DNA from: Opitutus sp.
GTDB lineage: Bacteria > Verrucomicrobiota > Verrucomicrobiia > Opitutales > Opitutaceae
Length of the DNA: 64,000 nucleotides
Assembly: GCA_013821985.1 (NCBI GenBank)
Contig: PNJQ01000004.1
Location: forward strand, 1 to 64,000
Direction of reading: 5' to 3'
Made by a program: the position numbers and the translations under genes. The notes beneath the pieces were generated by a model. That model made no database searches and had not been told where the DNA came from. It saw nothing but the letters and a program-made list of their open reading frames with translations. Shown one piece after another: positions 1 to 64,000 of the stretch (position 1 is its first letter; every line of letters begins with the position of its first letter).

Positions 1-648
1 ATTGCCCGACGCCTCCTCGAAGCGAAGACGCAGATTCCGCACTTCTACGTCGAACTTGAAGTCGATGCGGCGCCGCTCCTCGCGATCCGCACGCAGCTCA
101 ACACCGGCCTCGAAGCGGAAGGCGTGAAGCTTTCCGTGAATGATTTCGTGCTCAAGGCCAGCGCCGAAGCGCTGCGTCGCATCCCGGCCGTCAACGCGTC
201 GTGGACCGGCACCGGCATTCAATATCACAGCGCCGCGCACGTCTCGTTCGCCGTGGCGATGGAGGACGGTCTCATCACGCCGGTCATTCGCGACACGCAC
301 CAGAAATCGATTTTCCAGATCAGCACCGAAGCGAAAGCACTCGGCAAACGCGCGAAGGAAAAGAAGCTCAAGCCCGACGAATTCACCGGCGGCACGTTCT
401 GCGTCTCGAATCTCGGGATGTTCGGCGCGCATCGTTTCTCGGCAATCATCAACCCGCCCAACGCCGCCATCCTCGCGGTCGGCACCACCGTGGAGAAGCC
501 CGTCGCGGTAAACGGCCAGCTCGCGGTCGGCCAGCGCATGAGCCTCACTCTCTCGTGCGACCATCGCGTCGTGGACGGCGCCCTCGGCGCGCAATACCTC
601 GCCGCGTTGAAGGACCTCCTCGAGAAGCCGGCGCTGCTGCTGGTCTAA
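1..648 (+). CDS. pdhC: Dihydrolipoamide acyltransferase (E2 of a 2-oxoacid dehydrogenase complex), C-terminal part
   Basis: The frame is open from base 1, so the gene starts before the window and only the catalytic domain is seen (about 215 residues). Recognisable family segments are a HFYVELEVD-like start of the domain, GGTFCVSNLGMFG, AIINPPNAAILAVG, and the active-site block DHRVVDG near the end. The His of DHRVVDG is the catalytic base that moves the acyl group from lipoyl-lysine to CoA. The lipoyl and E1/E3-binding domains must lie upstream. The NPPNAAILAVG stretch fits pyruvate dehydrogenase E2 best, but a branched-chain or oxoglutarate E2 cannot be ruled out without the rest of the protein. 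A strong terminator follows, so this is the last gene of its operon. Confidence 0.93.
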   Translation: MARRLLEAKTQIPHFYVELEVDAAPLLAIRTQLNTGLEAEGVKLSVNDFVLKASAEALRRIPAVNASWTGTGIQYHSAAHVSFAVAMEDGLITPVIRDTHQKSIFQISTEAKALGKRAKEKKLKPDEFTGGTFCVSNLGMFGAHRFSAIINPPNAAILAVGTTVEKPVAVNGQLAVGQRMSLTLSCDHRVVDGALGAQYLAALKDLLEKPALLLV

Positions 649-671
649 GACCAGAGCGACCCATGCAATTC

Positions 672-698
672 GGCGCGCCTTCACCGGCGCGCCTTTTT
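672..698 (+). terminator. Rho-independent terminator after E2 gene
   Basis: The eight bases GGCGCGCC occur twice, at 672-679 and 686-693. They are separated by TTCACC and followed directly by five T residues (694-698). Because GGCGCGCC is its own reverse complement, the copies form an 8-bp GC hairpin with a U tract, 24 bases after the E2 stop. Confidence 0.85.
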
Positions 699-832
699 CG
701 TGGACGAACGCGAACGGCAATCCGGGATTTCCTCCCGAGATGGTGCGCATGGCTTGGCGAATGCCATGCACCCTTTGTGTTTCCGGCAGCGCGAGCTGTT
801 CAAGCCGGGCTCAAACCCTTTGCTTCGCGCTC

Positions 833-985
833 ATGCGCAGCGTGCTGCTCCCATCGAAGAAAGATAACGCTTGGCTCGAAGCCGACCGGCAAGAGCGCTA
901 CACGCTCGCGTTCACCGCGATCGCGTTCGTTGGCGTCGTCGGCGCTGGCATTGGTCTGCTGATCTACGGTCTCACCGTCGCCTGA
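833..985 (+). CDS. Small single-pass membrane protein, first of a tandem pair
   Basis: About 50 residues from the ATG at 833; an upstream in-frame start at 740 would add a Cys-rich tail without family look. A charged N-terminal part with the motif KKDNAWLEADRQER is followed by one hydrophobic helix of about 25 residues ending in GLLIYGLTVA. The next gene repeats the same layout, with DNAW, DR and ER kept in register. That is the main reason to accept both as real genes. I do not recognise a named family. The topology suggests a cytoplasmic charged head and a short C-terminal end outside. Confidence 0.55.
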   Translation: MRSVLLPSKKDNAWLEADRQERYTLAFTAIAFVGVVGAGIGLLIYGLTVA

Positions 986-1136
986 GGAAGACCACCGACT
1001 GAGTGGACGCTTCTGCAGCCTGCCTCCGTGCACCGTGCGCGCTTGGCCGCGGCGCTTGCTCGAAACAACTCATAATTCCGCGGGTTGGTCGGAGAAGCTT
1101 TTCAGCCCGCTGAATCGTATATTTCCCTCCGCACGA

Positions 1137-1280
1137 ATGTTTGGCCGACGACCCAACGATAATGCCTGGACGCAGACGGACCGCCATGAACGCCGCAAGA
1201 CGGTAGCACTAGTTGTCGTGCTGGTCGTGTCCGCCGCCGCCAGCGTCACCCTGCTGATCTGGAGTCTATCCGGGCATTGA
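1137..1280 (+). CDS. Small single-pass membrane protein, second of a tandem pair
   Basis: About 47 residues from the ATG at 1137; an in-frame start at 1035 is possible but the extra part is not shared with the paralogue. It has the head RRPNDNAWTQTDRHERRK followed by a hydrophobic segment ending in LLIWSLSGH. It is aligned with the product of 833-985 over DNAW-x(3)-DR-x-ER and the LLI-x-x-L end of the helix. The two genes are 151 bases apart, which looks like an old tandem duplication. Function unknown. Confidence 0.55.
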   Translation: MFGRRPNDNAWTQTDRHERRKTVALVVVLVVSAAASVTLLIWSLSGH

Positions 1281-1427
1281 GTCGCCGCCCTCGCGCCGGA
1301 TTTCCACTTGGCGCACCGCCACCGCGGGAGTATGAAGCGGTCGCCCCGCAACCGCGGGACACGACTGGCCCACCGCTTATTCCGCGCAGGCAGAGCGACC
1401 AGCCGGGTTCACCCACCCGCCGTCGCC

Positions 1428-3887
1428 ATGAAATTGCTCGCCGCCGCTCCCGCCGTCCCGTCGGTCACCGAACTGAAGCATGCCATCGAGGAAAAACTCT
1501 TCTGCATGCTCGCGCGCTTCCCCGCCGTCGCGACTCCCCATGACCGCTACCTCGCCGTCGCCTACGCCGTCCGCGATCACATCCTCCATCACTGGGTCGC
1601 GACCGCGCAGTGCTACTTCGAGCACGCAAGCCGCACCGCGGTTTACCTTTCGGCCGAGTTTCTCATCGGTCCCCAGCTGGAAAAAAATCTCCTCAATCTC
1701 GGCCTGCATGAACCTTTCACCGCCGCCATGCGCGAACTCGGTTGGGATCCCGTGGAAATATTCGCCGAAGAGGAGGAGCCCGGCCTCGGCAACGGCGGAC
1801 TCGGCCGCCTGGCCGCGTGCTACCTCGACTCACTTGCGACGCTGGAGATTCCCTCGATCGCTTATGGGATCCGCTACGAGTTCGGCATCTTCGACCAGGA
1901 GATCCGCGACGGCTGGCAGGTGGAACGCAGCGACCGCTGGTTGAGGCTCGGCTATCCGTGGGAAATTCCGCGTCCGGAGATCGCCCTCGCCGTGAAGTTC
2001 GGCGGCCACACCGAGCCCCACCACGACGCTCAGGGGCGCTTCTGCGTCCGTTGGATTCCCGACCGAATCGTGCTGGGCACTCCGTCCGACACACTCGTGC
2101 AGGGCTGCGACGTGAAGACCGTCAACCTCCTGCGGCTCTGGAAAGCGGAGGCGACGGAGTCGTTCGATTTCAAGGCCTTCAATTCCGGCGATTACTACGG
2201 CGCGGTGCTCGACAAGGTCGCCTCGGAAAACATCACAAAGGTGCTCTACCCAAACGACGAGGCTCCGGCCGGCAAGCAGCTCCGACTCGAGCAGCAATAC
2301 TTTTTCGTCTCGTGCTCGCTGCAGGACATGATCCGCATCTACCGGCAGCGCGAATCCTCGCTCGATCACTTTCACGAAAAATACGCCGCCCAGCTCAACG
2401 ACACTCACCCCGCCATCGCAGTCGCCGAATTGATGCGACTGCTGATCGACGAACAAGGACTTGAGTGGGAAAAGGCGTGGGCCATCACGCGCCGCACGTT
2501 CGCCTACACCAATCACACCCTGCTGCCCGAGGCGCTCGAACGCTGGCCGTTGCCGCTGTTCGCACGGGTGCTTCCCCGTCTCCTCGAAATCATTTTTGAA
2601 ATCAACCGGCGCTTCCTCGACGAGGTGCGCGCGCGTTTCCCCGGCGATGACGAGAAGGTGCGCCGGCTCTCCCTGATCGACGAAGCAGGCGAGCGATTCG
2701 TCCGCATGGCCCATCTCGCCTGTGTGGGCAGCTCCGCGATCAACGGCGTCGCCGCCCTTCACTCGCGACTGCTCGCGCAGACCGTCCTGCGTGACTTTCA
2801 CGATCTCTGGCCGGAAAAATTCTCCAACAAGACCAACGGCGTCACGCCCCGGCGCTTTCTTGCCGTGGCCAATCCGTCGTTATCCGCGCTCATCTCGCGG
2901 CACTTCGGGCGCGGCTGGTTGCGCGACCTCGATCAACTGCGCCGGCTCGAGCCGCTGGCCGACGATGCCGCGTTTCGCGCCGCCTGGCGCGAGGTGAAGC
3001 TCGGCAACAAGGCTCGACTGGCCCAGCTCATCCTCCGCACCACGGGCATCGCGACCGACCCGGCTTCACTCTTCGACGTGCAGGCGAAGCGCATTCACGA
3101 ATACAAGCGGCAGCACTTGAATCTGCTGCACATCGTGTGGCTCTATCTCCGCCAAAAAAATAATCCCGGGCTCGCCAGCGCACCGCGCACCTGCCTCTTC
3201 GGCGGCAAGGCCGCTCCCGGTTACCATTTCGCGAAACTCATCATCAAGCTCGCGAACTCCCTCGCCGACGTCGTGAACGCCGACCCCGCAACCAACGACC
3301 GCCTGCGCGTGGTGTTTTTTCCAAATTTCTGCGTGAAAACCGCGCAGCTCATCTACCCCGCCGCCGATCTTTCCGAGCAGATCTCCACCGCCGGCAAGGA
3401 AGCCTCCGGCACGGGCAACATGAAGTTCGCGCTCAATGGCGCCCTCACCATCGGCACCCTCGATGGTGCGAACATCGAGATCATGGAGGAAGTCGGCGCA
3501 GAAAATTTCTTCCTCTTCGGCCTCGACGCCGCCGAGGTCGCCGAGCGAAAGGCCATCGGCTACCGACCGGGGGAAGTCATCGAGGCCAACCCGGACCTGC
3601 GCGCCGTGCTGGAGTTCATTGCCTCGGACCAACTCGCGCGGGGCGACCGCGAACTCTTTGCGCCGCTCATTCGCAACCTGAAGGAGCAGGACGATTATCT
3701 CGTGCTCGCCGATTTCGCCGACTACGTCGCGGCGCAAGAGCGCGTCAGCGCCGCCTTCCTCGATCCCGAAGGCTGGACGCGCAAATCCATCCTGAACGTG
3801 GCACGCATGGGTAAATTTTCCTCTGATCGGGCGATTCGCGAATACTGCCGCGACATCTGGCACATCAAGCCCGTGCCGGTGCGCTGA
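1428..3887 (+). CDS. glgP: Glycogen/alpha-glucan phosphorylase
   Basis: GT35 family enzyme that releases glucose-1-phosphate from glycogen or maltodextrin using a bound pyridoxal phosphate. The PLP lysine sits in the signature EASGTGNMKFALNGALTIGT. Other family blocks are GLGNGGLGRLAACYLDS, QLNDTHPAIAV, KTNGVTPRRF and QAKRIHEYKRQHLN. The ATG at 1428 gives 819 residues, normal for the family. An upstream TTG at 1308 would add 40 Arg/Pro-rich residues unlike other members and is rejected. The phosphoglucomutase and the UDP-sugar pyrophosphorylase further right (7129-10508) use the same metabolite, but they are on the other strand and separately transcribed. Confidence 0.96.
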   Translation: MKLLAAAPAVPSVTELKHAIEEKLFCMLARFPAVATPHDRYLAVAYAVRDHILHHWVATAQCYFEHASRTAVYLSAEFLIGPQLEKNLLNLGLHEPFTAAMRELGWDPVEIFAEEEEPGLGNGGLGRLAACYLDSLATLEIPSIAYGIRYEFGIFDQEIRDGWQVERSDRWLRLGYPWEIPRPEIALAVKFGGHTEPHHDAQGRFCVRWIPDRIVLGTPSDTLVQGCDVKTVNLLRLWKAEATESFDFKAFNSGDYYGAVLDKVASENITKVLYPNDEAPAGKQLRLEQQYFFVSCSLQDMIRIYRQRESSLDHFHEKYAAQLNDTHPAIAVAELMRLLIDEQGLEWEKAWAITRRTFAYTNHTLLPEALERWPLPLFARVLPRLLEIIFEINRRFLDEVRARFPGDDEKVRRLSLIDEAGERFVRMAHLACVGSSAINGVAALHSRLLAQTVLRDFHDLWPEKFSNKTNGVTPRRFLAVANPSLSALISRHFGRGWLRDLDQLRRLEPLADDAAFRAAWREVKLGNKARLAQLILRTTGIATDPASLFDVQAKRIHEYKRQHLNLLHIVWLYLRQKNNPGLASAPRTCLFGGKAAPGYHFAKLIIKLANSLADVVNADPATNDRLRVVFFPNFCVKTAQLIYPAADLSEQISTAGKEASGTGNMKFALNGALTIGTLDGANIEIMEEVGAENFFLFGLDAAEVAERKAIGYRPGEVIEANPDLRAVLEFIASDQLARGDRELFAPLIRNLKEQDDYLVLADFADYVAAQERVSAAFLDPEGWTRKSILNVARMGKFSSDRAIREYCRDIWHIKPVPVR

Positions 3888-3916
3888 CCCGGCGCGCGCG
3901 AGGATTCTCCCGGGGG

Positions 3917-6900
3917 CTATGCGATCGTTTCCCCGGGGCTGAACGCGGGCAGCTCAATCCAAAAAGTTGTCCCCTCGCCCGGCATTGATGCAACACCGAC
4001 CTGACCGTTCATCCGGTGGACGGCGCGACGCACGATCGCGAGTCCGACGCCCGTGCCCTCGTAGGTTCCGTGCCGGTGCAATCGCTCGAAGATGTCGAAG
4101 ATGCGCGCATGGTGCTCCGGCGCGATGCCAATGCCGTTGTCGCGGACGTGCAGCCGCAGATTCGGTCCGACGCGTTCGGACCAGACGCGCACGATTGGAG
4201 TCTTGCCGGGCTCGACGAATTTCACGGCATTGCCGAGCAGATTCGTGACCGATTGGGTCAGGTAGGCTTCATTACCAACCACTGTGCCGAGTGTTCCTTC
4301 GATGCGCACGTCAGCCCGGGGCAATTGAAACTCGTCGTGCTCGCGAAAAATGTCGCCGACCAGGCGACCCAAGTTGACGGGGACCAGCTCAACACGCGTC
4401 TTCGACACCCGCGAATAAGCAAGGAGGTCCGAGATCAGCCGATCGAGGCGCGCCGCCGCCCGCTGCACGCGGTCGAGGTAATTGCGTTCGGCCGGTGCGA
4501 GCCGGCTACCCGCTTCGTCGATCGTGAATTGCGTGAAACTCTGGATCGACCGCAGCGGGGAGCGCAGATCGTGCGCGACCGAATACGAGAATGACTCCAG
4601 CTCCTGCACCGCCTCGTTCAGCTCCAGCGTGCGCTGACGCACCCGCCGCTCCAGCTCCTCCTCGGTCAGTTTCATGCCGGTGAGGTCGCGCATGATCTTC
4701 GCGAAGCCGCGCATCGTGCCGTCCTCGTCGCGCAAGGCCAGCATGTGTCCGCTCGCCCAAAAGCGCGTGCCGTCCTTGCGCACGTGCCAGCGCTCGTCCG
4801 GCGCCGAGCCGACGCGCATCGCCGTCGCCATTTCCGCCTCCGGAACGCCCGCCGCGCGATCTTCGGGTCCAAAGATGCGAGCCCCCGGCATGCCGATCGC
4901 CTCCACCTCGGTGAATCCGAGAATGCGCTCCGCTCCGTGATTCCACGCCGTCACGATTCCTGAGGTGTCCATCAGAAACATCGCGTAATCACGCGCCCCC
5001 TCGACGAAGAGCCGGAGATGTTCCTCCGTTTCGCGCACGGTCCGCTCAGCGCGCCGCCGATCCTCGATCTCCTGCTGGGCCTCGGCGAACAACAGGGCGT
5101 TTTCCACTGCCAAACGGATGCGGGTGGAGATTTCCTCGGCCAGCGGCAGGTCCGACTCGGAAAACCGCCTTCCGCTGTCGGCCGTGCCGAGCGTCAATAC
5201 TGCCCAGACCCGGTCGCGCACGACAACGGGAATGTGCAGCACCGTTCGCAACCGCAGCGCGGCCAGGGCCTCGACCTGCGCCGTCATCCCGAGGCGCACC
5301 GCCACCTCCGCGCTGTCGATTTTCGTCAGCACGGCGACCCGGCCGGTGCGCGCCGCGATGGCGAGGCCGGATTCGCCCTCCGTGGAAAGTTCGAAGCCAT
5401 GGAATTGCCGCCCCAATCCCGCTTCGATCCGCGGATCGATGTGCGCCAGCGCCATCACCTTGAGGCGCGCGTGGTCCCCAACCCGGAAGATGACGGCGGC
5501 GTCCGCGACCCGCGGAACCGCGAGCCGGACCAGACCCCGCATCATCTCGTCCTCCCCGCGGCTCGTGAGCAGCAGATTGCTGCAATCCGCGACGAAGCGC
5601 GCGCCCTCCTCGGCGCGCTTGTGCGGCGTCAAATCCGAAATCACCGCATAAAAACCGCCCGCCTGGCCGGCGGCGTTGCGGTGCGGCACGAGATGGACAC
5701 CGAGAAAGCGCGCCGGCAGCTCCCCAGGGCCGGCGGGATTGAACCACTGCTCGAAGCTCACCATTTCTCCTGCCAGCGCGCGCCGGATGAATGGTCCCAG
5801 CCGCGCGTAGGATTCCGGCCGCGCTGCGGCTTCGACCGTGCGCCCCACCAGCGTTGCCGGGTCCACGCCAAACCAGTCGCGCAGTCGGTCGTTGAACAGG
5901 CGGAACGTGCCCGTCTGATCGACAAACACGATGAGGCCGGGCATCGCGCGCACCAGCAGCGCCAGTTCGCTCTCGCGCTCGCGGGTTTCGGCTTCGCTCA
6001 GTTCGGCCCGTTCAAGCGCTTCCTCTTCCCGGCGCAGCAGGAGCGACACGCCGACGGTTGCCACCATTCCGCCCGCCAGCACCGTCCACCACGACACGGC
6101 GCTTTCCACTCGCGCGGTGTAAACGGCGCTCCACGTGCGGTCGCCGAGCGGCAGCGTGCGCACACGCTGCACCTGCGTCCACCGATTCACGTCCGCCCGT
6201 GGCGGCGCGCCGAAAACCTGCGTGCCGCGCGCGGGCTCCGCGTGATCGAATACCGCAAGTTCGATGTGCTGATCGGCCAATGGCGCCGCCTTGCGCTCGA
6301 GAAAATCCCAGGTCCGAAACGGCGCATAGACGAAGCCCAACAGTTGCTCACGGCGCTCCTCCTCGCTGAGCGGAAACACGCCCTTCTGATAGACGGGAAA
6401 ATAGATCAGGAATCCCGGTTGCTTCGCCGCGTCGATTTCCTGCACCAGCGTCACGGTGCCCGACATCGCCGCTCGACCCGTCACCCAGGCTCGTTCCATC
6501 GCGGCACGACGAATCGGTTCCGTGAACATGTCGAAGCCAATGGCCGCCCGGTTTCGCTCGTCCTGGGGTTCGAGGAACAGGATCGAATGGAACTCATCGC
6601 GCGGAGTCGCCGGCCAGACGCGAAAATCCGCGACACCGTTCCGCCGCATGTAGTCTTCGATCGAGCGCACCTCCCCGGCCCGAATTCGTTGCGTGAAGCC
6701 GACGCCCTGCATTCCCAGGTAGTTTCGTGCGAGATCCAACGGCGAGGTGTAGGCTTCGAATTCGGCTTTCTCGACGTGCTCACTCGCCGCGAACAATCCC
6801 GCCGCTCCGCGCAACAGCGTCAAAAACGATTCCATGCGCGTGCCAAGCTGCGCCTCGAACACCATGGCGTGCTCCAACACGTCCCCAGCCGTGCGGGCAA

Positions 6901-7075
6901 TCACCCAGCGCTGCCAGCCAACCGCCGTCAGCACGCTCGCGACCGTGCCGGCCAGCAGGAGCCTGACCGACGCCGAAGGCCAGGCTGGTCGGTTTCGCGG
7001 GTTCGACGGCATGTCGGAAACGAAACCCATCGATGCGCATCCGCAAGCGGCCACGTGTCCACTCCGGTCGGGCAT
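3917..7075 (-). CDS. Membrane histidine kinase with CHASE, PAS, GAF and PAS sensors
   Basis: The order in the 1052 residues is: membrane helix near 35-57; periplasmic CHASE-type domain to about 300 (contains GVGFTQRI and a FDMFTEPIRRAAMERA block); second helix near 332-352; PAS near 370-490; GAF near 510-660; PAS near 690-805; HisKA with H-box SYSVAHDLRSPLR; and HATPase with N-box LLGNAVKF, G1 DNGIGI and G2 GTGVGLAIV. The kinase core is of the phytochrome-like class that often lacks a fused receiver, and none is present. No response regulator adjoins it. The first Met gives a 21-residue hydrophilic lead, so the true start may be at 7030 or 7012. It converges with glgP, with only 29 bases between the stops. 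The signal is unknown; CHASE domains bind small extracellular ligands. Confidence 0.9.
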   Translation of the reverse strand: MPDRSGHVAACGCASMGFVSDMPSNPRNRPAWPSASVRLLLAGTVASVLTAVGWQRWVIARTAGDVLEHAMVFEAQLGTRMESFLTLLRGAAGLFAASEHVEKAEFEAYTSPLDLARNYLGMQGVGFTQRIRAGEVRSIEDYMRRNGVADFRVWPATPRDEFHSILFLEPQDERNRAAIGFDMFTEPIRRAAMERAWVTGRAAMSGTVTLVQEIDAAKQPGFLIYFPVYQKGVFPLSEEERREQLLGFVYAPFRTWDFLERKAAPLADQHIELAVFDHAEPARGTQVFGAPPRADVNRWTQVQRVRTLPLGDRTWSAVYTARVESAVSWWTVLAGGMVATVGVSLLLRREEEALERAELSEAETRERESELALLVRAMPGLIVFVDQTGTFRLFNDRLRDWFGVDPATLVGRTVEAAARPESYARLGPFIRRALAGEMVSFEQWFNPAGPGELPARFLGVHLVPHRNAAGQAGGFYAVISDLTPHKRAEEGARFVADCSNLLLTSRGEDEMMRGLVRLAVPRVADAAVIFRVGDHARLKVMALAHIDPRIEAGLGRQFHGFELSTEGESGLAIAARTGRVAVLTKIDSAEVAVRLGMTAQVEALAALRLRTVLHIPVVVRDRVWAVLTLGTADSGRRFSESDLPLAEEISTRIRLAVENALLFAEAQQEIEDRRRAERTVRETEEHLRLFVEGARDYAMFLMDTSGIVTAWNHGAERILGFTEVEAIGMPGARIFGPEDRAAGVPEAEMATAMRVGSAPDERWHVRKDGTRFWASGHMLALRDEDGTMRGFAKIMRDLTGMKLTEEELERRVRQRTLELNEAVQELESFSYSVAHDLRSPLRSIQSFTQFTIDEAGSRLAPAERNYLDRVQRAAARLDRLISDLLAYSRVSKTRVELVPVNLGRLVGDIFREHDEFQLPRADVRIEGTLGTVVGNEAYLTQSVTNLLGNAVKFVEPGKTPIVRVWSERVGPNLRLHVRDNGIGIAPEHHARIFDIFERLHRHGTYEGTGVGLAIVRRAVHRMNGQVGVASMPGEGTTFWIELPAFSPGETIA

Positions 7076-7128
7076 CGCTGACCTCGTGCCGTCGGGGAGA
7101 AACCTCCCTTCCCGCGGAAGCTCCCGGG

Positions 7129-9087
7129 CTACGACTCGGCGCGCTGGCGCGCCTCGGCCTCGATCAGGGCGCGCAGGTGGTCGAGCGTGGCCCTTGCCTT
7201 CGCTTTCGCGGCCGGCAAATCGGCCGCCGAGGAAACGGGTTCCGAGGCGAATAGGTAGAATTTCATCTTCGGTTCGGTGCCGCTGCCGCGGGCGGCGAAC
7301 GAGTAACCGTTCGCCAACGTCACGATGTAGAGGTCTTGCGCGGGAATCTGTTCGCCGTCGGCGTCATAGAATTTCTCGCGGCCAAAATCCTGGAAGCGCG
7401 TCACGGCCACATCGCCGAATTTCTGCGGCGGAGCCGCCCGGTAGGTGTCGAGGATGCGCTTGATCTTCGCCGCACCACTCGCGCCCTCGTAGTAAATGTT
7501 GATCACGCCTTCGAGGTAGAAGCCGCAGCGCAAATAGATCTCGTCGAGATACTCCGGCACGGTGAGTCCGCGCGATTTCACCCACGCACACAGTTCAGCG
7601 AACATCAGGCAGGCCGCGTTGCCGTCCTTGTCGCGCAGAAAATCGTTCGGCAGGTAGCCATAGCTCTCTTCAGTGCCGAACAGGTAGAACGTGCTGTGCT
7701 GTTGCAGCAGCCGCGCGCGTTCGCGGAAGGGCGTCGCATCGTAGTCGAAGCCGGGGCCCATCGCAGTCTTCAGCTTTTCCTCGTAGCCGCGCATCTTGCC
7801 CGCGATCCACTTGAAGCCGGTGAGCGTGTTGATGACTTTCACGCCGTGCTTCTCGCCGACCGCGTCCTGCAGCGGGGAGGTGACGAACGTCTTCACGAGG
7901 CACGCCGATTGGGTGCCCTCGTGCGGAATCCAGCCGAGTTCCTTGTATTTGCCGACCCGATAGTCCGCCAGCAGTGCGCCGACCTGATTGCCCGTCAGCA
8001 ACTCAAGCTGGCCCGCGCGATTGCGCACGGCGACGCCCATGCGGTCGCAATCGGGATCGGTCGCCATCACGACGTCGGCGCCTTCCTTTTCTGCCAAAGC
8101 GACCGCGAGTGCGAGCGCCTCGGCGTTTTCGGGATTGGCCGACTTCACGGTCGGAAACCGCGCGTCGAACGCGGCCTGCTCCGGCACCTGAATCACCGGC
8201 AAATTGAAACGCGCGAACAGCGGCATCGACGAGACGCCGCCGACGCCGTGGATGTTCGTGAAGACAATCTTGAGCTGGGATTTTCTCAGCAACTCGACGT
8301 CGATGACCGATTGCGCCGCGGCATTGAGGTAGGCCTCGTCGGCGTCACGCCCGAGCGTGCGCACGCCGCTGATTTCAACCTTGAGAAACTCGTGCACGGC
8401 ACTGAGCGGCACGGCGTTCACTTCGGCGATGATGCCCTTGTCGTGCGGCGGCACGACCTGCGCACCATCGTCGAAGTAGGCTTTGAATCCGTTGTCGTGC
8501 GGCGGATTGTGGCTCGCCGTGATGACCGCGCCGCAATGCGCCTTCAGCCAGCGCACCGAGAAACTCAGCTGCGGCGTGGAGCGCGGGCCATCGAAAATAT
8601 ACGCTTCCCCCCCGAGTTTCGTCCAAGTCGATGACGCGAGCTCGCAGAATTGACGCGAGAAATGCCGCACGTCGTGCGCGATGACGATGCGCGGCTTCGC
8701 TGTGCTCTGCTGCGACTCGAGGTAGCGCTGCACATAGCGGAACAGACCGATGATCGCCCGCGTGAGCGTGAAGTCGTTCAGGAGATTGCTGCCAACGCCG
8801 GCGTGCGCCGGCGAACCTTGCAGCGAGAGCGTGCCGGTCTCGGCCTGTGCACTGACGGCGCCAATCGTGCGGCCACGCAGGCCGCCCGTGCCGAACTCCA
8901 TGTAGCGATAGAAACGGTCGTTGAGTTCCGCCCACTGCTCGCGCTCGATCAGCTCGGAGAGACTGGACTGCGCCCAGTCGGGGAGACCCGCGTTCCACCA
9001 CGCGGTGAGATTCTCCACGGCACTCGGGAGCAGTTTTCCGGCAGCAGCGGCAGCGTGAACTTCTTGGGGCAGCGGGGTCGCGGTCAT
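7129..9087 (-). CDS. Phosphoglucomutase/phosphomannomutase (alpha-D-phosphohexomutase)
   Basis: 652-residue alpha-D-phosphohexomutase that interconverts hexose-1- and hexose-6-phosphates. All four signature loops are visible: GTGGLRGR near the N-terminus, the phosphoserine loop TASHNPPHDNGFK, the metal loop ATDPDCDRMG, the sugar loop GTEESYGY, and a C-terminal phosphate-binding GTEPKMKFYLFAS. The length and the FGTGGLRG start resemble the larger phosphoglucomutase/phosphopentomutase-like subgroup. Its ATG overlaps the stop of the upstream pyrophosphorylase gene by four bases (ATGA at 9084-9087), so translation is probably coupled. Together the pair would turn glucose-6-phosphate into a UDP-sugar. 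Confidence 0.93.
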   Translation of the reverse strand: MTATPLPQEVHAAAAAGKLLPSAVENLTAWWNAGLPDWAQSSLSELIEREQWAELNDRFYRYMEFGTGGLRGRTIGAVSAQAETGTLSLQGSPAHAGVGSNLLNDFTLTRAIIGLFRYVQRYLESQQSTAKPRIVIAHDVRHFSRQFCELASSTWTKLGGEAYIFDGPRSTPQLSFSVRWLKAHCGAVITASHNPPHDNGFKAYFDDGAQVVPPHDKGIIAEVNAVPLSAVHEFLKVEISGVRTLGRDADEAYLNAAAQSVIDVELLRKSQLKIVFTNIHGVGGVSSMPLFARFNLPVIQVPEQAAFDARFPTVKSANPENAEALALAVALAEKEGADVVMATDPDCDRMGVAVRNRAGQLELLTGNQVGALLADYRVGKYKELGWIPHEGTQSACLVKTFVTSPLQDAVGEKHGVKVINTLTGFKWIAGKMRGYEEKLKTAMGPGFDYDATPFRERARLLQQHSTFYLFGTEESYGYLPNDFLRDKDGNAACLMFAELCAWVKSRGLTVPEYLDEIYLRCGFYLEGVINIYYEGASGAAKIKRILDTYRAAPPQKFGDVAVTRFQDFGREKFYDADGEQIPAQDLYIVTLANGYSFAARGSGTEPKMKFYLFASEPVSSAADLPAAKAKARATLDHLRALIEAEARQRAES

Positions 9088-10508
9088 TCGAGATAGAGGT
9101 TTTCCTGAATCGGTGGCCGCGGTGCGAGACGGCGCCAGGAGGCGGCGACCGACTCGGCATCGTCACCGAAGAGCGGGGAAATTTCGAGCTTCACCTGCGG
9201 CAGGCCGGTGCCATCCACGGCGACGTGCGCTCCGGCCGCGTTCAGCCAGCGGGCGAATTGCCGGAGCTGGTCGTCACGGCAGGTCTGCGGCGAATCGACA
9301 CCTTCGGCATTCTTCACCGGACTGAAATCGTCCGCGCGGCGCGTCTCGATCACCAGCGGACTCCGTGCAAACGGCAGCGCATCAAACACGAAGAGTTCGA
9401 ACTTCACGCCATTGGGCTTTCCCGGCTTCACGGAATTCCCCGCCGCATCGATCGTCGTGATCTTTTTGTCGGCTCGATGAAACGGCAACGCCACCCCTTC
9501 GCCGCCTGCCGCCATGCGGCGGGCAAAATCGCGGTCAATCAGATGGATCGCAATGCTGCCCGCGCTGAAACGCAGCGCACCGTCGGCGCTCTTCTCGCGC
9601 TGCAACTCCATGGGAACGTCGCTGTATTCGGCGACGATGAGCTTGCCGTTCTGCCGGCAGAACAAACCGACCTTCTCCTCGGGATACGCCTTCGGGATCG
9701 TCTTGCTCGACATTTCCGAGCGCTCGAGCAGGTGAAAGCCGATGAACTCCGGGTCGATGCAGCGCACGAGCGGATTATCGACCTGGAAATAGCTCAGCGT
9801 GTCGATGCCCTCGCGCGCCATGAGGTCGAGCGCACCGCTGCGGTGCAACGCGCGCAGCGAGCCGCCGTGCCCGTCGGGGCTGAGCGCGATCGTGCCTTTG
9901 GTTTCGAGGAGAATCTTGCCGTTGAAATCCACCGCCGGCATCCGCCCCTGGCGGAAGAAATGCACGCGTGCTTTCTCGAGTCCGAAAAAATTGTGCTCCG
10001 CGAAAAACGCTTCGGTCGGCGCGTGGTTCGCGTGGCTCGTCATGATGAACCAGTGCAGCGGCCGTCCGTGGCGTCGGCCCGCAGCGAGGATCTTTTCGGC
10101 GAAAACCTGAAACAACGGCTTATGTTTCACCGGTGTGACGGCGAATGTGCCCTTCGGCCCGTCGTAACCGAGGCGCGTCCCCTGCCCGCCCGCGACCGTG
10201 AACGCCGCGACGCGTCCCGCGCGCAACGCTTCCTCGCCTTTTGCACGCGCGCGCTGCCACTTCGCGGCATCGCCGCCCTTTTCCGGGAGCGGCTCATAGG
10301 GCGCCGGTTCGAGTTGGCCGGCCGCGGAAACGGGCGACGCTTTTTCGGCCACGAGCGAGCGGTAGAGTCGCGCCACTTCGTCGAGGTCGATCTCGGCCGC
10401 CTGCGCGACGAGCGCGGCGCGTTCGTCGGTGTCGAGCTCGGACCAGAAGGCGAACACATGGCCCTGGCCGGCGGTTTGGAAGGAGCGAACGATTTCCTCT
10501 TGTCTCAT
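9084..10508 (-). CDS. UDP-sugar pyrophosphorylase (UTP-hexose-1-phosphate uridylyltransferase, UAP type)
   Basis: 474 residues with the nucleotide-binding motif VAGGQGTRLGYDGPKG (LxGGxGTRLG-x(2)-xPKG) near residue 103, and a YFQVDNPLVRCIDPEFIGFH segment that is typical of eukaryote-like UDP-N-acetylhexosamine or UDP-glucose pyrophosphorylases. It joins UTP to glucose-1-phosphate or GlcNAc-1-phosphate; the sequence alone does not settle which. It sits between the divIC-like gene and the phosphohexomutase, with ATGA overlaps on both sides. The neighbouring mutase makes UDP-glucose the more likely product, with UDP-GlcNAc as the alternative. Confidence 0.9.
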   Translation of the reverse strand: MRQEEIVRSFQTAGQGHVFAFWSELDTDERAALVAQAAEIDLDEVARLYRSLVAEKASPVSAAGQLEPAPYEPLPEKGGDAAKWQRARAKGEEALRAGRVAAFTVAGGQGTRLGYDGPKGTFAVTPVKHKPLFQVFAEKILAAGRRHGRPLHWFIMTSHANHAPTEAFFAEHNFFGLEKARVHFFRQGRMPAVDFNGKILLETKGTIALSPDGHGGSLRALHRSGALDLMAREGIDTLSYFQVDNPLVRCIDPEFIGFHLLERSEMSSKTIPKAYPEEKVGLFCRQNGKLIVAEYSDVPMELQREKSADGALRFSAGSIAIHLIDRDFARRMAAGGEGVALPFHRADKKITTIDAAGNSVKPGKPNGVKFELFVFDALPFARSPLVIETRRADDFSPVKNAEGVDSPQTCRDDQLRQFARWLNAAGAHVAVDGTGLPQVKLEISPLFGDDAESVAASWRRLAPRPPIQENLYLE

Positions 10509-10801
10509 GGGGAGCGATTGGGGTCTTCGAAGCGGAACACGAACTCTTGGGCGCGCACGTAACCGAGCTTTTTGCGGATGACTTGTTCCACGACCTGCGG
10601 ATCGCTCCGGAGTTGCCGAAGATATTTTTCCTGCGCGTCGAGCTTCGCTTGCGCTTCCGCGAGCTTGCGCTGGTAGCCGCGCTCCTGCGCCCGGAGTTGC
10701 GTCAGTTCGCGGTTCATCTCGAGGAAAAACACACCCGCATAGCCGCCCACGCCCAGGAAGAGCACGATGAAGCCGACGGTGATGACCTTGTTCCAGTTCA
10801 T
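10505..10801 (-). CDS. DivIC/FtsB-like septum formation initiator
   Basis: 98 residues: a short cytoplasmic N-end MNWNK, one membrane helix (about residues 6-27), a coiled coil rich in L/Q/E (about 28-66), then the DPxxVEQVIRKKLGYVRAQEFVFRF block that marks the DivIC/FtsB family. These proteins bridge FtsL and FtsQ/DivIB in the divisome and stabilise septal peptidoglycan synthesis. A much longer reading frame exists upstream, but it runs antisense through the ExeA gene, so the ATG at 10801 is chosen. It is the first gene of an operon with the UDP-sugar pyrophosphorylase and phosphohexomutase (4-base overlap), which ties division to nucleotide-sugar supply. Confidence 0.88.
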   Translation of the reverse strand: MNWNKVITVGFIVLFLGVGGYAGVFFLEMNRELTQLRAQERGYQRKLAEAQAKLDAQEKYLRQLRSDPQVVEQVIRKKLGYVRAQEFVFRFEDPNRSP

Positions 10802-10823
10802 GCAGAGGCGTCGGCGATATGAG

Positions 10824-10837
10824 GTTCGCGCGCGAAC
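10824..10837. promoter_or_regulatory. 14-bp perfect palindrome in the divIC/exeA divergent region
   Basis: GTTCGCGCGCGAAC is its own reverse complement and lies 23 bases upstream of the divIC-like ATG, within the 114-bp space between divergent genes. It could be an operator, but CG-rich palindromes are easy to find in DNA of this composition, so confidence is low. Confidence 0.25.
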
Positions 10838-10915
10838 ACCGGCAACGTTTTTTGAAGGTTCGTTAACGGAGATTTTTCGTGCGTTTTCGCTCAGTGACCG
10901 GATACTCCCCGGCCA

Positions 10916-11731
10916 ATGTATCAGAGTTACTACGGTCTGACGGAGATGCCGTTTCACATCACGCCAGACCCGAAGTTTCTTTACCTGAGTCCGCCCCACC
11001 AGGAAGCGCTTCAACACCTCAAATACGGCGTCACGGAGCGGAAAGGCTTCATCGTGCTCGTCGGCGAGGTGGGCTGCGGCAAGACGACGCTTTGCCGGAA
11101 ATTCCTCAGCGAACTCGATTCGAAGCATTACGACACCGCGCTCATCCTCAATCCGCGCCTCACCGAGACGCAGATGCTGAAGGCGATCCTCACCGAACTC
11201 GGCGAAACCCACCTCGCGCGCAGCAAGAACGACCTCGTCGCGCAGATGAACACCGTGCTGCTGCACCGCATCGCCGCCGGGCGCGAGATCGTGCTGATCA
11301 TCGACGAGGCGCAGAATCTTTCCTTCGAAGTCTTCGAGCAGGTGCGCCTCCTCTCCAATCTCGAGACGGACAAGCAAAAACTTCTCCAGATCGTGCTGAT
11401 GGGCCAGCCGGAGCTGAAGGAAAAACTTGCCGCTGAGGAATTGCGCCAACTCCGCCAGCGCATTCTGGTCCACTACGAGCTGCGCCCGCTCACGCGCGCC
11501 GAGATGGACCACTATATCCACCATCGCCTCACGCTCGCGGGCGGCTCGGGCCGGCCACAATTCACGAAGTGGGCGCTGCGCCACCTCTACGGTGCGAGCC
11601 GGGGAATTCCCCGCATCATCAACAATCTTTGTGACAAGTCGCTGCTTTCCGCCTTCATTCGCGACTCGGACGAGGTCAATTACTGGGACGCCCGCCGCGC
11701 CTCGCGCGACCTCGACCGTCTGACGAACTGA
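10916..11731 (+). CDS. ExeA/GspA-type AAA+ ATPase
   Basis: 271 residues. The YQSYYGLTEMPFHITPDPKF start is the hallmark of ExeA-like ATPases. Walker A is GEVGCGKTT (about residue 49) and Walker B is IVLIIDEAQN (about 123). The C-terminal lid region has the SRGIPRIINNLCD sensor-2 block. In type II secretion, ExeA with ExeB helps the outer-membrane secretin assemble through the peptidoglycan. There is no obvious peptidoglycan-binding domain at the C-terminus, so this is the short cytoplasmic form. The GspB-like gene follows after 3 bases. No other secretion genes are in the window. Confidence 0.9.
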   Translation: MYQSYYGLTEMPFHITPDPKFLYLSPPHQEALQHLKYGVTERKGFIVLVGEVGCGKTTLCRKFLSELDSKHYDTALILNPRLTETQMLKAILTELGETHLARSKNDLVAQMNTVLLHRIAAGREIVLIIDEAQNLSFEVFEQVRLLSNLETDKQKLLQIVLMGQPELKEKLAAEELRQLRQRILVHYELRPLTRAEMDHYIHHRLTLAGGSGRPQFTKWALRHLYGASRGIPRIINNLCDKSLLSAFIRDSDEVNYWDARRASRDLDRLTN

Positions 11732-11734
11732 CGC

Positions 11735-12403
11735 ATGAGCCTCATCAACGACGCGCTGAAAAAAGCCCAGCGCCAGCGCACGGGCGACACCTCCACCGAC
11801 GTTCCGGTGCCGGGCGGCGGCTCGCGCCCCTCGGTCGAAAGCGGCCGGCCCGCGGCTTTTCGCCTGCAGTTGCTCCTGCTCGGCGGCGGCGCCCTGCTCG
11901 GTCTGCTGATCGCCACCGGCGCGTTGTTCATCTCGCGCCGTGAGCCGGCTCCGCCCGCGAAAAGCGAACCGGCTGTCAGCACCGCCGGCCCGCTCGTAAA
12001 GATTGAACCTCCGGCGGCCGCTCCCGCCAACGATGCGAAAGTTTCCGCTCCCGAGAAGACGGTCGCGCCCGTCAGTGCGCCAGCGGACGAACCCAAACTC
12101 GTGACGGTGAAAACGACGCCTGCGCCGGAGCCGGCATCTTCTTCCGTTCCGTCCGCGGAAACCGCCACGGGCGCCGGCACGCTCCCACCTCTCGCCTCCG
12201 CGCGAATGGTTAACGCCTGCGAGGCCCTCCGCGTTGCCGGCATCCGCGCCTCGGCCACGGATAGCAAAGTGCTGATGAATGACCGCGTTTACCGCGTCGG
12301 AGACATCGTTGATTACGAACTCGGCATCAAGTTAACCGCGGTGACCGCGAGTTCGCTGACGTTCGTGGATTCCACGGGGGCGACTTACACCCGGAATTTC
12401 TAG
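11735..12403 (+). CDS. GspB/ExeB-like type II secretion accessory protein
   Basis: 222 residues. The start MSLINDALKKAQRQR is characteristic of GspB-like proteins. A membrane helix lies at about 45-68, then a Pro/Ala-rich periplasmic linker (about 70-150), then a C-terminal domain with KVLMNDRVYRVGDIVDYELG that matches the T2SS GspB C-terminal fold. It would work with the ExeA-like ATPase just upstream as an inner-membrane complex that places the secretin. The low-complexity linker is normal for the family. Confidence 0.82.
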   Translation: MSLINDALKKAQRQRTGDTSTDVPVPGGGSRPSVESGRPAAFRLQLLLLGGGALLGLLIATGALFISRREPAPPAKSEPAVSTAGPLVKIEPPAAAPANDAKVSAPEKTVAPVSAPADEPKLVTVKTTPAPEPASSSVPSAETATGAGTLPPLASARMVNACEALRVAGIRASATDSKVLMNDRVYRVGDIVDYELGIKLTAVTASSLTFVDSTGATYTRNF

Positions 12404-12428
12404 AATCGAAATCCGGACGTTGTTCCGT

Positions 12429-13637
12429 TCACCGGAGCCGCCGGAGTTCCGCTTCCCACTCCGCAGCGCGCAACGCCGTTACACCCGCTGCGTCAGCAAA
12501 TTCGCGCCAGCGTTCGATCGCGGCGCGCACCTCCGCGACGATCTCCCGCGCCCGTGCGGCATCGAGCGATTCGCTTTGCGCCAGCGCGAGGAGATGCGAG
12601 GCATTGGCCGCTCGCCGCTCGCCCAGCACCGCCATGCCTCGTTCGGGCAACTGCGCGCGCGAGAGCGGTGTGAGGTCAAAAGCGGGCGCCAGCTTCCATT
12701 CCCCATCGCGCAAAAGAAATCCGACGTTCTTGCCGTGATCGTCGCGGTTCTCCGCCAGCACATTGAACACCGCCTGCCGAAACGCCTTCCACACTTCGCG
12801 TTCGTCGCGCGCCAATCGTCGCGTCGCCCGCAGCAAATGCCGGTAGTCGAGGTCGCCACCACCGGCCTCGAGCAGCCCGGCGAGTGAATGATAGTGAATC
12901 CGCGCGCGCATCGCGTCGCGATCAAATCGCGCCACGGCGAAATGCCGCCGCGTTTGCCGGTTCACCGACGTTTCGATCAGGCGCGTCGGAGGCACGTCGA
13001 GCCCCGCCGCCCGCGCCAGACGTGCGTAGGCTTCCTCCATCGCGCCGAGTTCTCCCTCGTCCGCAGTGTCGAACTTCACGATCGATGGCACGAATCCCGA
13101 CGGCGCCTCCTCGGGCGGGCCGAGATGCACGCGCCCGCTTGCGTCCGGCGCAAGCGCGAGCACCGCCTTCGGTCGCGCCCCCCCGGCCGGCGAACCGACG
13201 TGGGCGAGCACGGCGAGATCCGTTTCGCGCGAGGCCTCCAGCTCCGCCGACGCGTGGAAGATCGCTTCGAGGGAGGCACCGCCGGCGGTAACTTCCAACG
13301 CCGGCGCATACGTGAGTGCGCCAAGCGTGCGTCGGCCGAGGTAGGAAAGCTGCATCAGCGCCGATACGGAATGCGGCGCAATCTTCTGCGCGCGAAACCA
13401 CGCGAGCAACACGCGCTGGCCCCACGCATCGGGCAAAGAATCCTCGAACAATCCAGGCAGCCGCATCGTCGGGGTTCCGCCGCGCGCCAGCACCCCCGGG
13501 CGTGTCGCAAGATTGAACGGCGAAAGTTCGATGCGCCGCGCCAGAAATTCCAGGGCATACTCGAACACGATGCCGCCCCGGGCTTCGGCGAGCGTCCCCA
13601 GCGGTCGCCCCAGAAAGCTGACATCCACGCGACTCAT
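12429..13637 (-). CDS. hipA: HipA-family serine/threonine kinase toxin
   Basis: 402 residues. HipA landmarks: LFEDSLPDAWGQRVL near the N-terminus, the ATP-loop segment GSPAGGARPKAVL, the catalytic NVLAENRDDHGKN, and the metal-binding LAPAFDLTP. The essential Asp/Asn residues of both motifs are present, so the kinase is probably active. Characterised HipA proteins phosphorylate glutamyl-tRNA synthetase and trigger persistence. Its ATG overlaps the stop of the HTH gene by four bases (13634-13637), the usual antitoxin-first order. The gene converges with gspB. Confidence 0.92.
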   Translation of the reverse strand: MSRVDVSFLGRPLGTLAEARGGIVFEYALEFLARRIELSPFNLATRPGVLARGGTPTMRLPGLFEDSLPDAWGQRVLLAWFRAQKIAPHSVSALMQLSYLGRRTLGALTYAPALEVTAGGASLEAIFHASAELEASRETDLAVLAHVGSPAGGARPKAVLALAPDASGRVHLGPPEEAPSGFVPSIVKFDTADEGELGAMEEAYARLARAAGLDVPPTRLIETSVNRQTRRHFAVARFDRDAMRARIHYHSLAGLLEAGGGDLDYRHLLRATRRLARDEREVWKAFRQAVFNVLAENRDDHGKNVGFLLRDGEWKLAPAFDLTPLSRAQLPERGMAVLGERRAANASHLLALAQSESLDAARAREIVAEVRAAIERWREFADAAGVTALRAAEWEAELRRLR

Positions 13638-13960
13638 GCCGAGCGGCGTTGACGACGGCCGCGCTGCCGCGTCGGCTCGACGAGTTGCGCCAGACTGAGC
13701 CCCGCCAAATCCTCGCCTGTCACCAGCCGCTCGATTTCGGCGACGAGACCAAGCACCTCGAAAACCTTGATCAGCCGCTCCAGCGAGATTCGTCCGGTCC
13801 GCTCAAAATAGACATAGGTCGGCACTTTCAATCCCGCGCGCTCCGCCAGCTCGGCCTGAGACCAACCGCGGCGAAGACGCCGCTGCTTCAGACGAGACGC
13901 CAATGACTGGGCGATCTCTGGCGGACTTGATAACGATAACATATTGCAGACAAATGCCAT
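13634..13960 (-). CDS. hipB: HipB-like XRE-family antitoxin
   Basis: Up to 108 residues. It has a helix-turn-helix of the Xre/Cro type: LKQRRLRRGWSQAELAERAG, then VPTYVYFERTGRISLERLIKVFEVLGL. The C-terminal tail is basic (RQRGRRQRRSA). The antitoxin is expected to bind HipA and repress its own promoter. The start is uncertain: an ATG at 13942 would skip the first six residues, and neither start has a clear Shine-Dalgarno. A 14-bp AT-rich palindrome just upstream is the likely operator. Confidence 0.88.
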   Translation of the reverse strand: MAFVCNMLSLSSPPEIAQSLASRLKQRRLRRGWSQAELAERAGLKVPTYVYFERTGRISLERLIKVFEVLGLVAEIERLVTGEDLAGLSLAQLVEPTRQRGRRQRRSA

Positions 13961-13975
13961 TAATCGGCTTTTGTC

Positions 13976-13989
13976 GATAATTAATTATC
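13976..13989 (-). promoter_or_regulatory. Candidate hipBA operator (AT-rich perfect palindrome)
   Basis: GATAATTAATTATC is a perfect 14-bp palindrome 15 bases upstream of the first possible hipB ATG, in an AT-rich patch that stands out from the GC-rich surroundings. Two further GATAAC half-site-like repeats lie at 13929-13940. HipB proteins repress from inverted TATCC-like repeats, so this location and symmetry fit autoregulation. Confidence 0.5.
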
Positions 13990-14003
13990 TCTTAAAAATT
14001 CGC

Positions 14004-15428
14004 TCAGTAGGCGCTTGGGGGAGGAAAAAACACCTGCCACAAGGTGCGGAGGGTAATCTGCACGTCCAACCAGATCGACCAGCGGGCGATGTATTGCAGG
14101 TCGCGCCGAACCCGCTCCTGCAACTGCTCGGGCGTGGAAATCTCGCCGCGAAACCCTTCGCTCTGCGCCAGGCCGGTGATGCCGGGTTTGACCAGTTGAC
14201 GAGTGCGATACGCGCGCGCCTGCCGCTCGAATTCCTCGTCGAGCAACGGCATCACGGGGCGCGGTCCCACGATGCTCATGTCGCCGAGCAGCACGTTCCA
14301 GAATTGTGGAAATTCATCGAGGCTGTGCCGGCGCAGAAATCGCCCGAACGGAAACACGCGCTCGTCGTCGCGTCGCGCCTGCTTGATCTCCGCCGCTTCA
14401 TCCACCGCGGCGACGTGCATCGTGCGGAACTTCAGCATCGAAAACTCCTGACGCGCCGCGCCCGCCCTCGGCCGCGTGTGAAACAGCGGACCCGGCGACT
14501 GCACGCGCTGCACCACCCATACCACGAGTGCGAGGAGCGGCAGCACCAACACGGCCACCGGCAACGACAGGGCGAGATCGAATGCGCGCTTCATCACGCG
14601 ATTCAGCGGCTCCTCCAATGGCTCGTCGTGCAACGTGAAATAATGCAGGCCCTCCAGATCGACCGACACGACAGAGTGTCCGAGGATCTCGTCGATATCG
14701 TGCCGCAACAGCAGACGCGCACCCGCGGCCTGACAGGCCTCGACAAGTTGTCGTCCGTTCGCCGGATTGTCGGGCATCTCCCACACCACGACCTGCCCGA
14801 TCCGCCGCTGCTCGAGCAACTGCGGCAGTTCCTCGATTGAGCCCACCCAATTCGCCAGCGGCGGCGCGCTGCCGGCCGGCAGCCGGTCCCAGGAAACGAA
14901 TCCCTGCACTTCCACGCCGAGGTGCTCGCGACCGAGCAACCAGCGCTCCACTTCGCGCAACGCTGCCGACTTGGTCACGAACAGCGTCGGCACCCGCGAC
15001 GTGCCTCCGTAAACGAGGCGGGCGAGATGCCGCGGCAAGGCGACGTGACACAGGGCGAGAATGAACCACGTCCACACCAGATACGAACCGAGAAAAAGCC
15101 GGCTGATGCTGCGGTCGTTCGTCGCGAACATCATTGCGAACACCACGAGCGCAATCACGCCCACCTGTCGCGTGGCCGCCGCCGCCGCCTCGGCGATCGT
15201 CAGCCGCGTCAGGCGCCAACCCGTTGCGGCGACCGTGCGCCAGCTGAGCGTCAAACCGATCACCACGCTGAGAAAATACGGCAGCAGCGTAACCTCGCGC
15301 GTGAGCCGCACATATTCGCTGAGCGCGAGCAGCGTGAACTCCGCATAGACCCAAAAAAACAACGCGGCCAATAGCGAGGTGACCGCGTGGTGGAGATTGG
15401 CCAGTCCCCGGTGACGGTTCAGGAGCAT
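14004..15428 (-). CDS. Polyprenyl-phosphate hexose-1-phosphate transferase (exopolysaccharide initiating enzyme)
   Basis: 474 residues. The N-terminal half holds four to five membrane helices and a CoA-binding-like region with VWEMPDN. A further helix lies near 280-305. The C-terminal catalytic domain has the family blocks MLKFRTMHVAA, RRHSLDEFPQFWNVLLGDMSIVGPRPV and KPGITGLAQSEGFRGE. Enzymes of the WbaP/WcaJ/PssE class load a sugar-1-phosphate onto undecaprenyl phosphate to start capsule or exopolysaccharide repeat units. No glycosyltransferases adjoin it here, so it may act as an orphan. The 45-base gap to hipB carries the hipBA control region. Confidence 0.92.
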   Translation of the reverse strand: MLLNRHRGLANLHHAVTSLLAALFFWVYAEFTLLALSEYVRLTREVTLLPYFLSVVIGLTLSWRTVAATGWRLTRLTIAEAAAAATRQVGVIALVVFAMMFATNDRSISRLFLGSYLVWTWFILALCHVALPRHLARLVYGGTSRVPTLFVTKSAALREVERWLLGREHLGVEVQGFVSWDRLPAGSAPPLANWVGSIEELPQLLEQRRIGQVVVWEMPDNPANGRQLVEACQAAGARLLLRHDIDEILGHSVVSVDLEGLHYFTLHDEPLEEPLNRVMKRAFDLALSLPVAVLVLPLLALVVWVVQRVQSPGPLFHTRPRAGAARQEFSMLKFRTMHVAAVDEAAEIKQARRDDERVFPFGRFLRRHSLDEFPQFWNVLLGDMSIVGPRPVMPLLDEEFERQARAYRTRQLVKPGITGLAQSEGFRGEISTPEQLQERVRRDLQYIARWSIWLDVQITLRTLWQVFFPPPSAY

Positions 15429-15491
15429 TGCCCGCCGACGCTACCGGTTCGGGTGCGGCGGGCAAGACTCAGGAAGCGGCGGCGTGCAGTG

Positions 15492-18400
15492 TCAGCTTCT
15501 TCCACCCGGCGGGGCGGGCGGCGCGAGTCCGCGCCGGACGGCGGAGGCCAGTTCGTCCAGGCTGACGGGTTTCCGCAGGATAAGGCTGGCGCCACATTCC
15601 TCGAGTTCTTGCTTCCGCTCGGCATCGACGAACCCCGAAATCAGAATGATGGGCATTCCCGGGCGGTGGGTCCGCACGCTGCGAATCAGGGCGGCTCCGG
15701 ATAGCGCCGGCATCGCGAAATCGGTGATCACGAGGTCGTAGGCGTCGGGGCGGCGGGCGAAACGACTGACCGCGTCCACCGGATGTTCGACCTCTTCGAC
15801 CTCATAGCCGAGACGGGTGAGCAAAATCGTGAGCGGGGTGCGCGCATCGCGGTCGTCGTCAACGAACAGGATACGCTCGCGCCCGCCGACGGACTGATTG
15901 TCCGCCGGGGCTTTCGGGGCGGGACGACCTTCCTCGGCGAGGGCGGGGAACAGAATCTCCAAGTTCGTGCCGACGTCTGGAGTGCTGCGCATCGTGATGG
16001 AGCCGCCGTGCGACCGCACGACTCCATGGACGACGGCCAAGCCGAGCCCGGTTCCGTGCCCGGTTTCTTTGGTGGTAAAGAACGGCTCGAAGACGCGCTC
16101 GGCGACCTCGGGGGACATGCCACAGCCATTGTCCTCCACGGTCAGGCGCAAGTAGGCTCCCGGTTGGGCGTCGACCCGCTCGACGTCCAAAGCACAGGGA
16201 GCAAGGGTCACCCGGATGTGACCGCCGGTGGACGGTAGCGCCTGCCACGCGTTGGTGCAGAGATTCATGACGACCTGGTGAATCTGGGTGGCGTTGGCGA
16301 GCACCATGGGACAATCGGGCGCGACCGTCTCCTCCAGATGCACCATCGCAGGCAGACTCGAGCGGATGAGTTTGAGCGCCTCGCGAACGACGGGCTCGAG
16401 GGCGATCGGCGCCAGCGCCCCCTCCCCTTTCCGACTGAAAGTGAGAATCTGGCGCACGAGGTCCCGTGCACGCAGGCCGGAGGAGCCAATGCCGTCCAGC
16501 CACTGCCGAGCCTCGTGGTCCGAGGGCAACTCGAAACGCGCGAGTTCAACGAAGCCAAGCATCCCGGTGAGGATGTTGTTGAAATCGTGCGCGATGCCAC
16601 CGGCGAGCGTGCCGAGTGATTCCAGCTTTTGTGTCTGACGGAGGTGCTGCTCGGTCTGTTGGCGAGCCATCTCGCTGGCAACTCGCACGGCGAACAGACG
16701 GAGCAAGGCTTCGAGGCGTTCGGGCGGGCGTAGGACCCCGCCGTGCATCACGCCGAGAAAGCCGAGCACGCGGCCTTGCACGTCGCGGATTTCCACGGCT
16801 GCGTAGCCGGAGATGCGGCGCTCCAACAGCAGTGAGTCCGCGGGAAAGAGTTGGGCGGCGTGCTCCGGCACGTGAAAGAACGGAAGGTCGACGAGCCTCG
16901 CGCACGCCTTCTGCGCGAGGGCGTGCATGCGCCCGGGATCACCCGACCGGGAGGGTGCTCCGCGCGAGTAGCTGTGCGCATGGAAGCATGTGTGGTTGCC
17001 GGGCACGTAATCGCAGACAAAGCTGTGATCCACGGCGAGCAGCGTGGCGAGAAAGCGGGCGACCTCGTCGAAATACGTTGCGCCAGCGAAGGCGGTGGCT
17101 TGGACGGAGAGAAACTTCAGTGCCTCCGACGTGAGCTTGCGATCGGTGACGTCAAACGAGGTGGCGAAGAAACCGATGAATTCGCCGGTCGGGTCGCGCA
17201 TCGGTTGAATGGTGAGATGCACCCAGTAGCTGTCTCCATGTTTGCTGAGATTGAGAATCTCCGTCTCAACCGGTTCGCGCGCGCGCATTTTCTCGCGAAT
17301 CAGACTGCGGGTGGCGCTGTCGGCGCCGGGATTCCGGAGGAAAGCGCCTGGAGGTCGACCGCGGACTTCGTCAAGGGTGTAGCCGGTCAGCGCGGTAAAT
17401 CCGGCGTTCGTCCATTCGACCCTGCCGGTGGTATCGGCGATAACCACGGCCATGTTGGTATCGCGCGCGAGTATGGCGAGACGCTGGCTTTCGATTTCGG
17501 CGCGGCGGCGCCGCGTGATGTCGCGCTGCGTGTAGAGAATGAAAGATTCGCCGCCCACCATCACGGTTTTCGCGATCACTTCGACAGGGAACAGCGAGCC
17601 GTCCTTCCGCATATGGTCCACTTCGAACGTCAACGTCTCACCGGCCAGCACGCGCCCGATGCGCTCGAGAGCCAGTCGATCGCTTTCCGGAGAGTCGAGT
17701 CGCCGGATATCGCAACCGAGCATCTCACCTGGGCTGTAACCGTGCATCCGTTCGGCGGCCGGATTGGCGGAACGGATGCGACCCACGGTGTCGATCAGCA
17801 GAATACCATCACCGCTGGATTCCATGAGGGCGCGATACCGCGCCTCGCTGTCGCGCACGGCGCGCACAGCGCGCTCCCGCTCCGTGACGTCCTGCATCGC
17901 GCCGATCAGACGCACCGGGCGGCCTGCAGGCTCGCGCACGATATGCGCGCGATCTTCAACGTGGGCGTAGGTGCCGTCGGCGCGCCGAAAACGGTATTCG
18001 TCGCGCCATGTCTCGCCGCCCCCCGCGAGGGTGGACACCACTGCGGCGACGACGCGGGCGCGATCATCGGGGTGCAGGTGCGCACGCCAGAACTCGCCGT
18101 TCGCCGAGGCCGCCGCGCGATCATGCCCGTAGATGGCGGTGAACTGCTCGCTCCACCAGATCGCGTCGGTGAGCAGATCTTGGTCCCAGATGACGTTGAA
18201 GACGGCCCGATTGACGAGTTGGAAGCGCCCCTCACTCTCGCGCAAGGCCATCTCGGCGGCCTTGCGCGCGGAGATGTCGTGGACGACGTTGCGACCTTCG
18301 GTGACGTGCCCGACGGCATTACGTTCGAAGTGGGTGGATTGCTCGACCCAGAATTTCCGTCCGCTTTTGGCGACAACCTGGAATTCACAGTGCACATCGT

Positions 18401-21245
18401 GCACGTTCGGGTCGGCTCGCCACGCCCGGTAAGTTTTGACGATCCGGGCCCGATCCTCCTCCGCAATAAGTCGAAACGAAGAGGTCCCGAGCAGTTCACC
18501 GCGCCGGAAGCCGCCCAACGCCTCGAGCGCCGGACTACAGTAGGTAAAACGTCCGGGCGCGTCGGCGACATAGTAGCCTTCGTTGATGCTCTCGACCAAG
18601 TTGCGATACGTCGCTTCTCGCTGGCGAAGCTCGACGTTACGTTCATCGGCGAGGCGCACGGCGTCCTCGTAGATCGTAGCTTGGTGAAGGACGAGGGCGG
18701 CGAGCTGAGTGAAGAGCCGGGCCTCGGCAACCTCCGTGGGCGTAAACGGACGGTCCGGCTCCTTGCGCAATAGGACGAGCACGCCGAGACAGACGGGGCC
18801 GCAGAGGATCGGGAACACGGCAGCCGCGCGGAACCCCCACTGCCGGAGACTCTCGCGCGATTCAGGGTGCGCGGTGTAGTCGGTTAAAACAATGGGCTCG
18901 CCGGTTTCGATGGCGCGCCAGGAGAGCGGGCCCTGTGCCCGACTGACGCGTTCGCCCAGCGGATAGACGCGAGAGTCGGCGAGGCCATGAACCACGAGTT
19001 CATCGCCGTCCAGCAGCGCAAGTTCGGCGTAGGGAGCATCCAGCAGGATTGAACTGCGCTGGACAATGGCCTGGAGCAGAGCATTGCGATCGCTGCGACT
19101 CAAGAGATCGATCGCGGTCTGGTTGAGCGCGGCAAAAAAATCCAATTGCTTGGTCACCACCGCCTCGACGCGCCGCCGCTCGGCCTGCTCGAGCGCGAGC
19201 ATGAGATAGCTGGCGGCGGCGATGGCGAATTTCGATTCCTCGGTCGTCCACCGCCGGCAGGGGCCGACGTGTTCGCAGCGAAGCGCGCCCGCCAACTGGC
19301 CGCCCACCCGGATCGGCACGTCGAGCAGAGAGGAGATTCCGAGTGGCGCGAGGTAGTCGGCGGAAAACCCAGCTGTTTCCGGATGTGTATGGACGTCGTC
19401 GGCCATGATCGGCTCGAACCGAGACGCCGCGATGAAGTGGGCTGGATACTCCGCTGCGCCCAAACGGGAGCCGGAAGAGTGTTCACCGGGTGTGCTTCGA
19501 TACAGATCGGCGCAGACGATGGCCGTGCGGGTCGGTTCGAACAGCCAGATGCTGGCGCGCTCGACGCGGAGCGCGCGGGCGACAACTTCAGTGGCGAGGC
19601 GGAAAAAATCCGGCCGGGCTTCGCCCTCGTGATCGCGAAGGGCAAGCAGCGTCGATTGAAAAAGCAGCGTCTGCTCCTGCTGGGCTCGGGCCGAGGCCTC
19701 GGCCGTATTGCGCGCAGTGACATCGATGCAATGACCGACGATCTCCTGAGAATGATCGATCGGGTTTGTGACTAACCGCAGTGTGTCCTGCACCGAACGC
19801 CAGGAGCCATCGCGGTGGCGAATCCGGTATTCGTGGGTCAGGCTCCCGGTGACCGGCACGGTATGCAGGTCCTTCAACACCCGCTCGCGGTCGTCGGGGT
19901 GCAGGCACTCGGCCCAGAGACCTGGCTGCTCCAGCAAGGTCTCGGCGCGGAAACCGATCAGCTCCTCAACGTGAGTGCTGATGAACCGGGCGCGATGCGG
20001 CGGCTGGGCGTCCGAGCAGTGCAGCGTGACCGGGGCGTTGGCGAGCAGGTGCTCAAGGCGCGCCCGGCTGTGCCCCAGCGCCTGCTCGGCTTCCCGTCGG
20101 GCCGAAGTGTCGGTGTTGGTGCCGATCATTCGGGCGGCGCGGCCCACAGAGTCCCGCGCGACGACGCGGCCATGACTCAGAAGCCACAGCCAGCGGCCGT
20201 CGGCGTGCCGCACGCGGTGCTCCACGACGTAGTCATCCGTGCCTTCGTGAATGCAGCGGCGGAAAGCTCGCATCACTTCGGGCTTGTCCTCCGGATGCAC
20301 GAGTTCGAGCAGCGCGCGAGCGCTCCGGGGTTCTCCGGACTCCTGGTAGCCCGTCATGGCACACCAATGCACATCGAGATGAATGCGGTCCGCGGTCAGA
20401 TCGCAGTCCCATGTGCCGGTGGAGGAGGCCTCGAGGGCGAGGTCGAGTCGCTGCGCGGAGGCGTGCAGCTCTGCGCTGCGCTGCGCGACGAGTTGCGCGA
20501 GTTCGTCGTGGGAGAGGCTCTTGGCCTTCACAGCGTCGAGCGCCGAGTTGACGGCGTCGCTGAGCTCATCGAATTCGGTGAATCCCTGATAGGAGTGGCG
20601 GATGGCGCTGCGGCGACCCGCATGCAAGTCCCGTGCATCGGATTCGAGGCGGCGCAGCGGATGGATGAGGAGGCGGTGCCAATAGACGCCGGCCGCCAGC
20701 GCGACCGCGAGAAAGGCGACGAGGCCCAGGCGATTCTGCCATTGCAGGGAACCGCGGAGCGCATGGAGGGAGGATTCGTCGTCGGCGGCGGCCCGGGTGG
20801 AGGCGCGCTCGAGAGCGGCGGCAGCCGGGCGAAGCTCGTGGTGGAAGAAACGCAAGAGCTCCCGCCGGCGAAGATCGGCATCGTCTGCGCCGGTCTGGTT
20901 TCGAGTGTCGTTAGCCCAGCGGCTCTCGAACGCCTCGACCGCGGCGGAGAATGGGTCGGCCGCCTGGTGCAGGCGCGATCGCGCGCTGGCTTCCGCGGCT
21001 GCGCGCTGCAGCGAGCGGCGTGGTTCCCAGGCAAGCTCCATCTGGGTGCTACCCAATAGCTGCTCGATCTCCGCCAGCGACCGCACGATGGATCGCAGCA
21101 GTTGCGCGTCTTGCCGTTGCCAAGTTTGCCGCGCTTGGAATTCTGTTTCGCGCCGGTCGATGGCCAACTCGACCAGCCAAAGGTGCGCGGCCATCAGGCC
21201 GAAAAGCACGATCAGGGTGATGGAGAATTTGACGGCGAGCTTCAT
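15492..21245 (-). CDS. Giant hybrid sensor histidine kinase with multiple PAS/GAF domains and a receiver
   Basis: 1917 residues from the ATG at 21245. The start at 21323 adds 26 residues before a clean N-terminal helix and is less likely. Order: membrane helix (about 5-25), periplasmic helical bundle, second helix (about 175-197), HAMP-like linker, two PAS, two GAF-like domains, four further PAS repeats, one more GAF-like domain, HisKA with LGTLAGGIAHDFNNILTGML, HATPase (DNGCGMSP, GHGTGLGLAVV), and a C-terminal receiver with the phospho-Asp in YDLVITDFAMPALSG and the Lys in LRKPVS. The HDFNN-type kinase with an attached receiver is usually a phosphorelay start. No phosphotransfer protein is close by. 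It is separated from the cheW gene by a terminator hairpin, so it is probably independently expressed. Confidence 0.92.
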   Translation of the reverse strand: MKLAVKFSITLIVLFGLMAAHLWLVELAIDRRETEFQARQTWQRQDAQLLRSIVRSLAEIEQLLGSTQMELAWEPRRSLQRAAAEASARSRLHQAADPFSAAVEAFESRWANDTRNQTGADDADLRRRELLRFFHHELRPAAAALERASTRAAADDESSLHALRGSLQWQNRLGLVAFLAVALAAGVYWHRLLIHPLRRLESDARDLHAGRRSAIRHSYQGFTEFDELSDAVNSALDAVKAKSLSHDELAQLVAQRSAELHASAQRLDLALEASSTGTWDCDLTADRIHLDVHWCAMTGYQESGEPRSARALLELVHPEDKPEVMRAFRRCIHEGTDDYVVEHRVRHADGRWLWLLSHGRVVARDSVGRAARMIGTNTDTSARREAEQALGHSRARLEHLLANAPVTLHCSDAQPPHRARFISTHVEELIGFRAETLLEQPGLWAECLHPDDRERVLKDLHTVPVTGSLTHEYRIRHRDGSWRSVQDTLRLVTNPIDHSQEIVGHCIDVTARNTAEASARAQQEQTLLFQSTLLALRDHEGEARPDFFRLATEVVARALRVERASIWLFEPTRTAIVCADLYRSTPGEHSSGSRLGAAEYPAHFIAASRFEPIMADDVHTHPETAGFSADYLAPLGISSLLDVPIRVGGQLAGALRCEHVGPCRRWTTEESKFAIAAASYLMLALEQAERRRVEAVVTKQLDFFAALNQTAIDLLSRSDRNALLQAIVQRSSILLDAPYAELALLDGDELVVHGLADSRVYPLGERVSRAQGPLSWRAIETGEPIVLTDYTAHPESRESLRQWGFRAAAVFPILCGPVCLGVLVLLRKEPDRPFTPTEVAEARLFTQLAALVLHQATIYEDAVRLADERNVELRQREATYRNLVESINEGYYVADAPGRFTYCSPALEALGGFRRGELLGTSSFRLIAEEDRARIVKTYRAWRADPNVHDVHCEFQVVAKSGRKFWVEQSTHFERNAVGHVTEGRNVVHDISARKAAEMALRESEGRFQLVNRAVFNVIWDQDLLTDAIWWSEQFTAIYGHDRAAASANGEFWRAHLHPDDRARVVAAVVSTLAGGGETWRDEYRFRRADGTYAHVEDRAHIVREPAGRPVRLIGAMQDVTERERAVRAVRDSEARYRALMESSGDGILLIDTVGRIRSANPAAERMHGYSPGEMLGCDIRRLDSPESDRLALERIGRVLAGETLTFEVDHMRKDGSLFPVEVIAKTVMVGGESFILYTQRDITRRRRAEIESQRLAILARDTNMAVVIADTTGRVEWTNAGFTALTGYTLDEVRGRPPGAFLRNPGADSATRSLIREKMRAREPVETEILNLSKHGDSYWVHLTIQPMRDPTGEFIGFFATSFDVTDRKLTSEALKFLSVQATAFAGATYFDEVARFLATLLAVDHSFVCDYVPGNHTCFHAHSYSRGAPSRSGDPGRMHALAQKACARLVDLPFFHVPEHAAQLFPADSLLLERRISGYAAVEIRDVQGRVLGFLGVMHGGVLRPPERLEALLRLFAVRVASEMARQQTEQHLRQTQKLESLGTLAGGIAHDFNNILTGMLGFVELARFELPSDHEARQWLDGIGSSGLRARDLVRQILTFSRKGEGALAPIALEPVVREALKLIRSSLPAMVHLEETVAPDCPMVLANATQIHQVVMNLCTNAWQALPSTGGHIRVTLAPCALDVERVDAQPGAYLRLTVEDNGCGMSPEVAERVFEPFFTTKETGHGTGLGLAVVHGVVRSHGGSITMRSTPDVGTNLEILFPALAEEGRPAPKAPADNQSVGGRERILFVDDDRDARTPLTILLTRLGYEVEEVEHPVDAVSRFARRPDAYDLVITDFAMPALSGAALIRSVRTHRPGMPIILISGFVDAERKQELEECGASLILRKPVSLDELASAVRRGLAPPAPPGGRS

Positions 21246-21363
21246 CGAGGCCGGCCGCTCGCGGCGGGCGATAGTAGCGGGCGCATACGCTGGGCCGAAG
21301 GTCCGCAGTTTGGTGGTCCCCAATTTGGCGACGCGAGGCAGAATTAACCGGGAGGCAAAGAAG

Positions 21364-21393
21364 AGCCCGGTCGGCGATGTCGCCGGCCGGGCT
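21364..21393 (-). terminator. Terminator hairpin after the chemoreceptor-cheW operon
   Basis: A 14-bp stem with one G-U pair and a two-base loop: AGCCCGGTCGGCGA at 21364-21377 against TCGCCGGCCGGGCT at 21380-21393. Read on the minus strand, it lies 30 bases after the cheW stop and is followed by a modest T-rich stretch (CTTCTTTG). Confidence 0.7.
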
Positions 21394-21423
21394 GAACTAC
21401 GCTCGCGCAGATCCCCGGGCTCG

Positions 21424-21921
21424 TCAGGCCGCCGCGGTGTCGGCGAGAGACTGCACGGTCGGAGCGGCGACGACTCGGTCGATGTCCAGCAAGGTTTTCA
21501 CCTGCCCTTTCACCTTCGCCATGCCGAGCAGGTAACCGGTGTCCACTTTGGTGCCGAACTGCGGCGTTGGCTCGATGTCGTCGGCGGGAAGGCTTACCAC
21601 TTCCTCGACGGCGTCCACGACCAGGCCCATCTGCAGGGTGAGCTCGTTGGGTTTGCGGACTTGGACGACGACGATGCAGGTGCGTTCGCTGAAGTCGGCC
21701 TTGAGGCCGAACTTCACGCGGAGGTCGATGACCGGGATAACGCGGCCGCGAAGGTTAATGACGCCCTTCACGAAGGCGGGCATTTGGGGCACGGGGGTGA
21801 TTTTCTGCAGTCGGATGATTTCGCGGACCTTGAGCACGGCGATTCCGTAAGCTTCGTCGGCCAGGACGACCGTCAGGTATCTGCCGGCGAGGCCGTCAAT
21901 GGAGGTGTCGGTGGGTTTCAT
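21424..21921 (-). CDS. cheW: CheW chemotaxis coupling protein
   Basis: 165 residues with a full CheW SH3-like double barrel: YLTVVLADEAYGIAVLKVREII, then MPAFVKGVINLRGRVIPVIDLRVKFGL, with VVDAVEEVVSLP later. It links chemoreceptors to the kinase CheA. The gene starts two bases after the stop of the carbonic anhydrase-chemoreceptor gene, so the two are co-transcribed and the coupling protein is probably dedicated to this receptor. CheA is not in the window and must be supplied from another locus. Confidence 0.95.
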   Translation of the reverse strand: MKPTDTSIDGLAGRYLTVVLADEAYGIAVLKVREIIRLQKITPVPQMPAFVKGVINLRGRVIPVIDLRVKFGLKADFSERTCIVVVQVRKPNELTLQMGLVVDAVEEVVSLPADDIEPTPQFGTKVDTGYLLGMAKVKGQVKTLLDIDRVVAAPTVQSLADTAAA

Positions 21922-21923
21922 GG

Positions 21924-24440
21924 TCAGGAGTCGAGAAAGTTTTCGGCGTGGTGCACCGGGCCGTGGGCGGCTCGGACAACGGCGGACGGACGCGGCGCCG
22001 CGAGCCCGGACGGAACGGGAGTGGCCCGGCGCGTCGCCGGGGCGGCGTTCCTCTTCCCGAGTGAGGCAACCGCGACCGGGATGCGCACCGCCTCCGCGAC
22101 TGAACTGCTGCCGACGAGCTTCCGCAGTTCGGCGACGGCGTCGTTGAGCGCAATGGCCTGGGCATTCAGTTCCTCCGCGGCGGCGGCGGTTTCCTCCGCG
22201 CTGCCGGCGTTCGATTGAGTGACCTTGTCCATCTGCGAGACGGCGGTATTCACCTGGCCGATGCCTTGAGTCTGCTCCGACGAGGCTGTGGCGATTTCAG
22301 CAACGAGCGCGTCCATCTGCCGGGCACGATCGACAATCTGCTGGAGCGAGGCAGCCACTTTGCCGGAGATGACGACACCGTGCTCGCTCTTGGCGACCGA
22401 GTCCTCGATCTTGGCGGCGGATTCTTTGGCGGCTTGTGCGGAGCGCTGGGCCAGAGCACGGACCTCTTCGGCCACGACCGCAAAGCCCGCCCCGGCCTCG
22501 CCGGCTCGGGCGGCTTCGACGGCGGCGTTGAGGGCGAGGATATTCGTTTGGAACGCGATTTCGTCGATCGTCTTCACGATCTTCGCGATTTCCCCGGAGG
22601 AGACTTTGATCGCGTCCATAGCTGATTTCATCTGCGCCATATCGGCAGCGCCGGTGTCGGCGGCCACACGGGTCTGATTGGAGAGTTCCTTGGCTTGGAC
22701 GGCGCTCTCGGCATTGCGCTTGGTCATGCCGGCCATCTCCTCCAGCGAGGCGGACGTTTCCTCGAGCGAGGCGGCCTGCTCGCTGGAGCCTTCGGCGAGC
22801 GATTGGCTGGACGACGAAACCTGACTGGCGGCCGAGGCAATCTGATCCGCGCCATCGCCGACGACGCCGGCGACTTTGTGCAGCGGTCCAATCAGACTCC
22901 GAGCGGTGATCCAAGCGAGACCGGCGCCGAGGAAAATCACGCCGAGGCCAATGACTGCGATCTCGAGATCGGTCGCCTCCATCTCGAATCGCACGTGCTG
23001 GCCGAGTTCGGCCTGGTGGTTGAGCAGATCGAGTTTCAGTTCCTCAATTTCGGAGGCGAGTTCGTCGCCGATCGGGTCCATGACCTGGCCGAGCTTCTTC
23101 TCCGCGGCCAAATCGCGTTTCGCCACCGCTTCGATGCGTTTCTGAAAAGCGGTGTGGTAGCTGGCGAGCGAAGCCAGCGTCTTGGCGATGATGCGGCGCT
23201 CTTCCTCCGTCTCCACCCGCCGGGAAAGCTGATTGAGCAGATCCAGCGCCTGGCCGTGGCTGGATTGGTAGTTTCGGATATCCGCCGCATTGTGGCTCAT
23301 GCCGTAATGATTCGTCGCAACGCGCATTTCGAGAAAGTCAGCATGGATGCGGGCGGCAGTGAGGGTATCGCTTGTCTCCTCGCGGTAGGTGCCGAAATCG
23401 TCGAGCGCGCTGCCCAGACCGCGGATGCCGAGCGCGACCACACTGGCCAAAGCCAGCAGCAGCGCGCCGAACCCGACCGTCAGGCGGCGGCCGATCGTCC
23501 AGCGCTGCATCGTCGTGCGGGAGAGCTGCCAGGCGCCCGCGAGGAGCGCGATAACGCTCAACGCGGTGCCGACAATCCACGGGGTCTTGGCCGGAGAGTG
23601 AAACTCGCTTGGTGCGGTGGCGGAGGCGTGCGCCGGAGCGGCCGCGGGCGAGTGTTCCGTTTCGAGGGCCGCACGTTCGACGTGGGCTCCGGTTCCGCCA
23701 GCGGTGGCGAGCAGGCGGCTCATTTCCGGGTGTTCGCCGCGCCACTGGACCGTGCCGGAAGTGAGATCGTAGATGGCGCCGACAACCTTGAGTTTTCCGG
23801 CCTTCACGAGGTCACGGATGGTGGCACTGTTTTCGAAAATGTTGTCGATTGATTGCCAGACGTTGGCCTCGACCGCTTTTGCGAGGAGCTGCGCGCCGGC
23901 CAGCGTCGGATGGACGGATTTCGTGCGCTCGACGGCGGGCACGATGGTATCGAGCAGTTGGGGGATGTTACCGTGAACTTCGGCGCCTTCGAGCACGGCC
24001 TTCACCGCGCCGCAGGAACTGTGACCCATGACGACGAGCAACTGCGTGCCGAGATGGCTCGCGCCGTATTCGATCGAGCCGATCTCGTCGGTCTTGGCGA
24101 CGTTGCCCGCGACCCGCACGACGAAGAGATCGCCGAGACCTTGGTCGAAAATGGCTTCAGCCGGCAGACGCGAATCGGAGCAGGTGAGAATCGTCGCAAA
24201 GGGTGACTGACCTTTCGCAGTTTCGACGCGGCGGTCAGCGCTCTGATTGGGGTGAATCGCCCCGCCGGAAACGAACCGGTCGTTGCCGGCGACGAGACGC
24301 TGGGAGGCTTGGTCCGGAGTGACGGACTGGGCTGCGAGGGAGGCGGCGGCCAGCGCGAAGAGCGCGGCGAGCAGGACAGGACGGGGTGTTGTTTTCATCG
24401 AGGGAAAGCGGTCGGTGAACCGCGCGGAGCGGTTTGGCAC
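21924..24440 (-). CDS. Fusion of exported beta-carbonic anhydrase and methyl-accepting chemotaxis protein
   Basis: 838 residues from the GTG at 24440, which has a strong Shine-Dalgarno (AGGAGGGG at 24448-24455, 7-base spacing). An ATG at 24398 would give 824 residues. Residues 15-39 form a Sec signal peptide ending LAAQS. Residues about 40-235 are a beta-class carbonic anhydrase with the zinc set Cys87 and the Asp89/Arg91 dyad in TCSDSR, and His140 and Cys143 in [10 protein letters not shown]. An Ala/Pro linker leads to helix 1 (about 286-306), a short basic cytoplasmic turn, and helix 2 (about 318-339). A periplasmic four-helix-bundle region runs to about 490, with helix 3 at about 492-512. 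The MCP signalling hairpin contains the conserved tip [21 protein letters not shown] normal HAMP domain is not evident. The topology puts both the enzyme and the ligand domain outside the cytoplasmic membrane. The likely role is sensing CO2, bicarbonate or pH for chemotaxis; this is inference. Confidence 0.93.
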
Positions 24441-24519
24441 GTCGCTTCCCCTCCTGACCGGCCCTTATCCGGTCCGAAGTGGCGGTCGTGCGCAGTCGCA
24501 CACCGCAACGCTGTCCCGT

Positions 24520-24546
24520 TTATCGGAAGGGTGTCCCAAAACTTTA
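24520..24546 (-). promoter_or_regulatory. Sigma-28 (FliA) type promoter of the carbonic anhydrase-chemoreceptor gene
   Basis: On the minus strand, TAAAGTTT (24539-24546), eleven spacer bases, then TCCGATAA (24520-24527). The E. coli flagellar sigma consensus is TAAAGTTT-N11-GCCGATAA, so 15 of 16 consensus positions match with exact spacing. Transcription would start near 24512 and leave a leader of roughly 70 bases before the GTG. A 6-bp hairpin (24456-24461 with 24469-24474) lies just before the ribosome-binding site. Confidence 0.8.
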
Positions 24547-24741
24547 GAAAAATTTTACCTTCCCGAAAAAGGATAGGTCGCACGAGTGGGGGGCTCCATC
24601 GCGCTGCACTCACTGCGTTGCCGCCTCGAAGCTCACGTGTCGAGCGGCGGCGGGAAAAATGCAATCAAACCGCGGAATTCAAAGCCGGACTCGTGCGCCT
24701 GGGACGTCTTATCGCCGCCGAACACCGACGGCACCTCGGGG

Positions 24742-25389
24742 TCAACTCGCGAGCGTCTGGAGCAGGCGTTGGCGCAGGTTGCCAAGTTCACGCGAACGGA
24801 AGCTGTGTTTGGTTTCCTCGATGACGCGCACGGCATCCGCGAGGGCCGCACGAAGGTGCCCGGCGCGCGAGACGGAAAGAACGCGCGGAGCGGCCTCGAG
24901 GTCGAGCAACACCTCCTCGAGATCGCGAAGGACGGAGTCGAGGCGTGCGGGGTCCGCCGTGGCACCGTCCGCGAGAGCCACGCGCAGGCCGCGGAGGGAA
25001 GCGTGGGCGCGACGGTGACGCCGGGCAGTCAGATTTAAATGCGCGAGCAGCTGACCGAGTTCGGGAAAATCCGGCGGTTTAACGATGAAGGCGGCCACGT
25101 GCAAATTGGCGGCCTTGATGGCTGAATCGAGTTCAGGGCGCCCGGTGAGAAGCACGATCGGCAGTGCTGGGTGGGTCCGCGCGACGCGCTCGGTCCATAC
25201 CAGCTTATCGTTGCCCGGCAGACAAACGTCGCTGAGGAGGACGTCGAATTCCTGCCGCGCAAGCTCGCCATCGGCGGCTACGGGATCAGCGGCCACGGCG
25301 ACGAGAGCACCGTTGCGCCGCAACCAAGCGCCCACCGCGGTGGCGTTCACCGGGTCGTCTTCTACGAACAGAATGCGCGCTCCTAGCAT
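24742..25389 (-). CDS. Receiver-domain response regulator with helical C-terminal extension
   Basis: 215 residues. The N-terminal receiver (about 1-120) has the acidic pair EDD, the phospho-Asp in LLSDVCLPGN, the Thr in LLTGR and the Lys in IVKPPDF. The remaining 90 residues are Arg/Leu/Ala-rich and look helical, with no DNA-binding or enzymatic motif I recognise. It could be a histidine-phosphotransfer-like or dimerisation region. The gene ends about 300 bases upstream of the chemoreceptor, beyond its sigma-28 promoter, so it is a separate unit. A role in the same signalling network is possible but unproven. Confidence 0.85.
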   Translation of the reverse strand: MLGARILFVEDDPVNATAVGAWLRRNGALVAVAADPVAADGELARQEFDVLLSDVCLPGNDKLVWTERVARTHPALPIVLLTGRPELDSAIKAANLHVAAFIVKPPDFPELGQLLAHLNLTARRHRRAHASLRGLRVALADGATADPARLDSVLRDLEEVLLDLEAAPRVLSVSRAGHLRAALADAVRVIEETKHSFRSRELGNLRQRLLQTLAS

Positions 25390-25580
25390 GAATCTGGTTA
25401 AAAGTGGCGGGCAGGATTCCGGCCCACAAGCACTGTTTGGCGCGCCGCCTTCGTGGCCTGGCTGCCGCGGAGAGGTTTCTCCGTCATCCAGACGCCAGTC
25501 GCACGACGCCGAAAGACAGACCGAAACACGAATTCCGTTTGCTTGGCTAGTTTTGCGAACTGCTGCGCGCTGCGACTGCT

Positions 25581-25609
25581 AAAAAAAGCAGCCGTCACCG
25601 ACGGCTGCT
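25581..25609 (-). terminator. Rho-independent terminator of the PRC-barrel gene
   Basis: AGCAGCCGTC (25587-25596) and GACGGCTGCT (25600-25609) form a perfect 10-bp stem with loop ACC. On the minus strand the stem is followed by seven T residues (the A run at 25581-25587). It lies 22 bases after the stop of the PRC-barrel gene. Confidence 0.92.
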
Positions 25610-25631
25610 GCGAGGAAGACTGGCACCGCGC

Positions 25632-26288
25632 TTACTGGCGTTTTCCGCCGGCGCCGGGCGACGTGGATTCGGGCTTCTTCGTGACGTGCACGTCGTAATC
25701 GTTGTCCTGTTTGTCCTTCTTTTCCTCCGTGGCCTTTTGCTGCGTCGATTCGTCGGTGCCGGCGCTCAGCCCGATCGTTTTTTCGCCCTCCGCCGCATTC
25801 AGTTTCGGCCAATTGTCCTCGGAGAATCCGGGAGCGGCTGCGAGCCGATCTTTCGCCGCATCGATCAGGAAATGCTGTTCACCGGGTTTCAGGCTGAGCG
25901 AATCCAGTGGCACGGCAATCAGCTTGCCACCCCCGAACAGGCCGCCAGTCGAGAGTACCGCATAGGCGATGCGGCCGGACTGCATGTCGATGACAATGTC
26001 CTTCACCTTGCCGACGCGCTCGTTCTGGGTGTTGCGGACTTCCTTGCCGATAATCTCGCTCGCCTTGTTGGCGTCGGTGACCTCGTTGCGCAGTTCGTTC
26101 TGCGAAATTTTCAACTGCTCCTTCGAAGCTTCGGTGCCGGGCTGCACCTCCTGCCGGCGCTCGGTCGATTTGGGCTCGGCGTCGCGGCGGGTGTTGGCGG
26201 GATTGGACTGCGGGGAGGATTGCGCAAAGGCGACGGCCGCGGTGGAAAGCGCGATCGCGAGCGTGAGGGAGGCTGGGATTGTTTTCAT
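25632..26288 (-). CDS. Secreted PRC-barrel domain protein
   Basis: 218 residues from the ATG at 26288; another ATG lies two codons earlier. The start has a clear Sec signal (MKTIPASLTLAIALSTAAVAFA). A hydrophilic Gln/Glu/Lys-rich stretch follows, then a PRC-barrel with IIGKEVRNTQNERVGKVKDI and GRIAYAVLSTGGLFGGGKLIAVP. A charged, disordered tail ends the protein. PRC-barrel proteins of this exported type are common but poorly understood; suggested roles are in stress response or RNA/surface binding. It is monocistronic, with its own strong terminator. Confidence 0.82.
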   Translation of the reverse strand: MKTIPASLTLAIALSTAAVAFAQSSPQSNPANTRRDAEPKSTERRQEVQPGTEASKEQLKISQNELRNEVTDANKASEIIGKEVRNTQNERVGKVKDIVIDMQSGRIAYAVLSTGGLFGGGKLIAVPLDSLSLKPGEQHFLIDAAKDRLAAAPGFSEDNWPKLNAAEGEKTIGLSAGTDESTQQKATEEKKDKQDNDYDVHVTKKPESTSPGAGGKRQ

Positions 26289-26487
26289 GTTCATGTGGGT
26301 TGGAGATGAACCAAACGCGACAACCGCGGCGCGCGAAGTTTCCCCTTCAGGCCCGATTGCCGGGAGTTGCCCCATCGGCACGCGGGGAGTTCGCACCGAG
26401 GCCGTGCGGCCTGGCGATTTCCTCGCGGATTACCACCGGGAAACTGCCCCATACCGGCGCGACGAAGTTTTTATTAGGATCCAGCCG

Positions 26488-26931
26488 ATGCTCAAATTGC
26501 TGGTGATCGAAGACGACGAGGCCGACTACCACTTCATCGAAATGGCGCTCAAGGAGACGCGCTTCGCCACGCGCGTGCGCTGGGTGACCGATGGCGAACT
26601 CGCGATCGACTATCTGAGCGGCCGCGGCCCGCACGCCGATCGCGCCAAATTCCCCGTGCCCGACGTTGTGGTCCTCGACCTGAAGATGCCGCGGGTCGGC
26701 GGCTTCGAACTGCTGCAATGGATGCGCGCGCATCCTGACTATCGCGATACGCCCGCGCTTGTGATGAGTTCCTCCGGTCTGCCGCAGGACGTCGCGCGCG
26801 CCTACCAGCTCCGTGCGAATTCCTATTTCGTGAAGCCCGGCCGCTTCGAGGATTTCGTCGAACTCTTCCAACTGATCGCCGGCTACTGGAGTTTCGCCCG
26901 CACGCCCGCGCAGGCCCACGCGCACTCCTGA
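26488..26931 (+). CDS. Single-domain response regulator (Rcp1-like)
   Basis: 147 residues, a lone receiver. Acidic residues are in VIEDDEADYHFI, the phospho-Asp in VVLDLKMPRVGG, the switch Ser in VMSSSGLPQD, and the Lys in YFVKPG. The EDDEAD-HFI start and the insertion GRGPHADRAKFPVPD are typical of the small regulators that pair with phytochrome-like or PAS kinases. The kinase at 3917-7075 has that kind of core, but it is far away. The ATG at 26488 has AGGAT about 8 bases upstream; the longer upstream frame lacks any domain. Confidence 0.88.
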   Translation: MLKLLVIEDDEADYHFIEMALKETRFATRVRWVTDGELAIDYLSGRGPHADRAKFPVPDVVVLDLKMPRVGGFELLQWMRAHPDYRDTPALVMSSSGLPQDVARAYQLRANSYFVKPGRFEDFVELFQLIAGYWSFARTPAQAHAHS

Positions 26932-27016
26932 GCGTGACCGCGGAACTTGGTTCGTCCGCCGCCGTTCAGCACGCCGAGCCTTGCCTCGCTGCGCCGGCCG
27001 GCGTCAACTGGCGCGA

Positions 27017-28606
27017 GTGACGCGCCCGACCGAATGCCGCCTTCCCTTCCGCCTGTATTGGGCTCCGGCCTGTGCCGTCCTCCTGTTGCTCTCGCGCGGG
27101 CCGGCGATGGTTTGTCCGTTCGAGCTGAACGTTGATGAAAGCCAGATGCTCGCCCAGGCGATGCGACTCGCATCGCATCCGGTTCCCTGGTTGTCGATGG
27201 ATGGAACGACGAGTGGTCCGGTCAACTCCTGGTTCCTACTCTGCGCCCATTGGCTGACGCGCTTGCCGCTCGATTATCACCTCGCCCATGGCGCCGCCGC
27301 GCTCACGTTGGTCGCGATCTTACTGCTCTGTCACCGCACCGCGGCGAAGTTGTTCGATCCGGCAGCCGCCATCGCCGGCACCGTCGCAGTCGCCGCCTGG
27401 CTGAGCGTCAACCAGCAACCGGACTTCCTGCAATTCGCAAGCGAACTGCCGTCACTCGTTCTGCTCTTCGCCGGACTCGCGGCTGGCGTCGGTCGCGACG
27501 GCCGGGCGGCGACGCAGTGGGGTTCGCTTGCGTTCGCCGGGCTCTGTCTCGGTTTGATTCCGTGGGCCAAACTACAAGCGGCGCCGATCGCCGCGTTCGC
27601 CGGCCTCTGGCTGTGGATCGATGCGTTGCGCGGCAGCCCGGTGCGTCGCATCGCACGCGCGGCGACGCTGGCCGCGGCGGCAATATTGCCCAGCGCGATC
27701 ATGCTCGCGTGGCTGGCCCGGACCGGGGCGCTTGAACAATTCCAGCGCTCTTACCTTGAAACCGGGCTGCTCTACAGCGGCTCGAAATCGTTCGCGCAAT
27801 CGGCGCGCGATCTGCTCGAACTTTTCACGGGGCGTTACGTTTCTCCTCTCGCGCTCGCCGGTGTCGCGCTGCTCGCGTTCGCCATTTGGCGCGCCCCGTC
27901 TGCGGAATTCCGGTCAACGCTGCGGCGCCGCGCCCCCGCACTGGCGCTCATCGGATTTCTCGTCGTTGCCGCCATCGGAGCCTGCGTAAAACCCCAGACG
28001 CAGTTCCCGCACTACCAATTTTTCCTCGTTTTCCCGACGGGCCTGCTCATCGCGGCGGCGCTGGATCTGGCGGGAGCCGCGAAGCTGGGTCCAATCGCGC
28101 TTCAATCCCGATTCGGTTTCGGGGCCGTGCTGGTCGCGTTAGCGCTCGGACCGCTGCTCGCCCAGGCGCCCGGATTCGACACGGTGCGTTCGACGCTCGG
28201 CATTCTGCGCCTCGATCCACTGACCATCATCCAAGCCCGGCGCGCTGCCGTCGTGCGCGCCGCGGCACCGGACGCGCGCTCGCTGGCAGTCTGGGGCTGG
28301 GAGCCCGGGCTGTATGTGTCGCTCCAGCTGCCGCCCTCGACCCGGCACGCGATCAATCATTTCCTTCTACTGCCGGGACCGCACCGGCAATACCTGCGCG
28401 AGACTTTTCTCACCGACCTGCTCATCGAACGACCTGAAGTCGTCGTGAGTGTGACCGGCGGATTCTCGCTGATGAACGCGGACGACGATGGCCGTTTTTT
28501 GGAACTCGAACGTCTGCTCACCACGAACTACGTGCTCGCTGCCAGGGAGCGGATGAGCGACGATTCCGTCGTTTCCGTTCACCGTCGCCAGCCCGCCCCG
28601 CGCTAG
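27017..28606 (+). CDS. GT-C-like membrane glycosyltransferase (family 39-like)
   Basis: About 529 residues from the GTG at 27017; a TTG at 26981 is another choice. Around ten hydrophobic helices are visible. The first periplasmic loop carries FELNVDESQM, the acidic Asp-Glu pair expected for the catalytic loop of GT-C enzymes that use polyprenyl-phosphate sugars. A short C-terminal soluble domain follows (from about 420). It starts a tight operon: the HAD-UbiA gene follows after 10 bases, then the GMC oxidoreductase and two epimerase-like genes. That setting suggests it transfers the sugar made by its neighbours. The acceptor is unknown. Confidence 0.65.
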   Translation: MTRPTECRLPFRLYWAPACAVLLLLSRGPAMVCPFELNVDESQMLAQAMRLASHPVPWLSMDGTTSGPVNSWFLLCAHWLTRLPLDYHLAHGAAALTLVAILLLCHRTAAKLFDPAAAIAGTVAVAAWLSVNQQPDFLQFASELPSLVLLFAGLAAGVGRDGRAATQWGSLAFAGLCLGLIPWAKLQAAPIAAFAGLWLWIDALRGSPVRRIARAATLAAAAILPSAIMLAWLARTGALEQFQRSYLETGLLYSGSKSFAQSARDLLELFTGRYVSPLALAGVALLAFAIWRAPSAEFRSTLRRRAPALALIGFLVVAAIGACVKPQTQFPHYQFFLVFPTGLLIAAALDLAGAAKLGPIALQSRFGFGAVLVALALGPLLAQAPGFDTVRSTLGILRLDPLTIIQARRAAVVRAAAPDARSLAVWGWEPGLYVSLQLPPSTRHAINHFLLLPGPHRQYLRETFLTDLLIERPEVVVSVTGGFSLMNADDDGRFLELERLLTTNYVLAARERMSDDSVVSVHRRQPAPR

Positions 28607-28616
28607 ACCTACCCTC

Positions 28617-30059
28617 ATGCCGACCGCTCTTCCTGCGAGTGTGCCGATTCCACTTTGCGTGGACCTCGATGGCACGTTGCTGCGCACGGATCTGCTTTGG
28701 GAAAGCGCCCTTGATGTTGTGCGGCGCGAGCCGCTGACCGTCTTCGCACTTCCGGTGTGGCTGACGCGCGGCCGCGCCTGCCTCAAAGCCCAACTCGCCG
28801 CTCGCGCGCGCATCGACGTTTCCCGTCTGCCTTTCAATGACGAGTTGCTCGACTGGTTGCGCGCGGCGTACACGGAGGGACGCGTCCTGTTTCTCGTCAC
28901 CGCCAGTGACCGCGCGCTGGCCGAGAAAATCTCCGGCCATCTGGGAATTTTCGCCGGCGTGCTCGCCAGCGACGGGCAGACCAATCTCGCCGGCACCGCC
29001 AAGGCGGGGCGGTTGGTGGCGCAGTTCGGGGAAAATGGTTTCGACTATGCGGCCAACGGCGCGGTGGACGTCGCTGTCTGGCGCCAGGCGCGCAGCGCCG
29101 TGCTGGTCAACGCCTCGGCCCGCACCCGCCACCGCGCCGGCCAAGTCACCTCCGTGAGCCGCGAGTTTGCGCCACAAGCCTCCCGTGGCGCTGCTTTGCT
29201 GCGCGCCCTGCGGCCGCACCAATGGGTGAAAAACCTGATCGTGTTCGTGCCGCTCCTCACGTCGCACCAGTTGCTCTCGCCCTCGCTCGTCACCACGGGC
29301 CTGCTGGCATTTGCGGCGTTTTGCCTCTGCGCGTCGGCTATCTATCTGGCCAATGACGTGTTCGATCTCGAGGCCGACCGCCGCCACCCCGCCAAGCAGC
29401 ACCGGCCTTTTGCCGCGGGCGCCCTGCCCCTCACGTGGGCACTCGCCGGCACGCCGCTGTTGCTCGTGGCGGGCTTCGCGCTGGCGCTCGTCGTCACGCC
29501 CGCGTTCGCCCTCGTCCTCGCCTGCTACGCCGCGCTGGCCATCGCGTATTCGTGGCGGCTCAAGCAAACTGCGCTGCTCGACGTGCTCGTGCTCGCTGCG
29601 CTCTACACGATCCGACTCATTGCGGGCCACGCCGCCACCGGCGTCAGGTATTCGGAATGGCTCCTCGCATTTTCGATGTTCCTCTTCGTCAGCCTCGCTC
29701 TGGTGAAACGCTTTCAGGAGATTCAGGCCCAAGGCGCGCTACCGGCCACGCAATGGATTCCCGGTCGCGGCTACGTTCCAGGCGACCTCGGATTGCTCGC
29801 GTCGTTCGGCGCGGCGAGCGGTTATCTCTCCGTCATGGTCATGGCGCTCTACGTCAGCAGCGAACAAGTCCGCCTGCTCTACCGACAGCCGCTGCTCCTC
29901 CTCCTGATCTGCCCGCTTCTGCTCTACTGGATCAGCCGTGTCTGGCTGCACACTCACCGCGGCAAGATGCACGACGACCCCGTCGTCTTTGCTCTGAAGG
30001 ACCGCGTCAGCTACGCCATCGGCGCGGGTGCGCTCGGCGTCATCTGGCTGGCCACGTGA
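28617..30059 (+). CDS. HAD phosphatase-UbiA prenyltransferase fusion (DPPR synthase type)
   Basis: 480 residues. The N-terminal about 180 residues form a HAD-like phosphatase starting with the catalytic VDLDGTLLRTD. The C-terminal about 290 residues form a UbiA membrane domain with LRPHQWVKN, the Asp-rich NDVFDLEADRRHPAKQHRP and a later IRLIAGHAATG block. The NDxxDxEADxxHPxKxxRP motif is close to mycobacterial decaprenyl-phosphate phosphoribosyltransferase (Rv3806c), whose neighbour is a separate phosphatase. Here both activities may sit in one chain: transfer of 5-phosphoribose to polyprenyl phosphate, then dephosphorylation. Other UbiA substrates remain possible. It is embedded in the 27017-34006 operon. 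Confidence 0.85.
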   Translation: MPTALPASVPIPLCVDLDGTLLRTDLLWESALDVVRREPLTVFALPVWLTRGRACLKAQLAARARIDVSRLPFNDELLDWLRAAYTEGRVLFLVTASDRALAEKISGHLGIFAGVLASDGQTNLAGTAKAGRLVAQFGENGFDYAANGAVDVAVWRQARSAVLVNASARTRHRAGQVTSVSREFAPQASRGAALLRALRPHQWVKNLIVFVPLLTSHQLLSPSLVTTGLLAFAAFCLCASAIYLANDVFDLEADRRHPAKQHRPFAAGALPLTWALAGTPLLLVAGFALALVVTPAFALVLACYAALAIAYSWRLKQTALLDVLVLAALYTIRLIAGHAATGVRYSEWLLAFSMFLFVSLALVKRFQEIQAQGALPATQWIPGRGYVPGDLGLLASFGAASGYLSVMVMALYVSSEQVRLLYRQPLLLLLICPLLLYWISRVWLHTHRGKMHDDPVVFALKDRVSYAIGAGALGVIWLAT

Positions 30060-30063
30060 TCTC

Positions 30064-31896
30064 GTGAACGGCGCAACGCCCCACTCGCTGCTCCACGACG
30101 TCGTCTCCGCGCTCGCCTACACCGTGGCCGCGGATTTGGTCGATCCGCACGCCGCTCCCGCCGCCCACAACGATCTCACCGCATTCGTGCTCCGCGAACA
30201 CGGTCGCATGACGGATTATCTCCACGGTCCGCTCGCGGCCTTGACCCTCGGATTCGACACCGCGGGCCTGCTGCGCGCCGGCCGACGCTTCCGCCACCAG
30301 TGCCCCGCGACGCGACGCGCGCAACTCGCGCGCTGGCGAGACTCGCGGGTGGGCGCCCAACGCGATTTTGCCCGCCTCTACGACAGCCTCGCCACCCTCG
30401 CCTACTACAGCCGCTCGCAGCCGGATGTCACGGCGTCGCCCGCCGCCGAATTCGCCGACGGCGTGCTCGGACAACCCGATCGCCTGATCGACTGCGAAGT
30501 CGTCGTCATCGGCTCCGGACCGGGCGGCAGCATCACGGCCTGCCTGCTCGCCGAAGCGGGGCGCGACGTGTTGCTGCTCGAGGAAGGTCCCTGTCTCACG
30601 CAGGAATCGTGTGCGCCATTCTCGCGCCAGGAAATGGAGCAAAAATACCGCAATGGCGGCCTCACTGTCGCGCTGGGCCGGACCAAAATCGCCTACGTCG
30701 AGGGCCGCTGCGTCGGAGGCGGGAGCGAAATCAACAGCGGGCTTTATCACCGCACGCCACCTGAAATCCTCGCGCAATGGCAGCGCGAGTTCGCTGTGGC
30801 CGGCCTGAGTGCAAGCGACATGGAACCGCATTTCGCCGCGTGCGAGCGCGACCTCTCGGTTTCACTCATGCCGGGTTCGCCTCCTCCGGCTTCCGCCCGC
30901 CTGCACGCTGGCGCCTCAGCGCTCGGCTGGAAATCTTTCGAGGTGCCGCGCTGGTATCGCTACGACCCCGCGCATCCGCAGGGCGTGCGCCAGTCGATGA
31001 CGCGCACGTTCGTGCCGCGCTTCGTCGCCGCGGGCGGAAGAATTCTGCCCGACACGCGCGCGAACCGGCTCCGCCGCGACGGAACACGGTGGGAACTCTT
31101 CGCGCAGCATCGCTCTGATGGCGCAGTCCGCATCCGCGCGCAAACGGTCTTTGTGTGCGGCGGCGCGGTGCAGACGCCCGCCTTGCTGCAACGCAGCGGC
31201 GTCGGAACCCATGTCGGCCGCTCGCTGCGACTTCATCCCACGGTGAAGCTCGTCGCCCGTTTTCCCGAGCCGGTGAATTCCGACACGATGGGTGTGCCGG
31301 TGCATCAGGTGAAGGAATTCGCGCCGCGCCTAAGCTTCGGCTGCTCGATCAGCACGCCGCCCTATCTCGCGCTGGCTTTGCTCGACCATCCGGGATTGCC
31401 GCGCGACGTCGCGCAAAGCTGGCCGCACCTCGCGACCTACTACGCCATGACTTGTGGCGAGGGACACGGGACCGTCCGCGCACTGCCCGGCTTTCGCGAT
31501 CCGCTCGTGCGCTATCGGCTCACCCCACACGATCAGGCCACGCTCGGCGAAGGCCTGCAAAAACTCGCGCGGGCCCTCTTCGCCGCCGGAGCGGAAGCCG
31601 TGATGCCAAGCCTGCCAGGCAGTCCGGTGCTCCGTTCCGCCGAAGAACTGGCGCGGCGCCCGGTTTCGCTGCCACCGGGCGCCAGTGGACTAATGACCAT
31701 TCATCTCTTCTCCTCCTGCCCGATGGGCGAAAACACGGCAAAGTGCGCAACCGACTCGTTCGGACGAGTCCACGGCGTGCCGGGACTCATCGTCTCGGAT
31801 GCAAGCTTGCTCTGCGGCTCGCCGGGCGTGAATCCCCAAGGAACGATCATGGCGCTCGCGCGGCGCAACGCGCTGCATTTTCTCGGACAACTCTGA
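30064..31896 (+). CDS. GMC-family FAD oxidoreductase
   Basis: 610 residues from the GTG at 30064, four bases after the previous stop. An N-terminal region of about 140 residues has no clear fold. It is followed by the FAD-binding Rossmann loop VVVIGSGPGGS at about 150, GGGSEINSGLYHR, and the C-terminal GMC block with HLFSSCPMGEN, PGLIVSDASL and NPQGTIMALARR. The family oxidises alcohols or sugar/sterol hydroxyls. In this operon it may oxidise a polyprenyl-linked sugar, standing in for DprE1, with an epimerase-like protein for the reduction. That assignment is inference. Confidence 0.82.
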   Translation: MNGATPHSLLHDVVSALAYTVAADLVDPHAAPAAHNDLTAFVLREHGRMTDYLHGPLAALTLGFDTAGLLRAGRRFRHQCPATRRAQLARWRDSRVGAQRDFARLYDSLATLAYYSRSQPDVTASPAAEFADGVLGQPDRLIDCEVVVIGSGPGGSITACLLAEAGRDVLLLEEGPCLTQESCAPFSRQEMEQKYRNGGLTVALGRTKIAYVEGRCVGGGSEINSGLYHRTPPEILAQWQREFAVAGLSASDMEPHFAACERDLSVSLMPGSPPPASARLHAGASALGWKSFEVPRWYRYDPAHPQGVRQSMTRTFVPRFVAAGGRILPDTRANRLRRDGTRWELFAQHRSDGAVRIRAQTVFVCGGAVQTPALLQRSGVGTHVGRSLRLHPTVKLVARFPEPVNSDTMGVPVHQVKEFAPRLSFGCSISTPPYLALALLDHPGLPRDVAQSWPHLATYYAMTCGEGHGTVRALPGFRDPLVRYRLTPHDQATLGEGLQKLARALFAAGAEAVMPSLPGSPVLRSAEELARRPVSLPPGASGLMTIHLFSSCPMGENTAKCATDSFGRVHGVPGLIVSDASLLCGSPGVNPQGTIMALARRNALHFLGQL

Positions 31897-31898
31897 TC

Positions 31899-32960
31899 AT
31901 GGATTTTGCAACCAACGACCTCATCGTCACCGGCGCGCTGGGCTGGCTCGGCCAGCGACTCGTCGAGTCGATCGTCCACGGCTTACCCGATCATCCGGCG
32001 CTGCGTTTGCCGGCGGCCGCCTCGCACGTCCGGGCATTCGTTCTTCCCGGACAGGATGCGACCGAACTGTTGCGCCGCTGCCCCGGGATTCAAATCGTCA
32101 CGGGCGACGTGCGGTCCACGGAAGACTGCGAGCGTCTGTTCGCCGGCACGCAACGGGCCGTCGTCTTTCACACGGCGGGCGTCATCCATCCTCGCCGCGT
32201 CCGCGAATTCTCCGAGGTCAATGTCCGCGGCACGCAAAACGTGCTCGCCGCCGCCGAACGGCACGGAGCCCGCCGCGCGGTCGTGGTTTCGTCCAACTCT
32301 CCCTGTGGCTGCAACCCGCACCCCGATCATCTTTTCGACGAACATTCGCCCTATCGTCCTTACATGCACTACGGGCGCTCGAAGATGCAGATGGAACTGG
32401 CGGTGCACGCGGCGCAGTCGCGCGGCGCTCTTGAAACGGTGCTGGTGCGCACGCCGTGGTTCTACGGCACGAACCAGCCGCCGCGACAAACGCTGTTTTT
32501 CTCCATGGTCCGCGACGGCAAGGCGCCGATTGTCGGCGGAGGACACAATCTCCGCTCGATGAGCTACCTCGACAATCTTTGCCAGGGTCTGCTGCTGGCT
32601 GCACTCACGCCGCGGGCTGCCGGCCAAGTGTATTGGATCGCGGATCGTCGCCCCTATTCGATGAACGAGATCATCGACACCATCGAGCGCCTGCTCGAAG
32701 ACGAATTCGGTCACCGTTGCGCGCATCGCAGGATGCGATTGCCCGGACTGGCGAGCGACATCGCGCGCGCCGTGGATTTTTCGCTCCAAGCCGTCGGGCT
32801 CTACCACCAGAAGATCCACGTGCTCTCCGAAATGAACCAGACAATCGCGTGCTCCATGGCGCGGGCGGAACGCGAACTCGGCTACGACCCGCGCATCGAA
32901 CTCGAGGAAGGCATGCGCCGCTCGTTGCGCTGGTGCGTCGAACGCGGGGTGAAGTTCTGA
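31899..32960 (+). CDS. NAD-dependent epimerase/3-beta-HSD-like dehydrogenase
   Basis: 353 residues starting at the ATG 31899, two bases after the GMC stop. The Rossmann loop is TGALGWLGQ. The extended-SDR catalytic pair is in YMHYGRSK, preceded by VVVSSNSP. AGVIHPRRVREFSEVNVRGTQNVL is close to the 3-beta-hydroxysteroid dehydrogenase subgroup. A larger in-frame extension upstream runs antisense to GMC coding and is rejected. It shares one base with the next gene's ATG. The substrate is unknown; reduction or epimerisation of a lipid-linked sugar fits the context. Confidence 0.85.
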   Translation: MDFATNDLIVTGALGWLGQRLVESIVHGLPDHPALRLPAAASHVRAFVLPGQDATELLRRCPGIQIVTGDVRSTEDCERLFAGTQRAVVFHTAGVIHPRRVREFSEVNVRGTQNVLAAAERHGARRAVVVSSNSPCGCNPHPDHLFDEHSPYRPYMHYGRSKMQMELAVHAAQSRGALETVLVRTPWFYGTNQPPRQTLFFSMVRDGKAPIVGGGHNLRSMSYLDNLCQGLLLAALTPRAAGQVYWIADRRPYSMNEIIDTIERLLEDEFGHRCAHRRMRLPGLASDIARAVDFSLQAVGLYHQKIHVLSEMNQTIACSMARAERELGYDPRIELEEGMRRSLRWCVERGVKF

Positions 32961-34006
32961 TGAACGCAAATCCCCCCCGCGCCCTCGTCACGGGTGGCTC
33001 CGGCTACTTCGGCTCGTTGCTGCGCGACCGGCTGCGCTCGCGCGGAACGACCGTGCGCAGCTTCGACCTGGTCGATGCCACGGATCGCCCGCCCGAGGTT
33101 GAATTCGCCGCGGGTGATATCCGCGATGCCGACGCCGTCGCTGCGGCCTGTCGCGAGTGTGCCACCGTTTACCACTGTGTCGCGCAGGTGCCGCTCGCCA
33201 AGGATCGCGCGCTTTTCGAGTCGGTCAACCGCCGCGGCACGGAGGTTTTGCTCGGCGCGGCCCAGGCGGCGGGCGCGAGCAAGGTCATCTACGTTTCCTC
33301 CAGCGCGGTCTATGGCGCCCCGAACACCAATCCCGTCACGGAAGCCACGCCGCCAGCGCCGGCCGAGGACTACGGCCGGGCCAAACTCGCCGGAGAAAGC
33401 CTCTGTCACGAATTCGCCGCCCGCGGCCTCGACGTCACCATTGTTCGCCCGCGCACCATCATTGGACACGGTCGGCTCGGCATTTTTCAAATTCTCTTCG
33501 AGTGGATTCGCACCGGCTACAATGTGCCGGTGCTCGGCGACGGCGCCAATCTCTACCAATTTGTCCACGCGGACGACCTCGCGGATGCTTGCATCCTGGC
33601 CGCCGCCCGGCCGGGAGCCACCACCTACAACTGCGGCGCGGCTGAGTTCGGCACCATGCGCGAAGCGCTGACGCACCTCTGCGCTCACGCGGGCACCGGC
33701 TCGCGCGTGCGCCGCGTCCCGTTCGCGCCGGCCGTGTTCGCCATGAACGCTGCCAGCGGGCTCGGCCTTTCCCCGCTCGGACCGTATCACGCCCTCATGT
33801 ATGGTCGCTCGATGTTCTTCGACATCACCAAGGCGCGACACGAACTCGGCTGGCAGCCGCGCTACTCGAACCAAGCGATGCTGTCACAGAGTTACGACTG
33901 GTATGTCGCGCACCGCGACGAGGTGCTCCGGGCGCACGCCGCCGCCTCGCATCATCGTTCCGCCGTCAAGCAAGGCGTGCTGGCGCTCGCCAAATACCTG
34001 CTCTGA
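32960..34006 (+). CDS. NAD-dependent epimerase/dehydratase
   Basis: 348 residues. The ATG uses the last A of the previous TGA (TGATG at 32958-32962), so translation is coupled. The Rossmann loop is TGGSGYFGS, and YVSSSAVYG and the catalytic YGRAK are in place. The C-terminal half carries the NLYQFVHADDLADAC block of sugar-nucleotide epimerases. It is clearly homologous to the preceding protein but divergent, which suggests successive steps rather than duplicates. It is the last gene of the five-gene operon. Confidence 0.85.
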   Translation: MNANPPRALVTGGSGYFGSLLRDRLRSRGTTVRSFDLVDATDRPPEVEFAAGDIRDADAVAAACRECATVYHCVAQVPLAKDRALFESVNRRGTEVLLGAAQAAGASKVIYVSSSAVYGAPNTNPVTEATPPAPAEDYGRAKLAGESLCHEFAARGLDVTIVRPRTIIGHGRLGIFQILFEWIRTGYNVPVLGDGANLYQFVHADDLADACILAAARPGATTYNCGAAEFGTMREALTHLCAHAGTGSRVRRVPFAPAVFAMNAASGLGLSPLGPYHALMYGRSMFFDITKARHELGWQPRYSNQAMLSQSYDWYVAHRDEVLRAHAAASHHRSAVKQGVLALAKYLL

Positions 34007-34016
34007 AATTCCGCGA

Positions 34017-34109
34017 CTAGCCACGCCGGCCCAGGCTGTCATCGAAGACAATCAGGGTCAGGATGACGGCGATGAGCAGGAACAGCGCTACCGTGAGGTT
34101 CAGATCCAT
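34017..34109 (-). CDS. Possible 30-residue single-pass membrane peptide
   Basis: On the minus strand the ATG at 34107-34109 opens a frame coding for 30 residues: MDLN, then a continuous hydrophobic run (LTVALFLLIAVILTLIVF), then a hydrophilic DDSLGRRG end. The charge pattern fits a membrane mini-protein. An AGGT lies 11 bases upstream but there is no strong ribosome-binding site. I know no matching family, and it may be chance. Confidence 0.35.
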   Translation of the reverse strand: MDLNLTVALFLLIAVILTLIVFDDSLGRRG

Positions 34110-34270
34110 CGTGACGGTGACCTTCGCTCCACCGCGCGTTCCGGTCAATGGGTGCAGGCGGGATTATCCACCGAAACATTCATCCGCACCGCACCCGACC
34201 CCACCCCACGATAATTCGCCCCAACCTTCGGGCTGGGTGCCCCGGACGAATCCGCGCTTTCGAGGAAAAT

Positions 34271-34338
34271 TGGAGGCCGCGTCGGGGCTCGAACCCAAGA
34301 GGCTATCATCCCCTGCCAACCAAGTGTGCAGCGCAGCC
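34271..34338 (-). pseudogene. tRNA-like remnant
   Basis: The minus strand shows 5' GGCTGCG pairing with 3' CGCGGCC (one G-U), then a discriminator base and CCA. A T-arm-like GGGTTCGAGCCC is present. An AGGGG/CCTCT stem carries the 7-base loop ATGATAG, which has U33 and a GAU (Ile) anticodon position. There is no room for a variable loop, and the D arm does not pair, leaving about 68 bases rather than 74-77. It is therefore probably a decayed or partial tRNA, not a working one. The rest of 34110-34487 shows nothing recognisable. Confidence 0.3.
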
Positions 34339-34487
34339 GGTGGGACCTTAGCGCAACCGACGCAAGCACACGGCGCGCCTGCTGCGAATTCTTCCCTCCC
34401 GGTTGCTCTTTTGCCACCACGGACGCGGCGGCCCGGCACGTCGCATTGGCAAACGGCGCAAAAATCGGGATAGTGCCGCGCAATCGC

Positions 34488-35945
34488 ATGAACGCCGCTC
34501 CCGCTCAGACGCGGGCCGCTCAGTTCGCCGGCCTCGCCAATCACTCGTTCGACGTGCTCGTGCTCGGCGGCGGCATCGTCGGCAGCGGCGTGGCGCGCGA
34601 TGCGGCGATGCGCGGCCTGCGCGTGGCACTCGTGGATCGCCACGATTTCGCGTTCGGCACCAGCAGCCGTTCGAGCCGGCTGTTGCACGGAGGACTGCGC
34701 TATCTCGAACAGGGCCGCCTCGGTCTCGTGCGCGAAGCCAGCGTGGAGAAAAAGATCATTCACGAGATTGCTCCGCATCTCGCGCAGCCGCTGGGGTTCG
34801 TGTTTCCCAGCTATCGCGGCCAGGGCCGTCCGCTGTGGCAACTGCGACTCGGAGTGAAGCTCTACGACTTGCTTTGCGGCGGCCGGAATTTTCTCCCTTC
34901 ACGCGGGCTCACGGCGGCCGAGACCCTCGCCGCACTGCCCGACCTGAACCCGGCGAAACTTCGCGGGGCGGTGCGCTATGCGGACGCGCTGACCAACGAC
35001 GCGCGCCTCACTCTCGACACTTTGCGCTCCGCCGTGCGCCACGGCGCCGTGGTGGCCAATTACGTCCGCTACCTCGACGCGCAGCGCAAGAGGGGATGCT
35101 GGATCGCACAATTGCGCGACGAACTCTCCGGGTGCCCGCTCGCGGTGCGCGCCCGCACATTGGTCAACGCCACCGGACCATGGGCGCAGGGCATCCGGCA
35201 CAGCGCGGTGGAACTGCGCCTGAGCAAGGGCATTCACCTGGTCATCGATCGGACGCGCCTGCCGGTCAACGATGCGGTCGTTCTCACTGACGGAAAACGC
35301 ATTCTCTTCGTTCTGCCGTGGAGCGAGCACGTCATCCTGGGCACCACCGACACGGATTACGGCGACATCCCCGAAAACGTGCGCGTGCTGCCCGACGACA
35401 TTAGCGACGTGCTGCGCATCGTGAACGCCGCCTTCCCGCGCGCGGCGCTGGCGACGCCGGATATTATCAGCAGTTGGGCCGGTCTCCGGCCACTCATCGC
35501 GCAAGACGATGGCCCGCCTTCTGACCTCTCGCGCGCGCACGAGATCAAGCAGACCCAATCCGGCTGGTGGGACGTCACGGGCGGCAAGTTGACGACCTAT
35601 CGTCTCATGGCCGAACAGGTGGTCGATCAGCTCGCTCGTCACCTTGGGCGTCCTGCGCCACGCAGTCGCACCGCCTTCGAGCCGTTGTTGCCGCCCGACG
35701 AAGCCTCGCGCTACAGCGGCATCACCCCGCCGCCATTGAGCCGGGCGGCGGTCGAACATTATCTGCGCCACGAGTGGGCAGTGACGCTTCAGGATGTGAT
35801 GCTGCGCCGCAGTGGCTGGCATTACGTCGCGCGCGAGGGAGCCGACCACGCGGAGCAAGTCGTCGGCTGGATGGCGGAGATCGCCGGCTGGAGCGCCGAC
35901 AAAAAATCCCAGTCGCTTGCCGCGTATCGCGGAACCGCGCACTAA
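34488..35945 (+). CDS. glpD: Glycerol-3-phosphate dehydrogenase (FAD, aerobic type)
   Basis: 485 residues from the ATG at 34488. The FAD-binding start is VLVLGGGIVGSGVARDAAMRG, then SRSSRLLHGGLRYLE, and later HVILGTTDTDYG and WWDVTGGKLTTYR, all typical of GlpD. It oxidises sn-glycerol-3-phosphate to DHAP and passes electrons to quinone at the inner membrane. It ends in the usual short helical C-terminal domain. It converges with the FGE gene and their stops overlap (35942-35945). Confidence 0.95.
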   Translation: MNAAPAQTRAAQFAGLANHSFDVLVLGGGIVGSGVARDAAMRGLRVALVDRHDFAFGTSSRSSRLLHGGLRYLEQGRLGLVREASVEKKIIHEIAPHLAQPLGFVFPSYRGQGRPLWQLRLGVKLYDLLCGGRNFLPSRGLTAAETLAALPDLNPAKLRGAVRYADALTNDARLTLDTLRSAVRHGAVVANYVRYLDAQRKRGCWIAQLRDELSGCPLAVRARTLVNATGPWAQGIRHSAVELRLSKGIHLVIDRTRLPVNDAVVLTDGKRILFVLPWSEHVILGTTDTDYGDIPENVRVLPDDISDVLRIVNAAFPRAALATPDIISSWAGLRPLIAQDDGPPSDLSRAHEIKQTQSGWWDVTGGKLTTYRLMAEQVVDQLARHLGRPAPRSRTAFEPLLPPDEASRYSGITPPPLSRAAVEHYLRHEWAVTLQDVMLRRSGWHYVAREGADHAEQVVGWMAEIAGWSADKKSQSLAAYRGTAH

Positions 35946-36997
35946 TTCGCCGCATCGGCCACGCAGCGGAAACCCACGTGGCTCGCGCTCGAATCCGGCT
36001 CGCCCCGGCCGCGACTGCCGACCCAGTAGCGCGTGCAATATTGATCGCTGCACAAGAACGAGCCGCCGCGTTGCACGCGCTTCGACACGCCCGGTTCGAG
36101 TGGATCAAAACTCTCGCGTGGTCCCGTTGGATTCATGATCGGCTCGTCGCGCGCCGCCCGCTCGCGATACGCGTCGGCTTGATACCAATCGCTGCACCAC
36201 TCCCAGACGTTGCCCGCGAGATCGTGAAGTCCGAAACGATTCGGCGCATAGCGGCCGACCGGCGCGGCGCCGATGAACCCGTCTGCGGTGGTGTTTTCCG
36301 CGGGGAATCGCCCCTGCCAGATGTTCGCCTGCCACTTGCCCTCCGGCTGCAGCTCGCGGCCCCACGTGTAGGGCAATCCAGCCTTCCCGCCCCGCGCGGC
36401 GAACTCCCACTCCGCCTCGGTCGGAAGACGTTTCCCCGCCCAATCCGCGTAAGCCACGGCATCGGCGTAACTGACGTGCACGACCGGATAATCGTCACGC
36501 CCGCGCAAATCACTGCCCGGACCGTCGGGATTTCTCCAATTCGCTCCGGCAACATAACGCCACCACGCGCGAAAATCGTCCAGCGGCACCGGCGAAGTCG
36601 GCGGACTGAAAACCAGCGAACCCGCCACCAACAGCGCCGCAGGCACGCCGGGAAAATCTTCCGCACTCGGCGCCTTCTCCGCTGTCGTCAGGTAGCCGGT
36701 GGCGTCCACGAACGCACGGAACTGAACGTTCGTCACCTCGGTGCGGTCCATCCAGAATCCGCTGACGCGCACGCGATGCAACGGACGCGCGTCGTCCATC
36801 GGCTCGTTGCCGCCGCAGATCTCCGTGCGCGGATCGACCGAGCCCATCGTGAACTCGCCACCCGGCACCCAAACCATTCCCGCTTTCGCCGGCTCGGGCG
36901 CGGGCGCCGGATTCAGCACCGTCGGAGCAAAGCCTTCCGCGGCCCAACCCGCAGCATACCCCGCGAACGCAACGACGACTAAAGCGCAAATTCTCAC
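35942..36997 (-). CDS. Formylglycine-generating enzyme (aerobic sulfatase maturase)
   Basis: 351 residues with a Sec signal (MRICALVVVAFAGYAAGWA), so it probably acts in the periplasm. FGE-sulfatase fold blocks: WVPGGEFTMGS, VSYADAVAYADWAGKRLPTEAEWEFAARGG, and LAGNVWEWCSDWY. The two copper-binding catalytic cysteines of true FGE are kept as Cys316 and Cys321 in GGSFLCSDQYC, followed by PDSSASHVGFRC. Most bacterial proteins with this fold lack that pair, so this one is probably a genuine oxygen-dependent enzyme converting sulfatase Cys to formylglycine. The anaerobic maturase lies divergently 436 bases away. Confidence 0.9.
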   Translation of the reverse strand: MRICALVVVAFAGYAAGWAAEGFAPTVLNPAPAPEPAKAGMVWVPGGEFTMGSVDPRTEICGGNEPMDDARPLHRVRVSGFWMDRTEVTNVQFRAFVDATGYLTTAEKAPSAEDFPGVPAALLVAGSLVFSPPTSPVPLDDFRAWWRYVAGANWRNPDGPGSDLRGRDDYPVVHVSYADAVAYADWAGKRLPTEAEWEFAARGGKAGLPYTWGRELQPEGKWQANIWQGRFPAENTTADGFIGAAPVGRYAPNRFGLHDLAGNVWEWCSDWYQADAYRERAARDEPIMNPTGPRESFDPLEPGVSKRVQRGGSFLCSDQYCTRYWVGSRGRGEPDSSASHVGFRCVADAAN

Positions 36998-37066
36998 CGC
37001 TCCATGTGGAACTGCGCGGCAAAGACGGTCAAGCTGATCGAAGTTTCACGCGCCTCCGATTCGCCT

Positions 37067-37333
37067 TCATCCATCGCGGAACGAATCCTGCGCGGACAAT
37101 CCACCCAAGGTGCGAAGTTCGATGAGCCGCCACAACGCGGGATTCGGCCGCGACAATTCCGGGAGCAGATCGAAATGCCCGAGTTGCCGCAGCGTGTCCC
37201 ACTGTGTCAGCCGCGCCTGCCGACGCTCGCCATCCCACAGCCCGAAACCCGCCGCACCGGCGGCGCGATATTTCGACGCCAGCTACGCGAACTTTTCCGG
37301 CGGCATGGCGCGCGGCATCAAATCCGGACAAAT
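37067..37333 (-). pseudogene. Decayed C-terminal piece of a glycoside-hydrolase-like (GHL10-type) protein
   Basis: On the minus strand one frame reads DLMPRAMPPEKFA, stop (TAG, 37283-37285), LASKYRAAGAAGFGLWDGER, then a stretch with TQWDTLRQLGH, ending in QDSFRDG and a natural stop (37067-37069). The GA-x-GFGLWD and W-x-x-LRQLGH pattern looks like the end of a family-10-like glycosyl hydrolase domain protein. With the internal stop and no recognisable N-terminal part, it looks like a remnant of a deleted gene. The family assignment is from memory and is weak. Confidence 0.4.
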
Positions 37334-37362
37334 CCGCGCGCGACCCGGGCAAGAGACCAGCT

Positions 37363-37383
37363 TGAAATAGGAAATCTATTTCA
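37363..37383. promoter_or_regulatory. AT-rich inverted repeat upstream of the anaerobic sulfatase maturase
   Basis: TGAAATAG (37363-37370), spacer GAAAT, CTATTTCA (37376-37383): a perfect 8-bp inverted repeat, 49 bases before the GTG of the maturase gene. Its low GC against the local background suggests a regulator site or promoter element. No protein can be named. Confidence 0.4.
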
Positions 37384-37432
37384 CCGCAGCGGTGCATTGA
37401 CTCGCGCGCTCCCCGCTCGCGACACTCCTCCC

Positions 37433-38689
37433 GTGCAAACCGCGCGCGCGCCCTTTCACCTCATGACCAAACCCATGGGGTCGAAGTGCAATCTCGACTG
37501 CAGCTACTGCTTCTACCTCGAGAAAGAGCACCTCTACCCCGGCGCGCCGAGTTTCCGCATGACTCCGGCAGTGCTCGAAGCCTACGTGCGCGATTACATC
37601 GCGGCCCAACCGGCACCCGTCGTGAGCTTCGCCTGGCAGGGCGGCGAGCCGACCTTGGCCGGTCTGGATTTTTTCCGGCGCGTCGTCGAACTGCAGACAC
37701 GCCACGCCCAGGGTAAACGCATCGAAAACGCGCTGCAGACCAACGGCACCTTGCTGGACGACGAGTGGTGCGCGTTCCTGCGTCAGCACAATTTTCTCGT
37801 CGGCATCAGCATCGACGGCCCCGCACCGCTGCACGACGCCTACCGCGTGGACAAAGGCGGCAAACCCTCCTTCGAGCGCGTAATGCAAGGCCTGAACCTG
37901 CTCAAGAAGCACGGCGTCGAGTTCAATACGCTGACGACGGTGCATCGCAAAAACTCGAAACACGCCCTCGAGGTCTATCGCTTTCTTCGGTCGATCGGCT
38001 CTGGCTACCTCCAGTTCATCCCCATCGTCGAGCGCAACGCCGCCGCACACACCACCAACGGCCTGTGGCTCGCTCCGCCGCCGGGACATGAAGACGCCGC
38101 GGGGCTCGATGCGCAGGTGACGGAGTGGAGCGTGCGCCCCGCCGATTACGGTGCGTTTCTCTGCGAGATTTTTGACGAGTGGATCCAGCGCGACGTCGGC
38201 AAGGTCTTCGTGCAGCAATTCGACGCTGCGCTCGCCAACTGGGTCGGCCAGCCGGCCGGCGTCTGCATCTTTTCGGAGAACTGCGGCAGCGCGCTCGCGG
38301 TTGAGCACAACGGTGACGTCTACAGTTGCGATCACTACGTCTACGAACGCTACAAGCTCGGCAACCTGCTCAACTCCTCGCTGCCCGATCTCGTGGATTC
38401 CGTGGCGCAGCAGGAATTCGGCAAAGCGAAGTCCGCCACGCTGCCACGTTACTGCCGCGAGTGCTCGGTGCGCTTCGCGTGTCACGGCGAGTGTCCGAAG
38501 CACCGGTTCCTGCGCACGCCGCAAGGCGAAGACGGGCTCAACTATCTTTGCGCCGGCTACAAAAAATTCTTCCGCCATATTGACTCACCGATGCGCACGA
38601 TGGGCGCGCTCCTCGGCATGGGCCGGCCTCCCGCGGACATCATGGCGATGCCGCGAGCCCAGTGGTTGCCAACCGGACTCCGCCAGTAA
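37433..38689 (+). CDS. Anaerobic sulfatase-maturating enzyme (radical SAM, SPASM)
   Basis: 418 residues from the GTG at 37433; upstream frame extension is not family-like. The radical-SAM cluster motif is Cys19, Cys23, Cys26 in KCNLDCSYCFYLEKE, which is specific for anSME. GGEPTLAGLDFF, TNGTLLDDEW and SIDGP follow. The C-terminal SPASM region has CGSALAVEHNGDVYSCDHYVY and CRECSVRFACHGECPKHR, binding two auxiliary [4Fe-4S] clusters. It makes formylglycine in the sulfatase active site from Cys or Ser without oxygen, in the cytoplasm. Having it beside a true FGE lets the cell mature sulfatases with or without oxygen. No sulfatase gene is in the window. Confidence 0.95.
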   Translation: MQTARAPFHLMTKPMGSKCNLDCSYCFYLEKEHLYPGAPSFRMTPAVLEAYVRDYIAAQPAPVVSFAWQGGEPTLAGLDFFRRVVELQTRHAQGKRIENALQTNGTLLDDEWCAFLRQHNFLVGISIDGPAPLHDAYRVDKGGKPSFERVMQGLNLLKKHGVEFNTLTTVHRKNSKHALEVYRFLRSIGSGYLQFIPIVERNAAAHTTNGLWLAPPPGHEDAAGLDAQVTEWSVRPADYGAFLCEIFDEWIQRDVGKVFVQQFDAALANWVGQPAGVCIFSENCGSALAVEHNGDVYSCDHYVYERYKLGNLLNSSLPDLVDSVAQQEFGKAKSATLPRYCRECSVRFACHGECPKHRFLRTPQGEDGLNYLCAGYKKFFRHIDSPMRTMGALLGMGRPPADIMAMPRAQWLPTGLRQ

Positions 38690-38967
38690 CCCCGCGTTAT
38701 CACGCCGGCATGACCGCGCACCGAGTGTGCCTTTCGTGAAGATCGCACTGGCGCGCATTCGCCCGCGAATCGCCTGAGCCGAAAGGCTCGCGGCTGGCCA
38801 CCGGCGAGGCGATCGCGAAGTCCAACATCACCTCTGCGGCGAGACGAATGTCTCCCCAGTCCTGGCAGCCGCCCGCCCCGTTCCGCTCGGGACAGAGAAA
38901 CTATTGCTCAGCCAATGCCAAAGGATGGCGAGCCGGCGACGATGGGTTACGGCACAGTTCTATCGCA

Positions 38968-39426
38968 ATGAAAGCATCGTCGCTCCAATGGCTCGCCGGC
39001 CGCACTCCGGCCTGGAAATTCGAATGGGAATCACTCCTGCGGCGGGAGCCCAGCACGTCGGCTTTGGGGCATCCGGACACGCTCGTTTACAAAATGGACG
39101 AAACCATACGGGAGGTGCTCTGCGCTCTGCAGCGGCAACCGCGGCTTCTGCGGCCGGAGCGGCAGCAGTTGAACTCCCTCGAACGTCACTGCGCCTGTTT
39201 GCTCAATCCACTCAGCAAATTCTACGCGACCGGCGAAGTGTCCCTCCACGCCGTGGCGGTCGGGATGGATCGGATGGACTTGGACGAGGCCCTGCGTCGT
39301 TTTCGATTCCTCGGCCTTGAAGAGATCGAATCGCTCTGCGGCGTCTGCCAAAACCGGCTCAAGCCCGGCTACCCCGAGGCCCATTCCGCCGATTGGGAAG
39401 CCCGCTGTGCCGCGTATCGCGGGTAA
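38968..39426 (+). CDS. Hypothetical protein
   Basis: 152 residues from the ATG at 38968; an in-frame start at 38848 adds 40 residues without evident structure. The protein is soluble and mostly helical by composition. It has a WKFEWESLLRREP segment, a VGMDRMDLDEALRRFRFLG stretch and a CGVCQ motif near the C-terminus that could bind metal with upstream Cys-x-Cys (HCACLL). I do not recognise a family. The 278 bases between it and the anSME gene hold nothing I can support. Confidence 0.55.
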   Translation: MKASSLQWLAGRTPAWKFEWESLLRREPSTSALGHPDTLVYKMDETIREVLCALQRQPRLLRPERQQLNSLERHCACLLNPLSKFYATGEVSLHAVAVGMDRMDLDEALRRFRFLGLEEIESLCGVCQNRLKPGYPEAHSADWEARCAAYRG

Positions 39427-39457
39427 AGCCCGGGAGCAAACGTCGCGGCCGCACGCG

Positions 39458-39793
39458 TTACTTTTTCGCGAACGAGCGGATCAGCTGCACGAGTTCGTTC
39501 ACTTCTTCGGACGTGTAATCAGGGAAGGGCTTCATCCGCTCCTTGCCGTTGACCTTCACGCCTTCGCCGATCGCCGCGGCCAATTGCGCGTCGGTCATCT
39601 GCGCGAGAGAGGAAGGGTCGGTGTAATCCTTCACCTTAAGTTTTTTGCCCTGCTTGGTGTCGCCCTTTCCTTCCTCACCGTGGCAGGAGGCGCAGTCGTT
39701 CGAGAAATTTTCCTGGGCGGACGCGGCGAAGGAAACAGCGGCGGCGGTGAGCACTCCGACGAGTAACCCGAAGAGGCAGAATCCATTTTTCAT
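39458..39793 (-). CDS. Small periplasmic cytochrome c
   Basis: 111 residues with a Sec signal of about 26 residues, one heme-binding motif CASCH, and an axial Met candidate in ERMKPFPDYTSEE. The size and the class I c-type layout are those of a single-heme electron carrier. It could serve the terminal oxidases or the nearby molybdoenzyme, but it is not in that operon. An N-terminal GEEGKGDTKQGKKL segment fits cytochrome c553-like proteins. Confidence 0.93.
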   Translation of the reverse strand: MKNGFCLFGLLVGVLTAAAVSFAASAQENFSNDCASCHGEEGKGDTKQGKKLKVKDYTDPSSLAQMTDAQLAAAIGEGVKVNGKERMKPFPDYTSEEVNELVQLIRSFAKK

Positions 39794-39808
39794 GAGGAGA
39801 GGATCAGA

Positions 39809-40027
39809 TTAAGCGAGACTGCGGTGGCCGGCCCGCTGGCGCTCACGGCGGCGGCCACGAGACCTTGGCATGAGGAGGTCGCGCACGGGAAACGCCCGCT
39901 CGGTGCCGAGGTGAAAGCCATCGCGATCCTCAAACCCGACAGGGGCGCGAAAACAGCTCCACGCAAACCAGCCCAGGAGGATTGCCCAAGCACCCAGAAG
40001 AATTTCGAGGATCATGTTCCGCAGCAT
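39809..40027 (-). CDS. Possible small membrane protein upstream of the cytochrome c gene
   Basis: 72 residues from 40027 (or 68 from an ATG at 40015). One hydrophobic helix (MILEILLGAWAILLGWFAW) is followed by a short charged region with GFEDRDGFHLGTERAFP and a basic tail. It ends 15 bases before the cytochrome c start on the same strand, which suggests a two-gene unit. No family is recognised and codon evidence is thin. The 240 bases between 40028 and 40267 hold no feature I can support. Confidence 0.4.
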   Translation of the reverse strand: MLRNMILEILLGAWAILLGWFAWSCFRAPVGFEDRDGFHLGTERAFPVRDLLMPRSRGRRRERQRAGHRSLA

Positions 40028-40267
40028 GCGCGATGCGCGACCCCATGCAAAAGGAGAGCGCACGAGAAACCATGAACCACATGACGGGACCGGACCCTTC
40101 CCGTCCCCGGGCATTTCCCCGCTCGCCGGGCTGCTTCCGCGAAGCCGGCTGGTTCGACGCTGCGGCATCACGAATCACGCCAGAGTTGTTCAAGAAGGAT
40201 GCAATCAGCGAACGTGAGTCCAACGCGCGCGAAGGCCGCTTCCGTTGTGCAGTCCCCGTTGGCAGCG

Positions 40268-40867
40268 TCAGGACGCAGGCGCTCCCCAGTCGGCCGGGCA
40301 GTTCCAATTTACCAATGCTGCATGCTGCTCGTTCGTGAGACTCCATGAAGCCAATTGCCTGCTGCGGACGGCCGCGCCGATCAGATCTTGGAGGCTGCAC
40401 TGACCCGCGTTCACCATGGTTTCCCATAACGGCAGGACGCTTCGCGGGTAGATCGCAGCCAGTGGCTCGTAGAGACCGTCATGGCGCGGAACCACTCCGC
40501 GACCCTGCGCGACATGTCGCGCGATCTCGGCCGCGAATGACGGCGAAATCGCCGGCAGATCGACGGCAAGGACAAAGAGAAAACGGCTGCGGCAGACCTG
40601 CAGCCCCCGCAGAATTCCTCCCGCGGGGCCGCACCCCGCCAGCCGGTCCAGATGAACGTTCACCGGCGAGACCCGGTAGTTGACGCCCCGGCGTCCCGAA
40701 ACAAACACTTCCCGCGCGCCGAGGGCGCGCAAGATTGCAAGTTGGCGATCGATCAAACGCTCTCCGTCCACGCGCAAAAAGGCCTTGTCGCGGCCCATCC
40801 GGGTGGAGCGCCCGCCCGCGAGCACGAGCCCGGAAAAATCGCACCGCAGGTGAAGTTCGTCCGTCAT
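40268..40867 (-). CDS. mobA: Molybdenum cofactor guanylyltransferase (MobA)
   Basis: 199 residues from the ATG at 40867. The GTP-binding signature is GLVLAGGRSTRMGRDKAFL, followed by GPAGGILRGL and a metal-binding LAVDLPAI. It adds GMP to molybdopterin to give the bis-MGD form used by DMSO-reductase family enzymes, exactly the kind encoded at 50868-53063. The start overlaps the MOSC stop by four bases. It is the last gene of the cofactor operon. Longer frames upstream run antisense and are rejected. Confidence 0.94.
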   Translation of the reverse strand: MTDELHLRCDFSGLVLAGGRSTRMGRDKAFLRVDGERLIDRQLAILRALGAREVFVSGRRGVNYRVSPVNVHLDRLAGCGPAGGILRGLQVCRSRFLFVLAVDLPAISPSFAAEIARHVAQGRGVVPRHDGLYEPLAAIYPRSVLPLWETMVNAGQCSLQDLIGAAVRSRQLASWSLTNEQHAALVNWNCPADWGAPAS

Positions 40868-41316
40868 CGCCGCAGGAATCCACTGGTGAGTATCTTTGCC
40901 CGCAAACCACCGCGCCCTTGCAGCCACGCTTCCGCGCCGGGCGCGATCGCCTGATCCATCCAATAACACGGCCGACACTCCGCCATCCCGAGGAAGTGCA
41001 CGCCTTGCACTTCGAACTCGCACCCGATGAGCGCGGTTAGATCCGCGCCGCGCGTCACGACGTTGCGTCGCACCGCCGCCGGCGCCTTCTCGCGCACGTC
41101 GAGCGCGGCGCACAATTCCGCAAATACCTCCGAGCTGAAAAACGTGATTTGCCCGGGATAATCCGGTTGGTAGTCGAAAAACCGATCGCCGCGCACGCCG
41201 CGCCCGGCCACGCATTCGATCGCGTCCGCCTCCACGACCGGCGTCTCGCCCGCCGGGCCGCCGTGGTGGCCGAAGTAATTGTGCGCCGGTGAAACGTAGA
41301 GTCGCTCGACCTTCAT
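40864..41316 (-). CDS. MOSC-domain protein
   Basis: 150 residues forming a single MOSC beta-barrel. It has IECVAGRGVRGDRFFDY, VRRNVVTRGADL and the conserved cysteine in MAECRPCYWMDQA. MOSC domains bind or carry sulfur for the molybdenum cofactor (as in Moco sulfurase C-terminal domains, YiiM, YcbX). Small free-standing versions are often found in Moco operons, where they may protect or sulfurate the cofactor. It overlaps both neighbours by four bases. Confidence 0.9.
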   Translation of the reverse strand: MKVERLYVSPAHNYFGHHGGPAGETPVVEADAIECVAGRGVRGDRFFDYQPDYPGQITFFSSEVFAELCAALDVREKAPAAVRRNVVTRGADLTALIGCEFEVQGVHFLGMAECRPCYWMDQAIAPGAEAWLQGRGGLRAKILTSGFLRR

Positions 41317-42440
41317 GACGAAACACGCGCGATGCGCGTCAGGGAAAGTTGCAGCAAATCCACGAGCAAAGTCGCGGCGGCAGACGGCACCGGCAGACCG
41401 AGCAGGAGCTTAATGGCTTCGCCGGCCTGCAAATGTCCGAGCATCGCAACGGCGGGCGTGAACACCGGCAGCCCGCCCGCTTCGCGTGGCCCCGCCGCCG
41501 GCCAATAGGCCGGGCCCGTCTCCACCGCGCCGGGCAGAAACGTATCAAGTGTGCCCTCGAATCCGAACACCGTCGCCTGCACGAGGGGCACGCCTGCTGT
41601 GCGGCATGACTCCAGCGCCAGCGCGCGCGTGGCGAGGTTGTCGGTGCAATCGAGCACAACCGCATGGCCCGCGATCAGAGCCGCCGCGTTTTGCGCCACG
41701 AACTCGCGGGTGTGCGCGGCGAGTTGCACGTGCGGATTGCGCAACCGCAAGCGTGCAGCCGCCGCGGCCGCTTTCGGCAATCCAATGTCGCCTTCCGTGT
41801 AGAGCGTCTGCCGCGGCAAGTTCGAGCGCTCGACCAAACTCGCGTCCACCACGGTGAGGGCGCCGACGCCGCTGCCGGCGAGCCCTTCGAGCGCGGCTGA
41901 GCCTAGTCCGCCGGCACCGAGCACGAGCACACGCGCCGCCGCAAGTCGCGTCAGTCCGCTCGGCCCGACTTCGTGGAGATTTTTCACGCGCGAAAAATAA
42001 TCGTCGCACCGCCCGGTGGGATTCTGCTCCTGCGTGCAATCCACCCATTCCGCGGGTCCGTCCGCGAAGTGTTCCTTTTTCCAGATCGGCAGGCGGCGCT
42101 TCAGTTCCTCGATTGTTTCACGGCACGCGGCGAACGCCGTTGGACGATGAGCGGAGGTGGCACCGATCCACACGGCCATTTCGCCAATTTCCAACGTGCC
42201 GACGCGGTGCACACAGAGCACGCACACGCCGCGAAAGCGTTGCTCAATCTCCTCGACCATGCGTTCGCCTTCCAGGCGCACCATGTCGTCAAACGCCTCA
42301 AATTCGAGGCGCTGCACGCCGCGTCCGTGATGATGATCGCGCACCCAGCCCTCAAAGATCGCGCACGCCCCGGCATCGGCGCGCTGGAGGAGCCGCCGGC
42401 AAACGGCGACGTCGATGGGAGCGGCTTGCAGGAGAAACAT
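41313..42440 (-). CDS. MoaE-MoeB fusion (molybdopterin synthase large subunit plus MoaD adenylyltransferase)
   Basis: 375 residues from the ATG at 42440, which has an ideal GGAGG five bases upstream; the ATG at 42455 would overlap moaD. Residues 1-140 are MoaE: WVRDHHHGRGVQRLEFEAF, HRVGTLEIGE, and the catalytic lysines in PIWKKEHFADG. Residues about 150-375 are a MoeB/ThiF-like adenylating domain: VLGAGGLGS, NLPRQTLYTEGDIG with the Arg, and VLDCTDN with the Asp. The two Cys-x-x-Cys zinc pairs of MoeB are not seen; the matching places read AYWP and VFTPAVAMLG. The fusion would activate MoaD and use it in the same chain. Confidence 0.9.
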   Translation of the reverse strand: MFLLQAAPIDVAVCRRLLQRADAGACAIFEGWVRDHHHGRGVQRLEFEAFDDMVRLEGERMVEEIEQRFRGVCVLCVHRVGTLEIGEMAVWIGATSAHRPTAFAACRETIEELKRRLPIWKKEHFADGPAEWVDCTQEQNPTGRCDDYFSRVKNLHEVGPSGLTRLAAARVLVLGAGGLGSAALEGLAGSGVGALTVVDASLVERSNLPRQTLYTEGDIGLPKAAAAAARLRLRNPHVQLAAHTREFVAQNAAALIAGHAVVLDCTDNLATRALALESCRTAGVPLVQATVFGFEGTLDTFLPGAVETGPAYWPAAGPREAGGLPVFTPAVAMLGHLQAGEAIKLLLGLPVPSAAATLLVDLLQLSLTRIARVSS

Positions 42441-42441
42441 G

Positions 42442-42717
42442 TCAGCCTCCGGCAACCGGTGGAATGAATACGACGCGGTCGCCGTCGCTCAGCGCGTCCG
42501 TTAAGTGCGCGTAGCGGTCGTTGATGGCGACGCGCAACAGAGCGACAGGAAACGTGAGCCCGTGGCGCTGTTGCAATTCCGCGTAGAGCGCTGCGGCATT
42601 GGCAGCCGTCGTTGCAACCGTTGTGCTGCTGCATCCTGCTTGCTCGCGCAGCATCGCGAAAAAACGCACCTCGATGCCGCATCGAGCGACGGATGGAATC
42701 ATTTGTTCGGTGCTCAT
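42442..42717 (-). CDS. moaD: Molybdopterin synthase small subunit (MoaD)
   Basis: 91 residues from the ATG at 42717. The beta-grasp fold shows as VRFFAMLREQAG, then LYAELQQRHG, and the C-terminal DRVVFIPPVAGG with the terminal Gly-Gly that is adenylated and thiocarboxylated. It hands sulfur to MoaE. The stop TGA is one base from the ATG of the MoaE-MoeB fusion, its partner in both steps. The gene also follows moaA directly. Confidence 0.94.
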   Translation of the reverse strand: MSTEQMIPSVARCGIEVRFFAMLREQAGCSSTTVATTAANAAALYAELQQRHGLTFPVALLRVAINDRYAHLTDALSDGDRVVFIPPVAGG

Positions 42718-42719
42718 GT

Positions 42720-43757
42720 TCAGCCTCCAATCTGCGCCATGGTGCGATTGCTGGGATGCACGTGATCCGGCAAACCGTGGCCCCACGGCTTGTGCAGCAC
42801 CGCGCCGCGGATGGTTTCGCGCAGCGTGTCGTCGTCCGCACCCGTGCGCAGTGGCATCCGGAGTTGCACCTCGTCGTCGCGCAACAGGCACATCCGCAGC
42901 TCGCCGTCGGCGGTGAGACGGAGACGGTTGCAGTCGCCGCAAAACGGATTCGAGACCGGACTGATGAAACCGACGGAGCCGCGCGCGCCCGAGAGTTGAT
43001 ACACGCGCGCCTCGCCCTCCAGGCGCCCGCCGTGCAGCGGCTGCAATGCGCCGAATTCTCGCTCGAGCTTCGCCATCATCTCGGCCTGCGGCACGGGCTG
43101 AAGCTGCTCGTTGCGACCGCTCTTGCGGAACGGCATTTCCTCGATGAACCGCACCTGCCAGTCGTGGGCGAGCGTGAGCCGGGCAAGCGCCAGCACATCG
43201 CCCCCGTCGTTCAGCCCGCGGCAGACGACGCAATTGATTTTGACCTTCAATCCCGCGCGTCCCGCCGCTTCGACGCCGGCGAGCACATCGTCCAGCCGCC
43301 CGCAGCGCGTGATGCGTCCGAAGCGGTCGGGCACCAGCGTGTCGATGGAGATGTTGACGGAGTGCAAGCCGGCGCGTTGCAGCGGTTCGGCGAGCGAGCT
43401 GAGCAGCACACCGTTGGTCGTGAGACCAATGTTTTCCACGCCCGGCAGAGCGGCAGTCGCGCGGACAATCTCCACGAGCGACGAGCGCAGCGTCGGCTCG
43501 CCACCGGTGAAGCGCACTTTGCGAAAGCCGAGTTCGGCGAAGAGCCGCAGCAGACGCAGCAGTTCGTCGTCGCTCAGCAATTGGTGACGCGGCAGAAAGC
43601 GGGCGTTCTCCGGCATGCAATAGACGCAGCGCAGATTGCAGGCGTCAGTCAGCGAAACGCGCAGGTAATCGATCGTGCGTCCGAATTGGTCGCGCAACGC
43701 CGAGCCGGCCGGCGCGGCTTCAAGCGGTGCGGGGAATGAGGAGGAAGCGGAGAGCAT
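42720..43757 (-). CDS. moaA: GTP 3',8-cyclase (MoaA)
   Basis: 345 residues from the ATG at 43757 (an ATG at 43799 is possible). It has the radical-SAM motif TDACNLRCVYCMPE, then FTGGEPTLR and NISIDTLVPDRF. The C-terminal cluster is in CGDCNRLRLTADGELRMCLL, and the C-terminus ends in Gly-Gly (MAQIGG), which is needed for activity. It makes the cyclic precursor of cPMP, with MoaC doing the next step. It overlaps the end of the transporter gene by 38 bases, an unusually long overlap that would fall away if a later start were used. Confidence 0.95.
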   Translation of the reverse strand: MLSASSSFPAPLEAAPAGSALRDQFGRTIDYLRVSLTDACNLRCVYCMPENARFLPRHQLLSDDELLRLLRLFAELGFRKVRFTGGEPTLRSSLVEIVRATAALPGVENIGLTTNGVLLSSLAEPLQRAGLHSVNISIDTLVPDRFGRITRCGRLDDVLAGVEAAGRAGLKVKINCVVCRGLNDGGDVLALARLTLAHDWQVRFIEEMPFRKSGRNEQLQPVPQAEMMAKLEREFGALQPLHGGRLEGEARVYQLSGARGSVGFISPVSNPFCGDCNRLRLTADGELRMCLLRDDEVQLRMPLRTGADDDTLRETIRGAVLHKPWGHGLPDHVHPSNRTMAQIGG

Positions 43758-44880
43758 GATGAACGAGGGTTCCGGCGACGACGCCGATGAGATAGCCAAA
43801 GGGGAGGAACGCGCAGGCGAGAGCCACGAGCGCGACGGTCAGGACTTGCGCGGTGGCGCCGAGTTGGTCGCGCGCGAGCGAGAACAGCACGCCCGCCTCG
43901 AGCACGAGCAGCGCACCGAGGAGCGGGAACGGAAAACGACGCGCGACTTCGGCAAACGCGGTGCCGAAAAGCAGTCCGCCGAGCACGAACACGGCGCCGT
44001 AAATGACCACCGATCCGCCGCTGCGCGCCCCCAGCGCGTGGTGCCCGGCGAGCCCGCCGCAGCCGTGGCAGACCGGCACCCCCCCGAGCAAGGGCGCGAT
44101 AAAATTCAGCGCGGCAAAGGTCACACCCAGCGCGCGCATGTGCACGACGCGAGCGGGAAACAGGTCGCGCACGGTGCGCTCGGTGGCGACGAGCGAGTTC
44201 GCGAGCGACAACGGCAGTTGCGGCAGCACGAGCAACACGAGCACGACCGTCCAGTCCTGCCACGGCAACTCGGGCCAGCCGAAGAACAACGGCGCGGGTC
44301 CGGCGACCAGCGCGGTCTCGGCCGTGTGCGGAGACCAAAGCGCCCACGCCGCGCCGGCAATCACGACGAGCAAACCGACCGGCCAGCGCGTGGATCGGCG
44401 CAACACGAGCAGCACGACCATCGCAATCAGCGCAACCGGCCAGCCGGCCCAGCCGTCGCGGCCGATCATCTTGAGCGCGGCCCAACCGAGATTCAACGCG
44501 AGTCCCGCCTGCACGCCGCGCACGACTGCGAGCGGAATCACCCGCGCGAGCCAATCCAGTGCTCCACCCAGCGCGAGGGCGAGGATGGTCAAGCCGAGCA
44601 TCAGTCCGCCGAGTTGGAGTTGCGCGCCGGTGACTTGTCCGGCGATCACGACGACGGCCATCGCCTTCAGCGGCTGCACTGGCATCGGCAGCCGGTAGAT
44701 CCACCCGCTGAAAATCAGCGCGACGCCGAACGCGACAAACACCGGCCCGGCCGCCAGGCCGCTCACGGCCAGCATCGCGATCAACAACGGCAGATCGGTG
44801 CCCACATCGCCGAACGCACCGGACCACTCCGGCCGGGAAAATCGTAATGGCGGTCGTGCGCCAGTGCCAGCGGCGATCAT
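43720..44880 (-). CDS. MOT1-type molybdate transporter
   Basis: 386 residues from the ATG at 44880 with about ten to eleven hydrophobic helices. SGAFGDVGTDLPLLIAML near the start and GGVPVCHGCGGLAGHHALGARSGG in the middle are the signatures of the MOT1 (SulP-related) high-affinity molybdate carriers. Its place inside a cofactor operon supports molybdate as the substrate. The ABC system ModABC is not in the window. The gene overlaps mog by four bases. Confidence 0.88.
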   Translation of the reverse strand: MIAAGTGARPPLRFSRPEWSGAFGDVGTDLPLLIAMLAVSGLAAGPVFVAFGVALIFSGWIYRLPMPVQPLKAMAVVVIAGQVTGAQLQLGGLMLGLTILALALGGALDWLARVIPLAVVRGVQAGLALNLGWAALKMIGRDGWAGWPVALIAMVVLLVLRRSTRWPVGLLVVIAGAAWALWSPHTAETALVAGPAPLFFGWPELPWQDWTVVLVLLVLPQLPLSLANSLVATERTVRDLFPARVVHMRALGVTFAALNFIAPLLGGVPVCHGCGGLAGHHALGARSGGSVVIYGAVFVLGGLLFGTAFAEVARRFPFPLLGALLVLEAGVLFSLARDQLGATAQVLTVALVALACAFLPFGYLIGVVAGTLVHHALRFLLIPRTA

Positions 44881-45386
44881 GTTTGCCGGTTGCCGCGCTC
44901 GCGGAGCGTGAAGCGCACCCCCGCGATGTGGTCGATTGCCTCGACGATGGCCGGGGCGAGCGGGACGAGGCAGGTGGCGATGGCCGCAGGACGGCCGGGC
45001 AAATTCACGATCAGGGTTCGCGCGCGAACGCCGGCGGTGCCGCGTGAGAGGATGGCAGTCGGCACCGTTTGAAAACTGATCGCCCGCATCGCCTCGCCGA
45101 ACCCCGGCAGTTCGACTTGTAACACCGCGCGAGTCGCTTCCGGAGTGAAATCGCGGCATGCCGGCCCGGTGCCTCCCGTCGTGAGGATGAGGTGACACTG
45201 CTCACGATCCGCCAGCCGGCGCAATTCGCGGGCCAGTCCTTCAAGGCAATCCGGCATCAGCACGCGGTGCCACTCGATCGCCTCGGCAAAAACTCCCGCC
45301 ACCACGCGCTCGATTTCCGGTCCTCCGAGATCGGCATATTCGCCGCGACTCGCGCGGTCGCTGAGGGTGATGCGCCCCACCCTCAT
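44877..45386 (-). CDS. mog: Molybdopterin adenylyltransferase (Mog/MoaB family)
   Basis: 169 residues. The MPT-binding motif is TTGGTGPACRDFTPEAT, preceded by ITLSDRASRGEYADLGGP and followed by LIVNLPGRPAA. It adenylates molybdopterin so that MoeA can insert molybdenum. It sits between moaC and the transporter with four-base overlaps on both sides. The SDRASRG and TPEAT details fit Mog better than MoaB, but the two are hard to separate by eye. Confidence 0.92.
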   Translation of the reverse strand: MRVGRITLSDRASRGEYADLGGPEIERVVAGVFAEAIEWHRVLMPDCLEGLARELRRLADREQCHLILTTGGTGPACRDFTPEATRAVLQVELPGFGEAMRAISFQTVPTAILSRGTAGVRARTLIVNLPGRPAAIATCLVPLAPAIVEAIDHIAGVRFTLRERGNRQT

Positions 45387-45844
45387 ATTTTCTCCTTTCG
45401 CACGAGTTTCACCGCGCCGATGACCATGCGTTTGTCCACCGCCTTACACATGTCGTAGATCGTGAGCGCAGCGACGGCGACGGCGCTCAAAGCCTCCATC
45501 TCCACGCCCGTCTTCCCGGTGGTGCGCACGACTGCTTCGATCGCAATTCCAGTGGCATCGACCCGAAACGCGAGATCGACCCCGGTGAGCGCGAGCGGGT
45601 GGCAGAGCGGAATCAATGTGCTTGTCGTCTTCGCCGCTTGGATTCCGGCGATCTTCGCCACCGTCAGAACATCGCCTTTCGGCAGCGCCTGCTGTCGCAG
45701 CAGTGCCAGCGTTGCTCGTCCCAGGCGAATCCGCCCACGCGCCACCGCCAACCGCGCCTGATCGGGCTTATCGCCCACGTGGACCATCCGCGCGTCACCG
45801 CGCGAACCTAAATGAGTAAAGCGAAGTCGGGGCGCGGGTTTCAT
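45383..45844 (-). CDS. moaC: Cyclic pyranopterin monophosphate synthase (MoaC)
   Basis: 153 residues from the ATG at 45844. Family motifs are AKTTSTLIPLCHPLALTGVD and TGKTGVEMEALSAVAVAALTIYDMCKAVDK, with the catalytic Lys in the last part. It rearranges the MoaA product into cPMP. The ATG overlaps the moeA stop and its stop overlaps mog, each by four bases. Longer upstream frames are antisense or shifted moeA sequence. Confidence 0.95.
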   Translation of the reverse strand: MKPAPRLRFTHLGSRGDARMVHVGDKPDQARLAVARGRIRLGRATLALLRQQALPKGDVLTVAKIAGIQAAKTTSTLIPLCHPLALTGVDLAFRVDATGIAIEAVVRTTGKTGVEMEALSAVAVAALTIYDMCKAVDKRMVIGAVKLVRKEKI

Positions 45845-47109
45845 CGGCAAAAAATGAACTGGACCGTGGATCCGACATCCGCGTGACCGGACCACGGGGC
45901 GCACAACAGCGCATTCGCGCCCGCCACCCCGGCCAAATCGCCCGAATTCCCGAAGCGACACGGGTGCACTTGCCAGCCTTTCTCCCGCCACTCGACGCGC
46001 ACAGGCCAGAAGACTTCCCGAACGGACACTCCACCGCTCCACGCGGTGTCGAGTTGACCGCAGTGCAGCGGAAGCACGGACGGACATTCATGGCCGGCGA
46101 GGCGGAGCAGCGCAGGGCCGACAAAAAGTTGCCACGTCGCCCAGTGGGAGACGGGATTGCCCGGCAGAGCAAACGCCAGTTGCCTTCCCCGCGTGGCGAA
46201 CGCGAGCGGTTTGCCAGGGCGAATCGCCACCGATCGAAAATGAATCGCGAAGCCCAGCGAAGTCAGCAGTGGCACGGCAAAATCATAGCCGCCATATCCC
46301 GCACCTCCGGAAATGAGCAGGACGTCATGCGGAGGCATCGCTTCCAAAGCGGCGCGACACGCGGCAAGATCATCGCCCACCAGCGTCTGGCCCACCAACT
46401 CGGCTCCAGCTCGGCGCGCGAGACTGGCGACCAGTGGCCCGTTGGAATCTGGGATCTGCGCCGGGCCGGTTGCAACTCCGGCAGGCACGAGTTCACTGCC
46501 AGTCACCAGATGCGCGATGCGTGCCGGCCGATGGACCGCAAGCCGGCCGTGGCCCGCGGATGCAGCGAGCGCGAGTTCCAACGGACCAAGTTCGGCGCCA
46601 GCGTGCAATACGACTGCACCGGCCGAATGATTTTGTGCTCGCTGACGGATGTGCGTTTCGCCGTCTCGTGCTGTGACTGTCACGGCGGCGGCTTGGGCCG
46701 TAACACACTCGGTCGGGAGCACGCGGCGAGCGCCGGCGGGAAGTTCGGCGCCGGTGAAAATCTGCACGGCTTGCCCTCGCTGCAGAGTGCCCGCGAATGG
46801 ACAGCCAGCGGCGGATTCACCGACGAGCTGAAACCGAGCTCCCACCGCCGCACTCTCGTCGCAGGCGATCGCGAATCCATCGACGCTACTCAAGTCGGCG
46901 GGCGGCGAGTCGCCGCGGGCGCGCAAATCACTCGCCAGCACATGGCCGACAGCGTCGGCCAAGCGAACCGTGACGACGTCATGCACCTGGACGCAGGACA
47001 GCACCAACTCACGCGCCGCGAGCGCGGACAGCGAAGCTGCCGGACGGGCCGCCGAGTGACTAGTCGCGTCGTCGGGTCGTGAGCGACCTTCGCAAGGGAC
47101 AGCGAGCAT
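45841..47109 (-). CDS. moeA: Molybdopterin molybdenumtransferase (MoeA)
   Basis: 422 residues from the ATG at 47109, which has a purine-rich GGAAAGAAGA just upstream; an earlier start at 47172 adds a basic tail. MoeA landmarks: LSSVDGFAI (usually S-MDGYA), VQIFTGAELPAGA, a central LLISGGAGYGGYDF (usually TSGG-SVGxYD) and ALPGNPVSHWATWQLFV. It inserts molybdate into adenylated molybdopterin. The Met-to-Val and GYGG changes are deviations but leave the main acidic residues in place. First gene of the nine-gene Moco operon. Confidence 0.93.
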   Translation of the reverse strand: MLAVPCEGRSRPDDATSHSAARPAASLSALAARELVLSCVQVHDVVTVRLADAVGHVLASDLRARGDSPPADLSSVDGFAIACDESAAVGARFQLVGESAAGCPFAGTLQRGQAVQIFTGAELPAGARRVLPTECVTAQAAAVTVTARDGETHIRQRAQNHSAGAVVLHAGAELGPLELALAASAGHGRLAVHRPARIAHLVTGSELVPAGVATGPAQIPDSNGPLVASLARRAGAELVGQTLVGDDLAACRAALEAMPPHDVLLISGGAGYGGYDFAVPLLTSLGFAIHFRSVAIRPGKPLAFATRGRQLAFALPGNPVSHWATWQLFVGPALLRLAGHECPSVLPLHCGQLDTAWSGGVSVREVFWPVRVEWREKGWQVHPCRFGNSGDLAGVAGANALLCAPWSGHADVGSTVQFIFCR

Positions 47110-47238
47110 AAGTCTTCTTTCCAAATGCGGGAGGCGGGAGCGTTTCCGCTCGCACCCTATCGGCGGTGCCATCGTGAGGACGTATCCTGGTAGATTTCAC
47201 GGCTCGAAGACGTTTTTGTGAATGGTTGGTGACGGGAC

Positions 47239-47273
47239 CAAAAGGGAGGTGGACCGCGCTCGGTCCACCTCCC
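47239..47273 (-). terminator. Strong terminator between the small secreted protein gene and the Moco operon
   Basis: GGGAGGTGGACCG (47244-47256) pairs perfectly with CGGTCCACCTCCC (47261-47273) around a CGCT loop. On the minus strand a TTTTGGT tail follows. It lies 17 bases after the stop of the 47290-47613 gene and splits the respiratory/porin cluster from the moeA operon. The 130 bases up to moeA therefore should carry the Moco promoter, but I see no convincing -10/-35 there. Confidence 0.9.
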
Positions 47274-47289
47274 GCAAGATTGCCGGCGA

Positions 47290-47613
47290 TCAGCAGCCGG
47301 CAGACGCCTTGCCTTTGGCCAGGGTGTAAACGTCGCCGACTTTCATCTCCTTGGCTTTGGGCGTGGTGACGGTGATCAGCTTCCCGTCGGACGCGGTGAT
47401 TTTTGCGCCGCGGAGCAGGAGCTTGCCGTCGGACATGGTCGCGCGGAGGTAGCCGCCTTTCTTCGCCCAAGCGGGCATTTCACCTGCGACTTCGATTTGG
47501 ACTTGGCTGCCTTCGATGGCGATGACCTTGCCGGCGAGCGCCTCGTCCGCCGCCATCGCCGAGACGAAGCCAAAGGCGAGGAGCACGAATGAAATAAACA
47601 GATTCTTGATCAT
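47290..47613 (-). CDS. Small secreted beta-rich protein
   Basis: 107 residues with a Sec signal (MIKNLFISFVLLAFGFVSAMA), then a soluble part rich in short beta strands: AGKVIAIEGSQVQIEVAGEMP, KGGYLRATMSDGKLLLRGAKI and VTTPKAKEMKVGDVYTLAKG, ending in Gly-Cys. The pattern looks like a small SH3- or OB-like periplasmic domain. I recognise no named family. It lies 28 bases after the porin gene on the same strand and is followed by a strong terminator, so it is probably the last gene of that unit. Confidence 0.8.
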   Translation of the reverse strand: MIKNLFISFVLLAFGFVSAMAADEALAGKVIAIEGSQVQIEVAGEMPAWAKKGGYLRATMSDGKLLLRGAKITASDGKLITVTTPKAKEMKVGDVYTLAKGKASAGC

Positions 47614-47641
47614 GGTAGGATTCTCCAGGGTGATTTGAACC

Positions 47642-48970
47642 TCAGAAGGCCACTTGGAACATGGCGCGCGTGTTCGCGTTTTCTGAGTAGAGGAAGATTG
47701 GCTGGTTGCTCGCGTTCACGAGACCGCCGGCCAAGCCGGTGGGCTTGGCGAATTCGTTCTTCAGATACTCGATCGTGAAGCGCACATTCTGGCCGCGGAT
47801 GTAGTAGTTCAGGCCGAATCCCTTTTGCGTCACGGTCTGATCGGTCACACCCGAGAGCGCAGCGACGTCGAATTTTTCATAGTAGGCGTAGGGCTGCAGC
47901 TTCCCTTCTGAACCAAAAGTCTGGGGCAGGAGGTAAGCGCCGCGCACATACCAACCGTCGCGCTGGCCGTTCACGCCGCCGTAATTGGTGAGACGGTCGC
48001 CGGGATTGAGGTTCGTGTAATGCACGTCCTCGAAGTCCGACTTGATGTAGGCCGCGGTGAGCGTGTAGGTGCCCGAGGGGGTCGGATACTCAAACAAGAC
48101 GTCCGCCGTCACGTAGGTGTAGTCCACGGTGTCGCCGTTCGTCACGACGCCCGCCGAGGTCACGTTCTTGTAAACTGCGGCCGGCTCATACGCGCCGCCG
48201 AGACCAATTGTGAAGATCTTCATGTCCCCCAAGTAGGAACCCTCGTATCCGGTCGAGGCCTCGGCGTCCCAGAAAGAATAGTGAATGCGTCCCGTATACA
48301 TGAAATTCTCCGAGGGAGTCATGCTGGCGGTGACGGTCGCGCCGCTAAACGGATGCGTGGTCCGCGCGAATCCCTCGCGGCCCTGGAACACACCAACTTG
48401 ATAGACGGATTTCCCATCGAATAATTTGCCCCACGCGCTGACGCCGATGTCGCGGCTGGCCTTGATGGGCGTCGAGCCGTAGCCGGAGAACGACCACATT
48501 GAGCGGTCAATTCCGAGGGGATCGAAGCAGCCATCGAGATTGCCCCGTGTGACCGGCAGCTTCGTGAGACCGATCTTGAAATTCAGCAGGTCGCTGTAGT
48601 TGGCGATGAAGTAGGCGTCGTGCAGACGGATGTTGGCGTCGTTGTTGTCCGTGTCGGCCGCGGAGATTGAATGACCGGTGATGCCGCCCTTGGTCGTGCT
48701 GACGATGCTCTGGGTGTTGATCTGGAAACCGTAGGTTTCATCCATCATGCCCGTGAGCGTGAGACGGAACCGCGCAAAGCGCAGGTCGGTGCGGTCGCCG
48801 AGGCGATCGTTGCCGGCACCGTAATCGGTGGATTCAGCGAGCAGTTGGCCCCGCAACTGCACGCGCAGGCTAACCATGTTAGCCTCGAGGATGTCCGCTT
48901 GGGCTGCCGTTGCTCCGAGGAATCCGGAGAGAACGACCAGCGCACCAAGCTTGCTGGGGGATAGTTTCAT
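47642..48970 (-). CDS. Phosphate-selective-type outer-membrane porin (OprP/OprO family)
   Basis: 442 residues: a Sec signal of about 25, then alternating amphipathic strands with Tyr/Trp/Phe girdles. Family-like segments are RFARFRLTLTGMMDETYGFQINTQ near the start and FKIGLTKLPVTRG. The C-terminus ends in Phe (AMFQVAF), the usual outer-membrane signal. Such trimers pass anions. It follows the NrfD-like gene on the same strand after a 295-base gap that holds two short palindrome-like repeats, so it may have its own promoter. It could admit the oxyanion used by the respiratory enzyme; this is inference. Confidence 0.85.
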   Translation of the reverse strand: MKLSPSKLGALVVLSGFLGATAAQADILEANMVSLRVQLRGQLLAESTDYGAGNDRLGDRTDLRFARFRLTLTGMMDETYGFQINTQSIVSTTKGGITGHSISAADTDNNDANIRLHDAYFIANYSDLLNFKIGLTKLPVTRGNLDGCFDPLGIDRSMWSFSGYGSTPIKASRDIGVSAWGKLFDGKSVYQVGVFQGREGFARTTHPFSGATVTASMTPSENFMYTGRIHYSFWDAEASTGYEGSYLGDMKIFTIGLGGAYEPAAVYKNVTSAGVVTNGDTVDYTYVTADVLFEYPTPSGTYTLTAAYIKSDFEDVHYTNLNPGDRLTNYGGVNGQRDGWYVRGAYLLPQTFGSEGKLQPYAYYEKFDVAALSGVTDQTVTQKGFGLNYYIRGQNVRFTIEYLKNEFAKPTGLAGGLVNASNQPIFLYSENANTRAMFQVAF

Positions 48971-49168
48971 TTTGCGATGGGATCAGGTGGCCCGCCAAGA
49001 GTTGGAGCTACGAGCGCACGGCACCCGAGTTAGCCCGCGAGCACGGCGATCTGTCCGGGCCGGAGAAAGAAACGCTGTGTTCACGACGACATTCCTACGT
49101 GCGTTTGAATGTCAGTCCATCAGAACCGCCGCATCGGATAGACGTATCATCGGATGGATTCGCGCGAT

Positions 49169-49215
49169 GCATCTTTTCTAATGCACCGCCTTTCCAGCAT
49201 CGCGTTTTCTAATGC
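49169..49215. repeat. Two similar GCAT-TTTTCTA-ATGC elements upstream of the porin gene
   Basis: GCATCTTTTCTAATGC (49169-49184) and GCATCGCGTTTTCTAATGC (49197-49215) share GCATC and TTTTCTAATGC, and each has GCAT...ATGC arms. They lie about 200 bases upstream of the porin ATG and just after the NrfD-like stop, in an AT-richer patch. They could be a pair of regulator sites or part of a promoter. Apart from this the 295-base gap shows nothing. Confidence 0.4.
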
Positions 49216-49265
49216 CCCGTTAGGCCACGCGGAACAGACCGCATCGGGCCCGAACCGGGCAGGAC

Positions 49266-50318
49266 TTAGTGCCCCGCGATTCGCTGCACCCAATGGCTCT
49301 CTTGGCCGGCGAAAACCAGAACGAAGCGGAGCAGGAACGCGCCCAACGCGACCAGCAAGGCGGGGAACACCGTTGCGCGCACCAAATTCTTGAGCTCGAG
49401 AAACTGCCAGACAAACGGAGCGAGCGTGCCGCACAGAAGCACCCCGCACCAAAAGGCGACCGACCACTTTCCATTCACTAAGGCCATGGCTGCCCGCTGA
49501 CTCACTTCCGGTGCCGTGAGTAGCCCGACTAGATAAAGCCCCAGCAGGACCGCCTGCAGCGCGAGGAATCCCATCGTTGCCCAGGCAAGGGTCACCGCGG
49601 GCGCGGCGTCGGGCCGCGTGCCTCCAGTGAATCGGGCAATGAACGCACCCAAGCGGCGCCAGCCTGAGGTGGGACCCGTCGTGCCGGCAATGACCAGCAC
49701 GGCGTGCAAGAGCGCGGCCGCCGTCGCGAGACCCGAAATCAAAAAGATCGGTCCGAGCAGCGGACTGTTCCAGAGCGGGCGCGCCCGCAGCGTGCTGAGC
49801 AGCGTGCCGGTGTAGATGCCGAGTGAAAAACCGAGCATCAAATTCGCGGTCCCGAGCGCCACGATGCGGCGCGGCGACGCGAATAGAAATTCACTCGCCC
49901 GGGTCAGAAGCGGAAATCGCCCCGTGAGGACAGGAACGGACAGTGGGAGATGCGCGACGGCATTGGCCAAAAGCGCTCCATAGGAAAGCAGCATCAAATA
50001 GGATCCCCACGACATCGGCGAAGTGGGCTCGAACGTGAGATACAGCCGCCAGACGTAGAGCTTATGCGATAGGTCGAGGAACAGCGCAGTGAGCCCCGCA
50101 CTGAGCAGCCCGATTCCAATGAGCGGGCCCACGGTGCACGCTACGTGCGGTTCGGGCCGCGTTGGACGGCGGACCAACAAATGCAACCCCGCCAGCACCA
50201 TTAACCCGGCAGCCAGAGCGGCGGCAAAAAGATCGATCGGCACTTCGATGCGCCAAGCTTCAAGAATCGGATCAACGCCAGGGTTGTTCCGGGTGGTGGT
50301 GTATTCGAGAGGAGTCAT
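49266..50318 (-). CDS. NrfD/PsrC-type quinol-interacting membrane subunit
   Basis: 350 residues with about nine hydrophobic helices. The WRIEVPIDLFAAALAAGLM start and FLDLSHKLYVWRLYLTFEPTSPMSWGSY in the early loops are characteristic of the NrfD/PsrC family, as is FLISGLATAAALLHAV. The subunit anchors the complex and exchanges electrons with the quinone pool. Third gene of the psr-like operon, 12 bases after the iron-sulfur subunit. There are no heme ligand motifs. Confidence 0.92.
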   Translation of the reverse strand: MTPLEYTTTRNNPGVDPILEAWRIEVPIDLFAAALAAGLMVLAGLHLLVRRPTRPEPHVACTVGPLIGIGLLSAGLTALFLDLSHKLYVWRLYLTFEPTSPMSWGSYLMLLSYGALLANAVAHLPLSVPVLTGRFPLLTRASEFLFASPRRIVALGTANLMLGFSLGIYTGTLLSTLRARPLWNSPLLGPIFLISGLATAAALLHAVLVIAGTTGPTSGWRRLGAFIARFTGGTRPDAAPAVTLAWATMGFLALQAVLLGLYLVGLLTAPEVSQRAAMALVNGKWSVAFWCGVLLCGTLAPFVWQFLELKNLVRATVFPALLVALGAFLLRFVLVFAGQESHWVQRIAGH

Positions 50319-50330
50319 CGCAGGCCGGGT

Positions 50331-50864
50331 TCAGGTGAGATAGAAAACATGCGGGCGGCAGCCGGCTTCCGGCAGCAGGGCGTGATGCGCTCGCGTTCGC
50401 AGAAGCAAGCTCACGTCGCTGGCCGGATCATCCACATCCCCAAAATGCATGCAGTGCGTGGGGCACACGGACACACATGCCGGATCGAGACCCTGTTCCA
50501 CGCGGTGGATGCAGAAGGTGCACTTGGAAACGTAGCCGTCGGGGTGCGTAAACCGCGCGTCGTAGGGGCACGCGGCCAGGCAAGCTTTGCAGCCGATGCA
50601 TTTGTTCTTCGTCACCATGACGAATCCGCCTTCGCGTTGGTGGCTCGCCCCCGTCGGGCAGCAATGCACACACGGCGGATTGTCACAGTGATTGCAGCGC
50701 TCGGAGCGAATCTGCATCCGCACGCTGGGAAATTCGCCATGCACGGTCTCAGTGATCCAATCCCGATTGAAGCCTTCCGGCACGTCGTTCTCGACCTTGC
50801 AGGCGACCACACAATTCATGCAGCCGACGCACAGCCGCGTATCGATGACCATCGCGTAGCGCAT
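50331..50864 (-). CDS. Four-cluster [4Fe-4S] electron-transfer subunit (PsrB/PhsB type)
   Basis: 177 residues with sixteen cysteines in ferredoxin-like groups: CVGCMNCVVACK, CNHCDNPPCVHCCPTGA, CIGCKACLAACPYDARF and CTFCIHRVEQGLDPACVSVCP. This is the DmsB/PsrB/NrfC family, carrying electrons between the molybdenum subunit and the NrfD-like membrane subunit. There is no signal peptide, so export would rely on the Tat signal of its partner. Starts three bases after the stop of the catalytic gene. Confidence 0.94.
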   Translation of the reverse strand: MRYAMVIDTRLCVGCMNCVVACKVENDVPEGFNRDWITETVHGEFPSVRMQIRSERCNHCDNPPCVHCCPTGASHQREGGFVMVTKNKCIGCKACLAACPYDARFTHPDGYVSKCTFCIHRVEQGLDPACVSVCPTHCMHFGDVDDPASDVSLLLRTRAHHALLPEAGCRPHVFYLT

Positions 50865-50867
50865 GAT

Positions 50868-53063
50868 TCAGCTCTCCTTTTCGAGGGTGACAAAGTTGAC
50901 GTTCACCGCCGTGCCGCCCATCAGCGGATCGACCGTGTAACGGGAAACCAATTGTGCGGCACTCGCGCCCCTGCCCACGGCCTGCCGCAGTCCTTTCGCG
51001 GTGTGCCCGAAGCCGTGCACCAGATAGACGCAGTCGGGGCGAATGCGATTAGTCGCTTTCACCGCAATCGAACTGCTGCTCAGCAGGCCGTCCTGGTTGC
51101 GCAATCGAACGCGATCGCCGCTATGAAGTTTTAGCTGCGCCGCGGCGCTGGCGTTCAACCAGAGGGCATTTTCGTCCATCATCTGCATCAGCAACGGATT
51201 CGTCTGGGTGCGACTGAAGGTGTGCGTCGGAGCACGGCCGAAAAGCAGGCGGAACGAACCCGCGGGACCCGCGGAGGGCGGAGTATAGCGCGGCACTGGA
51301 TCGAACCCCGCCTCGGCGAGTTGATCGGAATAGAACTCAATCTTACCGGAAGGCGTGTCGAACTCCGGCGGCGAACCCGTTTCGAAATAGAGCGGTTCAT
51401 CTTCGCCGGTGATCACGCCCTTGGATTTAAGCTCCTCGTAGATTAAACCGGCCTCCTGCACGCGCAGTCGCAGGTAGTCCTCGACGTCTTTCCAAGGATA
51501 GAACGCCTCCAGTCCGAGCTTTTCCGCCAAGCGCTTCGCAATCCACCAATTTGGCTGCTGATCGTGAGGAGCTTCCACGACCGGCTGTCGCAGACCCACG
51601 AACGGGTGTTTGAATGGTCCGACGTGAAGGTCGTCAAAACGCTCGAGATACGTCGCCTCCGGCAGCACGACATCCGCCCAACCGCAAATCTCGCTGGGCA
51701 CGACATCGACGACCACCATCAGATCCAAGTTCTGGATTGCGCGAATCGTCTCCGCTTGGTTGGGCAACGCGTTGAGCAGGTTCGTCGCATAGACGATCCA
51801 CCCTTTGATCGGATAGGGTTGGCCGGTGATCGTGGCCTCGCGAATGCCGGTCGTGATCGTGTCCTTTGCGAACGGATATTTCTTTTTGGGGTTATCGACC
51901 TTGGATTTCTTCGGCTCGGGATAATCGGGATAAGGATAATCCGGGACTGGCATGATGGCCGGGGTGTAGAAACCGCCCTTGCGCCCCCAACTCCCGAGCA
52001 ACGCATTCAGCAGCGCAATCGCACGGCTGCGCTGCGCGTCGTCGCCATACCAATTGGTGCGCCGACCGGGATGGACCAGCGTGGCGGGACGATGGCGCGC
52101 CATTTCCCGCGCGGTTTCACGGATGCTCTCGGCCGACAATCCGGTTTCCGCCGCGGCCCACTCCGGCGAACACGCAGCGATCGCCGTGCAAAATTCCTCG
52201 AAGCCGTGCCCATGCTGCTCGACATACTCGCGGTCGTAGAGTTTTTCCGCGACCAAGGTCTGCATCCACGCCAGCAGGAGCGCCAGATCGGTGCCCGGTT
52301 TGATCGGCAGGTAATGCTGCGCCTTGCCGGCGGCAACGGAGACGCGCGGATCGGCGACGATCAATGTCGCTCCGCGGGAGATGGCCGTGGCGAATTCCTG
52401 CACCTGGGTGTTGTGCATGTTTTCGCCGAGGTGCGAACCGAGTAGCACGAGACAGCGTGTGTTCTCGATGTCGGTGCGCTCCGGCGAACCGATGCCATCG
52501 CCAAAGGTGAGTTCAAAACCGGTATCGCGCGGCCCCCGGCACTGCGCGAAGGAAGGCGCCGCGCTGTTCGGCGAACCGAACGCTTTCATCGTGTGCTTGA
52601 AGAAATTTCCGCCGATACCGTGGCTGAACAACGCCACCGATTCCGGTCCATGTTCGGCCGCAATCTTCTTCATCCGCACGGCAATGTATTCCAGCGCCTC
52701 GTCCCACGTGACCGCTTGCCACTTGTCCTCCCCGCGCTCGCTCACCCGAATGAGCGGGGAACGCAAGCGGTCCGAATCAAAATGCGCCCCGATGCCGCCA
52801 CTGCCCCGCGGACACAACCGGCCGCGGCTCAACGGATCCAAGGGATTGCCTTCGATCTTCCACAATTGCCCGTCCTTCACGGTGGCGATCGCGCCGCATT
52901 TCCAAAAACAGATGTCGCAAAACGTGGCAACTTGCCGGGTGCCGGCCACCGTTGTCTCACGCACGTTTTTCGCGAGCGAGCGGGCACCGCTTCCGACGGC
53001 CCCCATGCCGGCGAGCACACCCGCAGAAAGTTTCAAGAAACGGCGTCGCGAAAGAGCAGTCAT
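50868..53063 (-). CDS. Molybdopterin oxidoreductase catalytic subunit (polysulfide/thiosulfate reductase type)
   Basis: 731 residues of the DMSO-reductase family. A Tat signal (SRRRFLK at residue 5) sends it to the periplasm. The first [4Fe-4S] site is CDICFWKCG with the fourth Cys in LCPRGSGG. The molybdenum ligand is probably the Cys in PSFAQCRGPRD, as in PsrA/PhsA rather than the Ser or Asp types. The C-terminal MGD-binding block has HTFSRTQTNP and a GGTAVNVN end. Length and Cys ligand favour polysulfide, thiosulfate or tetrathionate as substrate; arsenate is an alternative. It uses the bis-MGD cofactor that the neighbouring operon makes. It overlaps the ArsR-rhodanese gene by four bases. 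Confidence 0.92.
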   Translation of the reverse strand: MTALSRRRFLKLSAGVLAGMGAVGSGARSLAKNVRETTVAGTRQVATFCDICFWKCGAIATVKDGQLWKIEGNPLDPLSRGRLCPRGSGGIGAHFDSDRLRSPLIRVSERGEDKWQAVTWDEALEYIAVRMKKIAAEHGPESVALFSHGIGGNFFKHTMKAFGSPNSAAPSFAQCRGPRDTGFELTFGDGIGSPERTDIENTRCLVLLGSHLGENMHNTQVQEFATAISRGATLIVADPRVSVAAGKAQHYLPIKPGTDLALLLAWMQTLVAEKLYDREYVEQHGHGFEEFCTAIAACSPEWAAAETGLSAESIRETAREMARHRPATLVHPGRRTNWYGDDAQRSRAIALLNALLGSWGRKGGFYTPAIMPVPDYPYPDYPEPKKSKVDNPKKKYPFAKDTITTGIREATITGQPYPIKGWIVYATNLLNALPNQAETIRAIQNLDLMVVVDVVPSEICGWADVVLPEATYLERFDDLHVGPFKHPFVGLRQPVVEAPHDQQPNWWIAKRLAEKLGLEAFYPWKDVEDYLRLRVQEAGLIYEELKSKGVITGEDEPLYFETGSPPEFDTPSGKIEFYSDQLAEAGFDPVPRYTPPSAGPAGSFRLLFGRAPTHTFSRTQTNPLLMQMMDENALWLNASAAAQLKLHSGDRVRLRNQDGLLSSSSIAVKATNRIRPDCVYLVHGFGHTAKGLRQAVGRGASAAQLVSRYTVDPLMGGTAVNVNFVTLEKES

Positions 53064-53779
53064 GGTTCGTTGCGTTCGATCAGATTTTTATGTCCGGGAG
53101 ATTTCTTCACTGGCAGTCCGGCCAAGGCCCAATCCACCACGCCGTCCTCCAGCCGGAGCGCAGCGATCGCCTTGGCTGCCAATTGCTCCTGGGCGGCATC
53201 GCCAAGCAGGCAATACGGGCCCCGGCAGTAGAGCACCACGGTCTTCTTGCGCGGCAGCTCGCTGATGCGTTGCATCAGCTGACTCAGGGGAAAGGAAATC
53301 GCGCCCGGAAGGTGGCCCGCGTCGTATTCCTCCTTCGGGCGCACGTCGATCAGCACCACGGAACTCGTCTTGAGCAGGGCTGCCAGCGATCCCCGATCGA
53401 TGACGCCTCCGCGCTTGCTCCGTTGCGCAGTCAGTGAGTGGGCGAGCAGCTGAAGTTCCACCACGCGCTCGGTGCCGAAATCGCGGTAGGTCTGCCAAAA
53501 CGCGCGCACCGCGTCGTCGGCGATCCCGTAGGCGATATGCCGGCCGAGCCGCCTGGTGCTCAGGATCCGCACCTTTTTCAGGAGCTGAAGGTGATGCGAT
53601 ACGTTGGCCGTGGGTTGCTTCATCGCCTCGGCCAATTCCTCCACCGTGCGGTCGCACTGACAGAGCAAATGGATAATCCGCAGCCGGTGTGCATTGCCCA
53701 GCACTTGGCCGAGTTCGGCCATCAGGGTGTAGGGGGCAAGCGGATCGTTCGTCATTCTAACTGTTGTTTGAGTATTCAT
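53060..53779 (-). CDS. ArsR-family regulator fused to rhodanese
   Basis: 239 residues. The N-terminal ArsR winged helix (about 15-105) has LRIIHLLCQCDRTVEELAEAMKQPTANVSHHLQLL; Cys40 and Cys42 sit where sulfide-sensing ArsR regulators (SqrR/BigR) keep a reactive Cys. The C-terminal rhodanese domain (about 130-225) has VVLIDVRPKEEYDAGHLPGAI and an active-site loop YCRGPYCLLG. It is the first gene of the operon and probably represses it until a reactive sulfur species is present. An ATG at 53755 would shorten it by eight residues. The fusion supports a sulfur substrate for the adjacent molybdoenzyme. Confidence 0.93.
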   Translation of the reverse strand: MNTQTTVRMTNDPLAPYTLMAELGQVLGNAHRLRIIHLLCQCDRTVEELAEAMKQPTANVSHHLQLLKKVRILSTRRLGRHIAYGIADDAVRAFWQTYRDFGTERVVELQLLAHSLTAQRSKRGGVIDRGSLAALLKTSSVVLIDVRPKEEYDAGHLPGAISFPLSQLMQRISELPRKKTVVLYCRGPYCLLGDAAQEQLAAKAIAALRLEDGVVDWALAGLPVKKSPGHKNLIERNEP

Positions 53780-53889
53780 GTGTTTGTTTTGGGTAAAGCC
53801 AGCGTGCGCCGACGCCGGGACGTAGTCACGGCGGCTCTTGGTTCAATTACAGTGACTAATGGCCCGTCCTCTGCCGAGGAGATAAACTT

Positions 53890-53970
53890 ATGCAGATCCA
53901 TGCGTCTTCTTCCAGCTACAGTGTCCCCACTCTCTCGCCTTGCCGCTCCTGCTTCGGCGGTTCGTCGTGA
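53890..53970 (+). CDS. Possible 26-residue leader ORF before the TPR gene
   Basis: The ATG at 53890 has GAGGAG eight bases upstream, a better ribosome site than any start of the TPR gene. The frame codes for 26 residues rich in Ser (MQIHASSSSYSVPTLSPCRS...) and ends with TGA at 53968-53970, four bases before the ATG at 53975. It might couple translation. It may equally be chance. Confidence 0.25.
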   Translation: MQIHASSSSYSVPTLSPCRSCFGGSS

Positions 53971-53974
53971 CGGC

Positions 53975-55150
53975 ATGCGCTGCGCGCCACTTCTCCGAAT
54001 CGTCGCTACTGTGCTGTGCGCCGGGCCAGGGGTTGCTACTCAAGCCGCTCAATCATCGGACAATCAATACCCCGCGCATCAGTATTTCGCGGAAGGACGC
54101 TACGCCGCCGCCGAGCAAGAATTCACGCGTGAGCTGGCGAGCGGTCGGAGTGGCGCTGCGATTTACTACAACCGCGCTTTGGCGCGCGTGAACCAGCAAA
54201 ACTATCTGGGGGCCAAGCAGGATCTCGACGCTCACCTCGCACTGGTGACCTCGCTTCCGGCGCTCACGCTCCGCGCCCAAGTGAAGCTCTCCTTGGCAGA
54301 TGGCGCTGGAGCACTCGCCGACGCGGAGGCGGCGTTGGAATCCGCCGCCCACTCCTCGGAACTGCTTCTGGTCTGCGCGCGCGCCCGACTGTTGCTCGGA
54401 CGAATTGACGAGGCACGGGCTGATCTTGCCCGCATCTTGGAACGCGAACCGCAGCATATCGCCGCACTGACAGCCCGAGGCGACCTCGCGCTGGCTCAGA
54501 ATGAAATCGCAGCAGCCGAAATCGATTATCAGAAGCTTGCCCAAATTGCCCCCAGGGAACCAGACGCCTACTACAAACTCGGGTTAGTCGAGTTTCGCCG
54601 CCTGGATTTCACCGCCGCGATCAGGAGCTTCGAGCAAGCCGCGCGACTCTCGCCGGATTCTGCGCAAATCGAACGCGCCCTCGGCAGCGCCAAATACGCC
54701 GCCGCCGATTTTGTCGGCGCCCGGGAAAACCTTCAGCGCGCTGTCAAACTCAATGTCGGACAGGCCACCTACGCACGACTTCTACTCTATTTGGTCGAGC
54801 AACGTCTGAGTTCCCCTGCTCTCGACGTCTTGGGCGTGCCCCCCGGCGACGGACCCGATTGGACGGAGCAACTGGTCAAATTTTTGCGGCATGAAATTTC
54901 GGAAGACAGCTTGTTCCTCACCGCGCAAAACATGGTTCCCGCGTCGGAACGGCCGGGTCGCCTTTGTGAGGCCCATTTTTATCTGGGCTCCGCGCGGCTG
55001 ATTGCCGGCGACTTGGAGGCAGCCCGTTATCACCTGCGGGAAGCCGACAGGAGTAAGCAATTCGCCTACACCGAACACACCTTGGCACGTGCGGAGCTGA
55101 GGCGCCTGCCGGTGCCCGTCCCGACCCAGCCGAAGCGAACACGCCGCTGA
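53975..55150 (+). CDS. Exported tetratricopeptide-repeat protein
   Basis: 391 residues from the ATG at 53975, which gives a plausible signal peptide (LLRIVATVLCAGPGVATQAA); an ATG at 53900 adds 25 residues. From about residue 30 to 330 there are at least six TPR units with the A-x(3)-Y/N and A-x(2)-D patterns, for example YAAAEQEFTRELASG and AAIRSFEQAARLSP. TPR proteins are scaffolds; no enzymatic motif is visible. It is divergent from the ArsR-rhodanese gene (about 195 bases between starts). A link to the respiratory operon is possible but not shown. Confidence 0.8.
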   Translation: MRCAPLLRIVATVLCAGPGVATQAAQSSDNQYPAHQYFAEGRYAAAEQEFTRELASGRSGAAIYYNRALARVNQQNYLGAKQDLDAHLALVTSLPALTLRAQVKLSLADGAGALADAEAALESAAHSSELLLVCARARLLLGRIDEARADLARILEREPQHIAALTARGDLALAQNEIAAAEIDYQKLAQIAPREPDAYYKLGLVEFRRLDFTAAIRSFEQAARLSPDSAQIERALGSAKYAAADFVGARENLQRAVKLNVGQATYARLLLYLVEQRLSSPALDVLGVPPGDGPDWTEQLVKFLRHEISEDSLFLTAQNMVPASERPGRLCEAHFYLGSARLIAGDLEAARYHLREADRSKQFAYTEHTLARAELRRLPVPVPTQPKRTRR

Positions 55151-55325
55151 CTTCCACCGAAAGTCAGTGCCTCGCTTTCTCGCCGATACGTTTCCGGCGA
55201 TCGCGGGCATTGCGTGACCCTTTTGGCGGTTTCAAACGCAGCCGTGCGATGAGACGATCTTCCGCCGTCTCGAGGCAGCAGCCCAATCGCAACCCTCAGC
55301 ACGCTGCCAAAGGACACAGTCGGGC

Positions 55326-56237
55326 TCATGCGCCGGCGGCGCTTCGTTGGTGACGCTGCCGCCAGTGCTCAGGTGCGACCCCGAAGTGCCGCTTGAATGC
55401 AGCGGAAAAATGATAGGGTGAACTGAAGCCCAGACGGTCCGCGATTGCCTTCAGCGATTCGTCCGTCGCCCCCATGAGCCGTCGGGCCTTCTCGAGGCGC
55501 ATCTGATTCAGATACCGATGCGGCGACAAGCCGGTGTGCCGCTTGAACTCCCTCCGAAAGTAGGAATACGCCACGCCCAGCTTGCGGGCGAGTTCGGGCA
55601 TGGGCGGGGCATGCTCCACCGAATCGGCCAACAACCGCTCGGCGCGCCCGATCAGCGCGGTGATGGAGCGCGCTGCCGGCCCGCAATCGTTCGCCGCCGC
55701 CACCAAGGCCAAAACCTGCAAACCCAGCGCGCCACGCTCCGGATCGCATGCCAGCGCGCTGTCGCCGGTCAGCCTCGATTGAATCGCGTCGAACAAACTC
55801 GTAAACTCCAGCGTGCGCTCAATCCGCACGACCGCGCGCTTCGGATGGAGGGTTTCGCGGCGCAACAGCGACTCGACGACCGGTCCGCGCAATTCGATCC
55901 ACTGCTCGACCCAGCCGGTCGCGAAATCAGGGGCGTAGCGATGCCACACATTCGGAAGAATTACGAGCGCGGTGCCAGCCGTGACCTCCTGCAATCCGGT
56001 TGCCCGCGATTCGAATCGACCACGCCCGTCCAGAATGAACACCACCTGACAGGCAGGCAGCACGCGCCCGTTGTCCCACGAGAACGCATGATCCTCCGGA
56101 TGGCCCGGCGGTGGATAGGCCGTGCCGGGCGCGCACAGCTGGCGGCCGGCCGCGGTGACGGCGATGCCCCACGGTTCCGATTCGGGCGATTCCGCCAGAT
56201 AGCGATGCCGGGAAAGCGCGGCGATATTTCGGGTCAT
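55326..56237 (-). CDS. AraC-family transcriptional regulator of the rhamnose operon
   Basis: 303 residues. The N-terminal cupin-like sensor (about 20-160) has [25 protein letters not shown] and [13 protein letters not shown]. The C-terminal double helix-turn-helix has [37 protein letters not shown] and [29 protein letters not shown]. It is divergent from rhaA with 113 bases between the starts and no other target next to it, so it is probably the rhamnose-responsive activator, equivalent to RhaR/RhaS in role. Confidence 0.9.
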
Positions 56238-56267
56238 TTTCTATATCTCAAAGGTCAACCAATGCAT

Positions 56268-56296
56268 TTCCAAGTCTGAATCTCTGCTCTTATAAT
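56268..56296 (+). promoter_or_regulatory. Candidate rhaA promoter
   Basis: A perfect TATAAT at 56291-56296 lies 55 bases before the rhaA ATG. With a 17-base spacer the -35 would be TTCCAA (56268-56273), a poor match, as expected for a promoter that needs an activator. Two similar CATTTTCTA/CATTTCCAA elements at 56235-56243 and 56265-56273 are possible AraC-type direct repeats. Confidence 0.5.
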
Positions 56297-56350
56297 CCGC
56301 GCTTAGTCCCTGTCCTGTCCATTCGCCGCGTGGCGGCATTTTCTGCATCT

Positions 56351-57604
56351 ATGTCCATCTCCCCCTACTCTGCCGCGATGGAAATTTACGCCACGCTCGG
56401 TGTCGACGCAGAAGCAGCACTCGCGACGCTCGCGCGCACGCCCATTTCGTTGCACTGCTGGCAGGGCGACGACGTCGCCGGCTTCGAACGCGCGGGCGCC
56501 ATGCTCGAAGGCGGAGGCATCCAGGCGACGGGCAATTACCCGGGCAAGGCACGCACGCTGGATGAACTGCGCAGCGACCTCGACACAGCTCTCGCCCTCG
56601 TCCCCGGAAAACACCGGCTCAATCTGCACGCGATCTACGGCGACTTCGGCGGCCGCCAGGTCGAGCGCAACGCCATCGGCGTGGAGCACTTTCGAACCTG
56701 GATCGATTGGGCCAAACAGCGCGGACTCGGACTAGATTTTAATCCGACGTGCTTCTCGCATCCGCTCGCGAGCGATGGCTTCACGCTTTCGCATCGCGAC
56801 GCCACCGTGCGCCAATTCTGGATCGAACACGCCAGCGCCTGCCGCCGCATCGGCGCCGCGATGGGTCAGGCCTTGGGCACCCCCACGGTGACGAACGTCT
56901 GGATTCCCGACGGCCACAAGGACCTCACCGCCGATCGCAAAGGTCCGCGCGAACGCCTCGAAGCCTCCCTCGACGCCGTGTTCAAAGAGAAACTCGATGA
57001 ACGCGTTCACCGCGATGCCGTCGAAAGCAAACTCTTCGGCATCGGCTCGGAAAGCTACGTCGTCGGCTCGCACGAATTCTACCTCGGCTATGCCGTCACG
57101 CGGCAAAAGATGCTCTGCCTCGACATGGGGCACTTCCATCCAACGGAGTCCGTCGCAGACAAGATTTCCTCGGTTCTGCAATTTGTGCCCGGCCTGCTGT
57201 TGCACGTCAGCCGCGGCGTCCGCTGGGACAGCGATCACGTCGTGCTCTTCGATGATCCGACGCGCGCGTTGATGGAGGAGCTAGTGCGCGGCGGTTTCCT
57301 CGACCGGACCGCCATCGGGTTGGACTATTTCGATGCGAGCATCAACCGAGTCGCCGCGTGGGTCATCGGGACGCGGAATGCTCTGAAGTGCCTGCTTGCC
57401 GCGCTCCTCGAGCCAACGGCGCGCTTGCGCGAGTTCGAGGCCGCCGGCGATCACACCGCGCGCCTCGCCCTGCTCGAAGAACTCAAGACCCTCCCGCTTG
57501 GATCGGTGTGGGAAGAACATTGCCGGCGCCAGGACTCACCGGGCGATCGCGTCTGGCTGCCGACCGTGCAACGCTACGAACGCGAAGTCCTCGCCCACCG
57601 TTAA
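56351..57604 (+). CDS. rhaA: L-rhamnose isomerase
   Basis: 417 residues from the ATG at 56351 (a GTG at 56330 is possible). It agrees with E. coli RhaA along its length: [90 protein letters not shown] and [15 protein letters not shown]. Metal-binding His and Asp residues in GHFHPTE and WDSDH are intact. It converts L-rhamnose to L-rhamnulose. First gene of the catabolic operon, 12 bases before rhaEW. Confidence 0.97.
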
Positions 57605-57616
57605 TCATTTTTACTC

Positions 57617-59809
57617 ATGCCCTCTCACCGTTTCGTCAATTATCTCTGGGACGACGCCAAAGCCGCGACGCTCGATCCGGTCGCGCGCCTCGTCTATCGC
57701 TCCAATCTGCTCGGCTCCGACCAGCGCATTACCAACACCGGCGGCGGTAACACCTCGTCGAAGGTGACCGAAAACGACCCCCTCACCGGTCAGCCGGTCG
57801 AAGTGCTCTGGGTCAAAGGCTCCGGTGGCGATCTCCGCACGAGCACGCGCGACAATTTTTCGTCGCTCTACCAGCAGAAGTTGCTCGACCTGCAAAACCT
57901 CTACGCTGCGCGCTCCGACAAGGGCCTGAAGTCCGCCGCGGAGGACGACATGGTTGGCATGTATCCGCATGCAACGTTCAACCTGAACCCGCGCGCCTCG
58001 TCGATCGACACGCCGCTGCACAGCTTCATCCCGGCCAGGTTCGTGGATCACATGCATCCGAACGCGATCATCGCGATCGCCGCCTCGCAGCATTGCGAGC
58101 AGCTGACACGGGAGATCTTCGGAGATGAAATGGCCTATGTGCCGTGGATGCGCCCGGGCTTCGAACTCGCGCTCGCGATGCAGGCGATCTGCCGCCAGCA
58201 GCCAAAGGTGAAGTCCATCATGATGGGACAGCACGGCTTCATCTCGTGGGACGCCGCGGAGAAGGCGTGCTACACCTACACGCTCGATTGCATCGAAAAG
58301 GCCGCCGCATTCATCGAGGCAAAATACGAAGCCAAAGGTGGCGACGCCGCGGCATTCGGTGGACAGAAATACCAGACCCTCGACGAGCCAAAGCGCCGCA
58401 CGACCTTCGCCGCCATCCTCCCGTGGCTGCGCGGCCAGGTTTCCAAAGAAAAGCGCTTCATCGGCACCGTGCAGGACGACACGAAGATCCTCCGCTTCGT
58501 GAATTCAAAGGACGCCGCGCGCCTCGCCGAACTGGGCACGTCGTGCCCGGACCATTTTCTGCGGACGAAAATCAAGCCGCTCTACGTCGACTGGAATCCG
58601 CAAGCCGAGGACACCGCGGCTCTGAAAGCCAAGCTCCACGCGGGCCTCGACGCCTATCGCAAGGACTACGCCGCCTACTACGCGCGCTGCAAACACGCCA
58701 ACTCGCCGGCCATGCGCGACCCGAATCCAACCGTCGTGCTTATTCCCGGCCTCGGAATGATCGCGTGGGGTAAGGACAAATCCGAATCGCGCGTCACGGC
58801 GGAATTCTACAACTGCGCCGTGGAAGTCATGCGCGGCGCCGAAGCAATCGACCGCTATGTTTCACTTCCACAGCAGGAGGCGTTCGACATCGAGTATTGG
58901 CTGCTCGAGGAGGCGAAGCTCAAGCGCATGCCCGCCGAAAAGGAACTCGCGCGCCAAGTTATCGTCGTCATCGGCGCCGGCTCCGGCATCGGCAAGGAAA
59001 CCGCGCACCGCCTCGTGAAGGACGGCGCGCACGTCGTCTGCGTCGATCTCAACGCCGAGGCCGCGCAAGCAACCGTCAAGGAAATCACCGACAAATACGG
59101 CGTCGGCATCGGCGTGGCCGGCAGCGGCATTTCCAACTGCGGTCCCGCGCTCGGTCTCGCCGTCAACATCACCGATCGCACCTCGATCCGCGCCATGCTC
59201 GATCAAGTCGCCCTCGCCTACGGCGGCTTCGATTCGATCTGCGTGACCGCGGGCATTTTCGTGCCGAGCGACACGAGCGGCCACATTCCCGATGAGAAAT
59301 GGGCCACGACCTTCGCGATCAACGTCACCGGCAGCTACCTCGTCGCCGACGAAGCGGCGAAGACGTGGAGGGAACAAGGTCTGCGTGGTAATCTCGTGCT
59401 CACGACTTCCGCCAATGCCGTCGTCGCAAAGAAGGGTTCCCTCGCTTACGACACCTCGAAGGCCGCCGCGAATCACCTCGTGCGCGAACTGGCCGTCGAA
59501 CTCGCGCCGCTCGTGCGCGTGAACGGCGTCGCACCGGCGACCGTCGTGCAAGGCTCAGCGATGTTTCCGCGCGACCGCGTCATCGGTTCGCTCGCGAAAT
59601 ACAACATCGCCTACACGGAGGACGAACCGACCGACTCGCTCGTGCGCAAACTCGCGCAATTCTACGCCGACCGCACACTGACCAAATCGCCCATCACGCC
59701 GGCAGACCAAGCCGAGGCGTATTTCCTGCTCGTCTCACCGCGCCTGAGCAAAACCACTGGCCAGGTCATCACGGTGGATGGCGGCCTGCACGAAGCGTTC
59801 CTGCGCTGA
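57617..59809 (+). CDS. rhaEW: Bifunctional L-rhamnulose-1-phosphate aldolase/L-lactaldehyde dehydrogenase
   Basis: 730 residues in two domains. Residues 1-430 are a class II aldolase: NTGGGNTSSKV, the zinc-type segment FVDHMHPNAIIAIAA, and QHGFISWDAAEKACY. Residues about 440-730 are a short-chain dehydrogenase: VIGAGSGIGKETAHRL, and the catalytic YDTSKAAANHLV. This layout is that of RhaEW (RhaD/YuxG type), which splits rhamnulose-1-phosphate to DHAP and L-lactaldehyde and oxidises the latter to L-lactate. It gives the direct reason for lutABC in the same operon. Confidence 0.94.
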   Translation: MPSHRFVNYLWDDAKAATLDPVARLVYRSNLLGSDQRITNTGGGNTSSKVTENDPLTGQPVEVLWVKGSGGDLRTSTRDNFSSLYQQKLLDLQNLYAARSDKGLKSAAEDDMVGMYPHATFNLNPRASSIDTPLHSFIPARFVDHMHPNAIIAIAASQHCEQLTREIFGDEMAYVPWMRPGFELALAMQAICRQQPKVKSIMMGQHGFISWDAAEKACYTYTLDCIEKAAAFIEAKYEAKGGDAAAFGGQKYQTLDEPKRRTTFAAILPWLRGQVSKEKRFIGTVQDDTKILRFVNSKDAARLAELGTSCPDHFLRTKIKPLYVDWNPQAEDTAALKAKLHAGLDAYRKDYAAYYARCKHANSPAMRDPNPTVVLIPGLGMIAWGKDKSESRVTAEFYNCAVEVMRGAEAIDRYVSLPQQEAFDIEYWLLEEAKLKRMPAEKELARQVIVVIGAGSGIGKETAHRLVKDGAHVVCVDLNAEAAQATVKEITDKYGVGIGVAGSGISNCGPALGLAVNITDRTSIRAMLDQVALAYGGFDSICVTAGIFVPSDTSGHIPDEKWATTFAINVTGSYLVADEAAKTWREQGLRGNLVLTTSANAVVAKKGSLAYDTSKAAANHLVRELAVELAPLVRVNGVAPATVVQGSAMFPRDRVIGSLAKYNIAYTEDEPTDSLVRKLAQFYADRTLTKSPITPADQAEAYFLLVSPRLSKTTGQVITVDGGLHEAFLR

Positions 59810-59902
59810 ACGCTGCTTTCGCCATGGACTCGAACTGGACTCACCCGCAACCCGAATTCGTCGACCACGGCGCGCATCGCCGGCTCTTCGGAGTTTGAGG
59901 CG

Positions 59903-61327
59903 ATGCAAACGCCCGTGCACTGCGCCGCTGTCGACCTCGGAGCCACGAGTGGGCGCGTGATCGTCGGCACGTGGTCAAAGCAACGCCTTGAACTCACCGA
60001 GGTGCATCGCTTCCCGAATCAGTTCCGCTCTCTCGGCGCGCACGACTATTGGGACTTGCCGTATCTGTGGGACGAAGTGCGCGCCGGCTTGGTGAAAGCA
60101 CGGGCGCAGTTTCCGCGGATTGCCTCAGTTGGCGTCGACTCATGGGGCGTTGACTACGTGCTGACAAACGACGCGGGCCGCCCCGTTTTCCCGGTGCATG
60201 CTTATCGCGACGCGCGTACGCAGGCCGGCCTCGCGAAACTCAAAAACACCCGCGCCGCTCTCGCGCGCATCTACGCCGCGACCGGCATTCCCGCGGTGTT
60301 CTACAACAGTTCCCTGCAACTGGCCGAGACGATCGAGTCTTGTCCCGCCGTGGCCGACCTCGCCACCCACTGCCTGTTTTTGCCCGACTATTTCAACTTT
60401 CTCCTCTCCGGAGAGATGAACAACGGCCACTCGATCGCGGGCACGACGCAGTTGCTCGACGTGCATCGCCCTGCTTGGTCGCGCGCCGCGCTGGACTATT
60501 TTCGTGTGCCGCCGACGTGGCTGACTCCGCCCGTGCCAACTGGCCAAAAGCTCGGCCGCGTGCGGGGAATCGCCGGGTTCGAGGAAACCACCGTCATCGC
60601 GGTGCCCGGCCACGACACGACGTGCGCCTACGACGCCATGCCGGCAGCGCCGGATGGCACGGACATTTTTCTCAGCTCGGGCACGTGGTCGCTCGTTGGC
60701 TTTGAAAGCGCCCAACCGCTCCTCGGCACCGGTGCGCTCGCGGCGCGAGTGGCAAACGACCAGACCGGCCGCGGCGATTACCGGCCGCTCGTGAACGTCA
60801 TTGGCCTCTGGCTGCTCGAATCCACGCTGAAGGACTTCGCCTCACGTCCGACGAACGACCGTCAATGGGCCGCGCTCATCCGCGTCGCCGAAAGCCTTCC
60901 CCTGCCCGCGCGCCTGCTCGACGTGACTGATCCGGCCTTCGGCAATCCGCCGTCGATGAAGAAAGCCATCGACGCACAACTCAAAAAGGCCCGCGCCCGC
61001 CCACCGCGCGACCTCGCTGGCTATGTGCGACTCATCTGCGAGTCGCTCGGCCGCGGCCACGCCGAGGTCATTCAGACATTTGAACGGCTCTCGGGCCGCC
61101 GCTTCCAACGCATCCTGATGGTCGGCGGCGGCTCGAAAAATCGCCTGCTCTGCCAAGCCACCGCCAACGCCAGCGGCCTGCCGGTGATGTCGTTTGCCCT
61201 CGAAGGCTCGGCCACGGGCAACGTCGCCTCGCAGCTCATCGCTCTGCGCGCCGTCCGCGATCTCGCGACGTTTCGCGCCTGCTTGACCAAACAACTCGCA
61301 GCGACGACGTATCAACCGCGCTCCTAG
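59903..61327 (+). CDS. rhaB: Rhamnulokinase
   Basis: 474 residues of the FGGY sugar kinase family. VDLGATSGRVIVG starts the ATP-binding half, VGVDSWGVDYVL and NSSLQLAETI follow, and the later blocks VPGHDTTCAYDA, FLSSGTWSLVG and ILMVGGGSKNRLLCQ are typical of RhaB. It phosphorylates L-rhamnulose before the aldolase step. A 93-base gap separates it from rhaEW. It contains a 24-codon frame (59824-59898) with no homology I can see. Its stop touches the lutA ATG. Confidence 0.95.
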   Translation: MQTPVHCAAVDLGATSGRVIVGTWSKQRLELTEVHRFPNQFRSLGAHDYWDLPYLWDEVRAGLVKARAQFPRIASVGVDSWGVDYVLTNDAGRPVFPVHAYRDARTQAGLAKLKNTRAALARIYAATGIPAVFYNSSLQLAETIESCPAVADLATHCLFLPDYFNFLLSGEMNNGHSIAGTTQLLDVHRPAWSRAALDYFRVPPTWLTPPVPTGQKLGRVRGIAGFEETTVIAVPGHDTTCAYDAMPAAPDGTDIFLSSGTWSLVGFESAQPLLGTGALAARVANDQTGRGDYRPLVNVIGLWLLESTLKDFASRPTNDRQWAALIRVAESLPLPARLLDVTDPAFGNPPSMKKAIDAQLKKARARPPRDLAGYVRLICESLGRGHAEVIQTFERLSGRRFQRILMVGGGSKNRLLCQATANASGLPVMSFALEGSATGNVASQLIALRAVRDLATFRACLTKQLAATTYQPRS

Positions 61328-62110
61328 ATGCACGCCGTCCGTCCTTCTCCCTTTGCTGCTGGTTCACCGCGCCGCGTGCAACTGATGGCAACGTGCCTGT
61401 GCGACGCCTTCTACGACGACGTGGCGCGCGCCACCGTGGAAGTGCTCGACTATCTCGGCGTCGAGGTGGCGTTTCCGGAAGGCCAGACTTGCTGCGGACA
61501 GCCCGCGTTCAACGGCGGTGATTGGCCCGCGTCGCGCAAAGTCGTGCGACACACACTCCAGACCTTCGTTGGCACCGAACCCGTGCTTCTCCCTTCGGGT
61601 TCGTGCGTGGCGATGTTGCGACACGGCGCACTGCTTGAATTCGAAAAGGAAGCCGACCTGCCGGAAGTCCACACCCTGGCGGAGCGCACGTGGGAATTCG
61701 CCGACTTTATCGTCAACGCGCTCCACGTCACGACTTGGCCGGGCCGCTACGACGCGATGATCGCGTTTCACCGCAACTGCCACAATCGCGGCACCGGCAG
61801 CGAAGCGGCATCGCTTGCGCTGCTGAGTTCGATCGTGGGCGCGAAGGTTGTGCCATTTGGCGAAGCGGAACAGTGTTGCGGCTTCGGTGGCACGTTCTCG
61901 GTCGCGTTTCCGCACCTGTCTTCGCGTATGGGGAATCTGAAGCTCGACCATATCCGCGAAGCGAAGCCCGACGTGCTCGTCTCCGGCGACATGAGTTGCC
62001 TGATGCACATGGGCGGCCTCGCGCAGAAGGCGGGCCGTCCCATCAAAACGCAGCACCTCGCCCAAGTCCTGCGCGACGCGCTGCGCAGCGGAGGATTGCT
62101 TGGGCGATGA
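61328..62110 (+). CDS. lutA: Lactate utilisation protein A (iron-sulfur oxidoreductase)
   Basis: 260 residues. It has two cysteine-rich CCG-type repeats: FPEGQTCCGQPAFNGGD near residue 55 and GEAEQCCGFGGTFSVAFPHLSS near 185, with TCLCDAFYDD and FHRNCHN as the leading halves. This is the LutA/YkgE family (GlpC-like), part of the LutABC L-lactate dehydrogenase that feeds electrons to the respiratory chain. It begins at the base after the rhaB stop. Confidence 0.94.
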   Translation: MHAVRPSPFAAGSPRRVQLMATCLCDAFYDDVARATVEVLDYLGVEVAFPEGQTCCGQPAFNGGDWPASRKVVRHTLQTFVGTEPVLLPSGSCVAMLRHGALLEFEKEADLPEVHTLAERTWEFADFIVNALHVTTWPGRYDAMIAFHRNCHNRGTGSEAASLALLSSIVGAKVVPFGEAEQCCGFGGTFSVAFPHLSSRMGNLKLDHIREAKPDVLVSGDMSCLMHMGGLAQKAGRPIKTQHLAQVLRDALRSGGLLGR

Positions 62111-63519
62111 AACCGCAACCCATCGACCAGTTCGCTGCCCAGCTGCCGCCAACCACGCGCCAGTCGGTTTACCACAGCACGAAGGGCACGCACGAGAAGC
62201 GCACCAAGTTGCTCTTCGACCATTTCGAATCGCCGGACCGGCTGCGCGAGATCGCCGGCGAAATCAAACAACACGTCATCGAGAATCTCGACACGCTGCT
62301 GCCGGCCGTGGAAGCGAAGCTGCAGGCCAACGGCGCGACGGTCCACTGGGCCGCGACCGCCGAATCCGCCTGCGCGACCGTCCTGCAAATCATGCAGGCC
62401 CGCTGCGCGACAAAGATGGTGAAGGCGAAGACGATGGTCTCGGAGGAAATCGAACTCGCGCACTACCTCGAGAAACACGGCATCGAGGCGCTCGAGACGG
62501 ACTTGGGCGAATTCATTGTCCAAATCGACCAGGACCACCCGAGCCACATCGTCCGTCCGATCATTCACAAGAGCCGGCAGGAAATCGCGAAGAGTTTCGA
62601 GCGCGAAGGTCTCGGGGACTACAACGACGATCCCGAAACGATCACGCGACGCGCGCGACACTTCCTGCGGCACAAATATCTCGTCGCCGACGTCGGCCTG
62701 ACGGGCGCCAATTTCGTTTCGGTTGAAAGCGGTCGCCTCGTGCTCGTGACGAATGAAGGTAATTCGCGCTTCAGCCTCGCCGCGCCGAAGGTGCACATCG
62801 CGCTCGTCGGCATCGAAAAACTCGTGCCGCGCGACCGCGACCTCGGCGTGCTGCTCAATCTGCTCGCCCGTTCTGCGACGGCGCAACAGCTCACGGTCTA
62901 CACGGAATTCATCTCCGGCCCGAAATCCGCCACGCAGCCCGATGGCCCGGAAGAGATGCACGTCATCTTCGTCGACAACGGCCGCACCGACGTCCTCGCC
63001 TCCGACTGTCGCGAGATTCTGCGCTGCATCCGTTGCGGCGCGTGTCTAAACGTCTGCCCGATTTATCGCCAGGCGAGTGGTCACGCGTATCGCAGCGTTT
63101 ATCCCGGACCGGTCGGCGCCGTGCTCTCGCCGCTGCTCGCGGGAAAAAAATTTCCGGAGCTCGCCGACTTGCCGAAGGCGTCGTCGCTCTGCGGTGCGTG
63201 TCACGAGGTGTGTCCGGTGAATATCCCGATTCCCGACCTGCTGCTGCGGCTGCGCGAGAAAGGAAAACGCGAAGGCGCGCCGCTCGCGAGCATCGGCACG
63301 CCGCCGATGGGCGCATGGGCGTTGCTCGCCTCGCAGCCGACGGCGTGGAAAGCCGCACTGGTCGGCGGCAAATTGCTGAACTACGTGCCGACGAACCTGA
63401 TTCCCGTGCCCGCGCTGCGCGCCTGGGAAAAGGAACGTGCCCTGCCCGAGTGGCGCGGAGGGGAATTCAGAAAATGGCTGCAGCAGCGCAAGTGCTCCAC
63501 CCCGACCTCCTCTTCATGA
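62107..63519 (+). CDS. lutB: Lactate utilisation protein B (LUD domain and two [4Fe-4S] clusters)
   Basis: 470 residues from the ATG at 62107, overlapping the lutA stop by four bases. The N-terminal two-thirds form the LUD domain (TGANFVSVESGRLVLVTNEGNSRF). Two ferredoxin-like groups follow: CIRCGACLNVCPIY at about 314 and CGACHEVCPVNIPIPDLL at about 365. Family size and order match LutB/YkgF. It passes electrons from lactate oxidation onward. Confidence 0.95.
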   Translation: MKPQPIDQFAAQLPPTTRQSVYHSTKGTHEKRTKLLFDHFESPDRLREIAGEIKQHVIENLDTLLPAVEAKLQANGATVHWAATAESACATVLQIMQARCATKMVKAKTMVSEEIELAHYLEKHGIEALETDLGEFIVQIDQDHPSHIVRPIIHKSRQEIAKSFEREGLGDYNDDPETITRRARHFLRHKYLVADVGLTGANFVSVESGRLVLVTNEGNSRFSLAAPKVHIALVGIEKLVPRDRDLGVLLNLLARSATAQQLTVYTEFISGPKSATQPDGPEEMHVIFVDNGRTDVLASDCREILRCIRCGACLNVCPIYRQASGHAYRSVYPGPVGAVLSPLLAGKKFPELADLPKASSLCGACHEVCPVNIPIPDLLLRLREKGKREGAPLASIGTPPMGAWALLASQPTAWKAALVGGKLLNYVPTNLIPVPALRAWEKERALPEWRGGEFRKWLQQRKCSTPTSSS

Positions 63520-64000
63520 ACGACGAGCGTCAGCAAATTCTTGGCCGCGTGCGAAGCGCTCTTGCCGGGTTGCCCAGCCGCGCGGCGTTACCCGATTGGG
63601 ATCAGGAATGGGTCCGCTTGCTTCACGCGCAGCCGTCCACAAATCACGAGCAGAGGTGGAATGAGTTCGCGATCCGCCTGCGCGGGGTGAACGGAATCGC
63701 ATTCACCGAACTCGCGGAACTCGTCGGGTATCTCGACCAGCATGGCTGGAGCAAAGGTTACTGCGACCCGGCGCTCTGGCCCACGCTTCAACTGGCGTTC
63801 CCGAGCAAATTCCAAGTTGAAACCACTTTCGACCGCACGCGGGTGGACGACTATGATTTTGGCATCACGCGAGCGACGGCCGGAATCGCCGAAACGGGAA
63901 CGCTCATCCTTTCTGATCGCGACACCACCACGCGCCTCGGAGCCCTCGCACCGTGGGTGCATGTCGCGGTGATTGATCCATCAACGATCTTCGCAGACCT
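63516..64000 (+). CDS. lutC: Lactate utilisation protein C (start; runs off the window)
   Basis: The ATG at 63516 overlaps the lutB stop (ATGA). The frame is open to the window end, giving 161 residues so far. The N-terminus MNDERQQILGRVRSALAG and the LUD-type block FGITRATAGIAETGTLILSD identify it as LutC/YkgG, the third subunit. The C-terminal part lies beyond the window. Confidence 0.93.
   Translation, partial: MNDERQQILGRVRSALAGLPSRAALPDWDQEWVRLLHAQPSTNHEQRWNEFAIRLRGVNGIAFTELAELVGYLDQHGWSKGYCDPALWPTLQLAFPSKFQVETTFDRTRVDDYDFGITRATAGIAETGTLILSDRDTTTRLGALAPWVHVAVIDPSTIFAD

Follow-up and report, generated by a model that had tools for sequence, protein, structure and literature searches.

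What does a carbonic anhydrase do in front of a chemoreceptor? The window analysed here, a 64,000-nucleotide stretch of an Opitutus sp. contig (PNJQ01000004.1), contains at positions 21924-24440 of the minus strand a single open frame that reads as one protein, with a beta-carbonic anhydrase (CA) in its first part and a chemoreceptor (MCP) in its second. To our knowledge, the sensing of CO2 and bicarbonate in bacterial taxis is poorly understood. The locus raises two questions, namely whether the fusion is a genuine and inherited protein and whether the enzyme could serve as the input of the receptor.

Architecture and surroundings of the fused gene

A preliminary description of this DNA had started the protein at the GTG codon at 24440, giving 838 aa. 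The frame itself is real and open, but the ATG at 24398 is the likelier start, which makes the gene 21924-24398 (-) and the protein 824 aa in length. This preference comes from the alignment of homologues, which begin at the Met equivalent to this ATG, and from the purine-rich Shine-Dalgarno-like stretch 5' of the GTG, which falls inside a conserved structured leader RNA element.

All parts of the protein lie on the minus strand. Hydropathy places a Sec-type signal peptide at the N-terminus (residues 1-26; 24321-24398), followed by the CA domain (residues 28-233; 23700-24317), which was delimited by Pfam, structure matches and alignment and has a complete zinc-site set (CSDSR...HSSC). A His-rich Ala/Pro tether (residues 234-270; 23589-23699), recognised from the His count across nine fusions, connects it to TM1 (residues 271-295; 23514-23588), which judging from hydropathy and from tethered unfused CAs is probably the anchor of the CA half. 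The MCP half starts with a basic cytoplasmic turn and TM2 (residues 296-326; 23421-23513; hydropathy) and continues with a periplasmic helical bundle that is weakly conserved in identity comparisons (residues 327-475; 22974-23420), TM3 (residues 476-503; 22890-22973; Pfam and hydropathy) and the MCP signalling hairpin (residues 504-760; 22119-22889; Pfam and alignments). In the Pfam search, Pro_CA matched residues 82-231 (E 6.2e-41, 140.7 bits against a cut-off of 25.7) and MCPsignal matched residues 585-741 (E 6.4e-44, 150.3 bits against a cut-off of 34.6). 4HB_MCP_1 matched residues 314-468 weakly, its 25.5 bits being just below the cut-off of 27, and no HAMP was reported by Pfam in the protein, including the region behind TM3. 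The hydropathy profile contains the signal-peptide core and three later transmembrane segments, TM1 behind the CA half, TM2, and TM3 ahead of the hairpin. The order of parts given in the preliminary description is thus confirmed by Pfam and hydropathy, and its view of a whole exported CA placed ahead of an otherwise ordinary MCP is supported, the frame being conserved among homologues.

The TM2-bundle-TM3-hairpin half is ordinary for 4HB-type MCPs (4HB_MCP_1 with MCPsignal), and a CheW gene adjoins the fusion in the window. Unlike such receptors, the fusion adds a signal peptide, a whole enzyme domain and an extra transmembrane helix in front, and HAMP is not reported. SulP-CA fusions likewise join a membrane protein to Pro_CA; in those the CA is C-terminal on a transporter, whereas the window protein carries it at the N-terminus of a receptor, after a signal peptide. 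The Sulfate_transp domain is absent from the window protein by Pfam, which is therefore not a SulP-CA fusion.

CheW (21424-21921 (-)) starts 2 bp behind the stop codon of the fusion, and the two genes apparently form one operon. Pfam also assigned a large PAS/GAF hybrid histidine kinase behind CheW (15492-21323) and a response regulator upstream of the fusion (24742-25389 (-)); a 57%-identical relative of this regulator sits upstream of the fusion in G116 (L090). Consensus searches gave no promoters at the fusion locus. CheW adjoins five of the 15 fusions described below (the window, L010, L089 of G040, L090 of G116, and L319) and was not found in the examined flanks of L091, L092, L093, L096, L097, L098, L318, L321, L322 and L342. 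The genome itself, a 3.74-Mb assembly that is 79% complete, contains two CheA genes, one FliG gene and further MCP matches, and a profile search of this assembly found no second Pro_CA match. FliG is present in all seven fusion genomes drawn from the family.

The leader RNA element (24439-24511 (-)) is found in the window and in three further members of the genus, and also in the leaders of other MCP genes. Its copies (L010:2697-2771(-), L011:4047-4121(-), L012:4081-4151(-), L298:558-629(+) and L089:15408-15482(-)) are part of a set 71-75 bases in length with a predicted branched fold; at 10 of the 27 predicted pairs both partners are altered in one or more of six sequences. Of 120 family genomes scanned with a covariance model, 10 contain the element, in 17 copies altogether. 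Twelve of these lead into MCP genes: four into CA-MCP fusions and eight (L362, L365, L367, L368 and L370-L373) into other genes, where the same strand encodes an MCP hairpin downstream of the copy. Three further copies (L361, L369 and L374) stand ahead of frames that appear outer-membrane-like by eye, and two are unassigned. Rfam gave no match for window positions 20000-26500 up to E 1. The element is a candidate for a riboswitch-like regulator of chemoreceptor genes.

Distribution and origins of the fusions

We identified 15 distinct CA-MCP fusions with the same order of parts, nine in the family of the window or its near relatives and six in one class of planctomycetes. In a draw of 150 genomes from the family, a full-length fusion is present in seven, four of them from one genus (G000, G074, G040 and G116) and three from others (G123, G041 and G144); the full-length homologues in the six other genomes are 38-60% identical. 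No full-length fusion match was found in G096, G133 and G149, which belong to the same genus and the same draw. A scan of named genomes, in which 80 of 558 CA relatives were kept, gave three fusions, in an Opitutaceae MAG (L096), a Verrucomicrobia MAG (L097) and a Planctomycetaceae MAG (L098), of which L096 and L097 are the nearest named fusion records. The order was scanned in 372 genomes and the phylum in 387, and among the matches listed there was no further fusion outside the family. In the planctomycete class of G773, which holds L098, 69 of 298 genomes have a CA match at E <= 1e-35, and examination of 40 CA loci yielded fusions in six genomes (G773, G1019, G823, G994, G982 and G826), the long CA frames of G933 and G928 being left out.

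The presence of both CA and MCPsignal was established by Pfam for the window, L011, L014, L015, L096, L098, L318, L319, L322 and L342, by alignment for L010, L012, L013 and L097, and by sequence match and reading for L321. The C-terminal part of the L097 frame enters unrelated sequence (L097:6098-6415 (+)), a probable assembly chimera, and the record was trimmed ahead of this part before use.

Several other long CA frames were considered and rejected. The order and phylum scans gave 14 such places; among the eight scanned by Pfam seven are SulP-CA and one (L294) is Pro_CA alone, and the remaining six resemble SulP near their start, by eye. In L352-L354 of the planctomycete class the CA is C-terminal and an MCP match is absent. 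The long frames of G096, G109 and G093 are ordinary CAs that end long open frames, and G136 was left out. In 30 listed of 528 CA-matching plasmid records the feature was named carbonic anhydrase, was missing or was unannotated, and the viral contigs gave one MCP-like match and nothing more.

Two loci at contig ends deserve mention. In G1023 (L344:4895-5926 (+)) a CA lies directly behind CheW and has a long tether, and a hydrophobic stretch begins at the contig end; this is possibly a further fusion, outside the 15 counted. In G1048 (L351:3-1919 (+)) the contig start truncates a CA domain, behind which the open frame continues with a transmembrane segment, a helical region and CheB methylesterase. 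This could be a genuine CA-CheB fusion, an interrupted CA-MCP or two sequences joined in assembly.

A fusion created by a frameshift or sequencing error, raised in the preliminary description as a possible objection, is rejected by the 15 distinct fusions and their conserved frame and order. That the locus is an artefact of assembly or sequencing, or a chance fusion without function, is accordingly a reading to which we give almost no weight: the 79% completeness of the window assembly speaks for it, and against it stand the 15 distinct genomes or records, the conservation of frame and order and a CA about as conserved as the hairpin.

Whether the fusions go back to a single joining was addressed with CA trees. 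In a tree of 145 rows, from which seven identical CA rows had been removed beforehand, eight of the nine fusions of the window-family type (all except that of G144) form a supported clade (100/97). A single clade of ten fusions was not rejected in a 39-row tree (AU test, p 0.335, or 0.405 without L098). A single clade of all 15 fused CAs was rejected once rows from the planctomycete class had been added (AU p 7.6e-9). In this extended tree, well-supported branches force at least three changes between the fused and unfused labels, the bootstrap being unsettled and such changes not separating gain from loss. Uniting the ten fused CAs in one clade with four CAs encoded beside an MCP (see below) was rejected (p 3e-93), as was uniting them with the CA of L208 (p 6e-5). 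Evolution seems to have paired CA with MCP on several occasions.

Carbonic anhydrases encoded beside receptors

Exported CAs of this kind are also found as separate genes next to an MCP. We fetched 20 lower-scoring Pro_CA places of the family, a part of all such places, those of G024 and G066 having been picked in the knowledge of a nearby MCP match; identity to the window CA is at least 43% for 17 of them. In four of these 17 (L069, L070, L075 and L076) the genes follow the order CA-MCP-CheW, with the MCP starting, by coordinates, 36-39 bases past the CA stop. The contig of L072 ends at an MCP-like start, and L265, from the same genome, opens with such an MCP followed by CheW, so that the two are probably a fifth locus of this order split by a contig end. 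Outside the family, G741 (L208/L281) has the order CheW-MCP-CA, and G774 of the planctomycete class (L320) has CheW-MCP followed by a tandem CA. The latter gene (L320:4572-6521 (-)), downstream of the CheW-MCP pair, encodes two tandem CA domains and C-terminal transmembrane helices.

Such proximity is confined to a minority of loci, as most of the examined CAs of this kind have an MCP-free neighbourhood. As a control, 30 loci of the higher-scoring CA type of the family were inspected; no full MCP hairpin lies closer than about 1.5 kb to any of them, and one (L064) has a 52-residue partial MCP match at its edge. For 77 of the 80 named CA loci, the examined flanks, up to 4 kb long, gave no MCP match. 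The receptors are not tied to the enzyme either: four close copies of the paired-type sensor (two in G083, one each in G043 and G108) have no nearby CA, and among 20 regions fetched for this sensor a CA was seen at L281 alone.

The sensor region of the paired receptor of L070 is 44% identical over 298 aa to the bundle of the fused protein L319 and belongs to the same family. It is 49% and 46% identical to the corresponding regions of the unfused CA-adjacent MCPs of L320 and L281, respectively. By these comparisons, one receptor type appears both fused to a CA and unfused beside one. That exported CAs are linked to MCP genes time and again strengthens the case for sensing of inorganic carbon or pH by the fusion, which the preliminary description had suggested and which we consider plausible.

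The carbonic anhydrase as a possible receptor input

The window CA carries the Cys/Asp-Arg/His/Cys set as CSDSR...GHSSC. Its closest solved structure by sequence is the Mycobacterium tuberculosis CA Rv3588c (E 2e-35), and the domain as modelled by AlphaFold (mean pLDDT 95.1) has the same protein as best PDB match (2a5v; TM 0.82, 38% identity). It thus shares the fold and zinc-site residues of the PRK15219/Rv3588c beta-CAs (NF011765; PDB 1ym3, 2a5v), its score of 170.7 with NCBIfam NF011765 (PRK15219) being under the cut-off of 221, and CAs of the fusion type differ from these in being joined to, or encoded beside, a chemoreceptor. The full-length model of the fusion has a mean pLDDT of 59.6, too poor for the geometry of CA and bundle to be read from it. 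A different substrate was considered, in which a fold resembling CS2 or COS hydrolases would report a sulfur gas, or in which the His-rich tether would sense zinc. The weak sequence matches of the window CA to CS2 and COS hydrolases (3ten, E 6e-4; 3vqj, E 8e-4) and the 10.8% His in the tethers of nine fusions are in line with this; ordinary CAs match far better, at the E-value and TM score given above, and we consider both versions very unlikely.

All five residues of the Cys-Asp-Arg-His-Cys set are retained in 14 of the 15 fusions. Loss of zinc ligands in homologues, which the preliminary description had named as evidence against its proposal, is seen in one, L321 of G994, where Cys1 is replaced by Ser and His by Asn, so that two of the three ligands are gone and the fusion is retained. 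This planctomycete-class gene (L321:4931-7933 (+)) is a natural zinc-ligand-lost version of the CA-MCP fusion. Because of these replacements, catalysis may be dispensable in some fused members, and so may not be essential in every one. The loss suggests either that one lineage or more reads occupancy or that the domain has decayed. It also agrees with the idea that the CA acts as a binding sensor, in which bicarbonate, CO2, pH or zinc occupancy strains the CA dimer and so drives the receptor, turnover being incidental. A CA that is conserved as the input above a drifting bundle fits this as well. On the other side, the whole catalytic set is kept by nearly all fusions, and a CA made from a separate gene would less easily act as a mechanical lever. 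Moreover, a Trp three residues ahead of Cys1 marks the allosteric type-II beta-CAs, and this Trp is absent from the seven aligned fusions, which have Ile or Val there; it does occur in another CA of the window's family (L060). On balance we hold a pure binding sensor to be unlikely, though it deserves to be kept in mind.

The segment between CA and TM1 is distinctive in composition. Over nine fusions it contains 52 His in 481 residues, whereas outside this segment His makes up 2.3% of the window protein; the pattern used missed L098, and the count predates the fetching of the other planctomycete-class fusions. Tethers with a C-terminal transmembrane helix also occur on unfused CAs, at seven of the 40 planctomycete-class loci (L326, L329, L332, L339, L340, L341 and L349). 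In one of these (L341:4681-6177 (+), G779), the CA is followed by a tether of HGETEA/HGESEA-like repeats with 17 His in 117 residues. Since such tethered CAs occur without an MCP, the simplest explanation for the extra TM1 of the fusion is that it anchored an exported CA in the membrane before this enzyme was joined to an MCP. The same habit of anchoring would suit a tethered enzyme, for which the receptor array merely localises a periplasmic CA and the MCP half senses something else. An MCP is unnecessary for anchoring, however, and the repeated joining to MCP genes across CA lineages, together with the weakly conserved bundle, argues that the CA matters for the signal; we find this explanation improbable.

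Among four genus-mates (six pairs), identity is 82% in the CA and 86% in the hairpin, as against 32% in the bundle. Between G040 and G074, the fused protein is 50% identical in the bundle, 89% in the CA and 95% in the hairpin, and two sets of unfused MCP orthologs reach 82% and 93% in their bundles and 97% and 98% in their hairpins. In the comparison with G116, the fused protein has 33-35% identity in the bundle and 84% in the hairpin; one unfused set has 41% (hairpin 88%) and the other 81-82% (92%). These figures hint, without proving it, that fast drift of the bundle sets the fusions apart. In a solo exported CA, 178 of 208 residues (86%) agree between G040 and G074, and the fused CA therefore seems to be under no unusual constraint.

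As read from the sequence, a beta-CA with a signal peptide, a tether and intact active-site residues stands outermost, as input module, on a 4HB-type MCP. We lean, by a small measure, towards the fusion being a chemoreceptor for dissolved inorganic carbon or pH with a periplasmic CA as its input. In such a receptor the CA would be exported, active and dimerised on the MCP dimer; beta-CAs act as dimers or larger assemblies, which fits the dimeric MCP. At the outer face of the inner membrane it would exchange CO2, bicarbonate and H+, and either its product (local pH or bicarbonate) or its liganded state would be the signal, the His-rich tether possibly reading the product. The signal would then pass through TM1, the turn and TM2 to the bundle, and from there through the hairpin to CheA/CheW, which act on the flagella. 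Neighbouring CA and MCP genes may provide for the same input in trans. Catalysis, occupancy and protonation of the tether are alternative inputs that sequence does not separate.

In animals, carbonic anhydrases have been linked to bicarbonate sensing by soluble adenylyl cyclase, as outlined at the start of PMC3085406. According to the same outline, CA activity is there linked to a bicarbonate-responsive signalling protein, as may be the case here, but the two are separate proteins and the output is a cyclic nucleotide. Among open-access papers, judged by titles and the opening of abstracts and with the subscription literature mostly outside this scope, we found none on a CA fused to a chemoreceptor, and the earlier statement that no such system was described is not contradicted at that level. 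MCPs with diverse sensors are already known; within the same literature, a recurrent MCP with a complete exported enzyme as its input was not found described.

We propose, tentatively and as something that may well prove too broad, that CA-chemoreceptors are an enzyme-input class which evolved independently in several lineages of Verrucomicrobiota and Planctomycetota to navigate gradients of inorganic carbon or acidity. The turnover of the receptor's own enzyme would make the proton or bicarbonate signal, the His-rich tether may be a pH-responsive link, and one lineage may have become a catalytically dead binding sensor. The fused, adjacent and zinc-ligand-lost forms are natural comparisons for deciding between catalysis and binding. 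The CA-MCP proteins would exemplify chemoreceptors that take their input from an enzyme instead of a ligand pocket, and a CA-headed receptor would offer a direct and genetically tractable handle on CO2 and bicarbonate taxis in these bacteria.
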